From: Candidatus Stoquefichus sp.
GTDB lineage: Bacteria > Bacillota_I > Bacilli_A > Erysipelotrichales > Coprobacillaceae
Direction: 5' to 3'
DNA length: 57,574 nucleotides
NCBI GenBank assembly: GCA_021768625.1
Contig: JAETUM010000011.1
Coordinates: 1 to 57,574 of the forward strand
The position numbers and the translations under genes were made by a program. The notes under the pieces are model-generated. The model ran no database searches. It was given only the letters and a program-made list of their open reading frames with translations, and was not told the DNA's origin. Shown piece by piece: positions 1 to 57,574 of the stretch (position 1 is the stretch's first letter; each line of letters opens with the position of its first letter).

Positions 1-52
1 GTTTACATATTTCTATTTTTAATTCTTTTGAATATTGACTTTTTCTTCCCAA
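1..52 (-). CDS. IS3-family transposase OrfA, N-terminal fragment (runs off the window)
   Basis: Seventeen codons are visible, from a TTG start at base 52 placed seven bases after GGGAGG. They read MGRKSQYSKELKIEICK, which matches the usual start of IS3/IS150-type OrfA helix-turn-helix proteins (MGRKSKYTKEQK-like). OrfA binds the element ends and is fused by frameshifting to the OrfB catalytic part, which would lie outside the window. The match is from memory of the family; the fragment is too short for more. Confidence 0.6.
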   Translation of the reverse strand, partial: MGRKSQYSKELKIEICK

Positions 53-100
53 TATAAAAACCTCCCGTATCAGTGTTTAATTATTTACACTGTCTACTAG
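1..100 (-). mobile_element. End of an IS3-type insertion sequence
   Basis: The window opens inside an insertion sequence lying on the minus strand. Read on that strand, an outer end near base 100 is followed by a short hairpin (CAGTGT/ACACTG, bases 71-92), a strong ribosome site GGGAGG (bases 62-67) and the start of a transposase frame at base 52. This end-hairpin-RBS-orfA order is typical of IS3-family left ends. The exact outer boundary cannot be fixed without the other end; it falls at about 92-101, where the interrupted regulator frame resumes. Confidence 0.6.
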
Positions 101-101
101 G

Positions 102-1487
102 AAGTTATCATATCAACATTATCATCTTGTATGTAATGATTTTTCACTTAATAATTTAACAACACATCTTATTATTATTTTAAATAGAGTAGAAAGTGGA
201 TATCAATTATTAGAAAGCATAGAAGATGATCAAATTATTCATTCTAATAGTTATCGTGTAGCTTTAATGATGAATGATTATTTTATGGAAGAATATGGAA
301 TTTTATTTAATGAATCCGAATTAACTAATATTTCTCTTATTATTGCTAATAATGTTAGTCAATCAAATATGATTAATTATGATAATCTTAATCTTCGTAA
401 TATTCATAAATATGTTGATAATAAATATATTGAAATTACAAAGAATATTATTCAAATGGTTGAAGAAAATTATTATTTATTTCCTTTTAAAGAAAGTTTT
501 ATTTCTAAATTTATTTTACATATTCAAAATTTATTTTTTAGAGCTCATAATAATTTTCATGTTAAGAATCCATTAGCTGATACAATTAAAATGTCATATC
601 CTTTAATCTATGATATCGCTGTATTTATTGCTCAACAAATAAAACAAAATTATGATATATACTTAAATGAAGATGAAATAGCATTTATTTCATTTCATAT
701 TGGTTCTTACTTTGAAGGAAATTCATTTATTAAAATGACAAGAGTAAATTGTGCTTTTATTTATATAGAATACTATGACTTCTATAAAACAACTTTAAAA
801 AATCTTTGTCAAAGATTTGATGATAAAATTGCTATTACAAAAATATCATCAATTAGTGATTATATTGATGAAATAAATTCTGATATTGATTTACTTATTC
901 TTACAACTGGAATAAATACTCATTTTAAAACAAAATCTGTTTATATGAAACCATTCCCTGATTTAGAAGATTATCATAAAATAGAAGAAATTATTGATGA
1001 AATTTCTTTTATAAAACAACGTAATGAATTAAAAGATTATATTCTTAATTTCTTTAATGAACAATTATTTTATAAAAATCCACCATTTTTTAATAAAGAA
1101 GAAACTCTACTTCAAATGACAACAGACTTATCTAATTTAAATTATACAGGAGAAGATTTTTATAATGATGTTTTAAATAGAGAAGCTCTTTCATCAACAG
1201 CTTTTCATGATATAGCTGTTCCTCATTCACTTACAGCTAAAAGTACACATAAAAGTTTTATTTCTATTGCTTTATTTGATGAAGGAATTTTATGGTCAGA
1301 AAATAAATATGTTCATGTTGTAGCTATTATTGGCATTAATGATCATTCAAGGAAGATTTTTTCTAAATTTTTTGATCAATTAATTGATATGTTTGACAAT
1401 CCTGTTAATATTCAAAAACTTCTTAATGCTAATAACTTTGACGAGTTTTTCTATATTATTAATATGCTGTTTTCTTCTAGTAAATAA
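102..1487 (+). pseudogene. PRD/EIIA-domain transcriptional regulator (MtlR/LicR type), 5' end lost to the IS insertion
   Basis: The open frame continues upstream of the first ATG (base 267) to the IS boundary. The residues encoded at about 102-260 (NDFSLNNLTTHL, then ILNRVESG) are the front half of a PTS regulation domain, so the natural start has been cut off. What remains is PRD1, a second PRD (ending AFISFHIGSYFE), a degenerate EIIB-like segment with no obvious active cysteine, and a C-terminal fructose-type EIIA domain with the phosphorylatable His in IAVPHS. The N-terminal DNA-binding domains of this family are missing. Intact relatives are about 600-700 aa and control sugar PTS operons through phosphorylation. 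A shortened protein could still start at 267, but without a DNA-binding domain it should not regulate normally. Confidence 0.7.
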
Positions 1488-1526
1488 AAAAAATATATAA
1501 CAATGCAATGTTTATATATTTTTTTT
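1488..1526. terminator. Bidirectional intrinsic terminator
   Basis: Arms AAATATATAACA and TGTTTATATATTT (one-base bulge) follow the regulator stop codon and are flanked by A and T runs. The hairpin serves the plus-strand regulator and the convergent minus-strand gene ending at 1531. Confidence 0.65.
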
Positions 1527-1530
1527 ATTA

Positions 1531-1902
1531 TTAGAATAACCAATCAAATAAAAATGATTTCCTTTCTATATCTTTTGTAGATTCACAATAATTTACCTTT
1601 AATTCACCAGATAAACTTTTTCCTTTTCCATTTCCTAAAATAATCTGATAAACGCCTTGTTTATATGTAGCATGATAATCATTTTGATGATCTGCTAAGA
1701 CTTGATCCTTATCATCTACACCTTTTACCCATTCTTTATAATCTTTTAATAATTCATTTTTTATTTTATACATCTCTTTAATATCTTCTTCTTGATAAGA
1801 ATGAGCTATAATTTTATATTGTGGTTCTTCATTTATAGCTTTTACACTTATTAAAAATAAACCCATTAAAATAATAATAACTAACTTCTTCATTCTATTC
1901 AC
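1531..1902 (-). CDS. Small secreted protein, possible reduced SpoIIR-like sporulation signal
   Basis: This 123-aa protein begins with a signal peptide or membrane anchor (MNRMKKLVIIILMGLFLISV) after a good ribosome site (GAGAGGTGAATAG). The exported part starts YKIIAHSYQEEDIKEMYKIKNELL, which resembles the SpoIIR front motif IIANSDSxxDQxxKxxVRDxxL. It ends with VYQIILGNGKGKS, like the SpoIIR segment EALRIVIGEGKGKN. The family's WWCVLFPPLC segment is absent and the protein is about half the normal length. In Bacillus, SpoIIR is secreted by the forespore and triggers pro-sigma-E processing. The resemblance is from visual comparison only; an unrelated small exported protein is possible. Confidence 0.45.
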   Translation of the reverse strand: MNRMKKLVIIILMGLFLISVKAINEEPQYKIIAHSYQEEDIKEMYKIKNELLKDYKEWVKGVDDKDQVLADHQNDYHATYKQGVYQIILGNGKGKSLSGELKVNYCESTKDIERKSFLFDWLF

Positions 1903-1939
1903 CTCTCAAACAGTATGAACAAAATTGGAAAATATATAC

Positions 1940-1972
1940 AAAAAAATCTTACTTTTATAGTAAGACTTTTTC
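1940..1972. terminator. Intrinsic terminator after the 2130-2642 gene
   Basis: Stem TCTTACT/AGTAAGA (1947-1953 and 1959-1965) has a T run on either strand. It lies downstream of the minus-strand gene ending at 2130 and is its likely transcription stop. The rest of 1903-2129 shows nothing else recognisable. Confidence 0.6.
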
Positions 1973-2129
1973 ACTATTTTATTTTAAATTTAGTTTACAA
2001 ATCAAAATATGTGTATTCTTTAGATTTATACACAATACTTATACTAGCTTAACACATTAATAAAGTGCTACAAGGATTAAATTTTGTAATGGAGAATGAA
2101 TTTAATTAATTATTGTTTATTTATATTTA

Positions 2130-2642
2130 TTATTTAACAATCAAATTATTAAGTTTAGGATCTATAACTTGAAATTCTTTTTTCCAATACCCTATATTTT
2201 GTTCACAATAAGCATAAAAATTTTCTGCTGTTTTTACATTTGAAATTGCTTCACAAAGATTTAATGGATCATTTATTAATATTCCTTTTCTATTTAATAG
2301 CATAAGAATATCATTCCAAATTAAATAACTCATAGACTCAAAATAGAATGATTGATTATTCATATGAATAGTATATGCTATATTATAATCTCTTCTTGCT
2401 ATTTTTGTTCCAGAAGTATAACGAGGACATATCATAAAATCAATAGAAATTATATCTGTATACTTAATTTCATATAAATATTTTTTTTGTTTATTGGTTA
2501 TATAAATTTCATCTTCCCTAAAATCAATATTTACAACAAGTTCATAATTCATAGTGAATTTTGAATCTTGATTTTTACCACATTTTAAGCATGTCTTAAA
2601 TATATATTTTTTTGACATTTGAAAGAAATCTTGTGTTTTCAT
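2130..2642 (-). CDS. Protein of unknown function
   Basis: I do not recognise this 170-aa protein. It has no signal peptide or membrane segment. Near the N-terminus is a CLKCGK pair of cysteines that could bind a metal. The middle is rich in beta-strand-like segments (YELVVNIDF, YEIKYTDIISIDFMI, YNIAYTIHMNNQSFYF) with a pattern suggesting a PH-like fold, and the C-terminus is helical. A clear ribosome site (AAAGGAGAAAAAAG) precedes the ATG. It stands alone between the lysine operon and the SpoIIR-like gene. Composition is the same AT-rich style as its neighbours, so transfer is not indicated. Confidence 0.6.
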   Translation of the reverse strand: MKTQDFFQMSKKYIFKTCLKCGKNQDSKFTMNYELVVNIDFREDEIYITNKQKKYLYEIKYTDIISIDFMICPRYTSGTKIARRDYNIAYTIHMNNQSFYFESMSYLIWNDILMLLNRKGILINDPLNLCEAISNVKTAENFYAYCEQNIGYWKKEFQVIDPKLNNLIVK

Positions 2643-2784
2643 CTTTTTTCTCCTTTAACAAATTAAATAATCTTCTGTAACATTACTCATAAATAAACAA
2701 AACAAAGATATTCTTCTATTTGTTCACACTGCAAATAAACTTAATAACTCAATATCTAATCCATTACCATAATAATTTAACTCT

Positions 2785-4095
2785 TTATTTATATTCTTCT
2801 TGAACATCATAATAAATCAAATCATCAAATGTTTGTCCTCTAATAACAATCTTAGATTTTCCTTGATATGTAAAAACAACAGGTGGCCTAGGAATTTGAT
2901 TATAATTTGATGACATTGAATAATGATATGCTCCTGTAGAAAATACTGCCAGTATATCTTTTGATTGTGGATTTGCCATCATAATATCCTTGATTAAAAT
3001 ATCTCCAGATTCACAGTTCTTACCAGCAATAGTAACCAAAGTATCTTTTTCTTCTTCTGCTTTATTAACAATAAGAGCATCATATTTTGATTGATATAAT
3101 GCAGGTCTAATATTTTCATTCATTCCTCCATCAATACTTATATATTTTCTAATATGAGGAATATCTTTGATTGAACCAACAGTATATAATGTAACTCCAG
3201 CGTTTCCTACAACAAAGCGTCCTGGTTCTATCATAATCATTGGTCTTTCCCAACCTTTTGCTTCAAATCCAGTATTAATAATATTAACTATTGTTTTTAC
3301 AACTAAATCAAAATCTAGTGGATGATCAACCTCAGTATATTGAATTCCAAATCCTCCACCAGCATTTAACTTTTTAATAACAACACCATATTCATCATAA
3401 ATTTGATATGCTATTTCTACAAATTTTTGCATTGCTAAAACATATGCTTGAATTTCTTCAATTTGACTACCAACGTGACAATGAATACCTTCAAATTCTA
3501 TAAATTTTGAATTTAAAACTTGTCCGATAGCTTTTAAATAAGTCATATCATGACTACTAAATCCAAATTTTGTATCTTTTGCCCCTACTCTAATATAATC
3601 ATGCCCTCCAGCATAAACGCCTGGAGTAACTCTCACTGTAGCATAAACTTTTGTATTTAATTTTCCAGCAATTTCTTCTATCAATTCTATTTCATAAAAA
3701 TTATCAACAACAAAGTGAACAACATGATTTGTTAGTGCAAATTCAATTTCTGATGGTAACTTATTATTTCCATGGAAATATATCTTTTCTGGATCAAATC
3801 CTGCTTTCAATGCTATTGAAATTTCTCCTGCACTGACACAATCAATACCAACTCCATATTCACTAGCAATTCTATAAATTTCTAAACAACTAAATGATTT
3901 AGAAGCAAATAATGGTAAAGTATTTTCATATTTATTCATAAAGTTTTCTTTTAATGTATTGAATTGGTGACGTATATGTCCTTCACTCATAACATATAAT
4001 GGTGTCCCATAACGATTTACCAAATCCATAGCATTGACATCATCTATATATAAAGTATTATCCCTTACTTGTGCAAATTGTGTTTGTAAAACCAT
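2785..4095 (-). CDS. lysA: Diaminopimelate decarboxylase
   Basis: LysA removes CO2 from meso-diaminopimelate to make L-lysine, the last step of the pathway, in the cytosol with PLP. The 436-aa length is normal. Visible motifs are the PLP-lysine region (LPLFASKSFSC), HCHVGSQ, the glycine-rich phosphate site LNAGGGFG, EPGRFVVGNAG and the substrate cysteine in GKNCESGD. It is the last gene of the lysine operon and follows dapB by about 10 bases, so it should come under the same upstream lysine riboswitch. No convincing terminator is visible just after it (2643-2784). Confidence 0.95.
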   Translation of the reverse strand: MVLQTQFAQVRDNTLYIDDVNAMDLVNRYGTPLYVMSEGHIRHQFNTLKENFMNKYENTLPLFASKSFSCLEIYRIASEYGVGIDCVSAGEISIALKAGFDPEKIYFHGNNKLPSEIEFALTNHVVHFVVDNFYEIELIEEIAGKLNTKVYATVRVTPGVYAGGHDYIRVGAKDTKFGFSSHDMTYLKAIGQVLNSKFIEFEGIHCHVGSQIEEIQAYVLAMQKFVEIAYQIYDEYGVVIKKLNAGGGFGIQYTEVDHPLDFDLVVKTIVNIINTGFEAKGWERPMIMIEPGRFVVGNAGVTLYTVGSIKDIPHIRKYISIDGGMNENIRPALYQSKYDALIVNKAEEEKDTLVTIAGKNCESGDILIKDIMMANPQSKDILAVFSTGAYHYSMSSNYNQIPRPPVVFTYQGKSKIVIRGQTFDDLIYYDVQEEYK

Positions 4096-4105
4096 TTTAA
4101 TCCCC

Positions 4106-4849
4106 CTAATATAAATTCTTTAACGTATATAAACCATTTTCTTTATCTTGCATAGCTAGACAAGCAGACAAAGCTCCTTGTACAAAAACTTCTTTAGATA
4201 AAGCCATATGACTAACTTCTATAACTTCGTCATGACCTGCAAACAATACAGAATGTTCACCAAAAATTGTTCCAGCTCTTACAGATTGAATTCCAATTTC
4301 ATTTTTTTCTCTTTTATGATGAACTTCACTTCTATCATAAACAGGTTTTACTTCTTTAATATCTTCTTCTATAACATCATATAAAAGTTTTGCTGTTCCT
4401 GAAGGTGCATCTATTTTTTGATTATGATGTTTTTCAATAATTTCTATATCATATTCATTTTCATAAAATTCTCTAGCAACTTCTTTAACAATCTTTGTCA
4501 ACATTGAGATACCAAATGAAGTATTATATGATTGAAAAATTGGTATTTGAGAAGAAGCTTCTTCTATTCTTAATAATTGTTGTTGATCATAACCAGTTGT
4601 TGCAATAACTAATGCACAATGATTCTTAATTCCAAATTTTAAAAGATCATCTAAATTATTAGGATGTGAAAAATCAATAATTGCATCTACTTTTTGATTA
4701 CATTCTTTCAAAGATGAATACATTCCTTCTGGAACATCTTCATCAAAGACAGGTGAAACAACACCTACAAGATTCATTTTTTCATGTTGTCTTACTGCAT
4801 GGGCAACCTTTTTTCCCATTAACCCAAATCCATAAACTAATACATTCAT
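4106..4849 (-). CDS. dapB: 4-hydroxy-tetrahydrodipicolinate reductase
   Basis: DapB reduces the product of DapA with NAD(P)H to tetrahydrodipicolinate. The N-terminus MNVLVYGFGLMGKKVA is the dinucleotide-binding fold, and EKHHNQKIDAPSGTAK is the family's substrate and catalytic motif. I place the start at 4849 (MNVLVYG) rather than the upstream in-frame MRKRVIN at 4870, because the fold begins there and the longer form would run into dapA. That gives 247 aa, a usual length. It starts one base after the dapA stop, so translation is likely coupled. Confidence 0.93.
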   Translation of the reverse strand: MNVLVYGFGLMGKKVAHAVRQHEKMNLVGVVSPVFDEDVPEGMYSSLKECNQKVDAIIDFSHPNNLDDLLKFGIKNHCALVIATTGYDQQQLLRIEEASSQIPIFQSYNTSFGISMLTKIVKEVAREFYENEYDIEIIEKHHNQKIDAPSGTAKLLYDVIEEDIKEVKPVYDRSEVHHKREKNEIGIQSVRAGTIFGEHSVLFAGHDEVIEVSHMALSKEVFVQGALSACLAMQDKENGLYTLKNLY

Positions 4850-4850
4850 A

Positions 4851-5747
4851 TTAATAACCCTTTTCCTCAAATGCTTTCATAGCATCAAATAATAATTTCT
4901 TATTAGCATCTGTTGTTGGAATAAGTGGTTTTCTAACCATTTCACCACATACTCCTAATTTTGCTAAAGCAGCTTTAGGCATAATTGGATTCACATCAGC
5001 AAATAAATATTTGCTAACATCATTCAAATCATATGCCATTTGTTGTGCTAACTTCAAATCACCTTTTAAAATAGCTTGTGCAAATTTTTCTGTTTCTCTT
5101 GGATAAACATTAGATAATACTGAAATGACACCTTTTCCACCTGCTGCCATAAAAGGTAAAATATTATCATCACATCCACTATACATATCGAAATCCATAT
5201 TTTTTGTTTTTGATAAAACATCCATAGCATATGCAATATTATCTGTTGCATCTTTCATTGCTTTAATATTCTTATGTTTAGCAAGTTCAACAACTGTATC
5301 AACAGCAATATTCATTCCAGTACGTCCTGGTACATTATATAAAATCATTGGAATGTCAACTCTATCTGCTATATATGTATAATGATTAATTAATCCTCTT
5401 TGACTTGTTTTATTATAGTATGGTGATACAACTAAAATTGCATCAGCACCTACTTCTTTTGCAAATTTTGCTTTCTTTAAAGCTGTTTGAGTATCATTAG
5501 ATCCAGCTCCTGCAATAACTTTAATACCAGTTCCTTTAGCCATTTCCATGACAATTTTTGTTAATTCAAATTCTTCTTCAATTGTAATTGTTGGAGTTTC
5601 TCCAGTTGTCCCATTAACTAGTAAAGCTTGAACTCCACCATCAATCATACGTTGAACTTGTCTTTTAAATCCTTCATAATCAATACTTTCATCATCAAAC
5701 ATTGGTAATACAAGTGCGACTGCACTTCCTTCAAAAATTGCGCTCAT
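4851..5747 (-). CDS. dapA: 4-hydroxy-tetrahydrodipicolinate synthase
   Basis: DapA condenses pyruvate with aspartate semialdehyde, the committed step to diaminopimelate and lysine. The 298-aa TIM-barrel protein shows LVNGTTGETPT (substrate threonines), the catalytic tyrosine in ILYNVPGRTGMN, and the Schiff-base lysine in IKAMKDATDN. A ribosome site AGGAGG lies just before ATG. It is the second gene of the riboswitch-controlled lysine operon, 9 bases after the ACT-domain gene. Confidence 0.95.
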   Translation of the reverse strand: MSAIFEGSAVALVLPMFDDESIDYEGFKRQVQRMIDGGVQALLVNGTTGETPTITIEEEFELTKIVMEMAKGTGIKVIAGAGSNDTQTALKKAKFAKEVGADAILVVSPYYNKTSQRGLINHYTYIADRVDIPMILYNVPGRTGMNIAVDTVVELAKHKNIKAMKDATDNIAYAMDVLSKTKNMDFDMYSGCDDNILPFMAAGGKGVISVLSNVYPRETEKFAQAILKGDLKLAQQMAYDLNDVSKYLFADVNPIMPKAALAKLGVCGEMVRKPLIPTTDANKKLLFDAMKAFEEKGY

Positions 5748-5756
5748 AATTTCCTC

Positions 5757-6227
5757 CTATAAATGATATATTTTTTTTATTTGTTGAACTGCTAAGTTCA
5801 TTAACTCATTTGGTATAACATATGAAATAGATGTTTCAGATGTTGTGACTTGTAGTAAAGGAATTTGATGTTGTCCCAATATATCAAAGATATTAGCAGC
5901 AACACCGACCTCTTCTTTCATTCCTTCTCCTTCAACCATAACTTTAGCAACATTTCTATTTTGATAAATCATTATTCTTGGATGTTTATCTTTAATAAGT
6001 TCTAAAGCTTTATTTAGTTTCTCTTGATCTTTTTGTTGACATGTAAAATCAATTCTCATTTCTTCTTCTAACATAACTTGAGAAATCATATCAATATTAA
6101 CTCCCATTGTTGATATTTGTTTAAAAATATCTCCAACAAATAATGAATTCTTTTCAACATTTAATAATTTTACTTGAATAATTTGATTATCACTCTCAAC
6201 CTGAGTCACAATATTATCAATCATCAT
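5757..6227 (-). CDS. Free-standing aspartokinase regulatory (ACT-ACT) protein
   Basis: These 156 aa correspond to the C-terminal tandem ACT domains of aspartokinase: VEKNSLFVGDIFKQISTMGVNIDMISQ, then the second ACT with KVMVEGEGMKEEVGVAANIFDILGQHQIPLLQVTTSETSISYVI split by a short linker. The kinase domain is absent, and there is no kinase-like frame upstream, where the riboswitch lies directly. In Bacillus the lysC gene yields such a beta subunit by internal initiation; here it is a separate first gene of the lysine operon. The likely role is lysine or threonine sensing for an aspartokinase encoded elsewhere. A degraded lysC is the alternative, but the clean start, RBS (AGAAAGAAGG) and operon position argue for a working gene. 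Confidence 0.8.
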   Translation of the reverse strand: MMIDNIVTQVESDNQIIQVKLLNVEKNSLFVGDIFKQISTMGVNIDMISQVMLEEEMRIDFTCQQKDQEKLNKALELIKDKHPRIMIYQNRNVAKVMVEGEGMKEEVGVAANIFDILGQHQIPLLQVTTSETSISYVIPNELMNLAVQQIKKIYHL

Positions 6228-6242
6228 ATAACCTTCTTTCTA

Positions 6243-6272
6243 TAAAAAAATTGCAATGAATACCATTGCAAT
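6243..6272 (-). terminator. Terminator of the lysine riboswitch
   Basis: On the minus strand the arms ATTGCAATG and CATTGCAAT (loop GTATT) are followed directly by seven T residues. It is the expression platform: if the hairpin forms, transcription stops before the operon. Confidence 0.9.
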
Positions 6273-6289
6273 CAATAAACACTTATTAA

Positions 6290-6457
6290 AGCAATAGCAC
6301 CCCACTTTATTATTATAAAGTGACAGTGATATAGATATTCTCTATACCCCCAGATAATAGTTACGTGCAAATAACTATCTCTTCGGCAATTGCTCCTCCT
6401 TCTTCTTAGTTGCACCTTTCATAAAAGAATTCTTAACTCTTGCACCTCTATCTTGCA
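6290..6457 (-). promoter_or_regulatory. Lysine riboswitch (L box)
   Basis: The minus strand carries the L-box landmarks in order: GATAGAGGTGC, GGTGCA, GGAGGAG, GCCGAAG, CTGGGGGT, CTGTCACTT and AAGTGGGGTGCTAT. The closing P1 helix pairs GCA..ATAG with CTAT.TGC. The 3' strand of P1 (CTATTGC) can instead pair with GCAATGG in the 5' arm of the terminator (bases 6243-6272), a seven-pair antiterminator. Lysine binding should stabilise P1, release the terminator and shut down the ACT-dapA-dapB-lysA operon. Confidence 0.93.
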
Positions 6458-6509
6458 TTTAATACTACCACAACGTGTACATGAAAGCAATATTTATTTT
6501 TATACTTTT

Positions 6510-6519
6510 ATTATAACAT
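6510..6519 (-). promoter_or_regulatory. Extended -10 promoter of the lysine operon
   Basis: ATGTTATAAT on the minus strand is an extended -10 (TGnTATAAT) about 50 bases before the riboswitch. No strong -35 is seen, as expected for this promoter type. Confidence 0.55.
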
Positions 6520-6717
6520 CTTTTTTGTTTTCTTTATACTTTTCATCTCATTTCATATGCTTTTCTATATAAATGTTGCATATATAAGCTTTAAAATGCA
6601 TAAAATATTTTTGTAATTGGTTTTATATTATGTGAAAAATTTATTTTTTTGTGGATTTTTGTAAATAAATAATGTATTATAGGATACGCATTATGTAGAT
6701 AGCGAGGTAGGTATTAT

Positions 6718-7386
6718 ATGGTTATAGAATTAAATAAGCAATTTGACAAACGTAAAAGTGAAATCGAAAATACTATTAAAGATGTTATCAGTAAACATAA
6801 TATTGAACTTTCACAAACTATTATTGATAATATGATTATTCATCTTTCATTATGTGTATCTAGAGAAATTAATGGAACTTACATTCATACTAGTGAAAGT
6901 CAAATTCATCAACTTAAACAACATGAATATTATATTATTGCAAAAGAAATTATTTTATCGTTAGAAAATAAATTTAATGTCTCTATTGATAAAGATCAGA
7001 TTTGTTATACAACTATGTATTTAGCTAATATGGACCTACTAGATATTGATTTTCATTTTGAATATGATTTAGATGAAGATATTTTAGAAGAAATTATTAA
7101 TGAAACAACTATTTTAATTAAGAATAGTTTAAATATTGATTTAAAGAAAAATAAAGATTTTTATTCAGGAATGTCTTTACACTTCTTTCCTGCTTTAGAA
7201 CGTTTACAAAACAATGAGCAACTTGTAGATAATCCATTAAAAGATTACATTCAAGCTCAACATCAAATTGAATTTCATTGTGCTGAAATTTTTAATGAAG
7301 TTGTAAAAAAATATTATGATCAATCATTTAATGAACACGAATTAGCCTATATTGCTTTACATTTTGGTACAGTTATTGAAAGATAA
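6718..7386 (+). CDS. Stand-alone two-PRD protein (PTS regulation domains only)
   Basis: The 222-aa protein consists of two PRD modules and nothing else. The first contains IIDNMIIHLSLCVSRE and ends DQICYTTMYLAN, where the usual second histidine is replaced. The second contains YSGMSLHFFPALERLQ, the NPL motif and HELAYIALHFG, with both histidines kept. There is no RNA-binding CAT domain, no helix-turn-helix and no EIIA/EIIB part. In LicT, LevR and MtlR families, PRD histidines are phosphorylated by HPr or EII proteins and control dimerisation. This protein could be a phosphorylation-sensing partner of another regulator, but that is inference. The ribosome site is GCGAGGTAGG, and it is transcribed alone toward a strong terminator. 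Confidence 0.75.
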   Translation: MVIELNKQFDKRKSEIENTIKDVISKHNIELSQTIIDNMIIHLSLCVSREINGTYIHTSESQIHQLKQHEYYIIAKEIILSLENKFNVSIDKDQICYTTMYLANMDLLDIDFHFEYDLDEDILEEIINETTILIKNSLNIDLKKNKDFYSGMSLHFFPALERLQNNEQLVDNPLKDYIQAQHQIEFHCAEIFNEVVKKYYDQSFNEHELAYIALHFGTVIER

Positions 7387-7393
7387 TACAAAG

Positions 7394-7433
7394 AAAATGT
7401 TAGTTTAATTATTAAAAATTAAACTAACATTTT
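7394..7433. terminator. Strong bidirectional terminator
   Basis: A perfect 16-base stem (7394-7409 with 7418-7433; core AATGTTAGTTTAAT) is flanked by A and T runs. It separates the convergent PRD gene and HD-hydrolase gene. Confidence 0.9.
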
Positions 7434-7913
7434 TTAATACATATATTCTAAAAATTGTATTCCTGCTTTTGTTTTAAAGATGTTCTTTTTCGCATGATTA
7501 ATAGCTTCTTGATCACAATGTCCTTCATCCAAATTCACTAAAAAGTCAGCCTCTACTAAAATTTGATAATCCATTCCCTGTATATGATCATAAGTATGAT
7601 GATGTCCTATAATATAACATACTCTTTCTATAATATCTTGATCAATATTTAATTCTTCTAACATTTCTTTAGCAATTTGAGGTCCTTCTATTTCTTGATA
7701 ATGTCCTGCACTACTGCCATATTTTTCTTCACTTTTTTTAATGCCTATATCATGCATTAAAGCAGTTATTTCTAAAATATATTGTGTTCTTTCATCAAGA
7801 TTTTCTAATTTTCCTATCATTTGACTGTAGGCAAAAACTTTCATAAAGTGATTAATTCTTTTTCTTTGTCCATTATAATATTCAGACATTTTTTTTGATA
7901 CTATTTCTATCAT
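7434..7913 (-). CDS. HD-domain phosphohydrolase
   Basis: The 159-aa cytosolic protein has the metal-binding HD signature: an early His (INHFMKV), the MHDIG doublet, GHHHTYD and a late aspartate (EADFLVNLDE). This is the arrangement of small HD/HDIG hydrolases such as YfbR/YqeK relatives that cleave nucleotides or phosphate esters. The substrate cannot be read from sequence. It forms a tight minus-strand group with the small membrane protein (1 base apart) and mnmE, and its stop codon sits at the terminator. Confidence 0.8.
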   Translation of the reverse strand: MIEIVSKKMSEYYNGQRKRINHFMKVFAYSQMIGKLENLDERTQYILEITALMHDIGIKKSEEKYGSSAGHYQEIEGPQIAKEMLEELNIDQDIIERVCYIIGHHHTYDHIQGMDYQILVEADFLVNLDEGHCDQEAINHAKKNIFKTKAGIQFLEYMY

Positions 7914-7914
7914 T

Positions 7915-8142
7915 CTATTCTCCTTTATTTTTAAATACTATATAAAATACATATAATATCAAAGTTTCAATAGCACAGACTAATGTTAACATCATAAAGA
8001 AATAACTGATAATAGATAATATATCATTATGAGTATTAAAAGCTGTTACTCCTAAAAATAAGATTAATCCTATAAGAGTTATAAATCTTAGATATTTAAA
8101 ATATTTATATAATCTTTCAGATAACAATTGATATTTATTCAT
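7915..8142 (-). CDS. Small two-helix membrane protein of unknown function
   Basis: The 75-aa protein has a basic, tyrosine-rich N-terminus followed by two membrane segments (roughly residues 20-37, FITLIGLILFLGVTAF, and 44-68, IISYFFMMLTLVCAIETLIL) and a short charged tail. The fold and name are not recognisable. It lies one base after mnmE and directly before the HD hydrolase, so the three are co-transcribed and it is probably translated by coupling. It could be a membrane partner of the hydrolase, but only position suggests that. Confidence 0.6.
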   Translation of the reverse strand: MNKYQLLSERLYKYFKYLRFITLIGLILFLGVTAFNTHNDILSIISYFFMMLTLVCAIETLILYVFYIVFKNKGE

Positions 8143-8143
8143 A

Positions 8144-9478
8144 TTATTTTCCTATACAAAAGCGTTTAAATAATTCATCTAATAAATCTTCTTTTGCTCT
8201 TTCTCCTAATATTTCTTTTAAATTTTCCCAAGAATTATATAAATCAGTAACAATTAAATCAGTTGGAATTTGATTTTTCATTGCTTCAATAGCAATATTT
8301 AATGATTGATTAGCTTTTTCTAATAATTGAATTTGTCTTGCATTAGCTAATATATCTTCTTGTCCTGATGTTATTTTTCCTAATTCAAACATAGTTTTTA
8401 TCTTTTGGATAAGTGGTTGAATATCTTTATCTTTAGCACTTATTGAAACTCCATCTATATTTTGAATAAATCCTTGATCTTTTTTATTAAAAACAATAAT
8501 TCTATTTGTATCTTGAGATAATTTTAAAAGTTCTTCATCTTCTTGTGTAAGTGGTGATGATCCATCAATAACCAATAATACCAAATCAACTTTATGTATG
8601 AGTTCTTTAGATTTATTTACACCTATATTTTCAACAATATCATCTGTTTCCCTAATACCTGCTGTATCTATAATATTTAATATAATTTGATCTAGACGTA
8701 TTGTTCCTTCTACAATATCTCTCGTTGTTCCTGCTATATCTGTGACAATAGCTTTATCCTCTTGTAATAAAGCATTTAACAAACTTGATTTACCTACATT
8801 AGGTTTACCTATAATAAGTGTTGATATACCTTCTTTTAATAAATGAACATTTTTTGATGATTCAATAATATGATTCATTTTATCTTGTAATAATTGACTC
8901 TTTGGAAGTAATGTTTGAGCTGTAAGTTCTTCTACATCATCATATTCAGGATAATCAATATTGACTTCTATTTGTGTAATGATTTGAATTAAATCTTCCC
9001 TTAAATCTTCTATAAAATGACTAATATTTCCTTGTATTCCTTTTAAAGCTAATGATGCAGCATAATCATTTTTAGCAGTAATGAGATCACTAATAGCTTC
9101 AGCTTGTGATAAATCAATTCTTCCATTAAGAAAAGCACGTTTTGAAAACTCACCATGTTCTGCCATACGAGCTCCTTTTTTCAAACATAAGTTTAATACC
9201 TTTTGCGTAATAAAAACTCCTCCATGGCAATTTATTTCAACCATTTCTTCTCCAGTAAATGTCTTTTTACCTCTATATATATTAATTAAAACTTCATCTA
9301 TTTTTTCTTGCTCATCTTGAATATATCCATATGTAATAGTATGACTCTTTTTATTTATTATATTTCCTGTAAAAAAATTTTGAACAAAAGCAATACAATC
9401 TTTACCACTTAGTCTTATAATAGATATGGCTGCTTCTAAACGACTTGTTGCTATAGCAACAATAATATCATCATTCAT
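8144..9478 (-). CDS. mnmE: tRNA modification GTPase MnmE
   Basis: MnmE acts with MnmG to place the cmnm5 group on the wobble uridine of several tRNAs. The 444-aa protein shows the N-terminal formyl-THF-binding domain (IATSRLEAAISIIRLSG), the G domain (GKPNVGKSSLLNALL, DIAGTTRD, DTAGIRETDD, FNKKD) and the canonical C-terminal CIGK. I chose MNDDIIVA at 9478 because GGTGAAAG precedes it; the upstream MKVGER start at 9496 has no ribosome site. In many Firmicutes mnmG (gidA), rsmG and parAB follow; here they do not, and two small genes follow instead. Confidence 0.95.
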   Translation of the reverse strand: MNDDIIVAIATSRLEAAISIIRLSGKDCIAFVQNFFTGNIINKKSHTITYGYIQDEQEKIDEVLINIYRGKKTFTGEEMVEINCHGGVFITQKVLNLCLKKGARMAEHGEFSKRAFLNGRIDLSQAEAISDLITAKNDYAASLALKGIQGNISHFIEDLREDLIQIITQIEVNIDYPEYDDVEELTAQTLLPKSQLLQDKMNHIIESSKNVHLLKEGISTLIIGKPNVGKSSLLNALLQEDKAIVTDIAGTTRDIVEGTIRLDQIILNIIDTAGIRETDDIVENIGVNKSKELIHKVDLVLLVIDGSSPLTQEDEELLKLSQDTNRIIVFNKKDQGFIQNIDGVSISAKDKDIQPLIQKIKTMFELGKITSGQEDILANARQIQLLEKANQSLNIAIEAMKNQIPTDLIVTDLYNSWENLKEILGERAKEDLLDELFKRFCIGK

Positions 9479-9493
9479 TCTTTCACCAACTTT

Positions 9494-9503
9494 CATTGCC
9501 TAT
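9494..9503 (-). promoter_or_regulatory. Possible extended -10 promoter for mnmE
   Basis: ATGTTATACT on the minus strand matches the recurring ATGTTATAAT promoter type of this window. It would leave a leader of only about 9 bases before the chosen mnmE start, so it is tentative. Confidence 0.35.
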
Positions 9504-9543
9504 AGTATAACATATCTATAAGTATATTATTTCATTTTTGTAT

Positions 9544-9580
9544 GAAAAAAATATGAAAGATTATTAATTTTTCATATTTT
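9544..9580 (-). terminator. Terminator after the PadR gene
   Basis: Arms AATATGAAA and TTTCATATT overlap the end of the PadR gene and run into a minus-strand T run, closing the two-gene PadR operon. Confidence 0.7.
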
Positions 9581-9898
9581 TTTATCAAACAATAAATGAT
9601 TTGTTTTATCAATTGTATTTTTATAAGTAATTAAATAATTATCTAAATGTTCTTGACCTAAAGTTGTAATAGAAAAATATTTTCTAGTAGGTCCTAAAGG
9701 TGATTTTGCTTTTCGACACTGAATATATTTTTTCTTTTCTAATCTAGTGAGAATTGGATATAAAGTTCCCTCAATAACATTATTAAATCCAGCTTCTGCT
9801 AATTCTATAATAATTTGATACCCATATGTCTCTTTTTGACTAATAATTTTTAAAACACATGCCTCCAATATTCCCTTTAATAATTGACTTTCATCCAT
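9572..9898 (-). CDS. PadR-family transcriptional repressor
   Basis: The 108-aa protein is a short PadR regulator: winged helix with KGILEACVLKIISQKETYGYQII, then EAGFNNVIEGTLYPILTRLEKKKYIQ and RKYFSITTLGQEHL, ending in a short dimer helix. Such proteins bind dyad operators and respond to drugs, phenolics or envelope stress, often controlling the membrane protein next to them. It is the second gene of a two-gene operon, 8 bases after the membrane-protein gene; usually the PadR gene comes first. Autoregulation through the dyad at 11011-11043 is likely but inferred. Confidence 0.9.
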   Translation of the reverse strand: MDESQLLKGILEACVLKIISQKETYGYQIIIELAEAGFNNVIEGTLYPILTRLEKKKYIQCRKAKSPLGPTRKYFSITTLGQEHLDNYLITYKNTIDKTNHLLFDKKI

Positions 9899-9906
9899 CT
9901 TATCAC

Positions 9907-10965
9907 CTATTTATCTTTAAAAATATTATCATCATAAATATCTGTATCTTTCTCTTTAATGACATTATATATTTCATTTCTTATTCTATCTCCTTTTCTA
10001 AAAAGGAAATAATAAATTGGAATTTCTATAGCTAAAATAATAATTATAAATAGAATACCATCTAATAATTCACTTGTCATAACAACATTTAATATAAAAC
10101 AAAATATGATAAAAATAATAAATATATTAGCTATTATACTCATTATTCTATCTTCTTTGTATTTTTTATTATACCATTTTTTTACATCTAGTTCTTCGTT
10201 ATTTTTCTTTTGACATTTTTTTATATATTTTTCATATTGTTTTCTATAAGTCAATATGACTTCATTATAAAATTCATTGCCAAAATGAAATTCATTACTT
10301 TCTTCATTATTTTCTTCTTTTATTAATTTATGTCGTTTATTTAAAATAATAAATAATACAAAACTAATAGGAATAAATATATATCTTGGTACAGTTATTA
10401 GTTTATATACATTATCTGGCATTGTAAAACACATAATTATAATGCCCATCATTATAATAAAAGTAAGTGTATTATCTAATTTTGGTGAAAACCATTTATA
10501 TTTAAATACTAATTTTTTTCTTATAAAACAAAATATGATAAAAAGTACGAAGGAAATAAAAATACTTATAAAAGAACCACCTATCTCTACATTAAATAAT
10601 AAAGGATTTTTTACTTCATCAAAAACAAAGTCTCCAAATGTAAATATTGCTTCTGATACTGCAAGAATCAATATAAAATATCTTATATTATCTAAATATG
10701 AAAGAATCATTTCAGAAATAGTTAATTTACGACTATCAATCACTTGATCACAAAATTCTTTAATATCATTTCCTATAATATTTTCTATAGGTTTATTTTC
10801 TTCTTGCGCAGAAATAAACAAATCTAAAATATCATTCATAATATCTTCAACATTTCCTACTTTAAATCCTGATGATGATATATAAATATCTATTTCCTGA
10901 AACTTTTCTTTATATTCTCCATCTAACAATTTAATATAGTCATGATAAGTTTCAAAATTTTTCAT
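9907..10965 (-). CDS. Membrane protein with N-terminal PadR-associated (HAAS/DUF1700-like) domain
   Basis: The 352-aa protein begins with about 85 soluble residues (LLDGEYKEKFQEIDIYISSSG, then EDIMNDILDLFISAQEENKP, IENIIGNDIKEFCDQV) that look like the helical domain found beside PadR regulators (DUF1048/DUF1700 type). After this come two blocks of membrane helices (about residues 95-220 and 275-335) separated by a charged cytosolic loop rich in Lys/Glu. Function is unknown in the family; membrane-stress or export roles are proposed for such pairs. RBS GTAGGAGGATTG is strong. It is the first gene of the PadR operon, downstream of the promoter at 11005-11033. Confidence 0.65.
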   Translation of the reverse strand: MKNFETYHDYIKLLDGEYKEKFQEIDIYISSSGFKVGNVEDIMNDILDLFISAQEENKPIENIIGNDIKEFCDQVIDSRKLTISEMILSYLDNIRYFILILAVSEAIFTFGDFVFDEVKNPLLFNVEIGGSFISIFISFVLFIIFCFIRKKLVFKYKWFSPKLDNTLTFIIMMGIIIMCFTMPDNVYKLITVPRYIFIPISFVLFIILNKRHKLIKEENNEESNEFHFGNEFYNEVILTYRKQYEKYIKKCQKKNNEELDVKKWYNKKYKEDRIMSIIANIFIIFIIFCFILNVVMTSELLDGILFIIIILAIEIPIYYFLFRKGDRIRNEIYNVIKEKDTDIYDDNIFKDK

Positions 10966-11004
10966 AACAATCCTCCTACTTGGTTAAATATAGTACCTGC
11001 ATAT

Positions 11005-11043
11005 AAAATAATACAACTATTATGTTATGTCAAGTAGTTGTAT
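11005..11043 (-). promoter_or_regulatory. PadR operon promoter with dyad operator
   Basis: On the minus strand TTGACA (11033-11028) and TATTTT (11010-11005) are 17 bases apart. A perfect inverted repeat ATACAACTA / TAGTTGTAT (11011-11019 and 11035-11043) brackets the -35 box, the left arm lying in the spacer. This is the placement expected for a repressor operator; PadR (9572-9898) is the obvious candidate. Confidence 0.75.
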
Positions 11044-11073
11044 AAAAAAAGAAATAGAAAAATTTCTATCTCT
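11043..11073 (-). terminator. Terminator of the rpmH-rnpA-yidC-jag operon
   Basis: On the minus strand a stem of ten pairs (one G-T) with a two-base apex joins 11063-11072 and 11051-11060, followed by seven T residues, directly after the jag stop codon. Confidence 0.85.
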
Positions 11074-11676
11074 TTATTCTACATATGATATAGTAATAAA
11101 TCTATTCTTTCCTTCTCCTTTACTTTCTGTCTTTAAATGAGAATCCATTTCAGAAATAACTTGATGAATAACTTTTCTTTCATCTGCTGGTAAAGGATCT
11201 AATTTAACATCTACTTTACTTCTTAAAACTTGTTTTCCAATTCTTTTAGCCATAGATGTCATTTTTTTATAACGATTTTCTTTATATCCATTAATATCAA
11301 TACTTAATTCAATTCTCTTTTTAAAAGTATTATTAACAGCATTTTTTGCAATAAAGTTTAATGCTCTTAATATAACTCCACCTTTCCCAATTAAAATTGA
11401 ATTATTATTTGTATTCACATTACAATAAATACGATCATTTTGAATATATGAAATTGTTTCAACTTCAAATTCCATATTTGTTAAAGTTCTTCTTACAAAA
11501 CTTTCTAAATATTCTCTGATCATATCTTCTGTATAGCATTCAATAACAACTTTTTTAGAAAATAATCCCTTTTTCTCTTCTATAATCTCATAATTTAATT
11601 GTTCTGGAGTTACTCCTAAATCTTGACAAGCAAGTTGAATAACCTCTTCTTCTGTTTTTGCTTCATATGTTTTCAT
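11074..11676 (-). CDS. jag: RNA-binding protein Jag (KhpB/EloR)
   Basis: Jag is a cytosolic RNA-binding protein that with KhpA influences cell elongation and envelope synthesis. The 200 aa show the Jag-N domain (EAKTEEEVIQLACQDLGVTPEQLNYEI region, about 1-50), a KH domain (SILIGKGGVILRALNFIAKNAVN, about 95-125) and a C-terminal R3H domain (PLPADERKVIHQVISEMDSHLKTESKGEGKNR). It follows yidC by 14 bases in the normal origin-flanking order and ends the operon. Confidence 0.95.
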   Translation of the reverse strand: MKTYEAKTEEEVIQLACQDLGVTPEQLNYEIIEEKKGLFSKKVVIECYTEDMIREYLESFVRRTLTNMEFEVETISYIQNDRIYCNVNTNNNSILIGKGGVILRALNFIAKNAVNNTFKKRIELSIDINGYKENRYKKMTSMAKRIGKQVLRSKVDVKLDPLPADERKVIHQVISEMDSHLKTESKGEGKNRFITISYVE

Positions 11677-11690
11677 CTTTTAATCCATCC

Positions 11691-12551
11691 TTATTTATCT
11701 TTTTTTCTTTCAATATGATAAATTTGAATATAAATAGTTCTTGCAATAGTTACTAAACTTGTTGTAATCCAATATAATGACATAGCTGTTGGCATTGATA
11801 ATGCGAACCAAACAATCATAATAGTCATAACAATATTCATTGTTTTCATTGATTGCTGTTGTTTAGAAACCTTATAACGTGGATTTCTCTTTAACATAAT
11901 ATTATTAATTTCAATTGCTAAATATTGTGTAATACCAACAATAATAACAATAATCATATAATACCAAGCACCACTTGTGATTTGAGACATAGGTGTTACA
12001 CCTAATTTTAAACCAAATAAAGTAGATTCATATAAAACTTCAATTCTTTGAACAGCTTGCCACATTGCTAACATAATAGGTAAAGTTAAGAATGTAGAAA
12101 ATGATCCAAACATACTAATATTATGCTTTTTATATAAAGCTTGAATTTCAGCTGATTGTCTCATTTGAGAAGCTTGATCTTTTCTACCTGCATATTTTCT
12201 TTGAATCTTTTCCATTTCTGGTTGAATCATTTGCATTTTTTGCATAGATACAGTTGATTTAATCATAATTGGTAAAATCAATATGTTAATAAGAATAGTT
12301 ACTCCTACAACACCCCATGCAACATTACCTAATGCATCTGTCATAAATAAGATACCTTTAGCTAATGGAATTGTTAAAATAAAATCAAAAATTCCAGCAT
12401 CTAATGACCAAGGTGTACTAGAATTAATAGCACGATCAGCTAATAATTTACCATTTTGGTCTAAATTCTGAGTACATCCAGTTAGCACAAATACAAAGGC
12501 AACTAATGCGAATACTTTTAAAAATTTCTTTGTACGTTGATCTAAATACAT
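11691..12551 (-). CDS. yidC: Membrane protein insertase YidC (OxaA/SpoIIIJ)
   Basis: YidC inserts and folds membrane proteins with or without Sec; the Bacillus copy SpoIIIJ is also needed for forespore sigma-G activation. The 286-aa protein starts with a lipoprotein signal (FALVAFVFVLTGCTQN, lipobox LTGC) and has five membrane segments with the charged loop (SVSMQKMQMIQPEMEKIQRKYAGRK) typical of Gram-positive YidC. It begins 3 bases after the rnpA stop and is followed by jag. Only this copy is in the window. Confidence 0.95.
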   Translation of the reverse strand: MYLDQRTKKFLKVFALVAFVFVLTGCTQNLDQNGKLLADRAINSSTPWSLDAGIFDFILTIPLAKGILFMTDALGNVAWGVVGVTILINILILPIMIKSTVSMQKMQMIQPEMEKIQRKYAGRKDQASQMRQSAEIQALYKKHNISMFGSFSTFLTLPIMLAMWQAVQRIEVLYESTLFGLKLGVTPMSQITSGAWYYMIIVIIVGITQYLAIEINNIMLKRNPRYKVSKQQQSMKTMNIVMTIMIVWFALSMPTAMSLYWITTSLVTIARTIYIQIYHIERKKDK

Positions 12552-12554
12552 TTT

Positions 12555-12887
12555 TTAATCCATCCTTTTATTTATTTTATTATATAGATACTCTAAATTA
12601 TCTTTATTGCTTGAAAATGAATCATGCAAATATTTATTTCTCACTATAATAATAAAATCCCTTTTTTGAGTCTTATCAAAAACTTCTTGAACCATCATTC
12701 TTACTTGTCTTTTAATTTTGTTACGAACAACAGCATTGCCTAATTTTTTACTAACAGAAATTCCAACTTTCAAATGTTCATTATTATTTCTATAATAAAT
12801 AACATATTTATGACTAACTATGCTTTTTTTCTTTTTTAAAATAGCTTGGAATTCCTCATTTTTTTTAATTCTATATTCTTTTTTCAT
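12555..12887 (-). CDS. rnpA: Ribonuclease P protein component
   Basis: RnpA is the protein cofactor of RNase P, which trims the 5' leaders of tRNAs. The 110-aa basic protein has the family signature: KKEYRIKKNEEFQAI, GISVSKKLGNAVVRNKIKRQVR and RDFIIIVRNKYL. It lies between rpmH and yidC, 39 bases after the rpmH stop. No good Shine-Dalgarno is visible before its ATG; a small hairpin and T run lie between rpmH and rnpA, so its expression is probably lower than that of rpmH. Confidence 0.95.
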   Translation of the reverse strand: MKKEYRIKKNEEFQAILKKKKSIVSHKYVIYYRNNNEHLKVGISVSKKLGNAVVRNKIKRQVRMMVQEVFDKTQKRDFIIIVRNKYLHDSFSSNKDNLEYLYNKINKRMD

Positions 12888-12892
12888 ATTTA

Positions 12893-12926
12893 TTTAGAAA
12901 AAAAACCACATTACAGTGGAATTTTA
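12893..12926 (-). terminator. Weak terminator or attenuator between rpmH and rnpA
   Basis: On the minus strand CCAC and GTGG with a six-base loop are followed by eight T residues. The short stem suggests partial termination, which would give more L34 than RnpA mRNA. Confidence 0.45.
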
Positions 12927-13061
12927 TTAGGCAGATAAAACTTTTCTTCCTCTTTTGCGGCGACGAGCAAGTACTTTTCTTCCGCCTACTGTTGCCATTC
13001 TAGCTCTAAAACCATGAGTTTTTGATCTTTTTCTTTTATTTGGTTGATATGTTCTTTTCAT
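12927..13061 (-). CDS. rpmH: Ribosomal protein L34
   Basis: L34 is a 44-aa, very basic protein of the large ribosomal subunit, the first gene of the leftward operon at the origin in most bacteria. The sequence starts [19 protein letters not shown] and ends [12 protein letters not shown], a full-length and ordinary L34. The ribosome site TTGGAGGTG is nine bases before ATG. It is the first gene after the strong promoter at 13118-13146 and precedes rnpA, yidC and jag. Confidence 0.98.
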
Positions 13062-13117
13062 ATTAATTACACCTCCAAAATACAAATTTTTTTATACACA
13101 ATAACATATGCCCCATT

Positions 13118-13146
13118 ATTATATTGTTTTTGTTCTTATAAGTCAA
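13118..13146 (-). promoter_or_regulatory. rpmH operon promoter
   Basis: Minus strand TTGACT (13146-13141) and TATAAT (13123-13118) with a 17-base spacer, near-consensus for sigma-A. It would start transcription about 50 bases before rpmH. Confidence 0.85.
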
Positions 13147-13245
13147 TGAAAATATAAAAATAATGTGGTTCATACGTATTTTTTTATCATTAAAAGTTCT
13201 ATTTTTATTTATTTTTCATATAATATAGTAACATATAATCACAAC

Positions 13246-13526
13246 TTATTCACAGTGTGAACAGAGTTATTCACAATTGTGCATAACTTTGTTTATTTCC
13301 TTATATTAACTTACTTTTTATGTGAATATGTTTATGAATAATTTGTGAATAGACTTTTTTTAAGAAAGTTATTCACATTTATTCACAGTGCATAACATTT
13401 TATTCACATTTTTATATTATTAAATTTGTGTATAATTAAAAAAATGTCGATATTTCTTCACTTTTAGATGTGCATAACTATGTGAATAAGTTGTGCATAA
13501 TTTTTTTCTTCTTCTATTTATTCACA
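13246..13526. other. oriC, upstream DnaA-box cluster
   Basis: Eleven nine-base DnaA boxes are visible. TTATTCACA lies on plus at 13246, 13267, 13369, 13379, 13400 and 13518 and on minus at 13481-13489. TTATGCACA lies on minus at 13278, 13469 and 13492, and TTATACACA on minus at 13427. One-mismatch forms start at 13321, 13344 and 13387. Box orientation flips from mostly plus to mostly minus near 13427. With the second cluster after dnaA this forms a bipartite origin of the Bacillus type. The cluster also overlaps the dnaA promoter region, so DnaA probably represses its own gene. Confidence 0.9.
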
Positions 13527-13534
13527 ATTTCCTC

Positions 13535-13540
13535 TATAAT
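13535..13540 (+). promoter_or_regulatory. Likely -10 box for dnaA
   Basis: TATAAT at 13535-13540 would start transcription at about 13547, just before the ribosome site GAAGGTG. A second TATAAT at 13431-13436 overlaps a DnaA box and could be an alternative. Confidence 0.4.
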
Positions 13541-13562
13541 AATAGTGAAAGAAGGTGAATAT

Positions 13563-14894
13563 ATGAATAATTTATCCTCTGATTGGGAAAAAACTTTAAA
13601 TATTTTTAAAACTCAATGTGATGATAAAGTCTTTTTTGATTCATATTTTTCTTCTTTAAAGGTAAGAGATGTTGTTGATGGAGATATTATAGTTACTATA
13701 GATACGCAGTGGAGTCTAGGTGAGGTTAATCCTTATTTAGATAAACTAGAAGAAATATATAATACATTAACAAGTGGCCATTATCATATTAATTTAGTTG
13801 TTGAAGAAGATTATATTCAATCTATTCAACAAAAAAATGAATTATTAAACTTTGAAGATAATTTAAATCCTGATTTTACATTTGAAAACTTTGTTGTGGG
13901 TGGAAGTAACAGAATTGCTCAAAACGCTTCTTTAGCAGTTGCTATGAAACCAGGTATATCCTATAGTCCTTTATTTATTCATAGTAATTCTGGGCTAGGA
14001 AAAACCCATTTATTAAATGCTATTGGTAATTATGCTAAGTCTAAAGATCCAACAATTAAAATACTTTTTACAACAAGTGAGAATTTTGTCAATGAATATA
14101 TTCAATCATTATCAAATCATACAATAGATGAGTTTAATTATAAGTTTAGACATATTGATATTCTCTTAATTGATGATATTCAATTTATGGCATCAAAAGA
14201 ATCTTCAAGTGAAATATTTTTTAATATCTTTAATAGTTTAATAAGCAATAAAAAACAAATTGTTATTACAAGTGATAAACCTCCTAGAGATTTAAAAGGA
14301 ATGGAAAGTCGCTTAGTAAGTCGCTTCTCTTCTGGTTTAACTGTAAGTATAGATACACCAGAATTTGAAACATCAAAAGCCATATTAAGGAAAAAAATAG
14401 AAATTGAAAATGTTGATTATCCAATTACAGAAGAAGTTCTTGATTTTATTGCTAGTCATTTTAATCAAGATGTAAGATCCTTAGAAGGTAGTTTAAATAG
14501 ATTAATGTTTTGGAAATTAGTTAATGGAAAAAATGTGAATTGTATTGATTTAAACTTTGCTTTAGATGCTTTTAGTGATACATACGAACAACCTCATAAG
14601 ACTACAGAATTAACTGTTGATGCTATCAAAAATTGTGTGGCAGACTATTATAATTTAACTGTTAACCAATTAAATTCAAAAACAAGAACATCAAATATTA
14701 TAGTAGCAAGACATATAGCTATGTATTTAGTCAGAGATTTAATTAAAGATATTTCTTTTATCCAAATTGGTCATGAATTTGGTGGTAGAGATCATTCAAC
14801 AGTTATGAAAGCTTGCGATAAAGTTGAAAAGAAATTGGATAAAGATTTGAATTATAGAAAAGCTATTCAAGACATAAAGAAAAAACTTTTATAA
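13563..14894 (+). CDS. dnaA: Chromosomal replication initiator DnaA
   Basis: DnaA binds the boxes on both sides of its gene, melts the origin and loads the helicase. The 443-aa protein shows domain I (about 1-80), the AAA+ domain with HSNSGLGKTHLLNAIGN and ILLIDDIQFMA, and domain IV with the DNA-binding signature GGRDHSTVMKACDKV. The start at 13563 (MNNLSSDWEK) follows GAAGGTGAATAT and matches the family; the open frame extends to 13470 but encodes hydrophobic residues over DnaA boxes. It is the first rightward gene, with dnaN after a second box cluster. Confidence 0.97.
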   Translation: MNNLSSDWEKTLNIFKTQCDDKVFFDSYFSSLKVRDVVDGDIIVTIDTQWSLGEVNPYLDKLEEIYNTLTSGHYHINLVVEEDYIQSIQQKNELLNFEDNLNPDFTFENFVVGGSNRIAQNASLAVAMKPGISYSPLFIHSNSGLGKTHLLNAIGNYAKSKDPTIKILFTTSENFVNEYIQSLSNHTIDEFNYKFRHIDILLIDDIQFMASKESSSEIFFNIFNSLISNKKQIVITSDKPPRDLKGMESRLVSRFSSGLTVSIDTPEFETSKAILRKKIEIENVDYPITEEVLDFIASHFNQDVRSLEGSLNRLMFWKLVNGKNVNCIDLNFALDAFSDTYEQPHKTTELTVDAIKNCVADYYNLTVNQLNSKTRTSNIIVARHIAMYLVRDLIKDISFIQIGHEFGGRDHSTVMKACDKVEKKLDKDLNYRKAIQDIKKKLL

Positions 14895-14897
14895 AAG

Positions 14898-15030
14898 TTA
14901 TTCACATTTATTCACAACTTATTCACTATGTTTAAATCAAAATATATTGATTTATTCAATAAATTAATAAGTTATTCACATTATTCACAATATTATAATT
15001 AATATATTATTTAAATAATAATAAATAAAA
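14898..15030. other. oriC, downstream DnaA boxes and AT-rich unwinding region
   Basis: Between dnaA and dnaN, TTATTCACA boxes start at 14898, 14908, 14972 and 14981, with a near-match (TTATTCACT) at 14919. They are followed by a stretch of almost pure A/T (about 14990-15029) that is the likely unwinding element. In Bacillus the corresponding dnaA-dnaN gap is where melting happens. Confidence 0.85.
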
Positions 15031-15041
15031 GGAGAAAAAAG

Positions 15042-16145
15042 ATGAATTTTAAAATAAAAAGAACTGTATTATTAAATGCACTTTCTAAAGTTTCTAAAGC
15101 TGTTTCTTTAAAAAGTCCATTACCTGTTTTAACTGGTATTAAATTTGATTTACAAGAAGATCAATTAATTTTAACTGGAAGTGATAGTGATATTACTATT
15201 CAAACAAGTATTAAAGATGATATTGAAATTATAGAAAAAGGAGCTGTCGTGTTATCTTCACGTTATATCTTAGAAATTATCAAAAAAATAGATTCTGAAA
15301 TTGTTCATATTTATATTGTTGATGGTACACTTACTAGAATTGAAGGTTCTGGTTCTAAATTTGATTTAAATGGAACATCATATATTGATTATCCTAGAAT
15401 TGATTTAAATAAATCTGGTGTTCATTTAGAAATGAAATCAATAGATTTAAAACATGCTATAGAACAAACTTCTTTTGCTACAAGTGAAAAAGAAACAAGA
15501 CCTGTTTTAACTGGAGTTAATTTTAAAGCTAAGAATCGCATGTTAGAATGTATAGCTACTGATAGTTATCGTTTAGCAAAACGTATTCTTCCTATTGAAT
15601 CAGATGTTACATTTAATATTATTATTCCTAAAAAAAGTTTAATAGAAATTAGTCGTATTATAGAAAAAGATGAAATTATAGATTTATATGTATCAGATCG
15701 TAAAGTTTTATTTGTATTAGATGTAGCTATTATTCAAACAAGATTAATTGATGGATCTTATCCTGATACAAGTCGCCTTATTCCTAGTGAATTTGATTAC
15801 TCTATGTCTGTTGATAGTATTAGTTTATTAAATTCTATAGATAGAGCTTCTTTACTTTCTAATGAGCAATCTAATATTATTAAATTAACAATGGATGAAG
15901 ATAATGTTATTCTTTCTTCATTTTCACAAGAAATTGGATCAGTTGAAGAAAATTTATCTAAAGCTTTTTATAAAGGTCAACCATTACATATTTCATTTAG
16001 TGCAAAATATTTAAATGATGCTATTAAAAGCATAAATAGTGAGAAAGTAAGAGTTTTATTTACTGGCGAAATGAGGCCATTTATTATTAAAGATTTAGAA
16101 AGAGAAGATATTATTCAATTAGTATTACCAGTAAGAACATATTAA
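15042..16145 (+). CDS. dnaN: DNA polymerase III beta sliding clamp
   Basis: DnaN is the ring that tethers the replicative polymerase to DNA. The 367-aa protein has the three repeated clamp domains; recognisable stretches are LPVLTGIKFDL, SRYILEIIKKI, RPVLTGVNFKA, ATDSYRLAKR, DGSYPDTSRLIP and the C-terminal partner-binding end with RPFIIKD and IQLVLPVRTY. RBS AAAGGAGAAAAAAG. It follows dnaA and the second half of oriC, and a terminator overlaps its stop codon, so it is not continuous with the following GGDEF gene. Confidence 0.97.
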   Translation: MNFKIKRTVLLNALSKVSKAVSLKSPLPVLTGIKFDLQEDQLILTGSDSDITIQTSIKDDIEIIEKGAVVLSSRYILEIIKKIDSEIVHIYIVDGTLTRIEGSGSKFDLNGTSYIDYPRIDLNKSGVHLEMKSIDLKHAIEQTSFATSEKETRPVLTGVNFKAKNRMLECIATDSYRLAKRILPIESDVTFNIIIPKKSLIEISRIIEKDEIIDLYVSDRKVLFVLDVAIIQTRLIDGSYPDTSRLIPSEFDYSMSVDSISLLNSIDRASLLSNEQSNIIKLTMDEDNVILSSFSQEIGSVEENLSKAFYKGQPLHISFSAKYLNDAIKSINSEKVRVLFTGEMRPFIIKDLEREDIIQLVLPVRTY

Positions 16146-16172
16146 AAGTATAATTAAGTTTATACTTTTTAT
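16144..16172 (+). terminator. Terminator after dnaN
   Basis: Arms AAAAGTATAA and TTATACTTTT with a T run start at the dnaN stop codon. Confidence 0.8.
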
Positions 16173-16191
16173 TTAGTTATAAAATAAATTG

Positions 16192-16200
16192 TGATATAAT
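16192..16200 (+). promoter_or_regulatory. Extended -10 promoter of the GGDEF gene leader
   Basis: TGATATAAT (TGnTATAAT) ends about 8 bases before the riboswitch begins. The candidate -35 (TTTAGT, 16172-16177) is weak. Confidence 0.55.
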
Positions 16201-16207
16201 AAAATAA

Positions 16208-16284
16208 ACTAAATAGGCAAAATTATTGAAAGATAATGACGCAAAGCTATAGGGCCTAATATATATGGCAGCCAGTTGCATTTA
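16208..16284 (+). promoter_or_regulatory. Cyclic-di-GMP-I (GEMM-I) riboswitch
   Basis: The leader contains the GEMM-I landmarks in order: GGCAAA (16216), GAAA tetraloop arm, GACGCAAAGC (about 16238), GGGCCT (16252), and GGCAGCCAGTTGCA (16267-16280) as the second paired strand. It is followed at once by a terminator hairpin and then a diguanylate cyclase gene, so the enzyme's product should control its own synthesis. Confidence 0.9.
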
Positions 16285-16286
16285 AT

Positions 16287-16313
16287 AGATAGGGCTGTTA
16301 CCTATCTTTTTTT
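16287..16313 (+). terminator. Expression-platform terminator of the c-di-GMP riboswitch
   Basis: AGATAGG and CCTATCT (loop GCTGTTA) followed by seven T residues, three bases after the aptamer. Whether c-di-GMP turns transcription on or off cannot be decided by eye. Confidence 0.85.
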
Positions 16314-16330
16314 ATGAAAGGAGAATTATA

Positions 16331-18568
16331 ATGAAGGGTAGGAAATTATATATAAAAGTTATATTTATCATTTTCTTATTTATTTTTTTAGGATTTTCTT
16401 TTCAAAACTTTACTCAAAGAAATGCTCAATTTAATGATGAGAGAATTATGGATCATTTAGAAGATATTTGTAAACAAACTTCTAATATGTATCATAAAAA
16501 ATTTGATGATGCAAAATCATTAATTATGAGTACTTGTTCATTAATAAGTAATCATTATTATAGTCATGAAGATATAGGAAAAATTTTAAATAATTTAGAA
16601 AAAGATAATAGTTTATTTACAAGAATATGGTATTTAGATCAAGATGGAAAATCTTATAATTATTATAAAAATGAAGTTTTAAAAACAAATGGAAATTATG
16701 TTGATGAAATCTTTAAAGGCAATACTGGAATATCAGATGTTTTTTCTTCTGCATATAATCAAAAAGACATTATTGCTGTTTATTCACCTGTTTATCAAAA
16801 TAAAAAGGTTGTTGGAGGAATTGTAGGTATTATTGAAATTAATGATGAAGATAATAGTCTTCTTTATGATGATTTTTTTGATAATAGTGCTTATGTATTT
16901 GCTACAACAAAAGATGGGCAGATTATCACAAAAGTAAGAAATGATAATACTTTGTATTTAGGTGCTAATTATTTTTATTTTTTAAAAAATGATGTTACTT
17001 TTAATGAGAAATCTTTTCAGTCTATTATAAAGAATATGAATAATAATCAATCTGGTTATTTTAAATATAGTTTAAAAAATAATGGAAGAATATGTTTTTA
17101 TACACCAGTTTCTATTAATAATTGGTATGTATTTACAATCATATCTGAAGATTTTGTAATTAATCAGACAAAACAAATGAATGAGATTACTTTCCAATTC
17201 ACTGTTCCTTTAGTTATTGTTTTATTTTGTATATTTTTAATTATTATTCATTATTTTATAAAAACAAATAAACAAATAGAAAAAATAAATAATCAATTAG
17301 TTGTTAATCATAAAAAAATAGAATCTATTTTAAAATTAACAAGCGATAGAATTTTTGAATATCATGTAAATGAAGATAGTCTTATTTTAGATGCTTGGGA
17401 TAATCAACCTAAAGTTATATTTAATAATTTTTTGAAGTATTTATCTAATTATGAATTTGTTGTGAGTGAACATGAAAAAATGTTTAAAGAAAAATTTAAT
17501 CAATTAATAAATGGAGAAAAAGAAGTCTCTTTTGATGTTAAATTACCTTATATTAGTAAAGATTTAAAAACATGGTTTCATATTTCTATGATACGAATAT
17601 CAAATCATACTTTTATTGGAACTTTTCAAAATAGTACAAAAAAAATGAATGAATATAATCATTTGTTAGAAAATCAAATGTTTAAGAATTCTATATATGC
17701 TCATGCAACAAGTATGTTTGCAGTTCATTTAAAAAGTAAAAAAGTTATAATTTCCCAAAGTGAAGGAAAATATAAAAATTATGTTGATTATGATTATGAA
17801 AATCAATTTATTCATCATTTTTTAGAATATGTTTATGAAGATGATAAAAAATTAGTTCAAGACTTTTTCTCTTATGATCATATCCAAAAATTATTTCATC
17901 AATCTATTCAAAATAATAAAATAGATTTTAGATATTTCAATTCTAAAACAGAAAAATATGAATGGAGAAGATGTAATGTACAGTTTGAAAGACAGAGTAG
18001 TAATAATGATCTTATCATGATAGCTTATTCTAATAATATTGATGATGAAAAGAAAATACAATTAGAAAATGAATATAAAGCACAAAAAGATGGTTTAACT
18101 GGTTTATTAAATAGGGATACTTTTAATCAAAAGGTTAATGATTATCTGTCTCATAAACGTGCAAGTTATCAATATAGTGCTTATATGATTTTAGATTTAG
18201 ATAATTTTAAATATGTTAATGATACTTTAGGTCATGATAGAGGAGATGCTGTTTTAAAAGAAGTTGCACAAACACTTAAATATGTTTTTAATCATAAGAG
18301 TTATATAGGAAGATTTGGTGGAGATGAATTTTTGATTTTTATGTATGATCAAGTATCTTATACAGAAATTGAAAAGAAAGCTAATCAAATTTTAAAAAAT
18401 ATTCATGATAATAATTTAGAAAATATCTCTTGTTCTATTGGTATTTGTTTTGTTAGAAATGAAAAAGATTATGAAGAATTGTTTAAAAAGAGTGATAAAG
18501 CATTGTATATGTGTAAAAATTCAGGAAAAAATAGTTTTAAAATTTATTATAATTTGGAAAAGGAATAA
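16331..18568 (+). CDS. Membrane-bound diguanylate cyclase with extracellular sensor
   Basis: The 745-aa protein should make cyclic-di-GMP from GTP. Order: membrane helix 1 (residues about 8-26), an extracellular Cache-like sensor (about 30-285), membrane helix 2 (about 290-311), a PAS-like cytosolic stretch (about 330-575) and a C-terminal GGDEF domain with intact GGDEF at 663-667 in IGRFGGDEFLIF. The RxxD product-inhibition site normally five residues before it is absent (NHKS there), so feedback may instead act through the riboswitch in the leader. No EAL domain. RBS AAAGGAG. It is an insertion between dnaN and yaaA-recF, which are usually adjacent. Confidence 0.9.
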   Translation: MKGRKLYIKVIFIIFLFIFLGFSFQNFTQRNAQFNDERIMDHLEDICKQTSNMYHKKFDDAKSLIMSTCSLISNHYYSHEDIGKILNNLEKDNSLFTRIWYLDQDGKSYNYYKNEVLKTNGNYVDEIFKGNTGISDVFSSAYNQKDIIAVYSPVYQNKKVVGGIVGIIEINDEDNSLLYDDFFDNSAYVFATTKDGQIITKVRNDNTLYLGANYFYFLKNDVTFNEKSFQSIIKNMNNNQSGYFKYSLKNNGRICFYTPVSINNWYVFTIISEDFVINQTKQMNEITFQFTVPLVIVLFCIFLIIIHYFIKTNKQIEKINNQLVVNHKKIESILKLTSDRIFEYHVNEDSLILDAWDNQPKVIFNNFLKYLSNYEFVVSEHEKMFKEKFNQLINGEKEVSFDVKLPYISKDLKTWFHISMIRISNHTFIGTFQNSTKKMNEYNHLLENQMFKNSIYAHATSMFAVHLKSKKVIISQSEGKYKNYVDYDYENQFIHHFLEYVYEDDKKLVQDFFSYDHIQKLFHQSIQNNKIDFRYFNSKTEKYEWRRCNVQFERQSSNNDLIMIAYSNNIDDEKKIQLENEYKAQKDGLTGLLNRDTFNQKVNDYLSHKRASYQYSAYMILDLDNFKYVNDTLGHDRGDAVLKEVAQTLKYVFNHKSYIGRFGGDEFLIFMYDQVSYTEIEKKANQILKNIHDNNLENISCSIGICFVRNEKDYEELFKKSDKALYMCKNSGKNSFKIYYNLEKE

Positions 18569-18597
18569 TTCATTGATTATTGAATTATTCTTTTTTT
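18563..18597 (+). terminator. Terminator after the GGDEF gene
   Basis: GAATAATTCA and TGAATTATTC (18563-18572 and 18581-18590) with a T run, overlapping the stop codon. Confidence 0.85.
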
Positions 18598-18703
18598 CTT
18601 TCAAATTTCTATTTTAAGACACTTTCTTACAAAAATGATATTTATATCTTTTTTAATTAATTGTTAATATAAGGCTTTAAAACTATCATTTTTTTATATT
18701 TTA

Positions 18704-18712
18704 TGTTATAAT
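18704..18712 (+). promoter_or_regulatory. Extended -10 promoter of yaaA-recF-gyrBA
   Basis: TGTTATAAT within ATGTTATAAT, with no good -35. It drives the operon beginning at 18746. Confidence 0.6.
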
Positions 18713-18745
18713 AATGAGTGTTTTTATGAAAGAGAGTGACTTTTG

Positions 18746-18950
18746 ATGAAAGAAATTAATATTGATACTGATTATATTACTTTAGGTAAATTTCTTAAAT
18801 ATGTAAATGCAGTTGACTCTGGAGCCATTGCTAAGATGGTTATCTTAGATGGTCATGTTTTGGTTAATGATGAAGTAGAAATAAGAAGAGGAAAGAAATT
18901 AAGAAATGGAGACAGAATTTCTTTTGATGGAATAACTTATATTATTAAAA

Positions 18951-18961
<11 letters not shown>
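18746..18961 (+). CDS. yaaA: S4-domain RNA-binding protein YaaA (RlbA)
   Basis: This 71-aa protein is a single S4 domain (ITLGKFLKYVNAVDSGAIAKMVILDGHVLVNDEVEIRRGKKL, read in two parts), the usual small protein between dnaN and recF in Firmicutes, probably linked to ribosome assembly. A TTG at 18743 directly precedes the ATG at 18746; the ATG has the better spacing from GAGAG. Its end overlaps the recF start by 11 bases, so the two are coupled. Here it is separated from dnaN by the inserted GGDEF gene. Confidence 0.9.
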
Positions 18962-21969
<3,008 letters not shown>

Positions 21970-21984
21970 TAGAGGAGGTTAAAC

Positions 21985-24447
21985 ATGGAAGAACGTGGAA
22001 TAAAGAAAAGAACCTTAACTGAAGAAATGAGAAAATCTTTCATTAACTATGCAATGTCTGTTATTGTTCAAAGAGCACTCCCTGATGTAAGAGATGGTTT
22101 AAAACCTGTACAACGTCGTATTGTTCATGGTATGAATGAATTAGGGTGTTATAGTGATAAACCATATAAGAAATCTGCTCGTATTGTTGGAGAGGTTATG
22201 GGAAAATATCATCCTCATGGAGATTCTTCAATTTATGAAGCATTGGTACGTATGGCACAAGATTTTTCTTATCGTTATATGATTGTAGATGGACATGGTA
22301 ACTTTGGTTCAATTGATGGTGATGGAGCTGCTGCACAACGTTACACTGAAGCAAGAATGTCTAAAATTTCTATGGAATTAGTGAAAGATATTAATAAAGA
22401 TACTGTTAATTTTATTCCTAATTATGATGGTGAAGAAAAAGAACCAGAAGTTTTGCCTGCGAGATTTCCTAACTTATTAGTGAATGGAACCACTGGTATT
22501 GCTGTTGGTATGGCTACAAATATACCTCCTCATAATTTAGGAGAAGTTATTGATGCTATTTTAGCTGTTTCTAAAAATCCTGATATTTCTATATTAGAAT
22601 TAATGGAAAATTATATTCAAGGTCCTGATTTTCCAACTGGTGGATATATTTTAGGTAAGTCAGCAATCAAAAAGGCTTATGAAACAGGTAATGGATTGAT
22701 TGTTATGCGTTCTAAAACGGATATTATTGATATTCATGGTGGAAAGAAAGCTATTGTTGTGACTGAAATTCCTTATATGGTTAATAAAGCTAGATTGATT
22801 GAAAGAATGGCTGATCATGTTAAGGAAAAACGTATAGAAGGTATTACTGAAATTAGAGATGAATCTAATAGAGAAGGTATTCGTATTGTTATTGAACTTC
22901 GTAAAGATGTTCAACCAGAAGTTATATTAAATCAATTATTTAAATTAACTGCTTTACAAACAACTTTTGGTGTTAATTCTATTGCTTTGGTTAATAATGA
23001 ACCACAAACATTGAATTTAAAACAGATGATTTCTTATTATTTAAAACACCAAGAAGAGGTTATTAGAAGAAGAACTGCATTTGATTTAAAGAAAGCAGAA
23101 GATAGAGCACATATATTAGAGGGATTAAAAAGAGCTTTAGATAATATTGATGCTATTATTAATTTAATTAGAACTTCAAGAACAACTGAAATTATTCAAC
23201 AAAGATTAATGGATGAATTTGATATGTCTGATAGACAAGCAAAGGCTATTAGAGAAATGCAACTTCAAAGATTAGCTGGTTTGGAAAGAGAAAAAATAGA
23301 AAATGAATTAAAAGAATTATTAGAATTTATTGCTGATTTAAAAGATATTTTAGAAAATGAACAAAGAGTTCTTGAAATTATAGAAGTAGAATTATTACAA
23401 ATAAAAGATAAATTTGCTGATAAACGAAGAACAGAAATTATTCAAGGAACATTTGATTTAGAAGATGAAGATTTAATACCTGTTGAAGATGTTATCATTT
23501 CATTAACAACTAATGGTTATATCAAACGTATGCCTGTAGATACTTATAAGACACAAAATAGAGGTGGTAGAGGTATTAAAGGGATGAGTACAAACGAAGA
23601 TGATATAGTAAATTCATTAATGAATATGAGTACTCATGATGATTTATTATTCTTTACTAATTTTGGTAGAGTTTATAGAATTAAAGGATATAATGTTCCT
23701 GAATTTGGAAGAACGGCAAAAGGATTACCTGTTGTTAATTTATTAAATTTGGATAAAAACGAATGTGTAAAATCAATGATTTCTATTGATAGAAATCAAA
23801 TAGATGAAGAAAAACAATTATATTTATTCTTTGTAACATTAAATGGTTTAGTAAAGAAGACACCATTAGAAGAATTTAAAAATATTAGACAGACAGGAAA
23901 AATAGCAATTGGTTTAAAAGATAATGATGAATTAGTATCTGTTAAATTAATATCAGAAAATCATCAAATATTGGTAGCTGCTTCTAATGGTAAACTTGTA
24001 AGATTTGAAGGAAAAGATGTTCGTTCTATGGGAAGAACAGCATCTGGAGTAAGAGGTATTAATGTTGATGAAAGTCATGTTATAGGAATGACAACTGATG
24101 GAGAGGGTCAATTTATTATGGCTATTAGTGAAAATGGTTATGGTAAAATGTCTCCATTAGATGATTATCGTTTATCACATCGTGGTGGTAAAGGTGTTAA
24201 GACAATTAATACAACTGCTAAAACAGGACAATTAGTTGCATTAAGAGCAGTTAATGGAAATGAAGATTTATTAATTATAACAAGTGAAGGTATTGTTATT
24301 AGACTTCCAATGGAACAAGTGAAAACAGCTGGAAGAAATACACAAGGTGTAAGATTGATAAAAGTTGCTGAAGGATCTGTTGTTTCTAGTGTTGAAGTTG
24401 TAGATAAATCTGAAGAAACAGAAGAAAATATCGAAATAGAGGAATAG
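21985..24447 (+). CDS. gyrA: DNA gyrase subunit A
   Basis: GyrA cuts and rejoins DNA in gyrase. The 820-aa protein has the catalytic tyrosine in [10 protein letters not shown], the quinolone-pocket segment [13 protein letters not shown] (sensitive-type Ser and Glu) and six C-terminal beta-pinwheel blades. The GyrA box reads QNRGGRG, close to the consensus QRRGGRG, so this is gyrase rather than topoisomerase IV. It follows gyrB by 15 bases with AGAGGAGG and is ended by a terminator. Confidence 0.97.
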
Positions 24448-24467
24448 AAAATTCTATTCCTTTTTTT
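24441..24467 (+). terminator. Terminator after gyrA
   Basis: GGAATAGAA and TTCTATTCC followed by seven T residues, overlapping the gyrA stop codon. Confidence 0.9.
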
Positions 24468-24527
24468 CTACAATGTTTGACAAATAATATATTCTTCTCT
24501 ACAATGAAATTAAAGTAGGTGAAGAAA

Positions 24528-25145
24528 ATGGCACAGGAAAAGAAAGTAACTATTAGTCATACTTTAAAAAATATTATAACAATTGTTATAATAGCTTTAG
24601 TATTTTTCTTTGTAGGTAAATTATGGCCAAGTGGTGAAGAACCAACAAAGATGACAAGTGATTTATTATCACAACAAATACAAAGTATTAGTGAATTAGC
24701 TGTTGTAGAATATAACTATACAAACATGGGTAAATTTGAAAATCAAGCAACTTTTTATGGCTGGAAAGTTCCTTTTACAACAAAAAGTTTTATTATTTCT
24801 TATGATGGAAAGATAAAAGCTGGAATTGATATGAGTTTAGTTGAAGTGAATATAAAAGGTAAAAAGATAAATATAAATGTACCAGAATCTAAGATTTTAT
24901 CTCATGAAATAGATGAAAAGAGTATAGAGATATTTGATGAAACAAAAAATATATTTAATCAAATAAGTATTACTGATTATAATCAATTTGCTATAGATCA
25001 AAAAGATAAAATGGAAACAAGTGTTAAAGAAAAAGGAATACTTAAAGAAGCACAAGAAAAAGCAGAAAAGGTTATTACTTCTTTTATCAAATCATCATAT
25101 CAATTATCAGATGATTATGAAATTCAATTTAATATTATAAAATAG
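24528..25145 (+). CDS. DUF4230-type membrane-anchored protein
   Basis: The 205-aa protein has one N-terminal membrane helix (about residues 14-34, IITIVIIALVFFFVGKLW) and an exported body with LAVVEYNYTNMG, the block YDGKIKAGIDMSLVEVNIKGKKININVPESKIL, and a helical end. This fits the DUF4230 family of unknown function. I start at the ATG (24528) after TAGGTGAAG rather than the GTG nine bases earlier. It stands alone between two terminators after gyrA. Confidence 0.75.
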   Translation: MAQEKKVTISHTLKNIITIVIIALVFFFVGKLWPSGEEPTKMTSDLLSQQIQSISELAVVEYNYTNMGKFENQATFYGWKVPFTTKSFIISYDGKIKAGIDMSLVEVNIKGKKININVPESKILSHEIDEKSIEIFDETKNIFNQISITDYNQFAIDQKDKMETSVKEKGILKEAQEKAEKVITSFIKSSYQLSDDYEIQFNIIK

Positions 25146-25171
25146 CTCAAATATAATTATTTGAGTTTTTT
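25146..25171 (+). terminator. Terminator after the DUF4230 gene
   Basis: CTCAAATA and TATTTGAG (loop TAAT) followed by six T residues, directly after the stop codon. Confidence 0.85.
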
Positions 25172-25181
25172 ATATGAAATA

Positions 25182-25209
25182 TTGAAAAAATAAAATTTTG
25201 TTGTATAAT
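25182..25209 (+). promoter_or_regulatory. Promoter of the DAACS transporter
   Basis: TTGAAA (25182-25187) and TATAAT (25204-25209), spacer 16 bases. Confidence 0.7.
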
Positions 25210-25242
25210 GTTGATAATTTGGGGATTTTTAGGGAGGTTAAT

Positions 25243-26586
25243 ATGAAATCGAATAAAAATGGAAAAAGTTTAGCTTTGAAAATGGTCATTGCATTAGTAT
25301 GTGGATTATTTGTAGGTTTAGGCTGTATTCTTTTAAGAGAAAATTTAATTTCTAATGGTCAAGCAGATACATGGAATACAATTAACAATATTTTCTTTCA
25401 AGATATTACTGCTGAAGGAGCAACGGGGGCTATTGGTATTTTCTATATTGTTGGGCAATTATTTGTTAATGCTTTACAACTGATTATTATACCTATGGTA
25501 TTTGTTTCTATTTGTTTAGCTATATCTGTTGTTACTGATACAAAAAAGTTAGGTAGAATTTCTTCTAAAACAATTCTTACTTTTTTAACAACAACAGTAT
25601 GTGCTCTTGTTTTTGCAGGAATTATTGGTTTCTTTGTATATAATACAGGAGCATTTAATGCAGTAGATGCAACAAATATTACTGTACAAGAAGGATCAGC
25701 AGGAACAAATCCTTTAAATATTATACTATCTATTATTCCTAATAACTTAATTGGATCATTTAGTAATAATGGTGGAGTTTTGGCTATAGTATTTTTAGCT
25801 GTATCTATTGGTTTAGCAATGAACCAATTAAAGGATAAAACAAAAACTTTAAAAAATTTACTTGTAGAATTAAATGAAATTATTTCTGTATGTTTATCAT
25901 TTGTTATTAATAAATTTGCACCAATTGCAATATTCTGTTTATTAACAAGAACATTTGCTGCATATGGTATAGATTATTTAAAACCTGCATTAGCATATGT
26001 TATAACTGTTCTTATTGCTTTATTGGTTTATTTATTTGTTGCTTATCCAATTTATTTATTAACTATGGCAAAAATTAATCCTAAGCCATTTATGAAGAAG
26101 ATTATCAAAGTTGTTTTATTTGGTTTTTCTACATCATCAAGTGCTGCAACTTTACCACTTAATAAAGAAACAACAGTTAATGAATTAGGAGTTAGTGAAG
26201 AAATAGCATCTTTTGTTTTACCACTTGGTATGACTATTAATATGGATGGTACAGCTATTATGCAGGTTATTGCAGCCATATTTGTTGCTGCTAGTTCGGG
26301 ATATGATGTCACATTTACATCAATGGCTGTTATTGCAATATTAGCTTTAATTGCTTCTATTGGAACACCAGCAGCACCTGGTGCAGGAGCAGTTATACTC
26401 TTTACTATTTTAACAGGAATGGGATATACAAATGATGCAACACTTCTTGCTTATTCATTAATTTTATCTATTAATAGACCTATTGAAATGTTAGTAACAT
26501 CATTAAATGTTACAGGTGATTCAGCAACTTCAATTATTGTTGCCAAAAAAGAAAATATGTTAGATGAAGATATTTATAAAAAATAA
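25243..26586 (+). CDS. Dicarboxylate/amino-acid:cation symporter (DAACS family)
   Basis: A polytopic transporter of the glutamate/aspartate/C4-dicarboxylate or Ser/Thr:Na+ symport family. The 447 aa include the re-entrant serine-rich loop FSTSSSAATLPLN, the NMDGTA motif and GTPAAPGAGAVI, all hallmarks of the family. The substrate cannot be read with certainty; the sequence looks closest to glutamate/serine carriers. The start at 25243 follows TAGGGAGGTTAAT; an upstream TTG-initiated extension overlaps the promoter and is unlikely. Confidence 0.9.
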   Translation: MKSNKNGKSLALKMVIALVCGLFVGLGCILLRENLISNGQADTWNTINNIFFQDITAEGATGAIGIFYIVGQLFVNALQLIIIPMVFVSICLAISVVTDTKKLGRISSKTILTFLTTTVCALVFAGIIGFFVYNTGAFNAVDATNITVQEGSAGTNPLNIILSIIPNNLIGSFSNNGGVLAIVFLAVSIGLAMNQLKDKTKTLKNLLVELNEIISVCLSFVINKFAPIAIFCLLTRTFAAYGIDYLKPALAYVITVLIALLVYLFVAYPIYLLTMAKINPKPFMKKIIKVVLFGFSTSSSAATLPLNKETTVNELGVSEEIASFVLPLGMTINMDGTAIMQVIAAIFVAASSGYDVTFTSMAVIAILALIASIGTPAAPGAGAVILFTILTGMGYTNDATLLAYSLILSINRPIEMLVTSLNVTGDSATSIIVAKKENMLDEDIYKK

Positions 26587-26591
26587 AAGAT

Positions 26592-26614
26592 AAGCACCTC
26601 ACTTGAGGTGCTTT
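26592..26614. terminator. Bidirectional terminator
   Basis: AGCACCTCA/TGAGGTGCT hairpin between the convergent transporter and the following minus-strand gene, with A/T runs on both sides. Confidence 0.85.
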
Positions 26615-26615
26615 A

Positions 26616-27758
26616 CTATTTATGTACAACATAATATTGATAATGAAATAGACTTTCTCTCATACATATTTTTACATTATCATTTATATTTATTGTTTTA
26701 TATAATTGGCTTGAAATTTCAATATCTTTCATTTCACCATTCCAATTCACTTTTAAATGATAACTATTAATACGTCTTGAATGATGTTTTTCTTTATCTA
26801 ATACTTTAACTAATACATGTTTATTAGGTGTAAAGGTTAATAAATGATTTAGAGGATTTGTTGAAGCAAATGCTATAAGAAGAATCCCTCCAATAACAAG
26901 TACAACTTTTAAAATTCTCTCTTTCTTTTTTCTTATAATTAATATAAGAAAATAAGGAATTGATAATATAAATGCATATATAAATATAAAAGAAAGAAAA
27001 TCTTGAATATCTGAATTTATAATACGTGAAATCATTAATAATCTAAGAAAAGATATACACGTAGGAATCATTGGAAAAGGAATATGATATCGATTCACTT
27101 TCTTTTTATTAAAATCTTCTAAAGTCATTTTAGGATACAAATATAAATACATTATCCAATTAAATAATAATGTCATTATCATAATTGTTATTTCTATTTT
27201 TGATGGTAAAAATAAAGAAACAATAACAATTGTAGTAAAAATATAATTAATGATTTTGACTATCTTTTTCTCTTTTTTTATTTGATTTTGATTCCATTTA
27301 GATTTAATAAATTGATTTTCTAATTCAATATCTTTATTATTTTTTTCTTTTTCATGAAATTCAATATTTTTTTTATGAAAATATGAAATTGCATCTTTTG
27401 CATTTATCATATTACTTTCAAAAGAAGCTAATTTTTTATTTTGCTTTGAAATAATATAAAATGATCCTTTTTGTTTTGATTCTATAAGTTTAATATCAGA
27501 AATATGAAATATATAAGTATGATGAAATGATGTTGTATACGAAATATAATCAGAATAAATGATTAATTTTCTATTATAGTAAGATAGAATTAAAAACAAA
27601 CCTAAAAAATCAAGTAATCCAAATATTGTAAAACAAAGCATTATTTCTAATATAGAATTCTTATGAAAGGTAAAGAATAAAGCAATAGTAAAAGTTATTA
27701 TACCTATTATTCCTACAATAAGTGGTAATTTTGTTTCATATACTTTTATTTCTTTCAT
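26616..27758 (-). CDS. Multi-pass membrane protein of unknown function with PH-like segment
   Basis: I do not recognise the family. The 380-aa protein starts at MKEIKVYETKL after GGTGATGATC; an upstream in-frame ATG at 27806 would overlap the serS promoter and lacks a ribosome site. It has two N-terminal membrane helices, a soluble stretch (about residues 75-130, YSDYISYTTSFHHTYIFHI) that looks like a bacterial PH domain, four further helices and a C-terminal soluble domain (KVLDKEKHHSRRINSYHLK onward). It is a single minus-strand gene in a rightward region, divergent from serS. Confidence 0.6.
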   Translation of the reverse strand: MKEIKVYETKLPLIVGIIGIITFTIALFFTFHKNSILEIMLCFTIFGLLDFLGLFLILSYYNRKLIIYSDYISYTTSFHHTYIFHISDIKLIESKQKGSFYIISKQNKKLASFESNMINAKDAISYFHKKNIEFHEKEKNNKDIELENQFIKSKWNQNQIKKEKKIVKIINYIFTTIVIVSLFLPSKIEITIMIMTLLFNWIMYLYLYPKMTLEDFNKKKVNRYHIPFPMIPTCISFLRLLMISRIINSDIQDFLSFIFIYAFILSIPYFLILIIRKKKERILKVVLVIGGILLIAFASTNPLNHLLTFTPNKHVLVKVLDKEKHHSRRINSYHLKVNWNGEMKDIEISSQLYKTININDNVKICMRESLFHYQYYVVHK

Positions 27759-27813
27759 AAGATCATCACCAATGATAATTTTAACATAAAAGTAAATGAA
27801 AAACATTTTTTGT

Positions 27814-27841
27814 TTGAACTATTATATTGTTGTGGTATAAT
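27814..27841 (+). promoter_or_regulatory. serS promoter
   Basis: TTGAAC (27814-27819) and TGGTATAAT (extended -10, TATAAT 27836-27841), spacer 16. Confidence 0.75.
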
Positions 27842-27847
27842 CATTTT

Positions 27848-28045
27848 GTCTAGTTGATATATTGGATAAGTAAATAATAAGTTATTGTAGAGATCTTGTG
27901 GTTGGTGAAAACAAGAATAATGAATTATTGAAATCTACCAATATGATATGTCAATTCGGTTGATCCGTTATCTCATATAAAGATATCATATGATATGAAA
28001 TAGGGTGGCACCACGATATTATCGTCCCTTGTAATGGTGTTTTTA
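27848..28045 (+). promoter_or_regulatory. Serine T-box leader
   Basis: The leader contains the T-box AGGGTGGCACCACG (28002-28015), which can pair with an uncharged tRNA end. The stem I region has a likely specifier TCT (Ser) at 27934-27936 in GAAATCTACC. The competing terminator uses CACCA with TGGTG and a T run (28009-28045). Uncharged tRNA-Ser should allow read-through into serS. Confidence 0.9.
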
Positions 28046-28067
28046 TTTTATTAAAGGAGAGGTTAAA

Positions 28068-29345
28068 ATGATTGATATAGCAAAATTAAGAGAAAATCCA
28101 GAAGCAGTTAAAGAAAATATGAAAAAGAAATTTCAACATGATCGTTTACATTTGGTAGATAAAGCTGTTGAATTAGATAAAATTTATCGTGAAACTTTAA
28201 CAAAGGCAAGTGAATTAAGAGCAATGCGTAATAAATTATCTAAAGAAATAGGTCAATTTATGCGTGAAGGCAAAAAAGATTTAGCAGAGCTTAACAAGAA
28301 AAAAGTTAATGAAATGGCTCAAACATTAAAAGACTTAGAATTAAAAGAAGTAGAATTAGCTCCTCAATTAAAAGAAGTTATGATGAAGATTCCTAATTTT
28401 ATTGATGATTCAGTACCAGTAGGAAAAGATGATAGTGAAAATGTAGAAATTCAAAAATATGGTGATCCAGTTGTTCCAGATTATGAAATTCCATATCATG
28501 CTGATATTATTACAAAATTAAGTGGTTTAGATAAAGATGCAAGTGGGAGAACAAGTGGTAATGGATTCTATTACTTAATGGGAGATATTGCTAGATTATC
28601 TTCTGCAATGTTGTCTTATGCAAGAGATTTTATGATAGATAAAGGATTTACTTATTGTATTCCTCCATTTATGATTAGAAGTGATGTTGTAACTGGAGTT
28701 ATGTCTTTTGAAGAAATGGATGCTATGATGTATAAGATTGAAGGAGAAGACTTATATTTGATTGGGACAAGTGAACATAGTATGATTGGTAAATTTAAAG
28801 ATCAAATCGTTAAAGAAGAAGATTTACCTATTACAATGACTTCATATTCTCCATGTTTTAGAAAAGAAGTTGGAGCACATGGTATTGAAGAACGTGGCAT
28901 TTATCGTGTTCATCAATTTGAAAAACAAGAGATGGTTGTTTTATGTAAACCAGAAGATGCTATGGAATGGTATGATAAAATGTGGTCATATACAGTAGAA
29001 CTATTTAGAAGTTTAGATATTCCTGTAAGAACGTTAGAATGTTGTAGTGGTGATTTAGCTGATTTAAAGGTTAAATCATGTGATGTAGAAGCTTGGTCTC
29101 CTAGACAAAAGAAATATTTTGAAGTAGGATCTTGTTCAACATTAGGTGATGCTCAAGCAAGACGTTTAGGAATTAGAACAAAAGGAGATAGAGGAACTTA
29201 CTATGTTGCAACTTTAAATAATACAGTTCTTGCAAGTACACGTGCTTTAATAGCATTTATTGAAAATAATTATAATGAAGATGGATCAATTAATATTCCT
29301 GAAGTATTAAGACCATATATGGGTGGAAAAGATATTATTCGATAG
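28068..29345 (+). CDS. serS: Seryl-tRNA synthetase
   Basis: SerS charges tRNA-Ser with serine. The 425-aa class II enzyme has the N-terminal coiled-coil tRNA arm (about residues 25-105), motif 2 (CFRKEVGAHGIEERGIYRVHQFEKQEM) and motif 3 (TLNNTVLASTRALIAFIENN) read in parts. It is controlled by the T-box leader. In Bacillus serS is also near dnaX, and here the ffs-tadA-dnaX block follows after the dlt-like cluster. Confidence 0.97.
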   Translation: MIDIAKLRENPEAVKENMKKKFQHDRLHLVDKAVELDKIYRETLTKASELRAMRNKLSKEIGQFMREGKKDLAELNKKKVNEMAQTLKDLELKEVELAPQLKEVMMKIPNFIDDSVPVGKDDSENVEIQKYGDPVVPDYEIPYHADIITKLSGLDKDASGRTSGNGFYYLMGDIARLSSAMLSYARDFMIDKGFTYCIPPFMIRSDVVTGVMSFEEMDAMMYKIEGEDLYLIGTSEHSMIGKFKDQIVKEEDLPITMTSYSPCFRKEVGAHGIEERGIYRVHQFEKQEMVVLCKPEDAMEWYDKMWSYTVELFRSLDIPVRTLECCSGDLADLKVKSCDVEAWSPRQKKYFEVGSCSTLGDAQARRLGIRTKGDRGTYYVATLNNTVLASTRALIAFIENNYNEDGSINIPEVLRPYMGGKDIIR

Positions 29346-29353
29346 AATTTGAC

Positions 29354-29383
29354 AAAAGCTATGAAAAACATAGCTTTTTTTTA
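29354..29383 (+). terminator. Terminator after serS
   Basis: AAAAGCTATG and CATAGCTTTT followed by T residues. Confidence 0.9.
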
Positions 29384-29437
29384 TGTTTTTTATTCACAAA
29401 AATTTCATATTTTTTTCACTTATTTTACATATTGGAC

Positions 29438-29446
29438 TGTTAAAAT
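29438..29446 (+). promoter_or_regulatory. Possible promoter of the dlt-like cluster
   Basis: TGTTAAAAT resembles an extended -10 about 20 bases before the dltA-like ribosome site. No clear -35. Confidence 0.35.
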
Positions 29447-29471
29447 GATATGGAAGTAAGGAGGGGAAAAT

Positions 29472-30986
29472 ATGAAGAACATTCTTGAATATTTAGAGTA
29501 CTCTACAGAATTATATAAAGATAAAATAGCTTTTACAGATGAAGAAAATGAATTAAGCTATAGAAAATGTTTAAATGATTCTAAAAGAATAGGAACATAT
29601 TTATTAAAACTTAATAAAAAGAGAAAACCTATTGCTGTATTGATGGATAAAAATGTAGAAAGTTTAACATGTTTTTTTGGAATTGTTTATAGTGGAAATT
29701 TTTATGTTGTTATTGATTCAAAAATGCCACAAGATAGAATTCAAAAAATATTTGAAACATTAGAACCAATAGCTTTAATAACAGATCATAAATATGAAGA
29801 ATTAGCAACATCTTTACATCAACATGTTTGTATATATGAAGATATGATGTCTACATCTATAAATGAAGAAAAACTACAAATGATTAGAAATCAAATGATA
29901 GATACAGATCCATTATATGCCTTATTTACATCTGGCTCGACAGGTATTCCTAAAGGAGTTGTTATATCACATCGTAATGTTATCACATATGCAAATTGGT
30001 TTGTGAACACTTTTGATATTAACAATCATACGCAATTTGGAAGTCAAACACCTTTTTATTTCAGTATGTCAGTCTCTGATGTATTTAGTACAATTTTAAC
30101 AGGAGCAACCTTACATATTTTACCAAAGAAACTTTTTTCTTTTCCAGTTAAATTATTTGAATATATGAATAAGAAAAAGGTGAATACAATTTATTGGGTT
30201 CCATCTGCATTATGTATTATAGCTAATTTAAAGGTTTTAGATTATGTAGATTTACCATATTTAGAAAAGGTTTTATTTGCTGGAGAAGTTATGCCAACAA
30301 AACAATTAAATTATTGGATAAAGAAAAAGCCACATCTTATGTATGCAAATCTATTTGGACCTACTGAAACAACAGATATATGTACATATTATATTGTTGA
30401 TCGAGCATTTAAAGATGATGAATCTTTACCTATTGGTAAAGCATGTCAAAATTGTGATGTCTTTTTACTTGATGAGAATAATCAAGAGGTTCTTGATCAA
30501 AGTGAGGGAGAATTATGTGTAAGAGGATCTTTTTTAGCAATGGGTTATTATAATAATCTATTAAAGACAAAGGAAGCTTTTATACAAAATCCTTTAAATC
30601 ATTCGTATCCAGAAATGATATATAGAACAGGTGATTTAGTTAAATATAATGATAGAGGAGAATTAATTTATATAACACGTAAAGATTTTCAGATTAAACA
30701 TATGGGTTATAGAATTGAATTAGGAGAGATTGAAACAGCTGTTTCATCACTAGAAAAAATACAATCTTCAGTTGTTATTTATGATAGAAAACAAGATAAA
30801 ATTGTCTTAATATATGTCGGAAAAATAAGTGAAGAAGATATCATGAAAGGAATTTCACAAAAAATTCCACAATATATGTATCCACAAATTTTTATTAAAA
30901 CAAGAAATTTACCATATAATCAAAATGGAAAAATTGATAGAAAGTGGTTAAATGATCATTATTTAGAATTAAAGGAGAAAAAGTAA
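29472..30986 (+). CDS. dltA: DltA-like amino-acid adenylating ligase
   Basis: DltA activates D-alanine with ATP and loads it onto the carrier protein for transfer to teichoic acids. The 504-aa protein has the adenylate-forming core (LFTSGSTGIPKGVV, FGPTET, YRTGDLVKYNDRG) and the C-terminal lysine (NQNGKIDRK). The motif normally FCGE, whose cysteine lines the D-Ala pocket in Bacillus DltA, reads LFAGEVMP here. That substitution leaves the substrate open: D-Ala with relaxed selectivity, or another small amino acid. RBS AAGGAGGGG. The carrier-protein gene follows at once. Confidence 0.8.
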   Translation: MKNILEYLEYSTELYKDKIAFTDEENELSYRKCLNDSKRIGTYLLKLNKKRKPIAVLMDKNVESLTCFFGIVYSGNFYVVIDSKMPQDRIQKIFETLEPIALITDHKYEELATSLHQHVCIYEDMMSTSINEEKLQMIRNQMIDTDPLYALFTSGSTGIPKGVVISHRNVITYANWFVNTFDINNHTQFGSQTPFYFSMSVSDVFSTILTGATLHILPKKLFSFPVKLFEYMNKKKVNTIYWVPSALCIIANLKVLDYVDLPYLEKVLFAGEVMPTKQLNYWIKKKPHLMYANLFGPTETTDICTYYIVDRAFKDDESLPIGKACQNCDVFLLDENNQEVLDQSEGELCVRGSFLAMGYYNNLLKTKEAFIQNPLNHSYPEMIYRTGDLVKYNDRGELIYITRKDFQIKHMGYRIELGEIETAVSSLEKIQSSVVIYDRKQDKIVLIYVGKISEEDIMKGISQKIPQYMYPQIFIKTRNLPYNQNGKIDRKWLNDHYLELKEKK

Positions 30987-31214
30987 ATGGAAGAATTATT
31001 AGATATTTTAAAAGATATGAAACCAGGAGTACAATTTGAAAATGAAGCAAATTTAATAGATGATGGAATATTAGATTCATTAGATGTTATGAATTTATCA
31101 GTTATATTAAACGATGAATATGATATAGAAATTACACCATTAGATATTATTCCAGAAAATTTTAAATCAATTGAATCTATATATGCACTTATAACTCGTT
31201 TACAGGAAGACTAA
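30987..31214 (+). CDS. dltC: DltC-like aminoacyl carrier protein
   Basis: The 75-aa acidic carrier protein has the phosphopantetheine serine in DDGILDSLDVMNLSV. The activated amino acid would be held here as a thioester. It starts directly after the ligase stop codon and is followed one base later by the MBOAT gene; the order A-C-B-D differs from the usual A-B-C-D. The carrier is short and typical, with no extra domain. Confidence 0.85.
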   Translation: MEELLDILKDMKPGVQFENEANLIDDGILDSLDVMNLSVILNDEYDIEITPLDIIPENFKSIESIYALITRLQED

Positions 31215-31215
31215 T

Positions 31216-32787
31216 ATGTCATATACGAGTTTTTCTTATTTATTATTCTTTTTAGGAATAACTTATGTTTTATATACTTTATTTCCTAAAAAGTATAAGT
31301 ATATTGTTTTATTATGTATGAGTTATTTGTTTTATATAGTTTCTTCAAGTTGGTTGATTGTTTTTATTGTTTTAACAACCTTTATTATTTATTTTAGTGC
31401 CATTTGGATAGATAAAATTAATAGTATTTTTATAGATGTTAAAAAGAATCTTAATAGAGATGAAAAGAAGAATTTAAAAAATAAACTTTTATGGCAGAAA
31501 AAAGCAGTTGTCTGTGTTATGTTATTTTTTTGTTTAGGAGCTTTGATATTTTTAAAATATTATAATTTATTTTCTGAAATTTTAAATTTTGTTATTTTTC
31601 AACATATTCATTTAGAATTACCTTATTTAAAACTTTTATTACCATTAGGTATTTCATTTTATACATTACAAGCAATAAGTTATGTTATAGATGTCTACAG
31701 AGGAAAGTATAAAGCTGATTATTGCTTACCAAGAGTTGCTTTATATTTAGTTTTCTTTCCTACTATAGTAGAAGGTCCAATAGGACGATATGATGAATAT
31801 GCTTATCAATTATATGAAGGACATTCTTTTCATTATGAGAATCTAACATTTGGTTGTCAATTAATTTTATGGGGATTGTTTAAGAAGTTAGTTATAGCTG
31901 ATAGAGCTAATCTTTTTGTAAATGTTGTTTTTAAGAGTCCACAAGATTATGCAGGATTTGCTGTTATATTCTCTATTATTTTTTATACAATACAGATTTA
32001 TACAGAATTTTCAGGATGTATGGATATAGTGAGAGGAAGTGCACAGATATTTAGTGTTCATCTGCCTCAAAACTTTAAACAACCTTTCTTTTCAAAAAGT
32101 ATTAATGAATTTTGGCAAAGATGGCATATGACTTTAGGAACTTGGTTAAGAGATTATGTTTTTTATAGTGTTTCTCTTTCACAACCTTTTAAGAAATTTA
32201 ATCAACTTGTTAAAAATCATTGTAATGGGTATTTATCAAAATTATTACCTGCTACAACTGCGTTATTTTTTGTTTGGATCTGTAATGGATTATGGCATGG
32301 AGCAAGTATAAAGTATATTGTTTATGGAATGTATTACTATGTTTTAATGGTTTTAGGTATGTTTTTAGAACCAGTGTTTATAAAAGTTATGAAAATTTTT
32401 CATATTCATAAAGAGACACAATATTTTAGAGTATTTCAAATTATAAGAACTTGTATTCTTGTTAATATTGGTATGCTTATTTTTAGAGCTAAAGATTTAA
32501 CAACTGCTTGGAATATGTTTTTATCTTGTTTTAGAGATTTTTCTTTACAACCCTTATCTTCTTATGGATTAAGGTTAAGTGATCTTCTTATGATTGTTTG
32601 TGGAGTTGTTATTGTATTTATTGTAGGAGTATTAAAAGAAAAAGGTGTTTCTATTAGAGAAACGATTGCAAAAAGAAATATTGTATTAAGATGGACTGTT
32701 TATTTTGCTGCTTTATTTATTGTCATTATTTTGGGTGCATATGGAAGAGGTTATGATGCTGTTAGCTTTATATATGCACAATTTTAG
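31216..32787 (+). CDS. dltB: DltB-like MBOAT acyltransferase
   Basis: The 523-aa polytopic membrane protein is an MBOAT that should move the acyl group from the carrier across the membrane. It shows FFPTIVEGPIGRYDEY, INEFWQRWHMTLGTWLRDYVFY and the conserved histidine in CNGLWHGAS. In length and motifs it lies between DltB and the alginate/peptidoglycan acetylating MBOATs, but the adjacent ligase and carrier argue for aminoacyl transfer. It begins one base after the dltC stop codon. Confidence 0.85.
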   Translation: MSYTSFSYLLFFLGITYVLYTLFPKKYKYIVLLCMSYLFYIVSSSWLIVFIVLTTFIIYFSAIWIDKINSIFIDVKKNLNRDEKKNLKNKLLWQKKAVVCVMLFFCLGALIFLKYYNLFSEILNFVIFQHIHLELPYLKLLLPLGISFYTLQAISYVIDVYRGKYKADYCLPRVALYLVFFPTIVEGPIGRYDEYAYQLYEGHSFHYENLTFGCQLILWGLFKKLVIADRANLFVNVVFKSPQDYAGFAVIFSIIFYTIQIYTEFSGCMDIVRGSAQIFSVHLPQNFKQPFFSKSINEFWQRWHMTLGTWLRDYVFYSVSLSQPFKKFNQLVKNHCNGYLSKLLPATTALFFVWICNGLWHGASIKYIVYGMYYYVLMVLGMFLEPVFIKVMKIFHIHKETQYFRVFQIIRTCILVNIGMLIFRAKDLTTAWNMFLSCFRDFSLQPLSSYGLRLSDLLMIVCGVVIVFIVGVLKEKGVSIRETIAKRNIVLRWTVYFAALFIVIILGAYGRGYDAVSFIYAQF

Positions 32788-32796
32788 GAGGAAGTT

Positions 32797-33762
32797 ATGG
32801 ATAATAGAAAAAATTTGATAAAACAGTTATCAAAAATTGGATTATTCCTAGTAATATTTTTCATTTGTTTAAATGTTTTTTCGCATATATTATTACCTAA
32901 AAATAATAATAAAAAAAGTGGAATAAAATATGAGAATGCAAGAGGATTTTATGGTGAAAGAAAAAATAGCTTAGATATTATTGCACTTGGAAATAGTAAT
33001 TTATATAGTTCATTTATTCCAAATCAATTGTGGAATAATAAAGGTTATACTTCTTATGTTTGTGCAGAACCATCACAAACAGTCTTTCAGGCTTATGCTT
33101 TACTTAAAGAGGTCTTTTCTTGCCAAAAACCTCAATTAGTTATATTAGAAACAGATGGTTTATTTACTAAAGGTGATGAATTTGAACAAATAACTTCTAT
33201 GTATATGAAAGAAATATTTCCAGTTTTTGAATATCATTCTAGATGGAGAAGTATTCAAATCAGTGATTTTACTGATAGTCCTCATTATGATACAACTATT
33301 AATAACAAAGGTTATGTATATAGAAGTGCTGTAAAGCCATATAAAGGTGGAAAGAAATATCTTAAGAAAAAGAATAAGAGAGATAATTTCAATGTATTTA
33401 ATCAAATGTATTTAGATAAGATTAATCAATTATGCCAAGAAAATCATGCTTCTCTTCTTTTATTAAGTGTTCCCTCTGCAAAAGCATGGAATTATGAAAA
33501 ACATAATATCATTAAAGAGTATGCTTTAAAAAAGAATATCCCTTTTTTAGATTTAAATACAGAAAAGAAACAAGCAAATATTGATTGGATGACAGATACA
33601 AAAGATAAAGGAATGCATCTTAATATTAATGGTGCGAGAAAAGTAACAAAATATTTAGAGGAATATCTTCAGAAAAAATATACTTTTATTGATCATAGAA
33701 ATGATATACGATATGATGAATGGAATCGAAACAAATTAAAAACAATAGAAAGTAAAACATAA
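32797..33762 (+). CDS. dltD: DltD-like extracytoplasmic transferase/esterase
   Basis: The 321-aa protein has an N-terminal membrane anchor (about residues 13-33) and an exported SGNH-type body: the nucleophile motif reads ALGNSNLYSS, and the catalytic Asp-His pair is likely in DKGMHLN near the C-terminus. This is the place and topology of DltD, but it is about 80-100 aa shorter than usual and rather diverged. It should complete the surface transfer step. RBS AGGAGG. No terminator follows; the ffs promoter begins just two bases after its stop codon. Confidence 0.7.
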   Translation: MDNRKNLIKQLSKIGLFLVIFFICLNVFSHILLPKNNNKKSGIKYENARGFYGERKNSLDIIALGNSNLYSSFIPNQLWNNKGYTSYVCAEPSQTVFQAYALLKEVFSCQKPQLVILETDGLFTKGDEFEQITSMYMKEIFPVFEYHSRWRSIQISDFTDSPHYDTTINNKGYVYRSAVKPYKGGKKYLKKKNKRDNFNVFNQMYLDKINQLCQENHASLLLLSVPSAKAWNYEKHNIIKEYALKKNIPFLDLNTEKKQANIDWMTDTKDKGMHLNINGARKVTKYLEEYLQKKYTFIDHRNDIRYDEWNRNKLKTIESKT

Positions 33763-33763
33763 C

Positions 33764-33791
33764 TTGATTTCAAAATAATATATGTTATAAT
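33764..33791 (+). promoter_or_regulatory. ffs promoter
   Basis: TTGATT (33764-33769) and TATAAT (33786-33791, within TATGTTATAAT), spacer 16. Start would be at about 33798-33799, the first base of the RNA. Confidence 0.85.
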
Positions 33792-33798
33792 ATTCATT

Positions 33799-33883
33799 GC
33801 CATTACAATAGACGGCTTCGAACCATGTCAGGACCGGAAGGTAGCAGCATTAAGAATGTCCGCTTATGTGTAGTGGCTTTTTT
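33799..33883 (+). ncRNA. ffs: Signal recognition particle RNA (small bacterial type)
   Basis: The RNA contains the invariant SRP hairpin GTCAGGACCGGAAGGTAGCA (33828-33847) and continues CATTAAG. The ends pair (GCCATTACA with TGTAGTGGC, 33799-33807 and 33869-33877), and six T residues follow. It is about 80 nt, the short form without an Alu domain, even though Bacillus has the long form. It binds Ffh to target membrane proteins. It lies just before tadA, as in many Firmicutes where ffs, tadA and dnaX cluster. Confidence 0.95.
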
Positions 33884-33898
33884 AAAAGGAGAGTAATG

Positions 33899-34339
33899 AT
33901 GACTGATATTGAGTATATGGAAATAGCTTATCAACAGGCAGAGCTTGCTAGAGAACATGATGAGGTTCCAATTGGAGCCATTATAGTTAAGGATAATAAA
34001 ATTATCTCAAAAGGTTATAATCAAAAAGAAACCATGAATGATGTCACAGCTCATGCAGAAATGATAGCTATTAGACAAGCGTGTCAAAAATTAGGAACAT
34101 GGCATTTAGATGGATGTATATTATATTCTACATTAGAACCTTGTATTATGTGTAGTGGAGCAATTATACAAAGTCGTATTGAAAAAGTCGTTTTTGGAGC
34201 AAAAGGAGAAAGATGGCATGGATTGACAGAATATTTAAAATGTCATAAATTTAATCACTATCCACAAGTTGTCGAAGGTATTTTGAAAGAAAAATGTTCT
34301 TCATTATTAACTCAATATTTTCATTTAAAAAGAAATTAA
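33899..34339 (+). CDS. tadA: tRNA-specific adenosine deaminase TadA
   Basis: TadA makes inosine at the wobble position of tRNA-Arg. The 146-aa deaminase has the zinc/catalytic motif TAHAEMIAIRQA (HAE) and EPCIMCSGAI (PCxxC). I start at 33899 because AAGGAGAG is correctly spaced from it; the ATG three bases earlier is too close, and the open frame upstream runs into the ffs RNA. It may depend on read-through from ffs. Confidence 0.94.
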   Translation: MTDIEYMEIAYQQAELAREHDEVPIGAIIVKDNKIISKGYNQKETMNDVTAHAEMIAIRQACQKLGTWHLDGCILYSTLEPCIMCSGAIIQSRIEKVVFGAKGERWHGLTEYLKCHKFNHYPQVVEGILKEKCSSLLTQYFHLKRN

Positions 34340-34350
34340 TTTTCATAGGA

Positions 34351-34378
34351 CATCTCTTAGCATTTAAGAGATGTTTTA
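34351..34378 (+). terminator. Terminator after tadA
   Basis: CATCTCTTA and TAAGAGATG (loop GCATT) followed by a T run. Confidence 0.85.
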
Positions 34379-34420
34379 TAATATTGTAAGAATATATTTT
34401 ATTTCTTTATTTATAAAATA

Positions 34421-34429
34421 TGTTATAAT
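34421..34429 (+). promoter_or_regulatory. Extended -10 promoter of the dnaX operon
   Basis: TGTTATAAT in the sequence ATGTTATAAT, 10 bases before the dnaX ribosome site. No strong -35. Confidence 0.6.
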
Positions 34430-34448
34430 TGACAAAGGAGTTGGTGAT

Positions 34449-36203
34449 ATGGCATACAAAACATTATATAGAGTATATCGTCCACAGAAGTTTGAAGATG
34501 TTGCAGGGCAAGAGCATATTATTACGACTTTGCGACATGCTGTTGAAGAAAATAAAATTGCACACGCATACTTATTTTGTGGACCAAGAGGAACTGGAAA
34601 AACAACAATAGCAAAATTATTAGCAAAGGCAATTAATTGTACAGAAGATATCAAGCCTTGTGATCATTGTGAAAACTGTATACAAATAGCAGAAGGAACA
34701 CATCCAGATGTTATTGAAATAGATGCAGCTAGTAATAATGGTGTAGATGAAGTAAGAAGTCTTATTGAAAAGGTTAAATATGCTCCAACGCAAGGTCGTT
34801 ACAAAGTTTATATTATTGATGAGGTACATATGATGTCTACAGGAGCTTTTAATGCTTTATTAAAAACATTAGAAGAGCCACCAGCACATGTTGTTTTTAT
34901 TCTTGCAACTACAGAACCACATAAAATATTACCAACAATCATTTCAAGATGTCAAAGATTTGATTTCACTAAATTGGGATTAACTGACATTATAAAACGT
35001 ATGAAGGATGTTGTTAAGCAAGAGGGATATAACTGTGATGATGATGCATTGGAAATGATTGCAAAACTTGCAGATGGTGGAATGAGAGATGCATTGTCTA
35101 TTCTAGAACAATGTTTAGCATATAACGATAAACATTTAACAATTCAAGATGTTAATCAAATATATGGTTTGTTATCTTTGGATAAGAAAATTGATCTTAT
35201 TAGACTTATGTTAACTAAAGATATGAAGCAATCTTTAGCTACTTTAGAAGAAATGAAGAATAATGGGATAGATATTAAAAGATTAACATTAGATTTAGTA
35301 GATATTCTTAAAGACATTATTATATATAGAAATACACAAGATACATCACTATTATTTGTTTTATCTAAATATTATTTAGATATGATTGTTCAGCATATTT
35401 CATGTGAAGAGGCTTTTGAGTTTATTGATATATTGATGGATGCAAGTGAAAAGTATGCAAAGGTTATTAATCCATCTATTTATTTTGAACTAGCTATTCT
35501 TAAAATTTGTAATCATGTAAAAGAAGAAAAAGTCATTGAAATAAAACCACAGGAAAACACTTTTGAAAAAGTGAAACATATAGAAGAAGTAGAAGTTATT
35601 CAGGAAGAAGTCATAGAAGATCCAATAATTGAAGAAGTTTTAGAAGAAACAGTAGAAGAAAGCATTCCTACTTTTGAATTTGAAAAAGAAGAAGAAGTAG
35701 AAGAAAGTGTATCAAATGATATTACTGTTGATCCTAATGATATTATGAATATACTGGTACAAGCTAATCGAAAAATATTAGAAAGTATTCAAGAGAGATG
35801 GCCTATTATCAAGAGATATTTAGCAAATCTAAATATGGCAAAAAGTGCAGCCATGTTATGTGATGGAATGGCTGTTGCTGCATGTCCAGGTGGCTTGATT
35901 ATTGCTTTTGAATTTCAACCTGCTGTCAATGCTGTTAATTATTATAAAAATTATTTACAGCTCAGTTCATTTTTGAAGGAGATATTAGGAAGTGAATATA
36001 AATTTATAGCTATTCAACAAGATGAATGGATAAAAATGAGAAGTCATTTTATTGAATTAAAAAAGGCTGGACAATTACCACAACCTCATGAAATAACATT
36101 AAAACATATTGATAGCAAGGATTTAGAATCTATCAATTTGAATGAGGCACAGAAGTTTGCAGTTGAAAATTTTGGGAATATTGTAGAGTTTAAGGAGGAT
36201 TAA
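34449..36203 (+). CDS. dnaX: DNA polymerase III subunits gamma/tau
   Basis: DnaX is the clamp-loader ATPase and organiser of the replisome. The 584-aa protein has Walker A GPRGTGKTTIAKLLA, the zinc cysteines (CTEDIKPCDHCENC), DEVHMMS, and the sensor TTEPHKILPTIISRCQRF. A Glu/Val-rich linker lies at about residues 385-440 before the tau-type C-terminal domain. I start at MAYKTLYRV (34449), after AAGGAGTTGGTGAT. No programmed frameshift site is evident, so only tau is likely made, as in Bacillus. Confidence 0.95.
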   Translation: MAYKTLYRVYRPQKFEDVAGQEHIITTLRHAVEENKIAHAYLFCGPRGTGKTTIAKLLAKAINCTEDIKPCDHCENCIQIAEGTHPDVIEIDAASNNGVDEVRSLIEKVKYAPTQGRYKVYIIDEVHMMSTGAFNALLKTLEEPPAHVVFILATTEPHKILPTIISRCQRFDFTKLGLTDIIKRMKDVVKQEGYNCDDDALEMIAKLADGGMRDALSILEQCLAYNDKHLTIQDVNQIYGLLSLDKKIDLIRLMLTKDMKQSLATLEEMKNNGIDIKRLTLDLVDILKDIIIYRNTQDTSLLFVLSKYYLDMIVQHISCEEAFEFIDILMDASEKYAKVINPSIYFELAILKICNHVKEEKVIEIKPQENTFEKVKHIEEVEVIQEEVIEDPIIEEVLEETVEESIPTFEFEKEEEVEESVSNDITVDPNDIMNILVQANRKILESIQERWPIIKRYLANLNMAKSAAMLCDGMAVAACPGGLIIAFEFQPAVNAVNYYKNYLQLSSFLKEILGSEYKFIAIQQDEWIKMRSHFIELKKAGQLPQPHEITLKHIDSKDLESINLNEAQKFAVENFGNIVEFKED

Positions 36204-36204
36204 T

Positions 36205-36513
36205 ATGAATTTTAATCAATTAATGAAACAAGCACAGCAAATGCAAAGAAAAGTTAATAAAGTAAAAAAAGAATTTGAAAGTAAAGAATTTGAATTTGAA
36301 AGTCAACAAGGAGTAGTTCAAGGTAAAATAAATGGAAAATTAGAGATAGTTGAGCTAAATATTGATAATCAAATGTTGAATATTGAAAATAAAGAACTTT
36401 TACAAGATTTAATTGTTGTTTCTTTGAATGAAACTATTCAAAAAGTAAGTCAAGAAAAGGAAGATACATTAAATAAGGTTACTAATGGTGTTGATGTATC
36501 AGCATTCTTATAA
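36205..36513 (+). CDS. ebfC: Nucleoid-associated protein, YbaB/EbfC family
   Basis: A 102-aa DNA-binding protein of the YbaB/EbfC family (Bacillus YaaK), always between dnaX and recR in Firmicutes. It starts MNFNQLMKQAQQMQRKVNKV and has the KINGKLEIVELNID core. It probably binds DNA as a dimer; its role is unclear in the family. RBS TAAGGAGGATT. Its stop codon overlaps the recR start (TAATG). Confidence 0.93.
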   Translation: MNFNQLMKQAQQMQRKVNKVKKEFESKEFEFESQQGVVQGKINGKLEIVELNIDNQMLNIENKELLQDLIVVSLNETIQKVSQEKEDTLNKVTNGVDVSAFL

Positions 36514-37106
36514 TGGAATATCCAAAATCATTTGAAGAACTTGTTGAATGTTTTAAATTACTACCAGGAATTGGAGGTAAAGGAGCAGAACGAATGACAT
36601 ATCATGTTTTAGATATGGATGAAGAACAAGTTCAAAGATTTTCTCAAGCGATTATTAATTTTAAGAAAGAAATTAAATATTGTAAAAGATGTGGACATAT
36701 ATGTGAAGATGAATTATGTGATATATGTCAGGATTCTACAAGAGACCATTCAACAATTTGTGTCGTAGAAAGTCCAAAGGATGTATTTGCTATGGAAAAA
36801 TTAAAAGAGTATAGAGGCTTATATCATGTTTTACATGGAACTATGTCTATTATGGATGGCAAAACAATAGACGATTTAAATATTCAAACTCTTTTTGATA
36901 GATTAAATGAAGATATTCATGAAGTTATAATAGCAACAAATCCAACAAGAGAAGGGGAGACAACAGCATTGTTTTTAGCAAAACTTCTTGCTAAGAAAAA
37001 TATCCCTGCTAGTCGCATTGCTAATGGCTTGCCAATTGGAAGTAATTTAGATTATGCAGATGAATTAACTTTATTAAAATCATTAGAAGGCAGAAAAAAA
37101 ATATAA
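36513..37106 (+). CDS. recR: Recombination protein RecR
   Basis: RecR acts with RecO and RecF in gap repair. The 197-aa protein has the helix-hairpin-helix (LPGIGGKGAERMTYHVL), the four-cysteine zinc finger (CKRCGHICEDELCDIC) and the Toprim domain (VVESPKDVFAMEK, ATNPTREGETTALFLA). It overlaps ebfC by one base and is followed by a terminator whose 3' arm carries the ribosome site of the next small gene. Confidence 0.96.
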   Translation: MEYPKSFEELVECFKLLPGIGGKGAERMTYHVLDMDEEQVQRFSQAIINFKKEIKYCKRCGHICEDELCDICQDSTRDHSTICVVESPKDVFAMEKLKEYRGLYHVLHGTMSIMDGKTIDDLNIQTLFDRLNEDIHEVIIATNPTREGETTALFLAKLLAKKNIPASRIANGLPIGSNLDYADELTLLKSLEGRKKI

Positions 37107-37137
37107 TCACCTCATATAATTAGTGAGGTGATTTTTT
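37106..37137 (+). terminator. recR terminator containing the Shine-Dalgarno of the next gene
   Basis: Arms ATCACCTCA (37106-37114) and TGAGGTGAT (37124-37132) with a T run. The 3' arm holds GAGGTGA, six bases before the ATG at 37138, so the hairpin that ends recR transcription also masks the SD of the following gene. Confidence 0.85.
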
Positions 37138-37320
37138 ATGTTTAAAATTATAAAACTTTTAGTAAGAATTTTTTTATCTATAATAGCTATTATTATATTT
37201 AATACATTTCAATTCATTACACACATAACAATTAGTTTAAATCTTTTTAGTATAATTATGATAACTTTTTTTGATATTTTTGGTTTTATTTTGTGTATTG
37301 TGTTAAAATTACTTCTATAA
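37138..37320 (+). CDS. Small membrane protein, BofA-like
   Basis: The 60-aa protein is almost all hydrophobic, with two membrane segments (about residues 8-28 and 34-58). In Bacillus the gene after recR (after yaaL) is bofA, an inhibitor of pro-sigma-K processing. The C-terminal part, NLFSIIMITFFDIFGFILCI then VLKLLL, resembles the BofA end (N-P-x-T-a-l-i-v-G-x-l-G-x-P-G-v-i-l-l-v-i-L-K-x-l). The family's NP and PG residues are not conserved, and it is about 25 aa short. BofA is therefore a positional guess with weak sequence support. Confidence 0.5.
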   Translation: MFKIIKLLVRIFLSIIAIIIFNTFQFITHITISLNLFSIIMITFFDIFGFILCIVLKLLL

Positions 37321-37392
37321 GAAGTATATATAAATAATTCTTTATATCTTTGTTGAATTTTTATATAATAGTATGTGGAATGAGGTGTAACG

Positions 37393-38016
37393 ATGTCAGG
37401 ATTTTTTATTACATTTGAAGGTGGAGAAGGTAGTGGAAAGACTACAATAGCAAAAATGGTAAAAGAACAGTTGTCAAAGGAAGGATATCATGTTGTATTA
37501 ACAAGAGAACCTGGTGGTGTTGAAATAGCAGAAGAGATAAGAAATATTATTCATGATGTAAAGAATACAAATATGGATAAAAAAACAGAAGCTTTATTAT
37601 ATGCTGCTAGCCGTAGACAACATTTAGTAGAAAAAGTCATTCCAGCACTAGAGGAAGATTGTATAGTTATTTGTGATAGATATATAGATAGCTCTTTGGT
37701 TTATCAAGGTATAGCTAGAGGAATAGGAATTGAAGAAATTTATCAAATGAATTTATTTGCTACTGAAAATATTCTTCCAATACGTACTCTATTTTTTGAT
37801 ATAAAGCCAGAGGATGGATTAAAGAGAGTATATGAAAATAAAGATAGAGAAGTTAATCGTCTTGATTTAGAAACATTAGATTTCCATCAAAAAGTGTATG
37901 ATGGATATTTAAAACTCTGTGATAAATATCCAGATCGTATTATCAAAGTAGATGCTAGTCAAAATATTGAAGGAGTTTTCAATCAAGTGATTGAGAAAAT
38001 AAAAGAGATTATATGA
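37393..38016 (+). CDS. tmk: Thymidylate kinase
   Basis: Tmk phosphorylates dTMP to dTDP for DNA synthesis. The 207-aa protein starts MSGFFITFEGGEGSGKTTIA (P-loop) and has the DR(Y/H) motif VICDRYIDSSLVYQG and the lid sequence ENKDREVNRLDLE. RBS TGAGGTG. The stop overlaps the holB start (ATGA), the usual tmk-holB arrangement. Confidence 0.96.
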   Translation: MSGFFITFEGGEGSGKTTIAKMVKEQLSKEGYHVVLTREPGGVEIAEEIRNIIHDVKNTNMDKKTEALLYAASRRQHLVEKVIPALEEDCIVICDRYIDSSLVYQGIARGIGIEEIYQMNLFATENILPIRTLFFDIKPEDGLKRVYENKDREVNRLDLETLDFHQKVYDGYLKLCDKYPDRIIKVDASQNIEGVFNQVIEKIKEII

Positions 38017-38966
38017 ATTTAAAAAATCAATTTCAATTAGAACAACCTATTTTTTATAAAATATTATCGAATTGTTTTGAGTCAAAGAGAATACCACATG
38101 CATTTTTATTAGTTGGGGAAAATAGCAGCATGGCAGCTCATTATATAGCAAAGTCACTCATCTGTGAAAGTGGTACATTAGCCTGTGATGAATGTAATGA
38201 GTGTCATAGAATTGATAATCATAATTATGCTGACTTAATATATGCTAATGGCAATGAAGAAACGATAAAAAAAGGAAAAATAGAATATATACAGGAGCAA
38301 TTTTCAAAATCATCTTTAGAAGGTAAAGCAAAGATATATTTATTAGAGAATATTGAAAATTCTACATCTGAAGCAATGAATAGTCTTCTAAAAGTTTTAG
38401 AAGAACCAATATCTGGAGTTTATGCAATATTTACTTGTCAAAATATAAATCGTGTATTGCCAACAATACAATCACGTTGTCAAGTAATACAATTGTTACC
38501 AAGTTCCAAGAAAATTCTAATTGAAAAATTAAAAGAAAAAGATATTTTGAAAGACGATATCTATGTATTATCAGAGATATTTAGTAGTTATGAAGAATGT
38601 GAAAAATATATAGATACAGAGTTATTTGATGACTTAAAATTAGAAGTTTATCATTTTATTGAAGATTTATATTTTCATAGAGAAAACCTTGTAATAAATG
38701 TTGAGACTCATTTGTTAAAGAAATATAAGGAAAAAGAAAATATTCGTTTATTTTTAAATATGCTTGTATTAGGATTAAAGGATTTGTTTCACGTGAAACA
38801 AAATATGGATCTAGTATATCCTTCTTTTAAAAGCTTGTTTGAAAAAATAAGTGATACAGAAGAAAATATTATAAAGAGAATAGAATTAGTATTAAATACA
38901 GAATACTTGTTAGAAACAAATGCAAATGTATTACTTTTAATGGATAGTATGATGTATAGAATATAG
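38013..38966 (+). CDS. holB: DNA polymerase III delta-prime subunit
   Basis: HolB is the rigid subunit of the clamp loader. The 317-aa protein is AAA+-like with cysteines (CESGTLACDECNECH) resembling the DnaX/HolB zinc finger, LLENIENSTSEAMNSLLKVLEEP and the sensor NINRVLPTIQSRCQV. The P-loop is degenerate (LLVGENSSMAAHYIA), normal for delta-prime. It overlaps tmk by 4 bases. A parS-like palindrome lies inside the gene (38785-38800), encoding LFHVKQN. Confidence 0.93.
   Translation: MNLKNQFQLEQPIFYKILSNCFESKRIPHAFLLVGENSSMAAHYIAKSLICESGTLACDECNECHRIDNHNYADLIYANGNEETIKKGKIEYIQEQFSKSSLEGKAKIYLLENIENSTSEAMNSLLKVLEEPISGVYAIFTCQNINRVLPTIQSRCQVIQLLPSSKKILIEKLKEKDILKDDIYVLSEIFSSYEECEKYIDTELFDDLKLEVYHFIEDLYFHRENLVINVETHLLKKYKEKENIRLFLNMLVLGLKDLFHVKQNMDLVYPSFKSLFEKISDTEENIIKRIELVLNTEYLLETNANVLLLMDSMMYRI
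38785..38800. other. parS-like ParB-binding site inside holB
   Basis: TGTTTCACGTGAAACA is a perfect 16-base palindrome with the GTTTCACGTGAAAC core of chromosomal parS sites. It lies about 25 kb to the right of oriC. No parB or parA gene is in the window. Confidence 0.9.
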
Positions 38967-38978
38967 AAAGGATAAAAT

Positions 38979-39815
38979 ATGGAAGAAAGATTAGCGTGTA
39001 TAAGATTTAATAGTGTAGGAAAATCATATTACTTTTCTACAAACTTAGATTTACATAAAGGTGATAAAGTTGTTGTCGAGACAATTAGAGGTTTAGAATT
39101 AGGTGAACTTATCACAGAACTTAAAGATTTATCAGAATTTAATTTAGATACTGAGTTAAAAAAAGTTAAAAGAAAAGCTAATAGAGCAGATATTGATGTT
39201 CATGCATTCAATAAAGCGAAAGCAAGTAAATCTTTAGAAATATGCAAGGATATTGTGAAGGAATATGATTTAGATATGCATTTAGTAAGTTGTGAATATA
39301 CTTTAGATGCATCAAAAGTTATTTTCATGTACACATCAGAAAGTCGAGTGGATTTTAGAGAATTATTAAAAGAATTAGCTAGTGTATTTAAATGTAGAAT
39401 TGAATTAAGACAAATAGGTCCTAGAGACAAATCTAAAATTGTCGGAGGTTTAGGCTCTTGTGGTTTACCACTTTGTTGTGCTTCTTTTTTAGGAGAGTTT
39501 GATGGAGTTTCTATTAACATGGCAAAAAACCAAATGCTTGCTATTAATATTGATAAAATTTCAGGATCATGTGGAAGACTGTTATGTTGTTTAAAATATG
39601 AGGATGATACTTATTCTGAAGAGAAAAAACGTTTTCCTAAAATAGGATCGCGTGTAAAATATGATAATAAAGTAGTAAAGGTTGTTGGATTAAATGTCAT
39701 TAGTGATTTAGTGAAAATTGATTATGATGGAAATATCTCTTTTGTTCCATTAAAAGAAATTAAAAAATTACCTAATAGAGATAAGGAAGATAATAATGAA
39801 ACAAGAAGTCATTAA
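38979..39815 (+). CDS. ricT: PSP1-domain protein RicT (YaaT)
   Basis: RicT is part of the RicAFT complex that promotes RNase Y processing and sporulation/competence in Bacillus. The 278-aa protein has the PSP1 domain and the conserved cysteines in GSCGLPLCCASFLG and SGSCGRLLCCLKYE, probably for an iron-sulfur cluster. It is in its normal place after holB. Its end overlaps the next gene by 20 bases. Confidence 0.92.
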   Translation: MEERLACIRFNSVGKSYYFSTNLDLHKGDKVVVETIRGLELGELITELKDLSEFNLDTELKKVKRKANRADIDVHAFNKAKASKSLEICKDIVKEYDLDMHLVSCEYTLDASKVIFMYTSESRVDFRELLKELASVFKCRIELRQIGPRDKSKIVGGLGSCGLPLCCASFLGEFDGVSINMAKNQMLAINIDKISGSCGRLLCCLKYEDDTYSEEKKRFPKIGSRVKYDNKVVKVVGLNVISDLVKIDYDGNISFVPLKEIKKLPNRDKEDNNETRSH

Positions 39816-40530
39816 TTATTTGTTAGCATATAAAGATATGAAGATTATCCAAAGGAAAGATATGTTTAACTTTTCTTTGGATACTGTTTTATTAGCAAAC
39901 TTTTGTACAATTAATAAAGATGTTGATAAAATAGTTGACTTTGGAACAAATAATGCTGCTATACCATTATTATTGTCAAGAAGAACAGATAAAAAAATCA
40001 CAGGTATTGAAATTCAAGAAGAAGCTATAGAAATTGCAAAGAAAAATATAGAGTTGAATAACTTAACTAATCAAATTGACATAATACATGATGATATTAA
40101 AAATTATGTAAATTATGCAGATAAGGTAAAACTTGTTGTATGTAATCCCCCTTTTTTTAAAGTTGGAGAAAGAAGTAACGTTAACGATAATGAATATTTA
40201 CAAATAGCAAGACATGAAATAAAAATCAATTTAGAAGAAATTATTAGATCAGCAGCAACAATTCTTGATAATAAAGGAAGATTTGCAATGGTTCACAGAC
40301 CAGATCGAATGATAGAGATTATCAATTATATGCAAAAATATGATATTGAACCCAAGAGGATAAGATTTGTTTATCCAAAGGTTAATAGAGAATCACATAT
40401 TTTTCTTATAGAAGGAATGTATAAAGGAAATACTGGAGTTAAAATTGAGTCCCCATTATATGCACATGAAGATGATGGAACTTATTCACAAGAAATAAGA
40501 ACAATGTTTGGAGAAGTTGAAAATGAATAG
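39796..40530 (+). CDS. trmN6: tRNA1(Val) (adenine37-N6)-methyltransferase-like protein
   Basis: A class I SAM-dependent methyltransferase (Bacillus YabB), 244 aa. It has the SAM site VDFGTNNAAIPLLLS (unusual GTNN where GxGxG is common), TGIEIQEEAIEIAKKN and the catalytic NPPF in VVCNPPFFKVGE. It likely modifies adenine in tRNA, as in the E. coli relative. The start follows AAGGAAGATAATA inside the end of ricT, and its stop overlaps rsmI. The yazA gene normally between it and rsmI is absent. Confidence 0.85.
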   Translation: MKQEVINYLLAYKDMKIIQRKDMFNFSLDTVLLANFCTINKDVDKIVDFGTNNAAIPLLLSRRTDKKITGIEIQEEAIEIAKKNIELNNLTNQIDIIHDDIKNYVNYADKVKLVVCNPPFFKVGERSNVNDNEYLQIARHEIKINLEEIIRSAATILDNKGRFAMVHRPDRMIEIINYMQKYDIEPKRIRFVYPKVNRESHIFLIEGMYKGNTGVKIESPLYAHEDDGTYSQEIRTMFGEVENE

Positions 40531-41377
40531 ACAAAAAAGTTTTGAGAATGATAATGCAACATTATATTTGATTGCAACACCAATAGGGAATCTTAATGAA
40601 ATGACATTTAGATCGGTTGAAATATTAAAAAGTATTAATTATATAGCTGCTGAAGACACAAGAAATACTATAAAACTATTGAACCATTTTGATATTTCTA
40701 CAAAGCTGATTTCACATCATGAGCATAATTTAATTTCATCAATTCCAAAGATTATTGATTTATTAAAAGATGGAAATAATATTGCACTAGTAAGTGATGC
40801 TGGATATCCAGCAATTAGTGATCCCGGATATGAACTTGTTCAAGAAGTTATTTCTAATGGTTTTAATGTTGTTCCAATCTCTGGAGCAAATGCATGTTTA
40901 AATGCATTAGTTGTATCAGGGATCTGTCCTCAACCATTCTTATTTTATGGCTTTTTGAGTCACCAAGATAAAAAGAAAAAAAAGGAATTAGAGAAATTAA
41001 AGAATTATGAAGAAACAATTGTTTTTTATGAGGCTCCACATCGTATAAAGAAAACACTTGTATTGATGAAAGATATATTTGGCAATAGAAATATTTGTTT
41101 AGCGAGAGAACTTACAAAGAAACATGAAGAAATAAATCGGGGAACAATTGAAGAAATTATAGATGTTGTTGATACTATGAAAGGTGAAATGGTTATTGTA
41201 GTAGAGGGTTGTACTAATGTTGAAGAAATCGTAACATTTGAACAAAGTATTGAAGAACATGTTAATGAATATATTCAAACAGGTATGTCTACTAAAGATG
41301 CTATTAAGGAAGTTTCAAGACAAAGAAATATATCTAAAAATATTGTTTATCAAGAATATCATAAAAAAATAAAATGA
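40523..41377 (+). CDS. rsmI: 16S rRNA (cytidine1402-2'-O)-methyltransferase
   Basis: RsmI methylates the ribose of C1402 in 16S rRNA. The 284-aa protein of the tetrapyrrole-methylase fold has LYLIATPIGNLNEMTFRS, AAEDTRNTIKLLNHF, LVSDAGYPAISDPGYELV and ISGANACLNALVVSG. I start at the ATG 40523, six bases after GGAGAAG, rather than the in-frame TTG at 40508. It overlaps trmN6 by 8 bases and ends the dnaX-to-rsmI block. Confidence 0.95.
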   Translation: MNRQKSFENDNATLYLIATPIGNLNEMTFRSVEILKSINYIAAEDTRNTIKLLNHFDISTKLISHHEHNLISSIPKIIDLLKDGNNIALVSDAGYPAISDPGYELVQEVISNGFNVVPISGANACLNALVVSGICPQPFLFYGFLSHQDKKKKKELEKLKNYEETIVFYEAPHRIKKTLVLMKDIFGNRNICLARELTKKHEEINRGTIEEIIDVVDTMKGEMVIVVEGCTNVEEIVTFEQSIEEHVNEYIQTGMSTKDAIKEVSRQRNISKNIVYQEYHKKIK

Positions 41378-41444
41378 ATATAGAAATATATTTATTTTAT
41401 TTTTGCCATAAAGTATAATAAAGAATATAAGGAGGATTATATTA

Positions 41445-42371
41445 ATGATATATACGATAACATTTAATCCATCAATTGATTACATAGTATCAGTTGATCA
41501 TTTTCAAATAGGTAATGTTAATAGAACATCAAATGAATATCTTCTACCTGGAGGTAAAGGAATAAACGTATCAATTGTTTTAAATAATCTAGGTATTGAA
41601 TCTATTGCTTTAGGATTTATAGCTGGTTTTACTGGAAATGAAATAAAGAGAAGAGTGGAAGAAGAATTCCAAATCAAAACTGATTTTATAAACGTCGAAA
41701 ATGGTTATTCAAGAATTAATTTTAAAATGAAAAGCGATGAGGAAAGTGAAGTTAACGGAAATGGACCTCTCATTACTGAAAGTCACCTTAGCCAATTAAA
41801 ACAAAAACTATTAAGATTAAAGTCAGGAGATATACTTGTTCTTTCAGGAAGTATACCAAGTTGTGTTTCTAAAGATATTTATAGTCATATTATGAGTGAG
41901 TTGAAAGAAAAAGATATTAATATTGTTGTGGATGCAACAGGAGAACTATTAATGAATGTCTTAGAACACAAACCATTTCTTATTAAACCTAATAATCATG
42001 AATTAGCTGAAATGTTTCACGTGAAACTTTCTGGGATCGAAGATATAATAAAATATGCAAAAAAGTTACAAAAGTTGGGAGCAAGAAATGTGCTTATTTC
42101 AATGGCTGGAGATGGAGCACTATTTATATGTGAGAATGGGAAAGTATATTTTAGTGAAGCACCAAAAGGAAAAGTTAAAAATTCTGTGGGTGCTGGTGAT
42201 TCAATGGTTGCAGGATTTATTGCAGGTTATGTCAATATAAAAGACTATGTGCAAGCTTTTAAAACAGGAATAGCTACAGGAAGTGCGAGTGCATTCTCAG
42301 AAAATCTAGCAACTCAAGAAGAAGTTGAAGCCTTGTTAAGGACAATTCATGAAGTGGAATATAATATTTAA
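41445..42371 (+). CDS. fruK: 1-phosphofructokinase (PfkB family)
   Basis: A PfkB-family kinase, 308 aa, best fitting FruK/LacC: it phosphorylates fructose 1-phosphate (or tagatose 6-phosphate) to the bisphosphate. It shows TFNPSIDYIVSV at the start, PGGKGINVSIVLNNLG and the catalytic-anion motif SVGAGDSMVAGFIAG. RBS AAGGAGG. A PTS fructose gene is not adjacent; instead a ROK kinase and a DUF89 phosphatase follow. A second parS-like site lies inside it (42013-42028). Confidence 0.85.
   Translation: MIYTITFNPSIDYIVSVDHFQIGNVNRTSNEYLLPGGKGINVSIVLNNLGIESIALGFIAGFTGNEIKRRVEEEFQIKTDFINVENGYSRINFKMKSDEESEVNGNGPLITESHLSQLKQKLLRLKSGDILVLSGSIPSCVSKDIYSHIMSELKEKDINIVVDATGELLMNVLEHKPFLIKPNNHELAEMFHVKLSGIEDIIKYAKKLQKLGARNVLISMAGDGALFICENGKVYFSEAPKGKVKNSVGAGDSMVAGFIAGYVNIKDYVQAFKTGIATGSASAFSENLATQEEVEALLRTIHEVEYNI
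42013..42028. other. parS-like ParB-binding site inside fruK
   Basis: TGTTTCACGTGAAACT shares 15 of 16 bases with the palindrome in holB and keeps the GTTTCACGTGAAAC core. It encodes FHVK, the same reading as in holB, so both genes have adapted to carry the site. Confidence 0.85.
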
Positions 42372-42384
42372 GGAGATAGAAGTT

Positions 42385-43254
42385 ATGTATAGAGTAGGAA
42401 TTGATATTGGTGGAACAAATTTAAGATGTGCTATTTTTGATGATAATATGTCAATGATAAAACATTATAAGACACCTAATGATAAGAATAAAAATGCAGA
42501 AGAAAACTTAAAATCAATGATAGAATTTATTAAGACATTTGATGGAGAAATTGAAAGCATTGGAATTGGATGTCCAGGACCATTAGATGCACATAAAGGA
42601 ATTATTCTTAATCCACCTAATTTACAAGGTTGGGATAATTTTAACATTGTGGAATTCTTCAAAAAGGAAACGGGTATACCAACAAAAATGAGTAATGATG
42701 CAAATGTTGCAGGACTTGGTGAGGCAATACTTGGTTCAGGACGAGGATATGAGTCGGTCTATTATATTACAATGTCAACTGGATTTGGAGGAGCATATAT
42801 CTTCCGTAATGAACTAATTAATGGTGTAAGTACATGTGCTGGTGAAGTGTATAATATGATTGTTAATGAAGATCATCATCATCACAAAGGAACAAACGCT
42901 GGAAGTTTGAACGAACAATGCGGAGGATATGGATTATCTATTATAGCAGAAGAAATTTTTGGGAAGCCAATGACTGCTGAAGAGCTTTTTAAACTTTATC
43001 ATGAAAGTGATAAAAAAGCAGTAGAGTTAATTGAACGTACAGCAGATATTGCAGCTAAAGGAATAGCCAATATAGGATGTGTTATAGATCCAGAAATATA
43101 TATTGTCGGAGGAAGTATTGCTAATTTTAATCATGACTTTGTAGAAATGGTTTTTGAAAAAGCAAAAAAATACTATATTAAGCCTGAATATCTTCAATAT
43201 AAATTAGCAAAATTTTCAGATGATGCAGGATTAATAGGGGCAGCTTTATTATAA
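42385..43254 (+). CDS. ROK-family sugar kinase without the zinc motif
   Basis: A ROK kinase, 289 aa, probably glucokinase-like. It has the phosphate loop GIDIGGTNLRCAIFDD, GIGCPGPLDAHKG, NPPNLQGWDNFNI and the catalytic aspartate in MSNDANVAGLGEA. Where typical ROK kinases have the zinc cysteines (CGCGxxGCxE), this one has the histidine-rich stretch NEDHHHHKGTNAG followed by NEQCGGYGLS. The start at 42385 follows AAGGAGATAGAAGTT; the open frame upstream overlaps fruK. It is part of the fruK-ROK-DUF89 set. Confidence 0.82.
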   Translation: MYRVGIDIGGTNLRCAIFDDNMSMIKHYKTPNDKNKNAEENLKSMIEFIKTFDGEIESIGIGCPGPLDAHKGIILNPPNLQGWDNFNIVEFFKKETGIPTKMSNDANVAGLGEAILGSGRGYESVYYITMSTGFGGAYIFRNELINGVSTCAGEVYNMIVNEDHHHHKGTNAGSLNEQCGGYGLSIIAEEIFGKPMTAEELFKLYHESDKKAVELIERTADIAAKGIANIGCVIDPEIYIVGGSIANFNHDFVEMVFEKAKKYYIKPEYLQYKLAKFSDDAGLIGAALL

Positions 43255-43267
43255 AAAGGAATTATAT

Positions 43268-44122
43268 ATGAAAGTAGAATGCATAGATTGTGATTTGAAT
43301 CAAGCAAAAAAGGTATGTCAAATTTTAAATCTTGATAAGAAAATGGAAAATCAAGTCATTAACTTAGCGAAAAAAGAATTAGAAAGATGTAATATGTCTT
43401 TAACAAATCCAGAAATCCTGGGTGATTTGTGGTTAAAAATTACTGGATTTATCAATAATGACAATCCATATAAATTTATAAAAAAAGAATTTAATGATTT
43501 AGTACTATTATTAGAAAACGAAATTAGAAAAAGTATTGATTCTTTTGAAACAATACTTAATATAACGATTGGATCAAATCTTATAGATTTTGCAGCAAAA
43601 CATTATTTTGATAGAGAAACTGTAAAGAATTTGTTATTAAAAAATAAAGAATTGAATTTAGCTATTGACCATTCAAAAGAGTTAAAAGATAAAATTATGC
43701 AAAGTCAATCACTTTTATATATTGGAGATAATTGTGGTGAAATTGTATGTGATAAGATTTTTATTGAATATATTCAAGAAATGAACCCAAACTTAACTGT
43801 AACATATGTTGTAAGAGGACAACCAATTGTTAATGATGTGACAAGAGAAGATGCATGTTATGTGGGTATGGATAAGGTAGCGAATATTATTGATAATGGA
43901 TCATATACTTTAGGAACGGTGTTGCAGAAAACAAATAAAATTTTTAAGAAAAAGTTTTTTGAAAGTGATCTTGTGATTTGTAAAGGACAAGGAAATTATG
44001 AAGGTCTTTTCAATGAAAAAAAAGAAAACTTATTTTTTCTTTTTATGGTAAAATGCGAAATTGTGTCTCATCAACTGGGAGTTGATACAATGTCGATTGT
44101 TTGTATGAAAAATAATGTATAA
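43268..44122 (+). CDS. DUF89/ARMT1-type metal-dependent phosphatase
   Basis: The 284-aa protein matches the DUF89 damage-control phosphatases: the N-terminal cysteine pair (CIDC), LLYIGDNCGEIVCDKIFIE, VVRGQPIVNDVTREDA and DLVICKGQGNYEGLF with the metal-binding Asp/Asn residues. Members remove reactive sugar phosphates; a yeast relative acts on fructose 1-phosphate. Its place after a 1-phosphofructokinase and a ROK kinase makes a fructose-1-phosphate clearing role plausible. RBS AAAAGGAATTATAT. It is followed by a terminator hairpin overlapping the ldh ribosome site. Confidence 0.85.
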   Translation: MKVECIDCDLNQAKKVCQILNLDKKMENQVINLAKKELERCNMSLTNPEILGDLWLKITGFINNDNPYKFIKKEFNDLVLLLENEIRKSIDSFETILNITIGSNLIDFAAKHYFDRETVKNLLLKNKELNLAIDHSKELKDKIMQSQSLLYIGDNCGEIVCDKIFIEYIQEMNPNLTVTYVVRGQPIVNDVTREDACYVGMDKVANIIDNGSYTLGTVLQKTNKIFKKKFFESDLVICKGQGNYEGLFNEKKENLFFLFMVKCEIVSHQLGVDTMSIVCMKNNV

Positions 44123-44130
44123 ATTACTAA

Positions 44131-44163
44131 ATAATCATCATAATAAATATGGTGATTATTTTA
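44131..44163 (+). terminator. Hairpin with T run whose 3' arm holds the ldh Shine-Dalgarno
   Basis: Arms ATAATCATCAT (44131-44141) and ATGGTGATTAT (44149-44159, one G-T pair) followed by TTTT. GGTGAT in the 3' arm (44151-44156) is eight bases before the ldh ATG. Confidence 0.75.
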
Positions 44164-44164
44164 T

Positions 44165-45118
44165 ATGGATGAAAAAAGAAAAGTTGTTTTAATAGGAACA
44201 GGTATGGTAGGAATGAGTATGGCTTATTCATTATTGAATACAGGAGGTATAGACGAGTTAGTTCTTGTTGATATTGATGATGAAAAAGCAAAAGGAGAAG
44301 CTATGGATTTAAGTCATGGATTACCTTATAATTTTTCAAAAATGAAAATATATAATGGAACTTATGCTGATTGCAAAAATAGCGATATTGTTGTTATATG
44401 CGCAGGTGCTAATCAAAAAGAAGGACAAACCAGATTGGAATTAACAATGATTAATACAAAAATTATTAAAGATATTGCATTAAAAATAAAGGAAAGTGGT
44501 TTTTCTGGAATTGTCATTGTAGCAAGTAATCCTGTTGATATATTAAGTTATGTTGTTTATAAAGTTATGGATATTGATAAATCAAAAGTTATTGGGACAG
44601 GAACTTTATTAGATACAGCAAGAATGAGATTTTTACTAAGCGAATATCTTCAAGTTTCTAGTGATGATATTGAAGCATATGTATTAGGTGAACATGGGGA
44701 TTCTTCTTTTATATCGTGGATGAATACTTATGTTGGATGTAAAAGTGTTGTAGAATATATTGATGAAAAAAATCTTGATATGAATGATCTTAATGATATA
44801 TATGAAGATGTTAAAAATGCTGCATATGAAATTATTGAGAGAAAGAAAGCTACATATTATGGGATAGGTCTTGCATTAAATAAGTTAATTCAGTCAATTT
44901 TTAATGACTCTCATAAAATATTATGTGTAAGTGCCTACTTAGATCATGAATATAATCATGATGATATATATATGGGAGTACCTTGTGTTATTAATAGAGA
45001 AGGTGTTAAAGAAGTTATTCAAATTCCATTAAATGATATGGACCAAAATAAGTTTGATAAGAGTTATTCTATATTAAAAGCAATTAAGTTGGATATAAAA
45101 AAAGAAATTTCAAAATGA
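44165..45118 (+). CDS. ldh: L-lactate dehydrogenase
   Basis: Ldh reduces pyruvate to L-lactate with NADH, regenerating NAD+ in fermentation. The 317-aa protein has the nucleotide site VVLIGTGMVGMSMAYSLL, NQKEGQTRLELTMIN (substrate arginine), VASNPVDILSYVV and the active-site histidine in VLGEHGDSSF. In the cofactor site, LVDIDDEKA has an aspartate for NADH. It has its own terminator downstream, and its SD lies in the upstream hairpin. No trace of a frameshift or split. Confidence 0.93.
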   Translation: MDEKRKVVLIGTGMVGMSMAYSLLNTGGIDELVLVDIDDEKAKGEAMDLSHGLPYNFSKMKIYNGTYADCKNSDIVVICAGANQKEGQTRLELTMINTKIIKDIALKIKESGFSGIVIVASNPVDILSYVVYKVMDIDKSKVIGTGTLLDTARMRFLLSEYLQVSSDDIEAYVLGEHGDSSFISWMNTYVGCKSVVEYIDEKNLDMNDLNDIYEDVKNAAYEIIERKKATYYGIGLALNKLIQSIFNDSHKILCVSAYLDHEYNHDDIYMGVPCVINREGVKEVIQIPLNDMDQNKFDKSYSILKAIKLDIKKEISK

Positions 45119-45127
45119 AATTTCTTT
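45101..45127. terminator. Bidirectional terminator between ldh and the NlpC gene
   Basis: AAAGAAATTTCA and TGAAATTTCTTT overlapping the ldh stop codon, with A/T runs on both sides. Confidence 0.8.
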
Positions 45128-45132
45128 TTCTT

Positions 45133-46338
45133 TTAATATAAACGTCTATAAGCTTTGCTATATCTACTAAAGCTTGATAAAGGTGTCCTTTTAACAACAT
45201 GCCCGAGTGAAGCATGGTTTCCTTGACAAGTAGAACCTTCTCCAGAAGCATGAACGACAATTCCTCCACCAATATAAATTCCAATATGGTGATATCTTGA
45301 AGAACCACTTCTTCTAAATGCAATAACATCACCTGCTTGTAATTCTCCAGCAGAAATAGCTTTTCCAGAACGTGCATAGCCATTAGCTGTTAAACGACCT
45401 CCACTAACACCTGCATTTCTATGAGCCCAATAGACTAGACCTGAACAGTCAAACATGCTAGGACCAGTAGCCCCCCAACAATATGGAGAACCAATCTTGC
45501 TAACTGCAAGTTGTGCTATTTTATATCCTGTTTCAGCATCACCTGAATTACCTTTAATAACATTTCCACCAGAGTCATTTTTAGGTAAAGAGTTAGCCAT
45601 TTCAGTTAATGCATCATCTATTTCTTTTTGAGCTTTTGCATTTTTATCAAGTTCTTTTTGTTCGAGAGCTAAGTCCCTTTTTTGTTCTTCTTGTAATGCA
45701 ACTAATCTTTTCTGTAATGCGGCTGCTGATTTCTTTTGTACTTGTAATGCGGCTTTTGCATCTAATAATGTTGATTTTTGATTATTCAGTTCTTTCTTTT
45801 GGTTTGATAACTCCTCTACTAATTCTTTTTCATACGAAGTTATATCACTAATACTATTTAATCGTGAAAAGAAATCAGTAAAGTTAGAAGCTCCAAAAAG
45901 GAAATCTATAAGAGTATTAGAATTATAATAAGATTGCATTACATATAAGCGTTCTCTCATTTTCTCTTCTTTATTGTTTATATCTTTTTGAATATTATTA
46001 ATTGAATTTAAAAGATAGTTGATTTCTTTTTCTTTTGTTTTAATTTTTGTATTAAGTGAAGCTATTTTTTGTGTTACTTCGGAAATATCTTTCGATGTAT
46101 CAGCTATTTCTGATTTTGTATCTTTTATTTCACTTTTTAATTTTGAATTTTTCTTTTTTAAATATGAATTAAATTCTTTACAAACTTTTTGATTTTGTCG
46201 TGTTAGTCTTGATCCAGAACACAATTTAATATATTTATCTTCTTCTTTTGAAAAATCTACAGCTTTAACATCTATAGGTCTAACAATTAAAGAAAGTGAA
46301 GTGCAAATCACAAGACTTGTAATAAAAGTTTTTCTCAT
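45133..46338 (-). CDS. Secreted NlpC/P60 peptidoglycan endopeptidase with coiled coil
   Basis: The 401-aa protein has a signal peptide (about residues 1-27), a long coiled coil (about 55-240, in CwlO/PcsB style), a linker, and a C-terminal NlpC/P60 domain (about 270-401). Its catalytic set is the Cys in MFDCSGLVYW, His in RYHHIGIYIGG and His in IVVHASG. It should cut stem-peptide bonds in the wall during growth or division; the coiled coil in relatives is held by FtsEX. Ribosome site AAGGAGTGATATA; extended -10 promoter at 46361-46370. It is divergent from the GH25 gene. Confidence 0.92.
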   Translation of the reverse strand: MRKTFITSLVICTSLSLIVRPIDVKAVDFSKEEDKYIKLCSGSRLTRQNQKVCKEFNSYLKKKNSKLKSEIKDTKSEIADTSKDISEVTQKIASLNTKIKTKEKEINYLLNSINNIQKDINNKEEKMRERLYVMQSYYNSNTLIDFLFGASNFTDFFSRLNSISDITSYEKELVEELSNQKKELNNQKSTLLDAKAALQVQKKSAAALQKRLVALQEEQKRDLALEQKELDKNAKAQKEIDDALTEMANSLPKNDSGGNVIKGNSGDAETGYKIAQLAVSKIGSPYCWGATGPSMFDCSGLVYWAHRNAGVSGGRLTANGYARSGKAISAGELQAGDVIAFRRSGSSRYHHIGIYIGGGIVVHASGEGSTCQGNHASLGHVVKRTPLSSFSRYSKAYRRLY

Positions 46339-46360
46339 TATATCACTCCTTACCGTTTAT

Positions 46361-46370
46361 ATTATAACAT
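46361..46370 (-). promoter_or_regulatory. Extended -10 promoter of the NlpC/P60 gene
   Basis: ATGTTATAAT on the minus strand, about 20 bases before the ribosome site. Confidence 0.65.
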
Positions 46371-46518
46371 ATTTATATTAATAAGAAACTCCAATATCTA
46401 CCAAAAAATATTAAAAGTCTCTATATTTTTCACTTTATATTATATGGTATTTAAAAATTGTGTCAAATGTAAAAACATTTTAAGCAATAAGACATATAGT
46501 ATTCTAGGGGGTGAAAAA

Positions 46519-47541
46519 ATGGTTACAGATGGTATTGATGTTTCACAATATCAAGGTGTGATTAATTGGGAATTAGTTAAAAGACATATTGACTTTGCTA
46601 TTATAAGGTGTGGATATGGACAAGATATACCTGGACAAGACGATCGTATGTTTAAAAGAAATGCAGATGAATGTACAAGATTAGGAATACCTTTTGGTGT
46701 TTATTTATATTCATATGCACAAAATGAAAATGAAGCTTTATCAGAAGCAAGACATGTGATGAGGCTTATTAAAGATTATAAGATGGCATATCCTATTTAT
46801 TTGGATTTAGAAGATCCAAGAGTTGGAAGATTATCAAATGAACAAATAGAAAGAAATTGTAGAGTATTTGCAGATGAGTTGCAAAGAAATAATTATATGC
46901 CAGGATTTTATGCTTCGTATTATTGGTGGACAACAAAATTAACTAGTGATTTCTTCTCTCGTTATACAAGATGGGTAGCGAGATATGCAGATGAATTAGG
47001 AGAAAATGCTGATCTGTTTGATATGTGGCAATATTCTGATAATGGCTTTGTTGAAGGAATAGATGGTCCAGTTGATTTGAATTATAGTTATAGAGATTTT
47101 CCAGTAGAGATAAAGGAGCTTGGATTAAATAATTTTGAAAAAGAAGAGACACCATCACCAACACCAACAAACTATAAAGTTGGAGATCATGTTGTTTTTG
47201 ATCATGTATATATTTCATCAGATAGCAGTATTCCACTTATTCCTTATATGAATCATGGAACAATTACAAGAGTTGTAGATAACACAAGAAATCCATATCT
47301 TATCGGTAATGGATTGGGTTGGGTTAACAATGATAGTATAACAGGTCGTTTAAGTTATTTGTCAAATCCGACTTATCGTGGAGATTCTCTTGTTGATGCA
47401 TTAGTTCAAATAGGAGTGGATGCATCGTTTGAGTCACGACGTAATTTAGCTAATAAAAATGGTATTGAAAACTATACAGGAAGTGCTAGACAAAATTTAG
47501 AAATGCTTCGTTTATTAAAAGAAGGTAGATTAAAACAATAG
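46519..47541 (+). CDS. GH25 muramidase (lysozyme) with cell-wall-binding tail
   Basis: The 340-aa protein starts with a GH25 domain (about residues 1-190): VTDGIDVSQYQGVINWELVK, IIRCGYGQD, PFGVYLYSYAQN and the acid pair in IYLDLEDPRVG. After a short PSPTPT linker comes an SH3-like segment and a C-terminal repeat (GDSLVDALVQIGVDASFESRRNLANKNGIENYTG, in parts) familiar from phage-type endolysins. No signal peptide is seen. The start at 46519 follows GGGGGTGAAAAA. Either a housekeeping autolysin or a domesticated prophage lysin is possible. Confidence 0.85.
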   Translation: MVTDGIDVSQYQGVINWELVKRHIDFAIIRCGYGQDIPGQDDRMFKRNADECTRLGIPFGVYLYSYAQNENEALSEARHVMRLIKDYKMAYPIYLDLEDPRVGRLSNEQIERNCRVFADELQRNNYMPGFYASYYWWTTKLTSDFFSRYTRWVARYADELGENADLFDMWQYSDNGFVEGIDGPVDLNYSYRDFPVEIKELGLNNFEKEETPSPTPTNYKVGDHVVFDHVYISSDSSIPLIPYMNHGTITRVVDNTRNPYLIGNGLGWVNNDSITGRLSYLSNPTYRGDSLVDALVQIGVDASFESRRNLANKNGIENYTGSARQNLEMLRLLKEGRLKQ

Positions 47542-47566
47542 GGATTGAAATCCTTATTGTTTTTTG
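47532..47566 (+). terminator. Terminator after the GH25 gene
   Basis: AACAATAGGGATT and AATCCTTATTGTT (G-T pairs) overlapping the stop codon and followed by a T run. Confidence 0.85.
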
Positions 47567-47631
47567 TTTATGCAATTAAAAAATGATGATAATTAATAAA
47601 AAGTATAAGGAAAATATAGAAAAATGATATA

Positions 47632-47660
47632 TTGTATTTATGTTTATACAATAGTATAAT
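47632..47660 (+). promoter_or_regulatory. Promoter of the yitT-type gene
   Basis: TTGTAT (47632-47637) and TATAAT (47655-47660), spacer 17. Confidence 0.75.
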
Positions 47661-47690
47661 TATTGATGGATTATTTGGAGGTAAAGAAAA

Positions 47691-48572
47691 ATGGTTTATG
47701 CTAAATCAGAAGATAATAAAAATTGGAAAAAACATATGATGTCATTTGTATGTGTTTGTATAGCATCTCTTATTATGTCTGCCAATATTAAATCATTTGT
47801 TAGGGCAGGAAATTTAATTCCTGGGGGATTTACAGGACTGTCTTTATTAATTCAAAGAGCAAGTCTTGAGTTTTTGAATATTAATTTACCATATTCCATG
47901 ATAAATATTTTATTAAATGCAGGTCCTGCTTTTATTGGTTTTAAATTGATCGGAAAAAAATTTACAGGATATTCAGTTATGATGATTGTTCTTAATTCTA
48001 TATTAGTTGATATTATTCCTGTAACACCAATAACATATGATCCATTATTAGTATCAGTATTTGGAGGAATACTTAATGGTATTGCTATAGTTATTGCATT
48101 GCATGGAAAGGCTTCTAGTGGAGGAACAGATTTTATAGCCATTTACTTATCTAATAAGTTAAAACAACCTTCTTGGAATATTATTTTTGGAATTAATGTT
48201 ATTATTTTGATAACAGCAAGTTTGACCTTTGGATTTGAAGAAGCTATGTATTCTATTATTTTTCAATTTGTTTCTACACAAGTTATTGAGAGATTCCATC
48301 AGAGGGATCAACAAGTAACATTGTTCATTATTACAAGTGTACCAGAAGAAATAGAAAGAAAATTAATGGTATATACACATCATGGAATAACACGTTTTGA
48401 AGGAAAAGGATGTTATTTAAAGGAAGATAAGACTTTGTTATATACTGTTGTTGGAGCTGATGAGGTAAAAGATGTTATTACTTTTGTAAAAAAAGAAGAT
48501 CCAAAGGTTTTTGTGAACATTGTAAAATCTAGTGGGGTTAAGGGTAATTTCTATCAAGAACCTTTGGAATAG
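47691..48572 (+). CDS. YitT-family membrane protein (DUF161 + DUF2179)
   Basis: The 293-aa protein has five or six membrane helices in the first 205 residues, with the family patterns NLIPGGFTGLSLLIQR and SSGGTDFIAIYLSNKL. The soluble DUF2179 domain follows (about 210-290, with GITRFEGKGCYLKEDKTLLYTVV). The role is unknown in the family, which is widespread and multicopy in Firmicutes. RBS GGAGGTAAAGA; its own promoter lies at 47632-47660. Confidence 0.9.
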   Translation: MVYAKSEDNKNWKKHMMSFVCVCIASLIMSANIKSFVRAGNLIPGGFTGLSLLIQRASLEFLNINLPYSMINILLNAGPAFIGFKLIGKKFTGYSVMMIVLNSILVDIIPVTPITYDPLLVSVFGGILNGIAIVIALHGKASSGGTDFIAIYLSNKLKQPSWNIIFGINVIILITASLTFGFEEAMYSIIFQFVSTQVIERFHQRDQQVTLFIITSVPEEIERKLMVYTHHGITRFEGKGCYLKEDKTLLYTVVGADEVKDVITFVKKEDPKVFVNIVKSSGVKGNFYQEPLE

Positions 48573-48581
48573 AGATTATAT

Positions 48582-49316
48582 TTATATATTGAGAATATTA
48601 AGAAATATTTCATTTAACAAATGATAATCAAGATTTGTTTTTTCATGTATTAAATAGGGTTTAATGAATTGAAACTGTTTTTCAATATAATTGTTAAGTT
48701 CTGGTGATTCTTGAAAAGAATCATTTTCTTTTTGTGTTCTTTTCTGTTCAATGAGTGATAATACATAGGCTTTAAGTTCATGTATTAGTTGTTCCTGAAC
48801 AAGAATTTCTAACTGAATAGGAGGAGGTGTTCCTTTTTCAATGACCCATAGACAAGATAGGATTGTTCTTAGTGTATATAAGTATCTCTTCAAAGTCTTA
48901 GGTTTCTGATAAGTAGTTATAGACATGTGATAATAGTGATGTAAAGCTTTTTGAATTTGGAAATAGTATTCAAATGCTGGTTGTATTGATTCCCACTCAG
49001 ATGTACGTTTATACATAATTGGAGAATGATTCCATTCATATAAAGTAGGATTAGATTGATAAAGTAGCTTTAAAGCCTTTTGTAAATCCCAACCATTAAT
49101 ATCATAAATATTATTAAGTTCAAAATGAATAGTATCTTTTTTAGGAAACATGGATAAGTAATCTTTTATCTTTCTAACATAAATAAATCTCACATCATAA
49201 TCACTATCATCACTTTCAAATCCCCAAGCTCTGCTTCCAGATTCCACAGCATAAATAATTTTTACATCTTCTTTTTCTTCAATTTCTTTTAATTTTAATA
49301 AAATTGTTTCCTTCAT
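48582..49316 (-). CDS. Predicted nucleotidyltransferase (COG3541/YcgL type) next to RtcB
   Basis: The 244-aa protein has the nucleotidyltransferase signature with two acids: YAVESGSRAWGFESDDSDYDVRFIYVR. This family (DUF4037/YcgL-like) is often found beside RtcB RNA ligases and is thought to add nucleotides to damaged RNA ends. It is the last gene of a minus-strand operon, 12 bases after rtcB, and convergent with yitT. The activity is inferred from family and neighbourhood. Confidence 0.85.
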   Translation of the reverse strand: MKETILLKLKEIEEKEDVKIIYAVESGSRAWGFESDDSDYDVRFIYVRKIKDYLSMFPKKDTIHFELNNIYDINGWDLQKALKLLYQSNPTLYEWNHSPIMYKRTSEWESIQPAFEYYFQIQKALHHYYHMSITTYQKPKTLKRYLYTLRTILSCLWVIEKGTPPPIQLEILVQEQLIHELKAYVLSLIEQKRTQKENDSFQESPELNNYIEKQFQFIKPYLIHEKTNLDYHLLNEIFLNILNI

Positions 49317-49328
49317 CCTTCATCACCC

Positions 49329-50546
49329 TTATGCTTTAAAATTATATACAGGTTTAATTATTTTTAATATTTCAACAGTATCATTAATGTTATTGACAAT
49401 ATCATCTATAGATTTATAAGCCATGGGACACTCATCTAATGTCCCTTCATTAATAGAAGTTGTATAAATACCTTGCATTTGTTCTTCAAAGTCAATTAAG
49501 GAGAACTTTTCTTTGGCTTGATTACGACTAAATAAGCGACCTGCACCATGAGGGGCAGAAAAATTCCAATCTGAATTACCTTTACCTTTACAAATAAGAC
49601 TTCCATCACGCATATTAATAGGTATTAATAGAATTTCATCTTTTCTTGCTGAAACAGCTCCCTTTCTAATAATATGATAATCATGATCTATATAGTTATG
49701 AATGGTTTCAAAATAGTGGAAATCTTCTAGTGACTTATTAAATAAATGTTCAAGAATAATGTTTGCAATCATTTTTCTATTGAAAATAGCATACTGTTGA
49801 CATATCTTCATATCATGTAAATATTTTTCTTTATATTCACCAGTTAAATAACATAAATCTTTTGGAATGTTTAATCCTTTTGCTTCAAAAGAACGATGGA
49901 GTTCTTTAATAGCATTTTGAATTTCTTTTCGTCTTCCTTGTGCTTTATACTCATCAATAATTTGTTGTTGTTTTTGATAAAGCTTATCTTTTCCTTGCAT
50001 TAATTCAATAGCAAGATTTTGATAATAATCAGCAACTTGTTTTCCTAAATTTCTACTTCCTGTATGAATAACTAAGTATTTATTGTTATCTTCATCTTGA
50101 TCAATCTCAATAAAATGATTACCTCCACCTAATGTTCCAATACTTCTTTCTAATCTCTTAGAATCCTTTAAGTTTCTATAACAATACAAGTTTTTTAAAT
50201 TATCGAAACGGGCAATTCTTCCATTATGAACATTTTTACCACATGGAACATATTGTCTAATAATATGATCTAAGTGTTTAAAAGAGAAATCTAGGTTTCC
50301 TAGTTCTACAGTGAGCATCCCACAACCAATATCAACTCCTACAATATTAGGAATAATTTTATCTTTTAAGTCAGCAGTAAATCCTATAACACATCCATTT
50401 CCAGCATGTGCATCTGGCATAATGCGTATTTTTGCATCTTGTGTAAATGATTGATTACATAATATTTGAATTTGTTCAATAGCTGTTTCATCTATAATAT
50501 CAGTAAAAATTTTTGCAGTTGTATAGCTTCCTTTTATTTCTATCAT
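49329..50546 (-). CDS. rtcB: RtcB-family RNA-splicing ligase
   Basis: RtcB joins a 3'-phosphate or 2',3'-cyclic phosphate RNA end to a 5'-OH with GTP and Mn2+. The 405-aa protein has metal ligands in GVDIGCGML, GGGNHFIEI and HTGSRNLG, and the guanylated histidine in APHGAGR. It is the shorter bacterial form without an archease partner in sight. The start at 50546 follows AGGAGTGAAATAT; a GTG nine bases upstream is too close to the ribosome site. Two WYL regulators lie upstream and a nucleotidyltransferase downstream. Confidence 0.93.
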   Translation of the reverse strand: MIEIKGSYTTAKIFTDIIDETAIEQIQILCNQSFTQDAKIRIMPDAHAGNGCVIGFTADLKDKIIPNIVGVDIGCGMLTVELGNLDFSFKHLDHIIRQYVPCGKNVHNGRIARFDNLKNLYCYRNLKDSKRLERSIGTLGGGNHFIEIDQDEDNNKYLVIHTGSRNLGKQVADYYQNLAIELMQGKDKLYQKQQQIIDEYKAQGRRKEIQNAIKELHRSFEAKGLNIPKDLCYLTGEYKEKYLHDMKICQQYAIFNRKMIANIILEHLFNKSLEDFHYFETIHNYIDHDYHIIRKGAVSARKDEILLIPINMRDGSLICKGKGNSDWNFSAPHGAGRLFSRNQAKEKFSLIDFEEQMQGIYTTSINEGTLDECPMAYKSIDDIVNNINDTVEILKIIKPVYNFKA

Positions 50547-50555
50547 ATATTTCAC

Positions 50556-50643
50556 TCCTTTTTGTATCTTGTAATGAAAGGATACTAAAGATTATTGTTA
50601 AATTCATGGAAAAAAAGTTGCGAACTTAAAAAAGTATATAACT
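50556..50643 (-). promoter_or_regulatory. rtcB upstream region, no clear sigma-A promoter
   Basis: The 97 bases between the WYL gene and rtcB contain the WYL terminator and a T-rich stretch but no good -35/-10 pair. Expression may need activation, or residual read-through; a WYL activator is the natural candidate. This is inference from an absence. Confidence 0.35.
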
Positions 50644-50665
50644 TTATTTTAAGTTACATACTTTT
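50627..50665 (-). terminator. Terminator after the second WYL gene
   Basis: A 14-pair stem (50651-50664 with 50631-50644 on the minus strand) encloses the stop codon region and runs into a T tract. It separates the WYL pair from rtcB transcriptionally. Confidence 0.8.
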
Positions 50666-51537
50666 TGCATTATTAAACGATCTTTTATTTGTTTAACAAA
50701 TGAATCTGGCTCAATGACTTTAATTAATGGTCCAAAGGAAAGGACTCTTATAATCATTTCTGTTTCATCTTGGGTTTCATAATAAATTTTAACTTTGTAA
50801 TTATTTTTATCAATTTGCTCTGCTTGTTTTTGTAAGTCAGCAAAATGAGTCATAACACGTTCTAGAGCATTCCTCTCATCATAAATATTTAAAACAAAGT
50901 ATTTTTTAGAGGGTGGAAATATTGAAATATCTTGTGAGTATTCATTGAGTAATTCAATGGATTTTATTTTATGAATGTTAAGAATTTTCTTTTTGTTTTG
51001 ATGAATAACATAGAGTCTAAATTTATCATCTTTTAGAGAGTATTCAATATGATAAGGAATACAAATCATTTCTTTTTCTAAGTAATGAACTTTTATTGCT
51101 TTCTTATAACGAATAGCCTTTAACGATAGTTGAAATATTTCTTGATAAGAATCATCATCATATGGATCACCATCTTGATATTGATCATATATCACATAAT
51201 CATCTTGAGTAAATAATGGTTGAATATTATCTAAATCTGGAAAATCAAGAGAAAAAAGTTTGATTTTTGGATCAAGACTTATTGTCTTTAACCAACGTTT
51301 TTCTAATAATGTTAGAGGAAGTGAGTAATGATGTTGTAAAGGTGTATGAAATGGTTTATCAAATATTTGCCATTTCTTTTCGTTTAAAGATGGAATGATG
51401 TGTAAATGACTTTCTTCAAAAGCATATTGATGAATAATTGATAACATGTTTTCATTTGTTAATTTGTTATCAATTGCAAGGTTGATCATTTCTCCAACAC
51501 AGTGATAATAGCAACCATATACTTCATGAAATAACAT
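50644..51537 (-). CDS. WYL-domain regulator without obvious DNA-binding domain
   Basis: A WYL-family protein, about 297 aa. It has the ligand/nucleic-acid-sensing WYL core (residues about 165-230: IRYKKAIKVHYLEKEMICIPYHIEYSLKDDKFRLYVIHQ, read in parts) and a C-terminal WCX-like extension (VLSFGPLIKVIEPDSFVKQIK). No clear helix-turn-helix is seen at the N-terminus. Its start overlaps the end of the preceding WYL gene; I favour 51537, nine bases after GGAG, over the first ATG at 51558. It may pair with the preceding protein, as PafB and PafC do. Confidence 0.8.
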   Translation of the reverse strand: MLFHEVYGCYYHCVGEMINLAIDNKLTNENMLSIIHQYAFEESHLHIIPSLNEKKWQIFDKPFHTPLQHHYSLPLTLLEKRWLKTISLDPKIKLFSLDFPDLDNIQPLFTQDDYVIYDQYQDGDPYDDDSYQEIFQLSLKAIRYKKAIKVHYLEKEMICIPYHIEYSLKDDKFRLYVIHQNKKKILNIHKIKSIELLNEYSQDISIFPPSKKYFVLNIYDERNALERVMTHFADLQKQAEQIDKNNYKVKIYYETQDETEMIIRVLSFGPLIKVIEPDSFVKQIKDRLIMQKVCNLK

Positions 51538-52762
51538 TAACATCATCTCCAATCTCATATAATTTATACATTGCTTGTATATCTTGTTTTAAACGATTTT
51601 CTACAGTTCTATTAGAAAAATTAACCTTTGTAATACGACATATAAAAGTTCTTATCCAAGGCATTAATTCATTTGTATCATAAACATCTGCTTGAAAGCA
51701 GTAATGGCAATCATCAACTTTTATAATTGTTCCAATACGTTTTTCTCTCATGAGTCTTTGATAAATATATTGTTCATTTTTTTCAATACGAATAGTGAAT
51801 TCAACATGTTCTAAATGATATGGAATATATTGGATGGACCAAATATGATTTTGTACATCTTTTAATTTTTCTCTATATACATCAAATAAAGGACAAGTTT
51901 CTTTTAATATAACTTTATATATATAATCAATACGATATGTTTTGATAGTTTTAAAACGTGGTGTATACGCTAAAAGATGGCAACGTCCAGTTTGAGAACT
52001 TATATATATTCTTAATGGAACAATGTAAAAATAACTTTCTTTTTGTGTTTTTGGATTATGATTATATATCATGGTATATCTTTTTTGTTGCATAGCAGAA
52101 AAGAGATAATAAATAATTTCACTCTCTATAGCATATGATATGTAATGATGCTTAAAACGAAAATAATCATGATGCTCAATTCTATTTAATAAATAACTTC
52201 CAATAACACCTAAAGGATTTACTTCAGAAAAATAAAGTAATGCATCTTCATAGCATTGTATCGGAAAAGAAGCAGTTCTTTGATAAATATTTTGATTATT
52301 TATCTTTGTCATTTGTATGAGTCCTAATTTAATATACTCATTAAGTTTTTTACGTATTGTTGATTCATCAAAAGGAATAGGATATTGAAAGTGAGATAAA
52401 TACTCATCAGTCTTATAAACAATTTCTTTTAAAGAAAGTTGAATTGTTTCATCATATAAAATATCAAAAAGTATAAAATGAAAAGTTATACTTTTATCAA
52501 CAAAACTTTTAGATTGAAAAGTTTTGTATAAAGGATTATGAGGGAGCAAACGATTATCTATAGATAAAAAAACAAGTTTAGAATTTGTATATTGAAAAGA
52601 CATATACTCTTTCAAATAACTTTCTAATCTTCTTTTTTCATTATCATATGAACGACGACTTTTCTTTTTTATATAATTTCGACTTCTAAAACCATAAATA
52701 TAAAATTCATGTAAATAATCACGAATTCTTTCAAAATGTTTGATTAACTCATTATATGCCAT
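51524..52762 (-). CDS. WYL-domain transcriptional regulator with winged-helix segment
   Basis: The 412-aa protein has a winged-helix-like segment at about residues 100-165 (LSLKEIVYKTDEYLSHF, STIRKKLNEYIKLGLIQM) and a WYL domain (about 245-305, with FYIVPLRIYISSQTGRCHLLAYTPRF). A WCX-type C-terminal part follows. Start at 52762 (MAYNELIK) after AAGGTGAT; an ATG three bases earlier and one further upstream are less well spaced. It is first in the operon WYL-WYL-rtcB-nucleotidyltransferase and probably senses RNA damage or a nucleotide signal. Confidence 0.82.
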   Translation of the reverse strand: MAYNELIKHFERIRDYLHEFYIYGFRSRNYIKKKSRRSYDNEKRRLESYLKEYMSFQYTNSKLVFLSIDNRLLPHNPLYKTFQSKSFVDKSITFHFILFDILYDETIQLSLKEIVYKTDEYLSHFQYPIPFDESTIRKKLNEYIKLGLIQMTKINNQNIYQRTASFPIQCYEDALLYFSEVNPLGVIGSYLLNRIEHHDYFRFKHHYISYAIESEIIYYLFSAMQQKRYTMIYNHNPKTQKESYFYIVPLRIYISSQTGRCHLLAYTPRFKTIKTYRIDYIYKVILKETCPLFDVYREKLKDVQNHIWSIQYIPYHLEHVEFTIRIEKNEQYIYQRLMREKRIGTIIKVDDCHYCFQADVYDTNELMPWIRTFICRITKVNFSNRTVENRLKQDIQAMYKLYEIGDDVNVIS

Positions 52763-52781
52763 CATATCACCTTCTTTTTTC

Positions 52782-52791
52782 ATTATAACAA
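52782..52791 (-). promoter_or_regulatory. Extended -10 promoter of the WYL pair
   Basis: TTGTTATAAT on the minus strand (TGnTATAAT), about 10 bases before the ribosome site. Confidence 0.55.
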
Positions 52792-52806
52792 AAAAAGAAA
52801 TTCATT

Positions 52807-53340
52807 TTAATATGAATTCTTTGAATAAGTATTATCTTTTTGTTTGTAGTAATCTTGAAGAAATGATTCAAATATTTCTATGTGTAATTGTTCATCCATA
52901 ATAATACGTTTTAACATATCTTGAATAATTTTCTCATCAATACAAGACATTTGATATTGATAATTTGTAATAGTGTTTTGTTCTTGAATAATTGCATTTT
53001 CTAATAATGTATGAATTTGACGTGGATATACATTAAAACCTGGTGACCAATATTCTAATAAGTCCTGATGACAATCCCATAGACGTGGATCTGCACCAAG
53101 TTTATAACACATTCTAGCAAAGATATCCAAGTGTTTCATTTCAACGATAGCTATTTGATTCATAGCTCTGGATAATTCTGGCCATTGATTTTCTAAAATA
53201 ATATGATTATAGAAATAAAGGCTTACTGCATTCATTTCAGAATGTAAACCACCTAAATTCGATAGAATAATTTGACTATATTCTATGTTTGTATCTAAAT
53301 TTTGTATAGAAGGATAGGGGATATCAAGTGTATATTTCAT
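52807..53340 (-). CDS. Ferritin-like di-iron protein
   Basis: The 177-aa helical protein has the ligands of the ferritin-like fold: Glu in LHSEMNAVSLYFYNH, ExxH in IVEMKHLDIF, Glu in IIQEQNTITNYQYQ and ExxH in IMDEQLHIEIF. It resembles rubrerythrin-like proteins without the rubredoxin part, so peroxide scavenging or oxidative defence is possible; substrate and redox partner are unknown. Its ribosome site (GGAGG) lies inside the terminator hairpin of the preceding acetyltransferase gene. Confidence 0.75.
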   Translation of the reverse strand: MKYTLDIPYPSIQNLDTNIEYSQIILSNLGGLHSEMNAVSLYFYNHIILENQWPELSRAMNQIAIVEMKHLDIFARMCYKLGADPRLWDCHQDLLEYWSPGFNVYPRQIHTLLENAIIQEQNTITNYQYQMSCIDEKIIQDMLKRIIMDEQLHIEIFESFLQDYYKQKDNTYSKNSY

Positions 53341-53342
53341 AG

Positions 53343-53374
53343 AAAAACCTCCATATTGATATATATGAAGGTTT
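53343..53374 (-). terminator. Acetyltransferase terminator containing the Shine-Dalgarno of the ferritin-like gene
   Basis: On the minus strand, arms 53374-53363 and 53356-53345 pair over 12 bases (one G-T) and are followed by a T run. GGAGG (53352-53348) lies in the 3' arm, seven bases before the ATG at 53340. Confidence 0.8.
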
Positions 53375-53885
53375 ATTTATTTTTATTCAATAATTTTTCA
53401 AATGCTATACGTGGTGCTCCATTTTCTAGAGAGATTTGCCCACAATATTCAAAACCATTTTTATTTAAAAAGGCTTGCATAGATAAGTTATCTTGATGTG
53501 TATCAATACGTATACTTTGAATGTTTTGCTTTTGACATTGTTGTTGGGCATATAGCAACATTTCTTTAGCTAAGTTATGTCCTTTCATATCTTCATCAAC
53601 AACAATTCTATGTATAACTGCATAAGGTTGATGTTTGGTTTTCCATTGTCCATTAATCTTAGCATAGTTTAAATCATCTTCAATAGAGAAGTACATAGTG
53701 CCAATGACTTTTTCATCAAAAAGAACATAACTATGTTTCTTTGAAATATCATTGGCTAGTTGTTGTTCATTCGGATATCCATCTTGCCATTGATCAATTC
53801 CATTTCTTTTAAAATAACTTTGAGCTTGTTGGATAAGTCTCATCATTTGAGAAATATCTTTTTCAGTAGAATGTCTTATTTTCAT
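53373..53885 (-). CDS. GNAT-family N-acetyltransferase
   Basis: A 170-aa acetyltransferase with the acetyl-CoA-binding segment VIHRIVVDEDMKGHNLAKEMLLYAQQQCQ and the later IRIDTHQDNLSMQAFLNKNGFEYCG. The substrate is unknown; the N-terminus IRHSTEKDISQMMRLIQQAQSYFKRNG suggests a small-molecule or antibiotic-type GNAT. Second gene of a pair with the next upstream GNAT, two bases apart. The terminator overlaps its stop codon. Confidence 0.85.
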   Translation of the reverse strand: MKIRHSTEKDISQMMRLIQQAQSYFKRNGIDQWQDGYPNEQQLANDISKKHSYVLFDEKVIGTMYFSIEDDLNYAKINGQWKTKHQPYAVIHRIVVDEDMKGHNLAKEMLLYAQQQCQKQNIQSIRIDTHQDNLSMQAFLNKNGFEYCGQISLENGAPRIAFEKLLNKNK

Positions 53886-53887
53886 GA

Positions 53888-54385
53888 TTAACCCCCTAAT
53901 AATCCATACAAAATAGCATCATAATGATGACCATTTTTATATATATGTTTTTTGAAATATCCTTCTTTAGAAAAACCACATTTTTCTAATAAATGAGCAG
54001 ATGCAGTATTGTCAGCAAAGACTTCAGCATAAATTTTTGTAACAATAAAATTATCAAAAACAAATTGACATACTAAAGGAATAACATAGCTCATAATGCC
54101 TTTATTCCAATAATCAACACCAAGCCAGTATCCCAATTCACAATTTTGACAATAAATATCCTTTTGAAAAGTTACGCCAATACATCCAACACAAATATCA
54201 TTAACAACAATTGCAAAATCTACTTGATGATGTTCTATAGAGAATTGAATAAATTGCATAGCATCATAAACAGTATAAGGATGAGGAAAAGAATTCCTTA
54301 AATATTGACAAACACGTTTATCATTAGCAAAATAAGCAAGTTGACCAGGATCAATTTGATCTAAATTTCTAAGTTCAATTTTCAT
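53888..54385 (-). CDS. GNAT-family acetyltransferase, RimJ/RimL type
   Basis: A 165-aa GNAT of the RimJ/RimL class: start MKIELRNLDQIDP, middle CELGYWLGVDYWNKGIMSYVIPLVCQFVFD, then KIYAEVFADNTASAHLLEKCGFSKEGYFKKHIYKNG, read in parts. Members acetylate protein N-termini or amino compounds; the target cannot be named. It is the first gene of the small acetyltransferase operon, driven by the extended -10 at 54413-54422, and divergent from the ywzB-type gene. Confidence 0.88.
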   Translation of the reverse strand: MKIELRNLDQIDPGQLAYFANDKRVCQYLRNSFPHPYTVYDAMQFIQFSIEHHQVDFAIVVNDICVGCIGVTFQKDIYCQNCELGYWLGVDYWNKGIMSYVIPLVCQFVFDNFIVTKIYAEVFADNTASAHLLEKCGFSKEGYFKKHIYKNGHHYDAILYGLLGG

Positions 54386-54412
54386 AGTTTCTCCTTAAAA
54401 TAAAAATGATTT

Positions 54413-54422
54413 ATTATAACAT
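54413..54422 (-). promoter_or_regulatory. Extended -10 promoter of the acetyltransferase pair
   Basis: ATGTTATAAT on the minus strand, the same form as at 6510, 18704, 33784, 34421 and 46361. Confidence 0.6.
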
Positions 54423-54457
54423 ATTCAATCATTGATAATGACATGATAGTATTTCTA

Positions 54458-54486
54458 TTGTTATTGTACAAAATATTCAGTATAAT
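54458..54486 (+). promoter_or_regulatory. Promoter of the ywzB-spoIID region
   Basis: TTGTTA (54458-54463) and TATAAT (54481-54486), spacer 17, just before the ribosome site of the DUF1146 gene. Confidence 0.75.
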
Positions 54487-54511
54487 GAAAAGGAAAAAAG
54501 GATGTGAAAGA

Positions 54512-54718
54512 ATGTTAGCACATTTTATGAGAGTGGCTGTATATATTATATCAGTTGTATTATCTATGTATGGATTGAGTTGTTTTCGATTTGAGAATTA
54601 TATTAAAAGAGGAAAAATAAGAGAGTTTTATATCTTTTATATTGTAACCTCACTAGGATTGGCTTATTTATTTGCTCAATTTATTTTAAGTTTTGTTAAT
54701 ATGAGTTTTTATGCATAA
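54512..54718 (+). CDS. ywzB: DUF1146 (YwzB) family membrane protein
   Basis: The 68-aa protein has two membrane segments with a basic loop (FENYIKRGKIREFY) between them, which matches the YwzB family of unknown function. In Bacillus ywzB lies just upstream of murAA and spoIID; here murA is missing and spoIID follows directly. The start at 54512 (MLAHFMRV) is after AAAAGGATGTGAAAGA; an upstream in-frame ATG overlaps the promoter. Confidence 0.8.
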   Translation: MLAHFMRVAVYIISVVLSMYGLSCFRFENYIKRGKIREFYIFYIVTSLGLAYLFAQFILSFVNMSFYA

Positions 54719-54746
54719 TGTAAAGAAGGAAAACATATATTAAAAT

Positions 54747-55646
54747 ATGAAAACAATATATGTGAAACTTCTTTTTGTTTTGGCTATGATTTTATGTATA
54801 AGCTTATTCCAATGTAAAGAGCATTTGTTTTCTATAGAGACAAATTTTTCTACAAAAGAGCAAGCAAAGGATTATACTGTTCAAGTTAAAACAAAATCAA
54901 AAACATTAAAAGTGAATTTAGATGATTATTTAGTTGGAGTGTTAGCTGGAGAAATGCCTGCTAGTTTTGAGAAAGAAGCTTTAAAAGCTCAAGCGGTTGC
55001 AAGTCGTACTTTTGTATTATCAAGGAATTTGAAGGTTGATAATACAACCAATTCTCAAGTTTATTTAACAGATGAACAAATGCAAAAAAATTGGGGGAAG
55101 CAATATAAAAAGAATAAGGAGAAAATAAAAAAAGCAGTACAAGAAACACATAATGAAGTGATGACTTATAATGGGGAATATATTTCGGCATTGTTTTTTT
55201 CTAGTAGTAATGGAAAAACAGTTAATAGTGAAGATTATTTTAGTGGTGAAGTGGCATACTTAAAAGCAGTGGATAGTCATTGGGATTTAACTATTGATCC
55301 AACAAATGTAAGAAAGAAGACTTTTACTAAAAAACAAATAGCTAATCTTTTTCATATATCTTCACCTGAAATAAAAATAACTTCGTATACATCAAGTGGA
55401 TATGTCAAAAAGGTATTTATTAATAACAAAGAGTATTCTGGAAGAGAAATAAGAGAAAAATTAAATTTAGCATCTTCATGTTTTCAGATTCAATTAAATT
55501 CAAAAGGCTATACATTTATAACGAAAGGAAATGGACATGGAGTTGGAATGAGTCAATATGGTGCACAAGCAATGGCTAAAGAAAATAAGACATATAAAGA
55601 TATTTTAAATCATTATTATAAAAATATTAAAATAAAAAGTATATAA
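54747..55646 (+). CDS. spoIID: Stage II sporulation protein D (lytic transglycosylase)
   Basis: SpoIID trims peptidoglycan during forespore engulfment. The 299-aa protein has an N-terminal membrane helix (about residues 6-22) and the catalytic block LDDYLVGVLAGEMPASFEKEALKAQAVASRTFV (read in parts; Glu in GEMP). The C-terminal GNGHGVGMSQYGAQAMA is a signature of the SpoIID/LytB family. It follows ywzB by 28 bases and precedes spoIIQ, as in Bacillus. SpoIIM/SpoIIP partners are not in the window. Confidence 0.92.
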   Translation: MKTIYVKLLFVLAMILCISLFQCKEHLFSIETNFSTKEQAKDYTVQVKTKSKTLKVNLDDYLVGVLAGEMPASFEKEALKAQAVASRTFVLSRNLKVDNTTNSQVYLTDEQMQKNWGKQYKKNKEKIKKAVQETHNEVMTYNGEYISALFFSSSNGKTVNSEDYFSGEVAYLKAVDSHWDLTIDPTNVRKKTFTKKQIANLFHISSPEIKITSYTSSGYVKKVFINNKEYSGREIREKLNLASSCFQIQLNSKGYTFITKGNGHGVGMSQYGAQAMAKENKTYKDILNHYYKNIKIKSI

Positions 55647-55683
55647 TTGATTCTTTTGCTCATACTTAGGTTGAGGTGAAAGT

Positions 55684-56316
55684 ATGAATAAGAGAACATG
55701 GAAATACAAAAAAGCAATAGGTATAGGACTATCTTTAATTTTATTTTTAGGTGGTATTGGTATTGTTCAAAGAATTTTAGATAATCAAACTGATAATTTT
55801 AAAGATGAAACAGTTGTAAAAGTTGAAGAGAAAAAGGAAGAAAAACAAGAAGAGAAAAAAACTATTGAAACTTTAAAGGCACCTGTTAAAGATGGAATAG
55901 GAATTGTAAGATATTACTATAATAAAGATGACGATGCATCAAAGCAAGAACAATCACTTATTTTATTTGAAGGTGTTTATAGACCAAATCAAGGGATCGA
56001 TTATGCGAATAAGAATACTGCATTTGATGTTGTTGCATCAATAAGTGGGACTGTGACAAAGAAAACAAATGATCCTGTACTAGGATGGGTTGTGACTATT
56101 ACAAATAGTGATAAGATTTCTACAACATATCAATCATTATCTAAAGCTAATGTTGAAGTTAATAGTACAGTGAAACAAGGTGATGTTATTGGTGTGAGTG
56201 GAGAGAATGTTTATGAAGCAGATTTAAAGAATCATTTACACTTTATTTTGCAAAAAGATGATAAGATGTATAACCCAGAAAAGTATCTTGATCAACCATT
56301 AAATACGATTAAATAG
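55684..56316 (+). CDS. spoIIQ: SpoIIQ-like M23/LytM-fold protein
   Basis: SpoIIQ forms the channel with SpoIIIAH between forespore and mother cell. The 210-aa protein has a membrane anchor (about residues 14-31), a charged linker (EEKKEEKQEEKKTIETLK), and a degenerate LytM domain: the first metal histidine (HxGxD) is replaced (RPNQGIDY), while the last HxH (NHLHFILQ) remains. The same loss occurs in Bacillus SpoIIQ, suggesting a structural rather than hydrolytic role. RBS TTGAGGTGAAAGT. A terminator follows. Confidence 0.85.
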   Translation: MNKRTWKYKKAIGIGLSLILFLGGIGIVQRILDNQTDNFKDETVVKVEEKKEEKQEEKKTIETLKAPVKDGIGIVRYYYNKDDDASKQEQSLILFEGVYRPNQGIDYANKNTAFDVVASISGTVTKKTNDPVLGWVVTITNSDKISTTYQSLSKANVEVNSTVKQGDVIGVSGENVYEADLKNHLHFILQKDDKMYNPEKYLDQPLNTIK

Positions 56317-56342
56317 CGATTGTGGGTCGCTATTTCTTTTTA
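56311..56342 (+). terminator. Terminator after spoIIQ
   Basis: AAATAGCGA and TCGCTATTT (loop TTGTGGG) followed by a T-rich tract, overlapping the stop codon. No spoIIID gene fits in the space before mbl. Confidence 0.85.
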
Positions 56343-56377
56343 TTTAAAAATTTCTTTTATAAAATTTTTTTCTTTGC

Positions 56378-56405
56378 TTGTATTTAAGAAAAAAAATGAT
56401 ACAAT
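56378..56405 (+). promoter_or_regulatory. mbl promoter
   Basis: TTGTAT (56378-56383) and TGATACAAT (extended -10, TACAAT 56400-56405), spacer 16. Confidence 0.7.
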
Positions 56406-56431
56406 AGAAAATGCTTATAGGAGGAATGTTT

Positions 56432-57421
56432 ATGAAATTATCAAAAGAAATTGGTATTGATTTAGGTACAGCTAACATTCTTATTTATGTTAAAGGTGAA
56501 GGAATTGTTGTTAACGAACCTTCAGTTGTAACTATTAATACAGAAACAAACAGACCCATCGCTGTAGGTGCAGAAGCAAGAGACATGCTTGGAAAAACTC
56601 CAGGTAAAATTCAAGCTATTAGACCTTTAAAAGATGGTGTTATTGCAGATTTTCAGATTACAGAAATATTATTAACTCATTTTATTAATAAATTAAATTT
56701 AAAGGGTGTTTTTTCAAGACCTACTATTTTAATTTGTTGTCCATCTAATATCACATCAATTGAAAAAAGTGCCATTCAAGATGTTGCTTTAAGATGCGGT
56801 GCTAAGAAAGTCTATATTGAAGAAGAACCAAAGGTAGCAGCAATTGGTGCTGGGTTAGATATTTCAAAACCATCTGGAAATATGGTTGTTGACATTGGTG
56901 GAGGAACAACTGATGTTGCTGTTCTTTCTTTAGGAGATATCGTTACAAGTACATCATTAAAGATTGCTGGAGATAAAATGGATGCTGAATTAATAAAGTA
57001 TGTTAAAGATAAATATAAGTTATTAATTGGGGATCGTACAGCTGAAGAAATTAAAATTACTATCGGTAGTGCATATGAAGCTGATCCAGAAGCAATTATG
57101 GATGTAAGAGGTAGAGATTTAGTGACTGGATTACCTCATACAATTCAATTAAGTGCAAGAGAAACTCAAGAAGCCTTAGATGAATGCTGTCAAACTATTT
57201 TAAGAGCAACAAAACAAGTATTAGAACAAACACCACCAGAACTATCAGCTGATATTGTGAATAAGGGAATCTTCTTAACAGGTGGGGGAGCATTACTTCA
57301 TCATTTAGATAAATTCTTAGAAGAAGGATTAGGAGTACCTGTATTTGTAGCAGAAAACGCATTAGACTGTGTCGCTGAAGGTTGTGGCGTTATGTTAGAA
57401 AATACACAATATTTACAATAA
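56432..57421 (+). CDS. mbl: Rod-shape-determining actin-like protein (MreB/Mbl)
   Basis: An actin-like cytoskeletal protein of 329 aa that guides lateral wall synthesis. Actin-fold motifs: IGIDLGTANILIYVKG, IRPLKDGVIADFQIT, EEEPKVAAIGAGLDI, VVDIGGGTTDVAVLSLG and GIFLTGGGALLHHLDKF. Its position after spoIIQ fits Mbl of Bacillus. Start at 56432 (MKLSKEIG) after ATAGGAGGAATGTTT; an upstream in-frame ATG at 56411 precedes that ribosome site. Confidence 0.93.
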   Translation: MKLSKEIGIDLGTANILIYVKGEGIVVNEPSVVTINTETNRPIAVGAEARDMLGKTPGKIQAIRPLKDGVIADFQITEILLTHFINKLNLKGVFSRPTILICCPSNITSIEKSAIQDVALRCGAKKVYIEEEPKVAAIGAGLDISKPSGNMVVDIGGGTTDVAVLSLGDIVTSTSLKIAGDKMDAELIKYVKDKYKLLIGDRTAEEIKITIGSAYEADPEAIMDVRGRDLVTGLPHTIQLSARETQEALDECCQTILRATKQVLEQTPPELSADIVNKGIFLTGGGALLHHLDKFLEEGLGVPVFVAENALDCVAEGCGVMLENTQYLQ

Positions 57422-57436
57422 GATGGAATACATAGG

Positions 57437-57459
57437 CAAGATGATATTTAATCATCTTG
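57437..57459 (+). terminator. Terminator-like hairpin after mbl
   Basis: CAAGATGAT and ATCATCTTG (loop ATTTA) form a nine-base stem. It lacks a following T run, so termination strength is uncertain. Confidence 0.55.
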
Positions 57460-57465
57460 TCAGAA

Positions 57466-57514
57466 TGTTGACAAACCCCTCCTGTTGTTAGTTCAACTTT
57501 TGGGGTTCAGTTCA
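57466..57514 (-). mobile_element. Possible solo terminal repeat of an IS3-family element
   Basis: The minus strand reads TGAACTGAACCCCAAAAGTT (57514-57495) then GAACTAACA and AGGAGG. This resembles the terminal repeats of IS3/IS150-group elements (TGAACTGxACCCCAAAAGTTGxACA pattern) followed by the orfA ribosome site, but no transposase frame follows. A remnant or solo repeat is likely. Recognition is from memory. The rest of 57515-57574 is A/T-rich with nothing recognisable. Confidence 0.4.
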
Positions 57515-57574
57515 TTTTCTAGAGTTTTTTTATGAATAAATTTTTGTATTTAAATTTATAATATTTTTTAGTGT

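Follow-up and report, generated by a model that had tools for sequence, protein, structure and literature searches.

The described system closest to the leader analyzed here is Cd1 (Cdi-1-3), which precedes the flagellar operon of Clostridioides difficile and in which a class I aptamer coexists with an intrinsic terminator, the antiterminator takes the 3' strand of the aptamer, and the logic is OFF (PMC9262584, PMC6200980). In Cd1 the aptamer and terminator folds can form together, whereas in the pilM ON switch they are mutually exclusive (PMC9262584), and the class I switches of C. difficile, whose set covers flagella, adhesin, protease, and hypothetical proteins, act as OFF switches (PMC6200980). 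Ever since their discovery, GEMM RNAs have been noted ahead of genes for DGCs and PDEs (Weinberg, Sudarsan; reviewed in PMC12564702), and riboswitch control of c-di-GMP metabolic genes has been called rare (PMC6366702). As for the protein, YfiN is a known I-site-free sensor-GGDEF, with a membrane sensor and an active-type GGDEF domain lacking RxxD (PMC10127611). The locus reported here has the leader architecture of Cd1, but it precedes a cyclase gene instead of flagellar genes, and its OFF action is a prediction. Like the cases of Weinberg and Sudarsan (cited in PMC12564702), it places a c-di-GMP aptamer directly before a c-di-GMP turnover gene, but it is tied to one oriC-side locus, is conserved over three genera, and has a predicted output sign. 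Its cyclase resembles YfiN, from which it differs in that its expression has its own product-sensing leader.

In the window, that is, the whole stretch of 57,574 nucleotides analyzed here, the genes follow the canonical order of the origin region (rnpA-dnaA-dnaN-yaaA-recF-gyrB-gyrA), plus one extra unit between dnaN and yaaA (table 1). The preliminary description had located in this slot a GEMM-I aptamer and a terminator directly ahead of a sensor-GGDEF gene without RxxD inhibition site, and all of these elements were recovered, as was the insertion itself. The covariance search that it had proposed as a check scored the aptamer at 66.7 bits (window-wide E 6e-11), above the gathering score of 35; the aptamer start given earlier, 16208, proved 2 nt late. 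By sequence inspection, AT-rich hairpins followed by T-runs occur after dnaN and after the cyclase gene, which suggests that the unit has a transcript of its own, the second hairpin putatively isolating the gene from yaaA-recF. The hairpin 3' of dnaN is absent from the list of our terminator search, which demands at least three G-C pairs. The proximity of the unit to the origin is real: the GC skew switches sign near 13-14 kb of the window, one-mismatch DnaA-box-like sites are clustered within 13092-14989 on both sides of dnaA, and the unit lies ~1.2-5.5 kb from these clusters. In the dnaA ORF, there are DnaA boxes overlapping the first in-frame GTG (window 13470-13560), and the true dnaA start is probably the downstream ATG (MNNLSSDWEKTL). 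The window also holds a lysine riboswitch (6287-6458, minus strand), a T-box leader (27854-28032, plus strand), and a small SRP RNA (33796-33883, plus strand), all of them ordinary.

Table 1. Features of the dnaN-recF region, in positions of the window.
Feature	Position	Strand	Details
dnaN	15042-16145
Putative dnaN terminator	16145..16170	+	AT-rich hairpin and T-run directly 3' of the dnaN stop; AAAGTATAA...TTATACTTT TT
Putative promoter of the unit	16172..16200	+	TTTAGT, 17 nt, TATAAT; extended -10 TGA
c-di-GMP-I (GEMM-I) aptamer	16206..16283	+	Rfam RF01051
GGCAGCC (A strand of predicted antiterminator)	16267..16273	+	3' strand of second aptamer hairpin
Intrinsic terminator	16287..16314	+	stem 16287-16293 / 16301-16307, then T-run
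GGCTGTT (T strand)	16293..16299	+	complement of A strand; A:T pairing would block the terminator
Ribosome-binding site AAAGGAG	16317..16323	+	7 nt upstream of ATG
Membrane sensor diguanylate cyclase	16331..18568	+	intact ORF, 745 aa
GGDEF domain	18083..18532	+	PF00990, Pfam E 3.7e-36
Putative terminator at cyclase gene end	18563..18597	+	AT-rich hairpin and T7; GAATAATTCA...TGAATTATTC TTTTTTT
yaaA	18743-18961		S4-domain
recF	18951-20045		followed by gyrB, gyrA

The putative promoter was recognized from sequence and alignment; TGATATAAT is common to all four riboswitch-bearing orthologs, which share the -10 block, and transcription is predicted to start near 16207. In the Rfam alignment, the first aptamer hairpin bears a GNRA-type tetraloop (GAAA). 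The selectivity base is a G (16216, model position 11, equivalent to G20 of Vc2 and G11 of Cd1), and since a G rather than an A at the Vc2 G20 position favors c-di-GMP over c-GAMP (PMC9262584, PMC10333796), the ligand is most likely c-di-GMP. The terminator (AGATAGG-GCTGTTA-CCTATCT TTTTTTT) is the sole terminator-like site found in 15900-19100, where 0.2 would be expected, and its 7-bp stem contains only 3 G-C pairs.

The protein encoded downstream is laid out as an N-terminal membrane segment, an outside sensor, a second membrane segment, a presumptive PAS-like region, and a C-terminal GGDEF domain. Its catalytic motif RFGGDEF is intact, GGDEF and its flanking residues are invariant across five orthologs, and the protein is predicted to make c-di-GMP. 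An extracytoplasmic location is predicted for the sensor, and there is weak evidence that this domain is Cache-like: Pfam and PDB profiles gave it no name, with a 6iop chemoreceptor chain at 3e-5 (profile positions 39-206) and sCache_2 at 0.007 in one ortholog only. Single-sequence structure prediction of the cyclase had a mean pLDDT of 38 and was set aside. At the position of the RxxD I-site, five residues before GGDEF, the window cyclase reads NHKS; the site is absent in all five orthologs, in 22 of the 33 distinct GGDEF motifs sampled from the family (11 have it), and in every riboswitch-led DGC found, though these come from few independent groups only. The preliminary description had proposed that the product feeds back on transcription rather than on enzyme activity. 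The first half of this proposal stands, in that the leader architecture predicts transcriptional product feedback, most likely repression; the missing I-site, on the other hand, is no proof of a swap from allosteric to transcriptional control, and we rejected its loss as a sign of one. With 22 family motifs lacking the site, as well as the ortholog of genome G007, which has no riboswitch either, its absence is ordinary in this family, and either predates the riboswitch or arose independently of it. All that this absence does is make allosteric feedback at that site unlikely, which leaves a role for transcriptional feedback.

Within a family sample of 43 genomes from 20 genera, full-length orthologs of the cyclase were found in G032 (51% identity), G033 (49%), G028 (48%), and G007 (38%), and all five copies, including that of the window, lie directly 3' of dnaN, which places the gene in the same slot in four genera. 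The order promoter-aptamer-terminator-DGC is found in this slot in G028, G032, and G033, that is, in three other species from two other genera, with aptamers scoring 63.2, 52.9, and 56.7 bits, respectively, all over the Rfam cut-off. These orthologs keep the terminator stem, in which G028 has a U-A pair replaced on both sides by C-G, and the aptamer core is nearly unchanged in the four species though the gene is only ~50% identical, the first hairpin showing two-sided base-pair changes. For the cyclase of G007, from the fourth genus, a search for a cryptic aptamer found none at E up to 5, and there is hardly room for one. A dN of 0.16 and a dS of 0.83 between the G032 and G033 cyclases indicate a gene that is fast-evolving but under purifying selection. 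The preliminary description had named conservation in relatives as a check, and a decayed or strain-only insertion as what would speak against it; with an intact ORF, orthologs in the slot, and this dN/dS contrast, the insertion is neither. In G028, G032, and G033 the cyclase is followed by a response regulator, a histidine kinase, and an ABC transporter; in the sister genus g2, four genomes keep this kind of regulator-kinase-transporter module without the cyclase, and one has an empty slot. In the DnaN tree, the window genome (G000) branches beside the g16/g19/g2 group and G007 falls outside, so the common ancestor of g1, g2, g16, and g19 probably had the riboswitch unit, with a later loss in g2. 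An order-wide profile search (295 genomes) added three full-length homologues, which do not have dnaN, yaaA, or recF among their neighbors and whose loci gave no Rfam match.

We consider it likely, if well short of certain, that this single-gene unit makes c-di-GMP on an outside signal and limits its own expression via its product. At low c-di-GMP, the nascent leader would pair GGCAGCC with GGCTGTT, in the 5' arm and loop of the terminator, so that the terminator could not form and the synthase would be made; at high c-di-GMP, ligand binding would lock GGCAGCC in the aptamer, let the terminator form, and stop transcription. Computation shows the aptamer, the terminator, the gene, the conservation, the aptamer-terminator compatibility, and the competing antiterminator complementarity; that the leader binds its ligand, which way it acts in the cell, that the enzyme is active, and what the sensor takes as input are inferred. 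In the first fold of the leader, GGCAGCC was paired with the 5' arm and loop of the terminator. In none of the four slot leaders does the terminator overlap the aptamer, and both can form together: enforcing aptamer P3 and the terminator jointly gave -18.9 in the window, equal to the MFE, and cost 0.9-3.0 kcal/mol in the orthologs, so the two are not mutually exclusive. As long as the 3' arm of the terminator is not yet made, three of the four leaders (window, G032, G033), when unbound, favor other folds by 3.4-3.8 kcal/mol relative to the aptamer. The A:T complementarity exceeds that of shuffled arms, with p-values of ~0.02 in the window, 0.002-0.02 in G032, 0.004-0.008 in G033, and 0.03-0.06 in G028, which are modest and depend on the two ways of bounding the terminator arm that the ranges reflect; the four leaders being homologous, and G032 and G033 close relatives, they are not independent tests. 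In G028 it is another part of the aptamer strand (GUUGCAUC) that goes into the antiterminator, and the p-value of the stricter test is above 0.05. The Cd1-type OFF arrangement, with a compatible terminator and an antiterminator made of the aptamer 3' strand and the terminator 5' arm, was found in the window, G032, and G033, G028 being borderline, and such compatible folds and complementarity predict that the product represses its synthase. The reverse sign, by which c-di-GMP would promote read-through and put the synthase under positive, switch-like feedback, has precedents in the same family, where our test gives ON-type calls for four other leaders (L007, L135, L141, L144) whose aptamer strand is the terminator 5' arm, and can thus return the opposite answer; one of these (L007), with a terminator made from the aptamer's own 3' strand, even belongs to the window genome. 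At the dnaN slot, it seems improbable to us, given that all four DGC leaders have their terminator outside the aptamer and able to coexist with it, and that the aptamer strand is complementary to the 5' arm of the terminator and not to its 3' arm (A:H p 0.17-0.23).

A slightly smaller chance goes to the leader being a relic or a constitutive attenuator, in which the terminator would act at a fixed level and the aptamer would no longer switch; the folding energy of the whole leader, not better than that of shuffles (z 0.42), would agree with this, but the near-constancy of the aptamer core across four species and the paired changes in its first hairpin argue against it. We give very little credit to the idea that the insertion was chosen for its origin proximity, early duplication and high dosage then coupling c-di-GMP synthesis to the replication cycle. 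Although the distance to the DnaA-box clusters and the retention of the gene in four genera would suit it, this replication-timing idea amounts to location plus inference, and the slot is permissive: among the 40 family genomes with a dnaN match, yaaA adjoins dnaN in 21, the cyclase does in 5, and other genes do in 13, with 1 unreadable. In 18 of the 39 readable genomes, some gene thus separates dnaN from yaaA or is the next one after dnaN, and the locus is less rigid in this family than the preliminary description had it, which counted the order among the most conserved in Firmicutes. The conserved position of the cyclase is then compatible with vertical inheritance in a permissive slot and is not in itself direct evidence that the gene is tied to replication timing; repression by its product would, moreover, buffer the gene against dosage effects. 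As to its contents, the slot in the family (L169 to L207) takes many different genes, among them regulator-kinase-ABC transporter modules.

The window genome encodes five GGDEF proteins, apart from one short fragment match; its single EAL domain is fused to one of the five, and it has one HD-GYP-type domain; PilZ and MshEN models, which do match in control genomes, had no match in it. Of its eight GEMM-I aptamers, one is truncated at the end of a contig, and the six readable ones outside the dnaN slot precede genes of secreted or surface type (CAP-domain, papain/lectin/Ig-like, and repeat proteins). A c-di-GMP-II search gave no match in this genome and none in any control. One large surface protein with repeats has two GEMM-I aptamers ahead of its gene, ~200 nt from each other (G000:C64:10574-10924; L152 4574-4925), the second seemingly with its own promoter and being the clearest ON-type leader of the genome, with a ~17 bp hairpin from the aptamer 3' strand. 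Before a CAP-domain secreted protein (L150 997-1072), c-di-GMP-I-GGC (RF03167) beats RF01051 when both models compete, so for some of the surface-protein switches the choice of family is borderline.

A collection of GEMM-I aptamers across the family, made with a filter by which weak matches are lost, numbers 30, of which 8 have a GGDEF gene directly downstream: four of these belong to the dnaN slot, three lead genes that combine a solute-binding-like N-terminus with a GGDEF domain, and one leads a membrane GGDEF gene. The trio (L158 2820-5396, L159 1949-4583, and L160 1530-4143, in G028, G032, and G033) is predicted to form a second cyclase group with product feedback, two of its leaders having strong OFF-type complementarity (p 0.004 and 0.0005). 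At a ninth aptamer (L224 1-3455, G039:C248), a GEMM-I leader is followed by a PilZ-domain glycosyltransferase and then a PAS-GGDEF gene, possibly a c-di-GMP receptor and a synthase in one operon under a c-di-GMP switch. A rule by which adhesins would be ON and synthases OFF was rejected as not clean, the DGC leaders giving 5 OFF, 0 ON, and 3 uncalled, and the others 2 OFF, 4 ON, and 11 uncalled. Two further aptamers (L126 and L124, in G028 and G007) precede what look by eye like RNA methyltransferase genes, an unexpected target, with no clear terminator adjoining the aptamer.

From these inventories, c-di-GMP sensing in the window genome may be mostly by RNA. A wider reading, which we put forward tentatively and hold to be rather doubtful, is that of an RNA-centred circuit: with its cyclases few in number, PilZ and MshEN receptors undetected, and GEMM-I leaders numbering eight, the organism would have riboswitches as its main sensors, one of them closing a negative loop on a synthase without allosteric brake, and the level of the messenger would be set by attenuation. 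The parts of the unit are known, and their conserved arrangement for predicted product feedback in at least four related species is uncommon; what the case adds lies in this conservation, in the predicted sign, and in a genome where RNA sensors appear to predominate. As a small, I-site-free, one-gene unit, it would allow the effect of transcriptional feedback on the dynamics of a second messenger to be measured directly.
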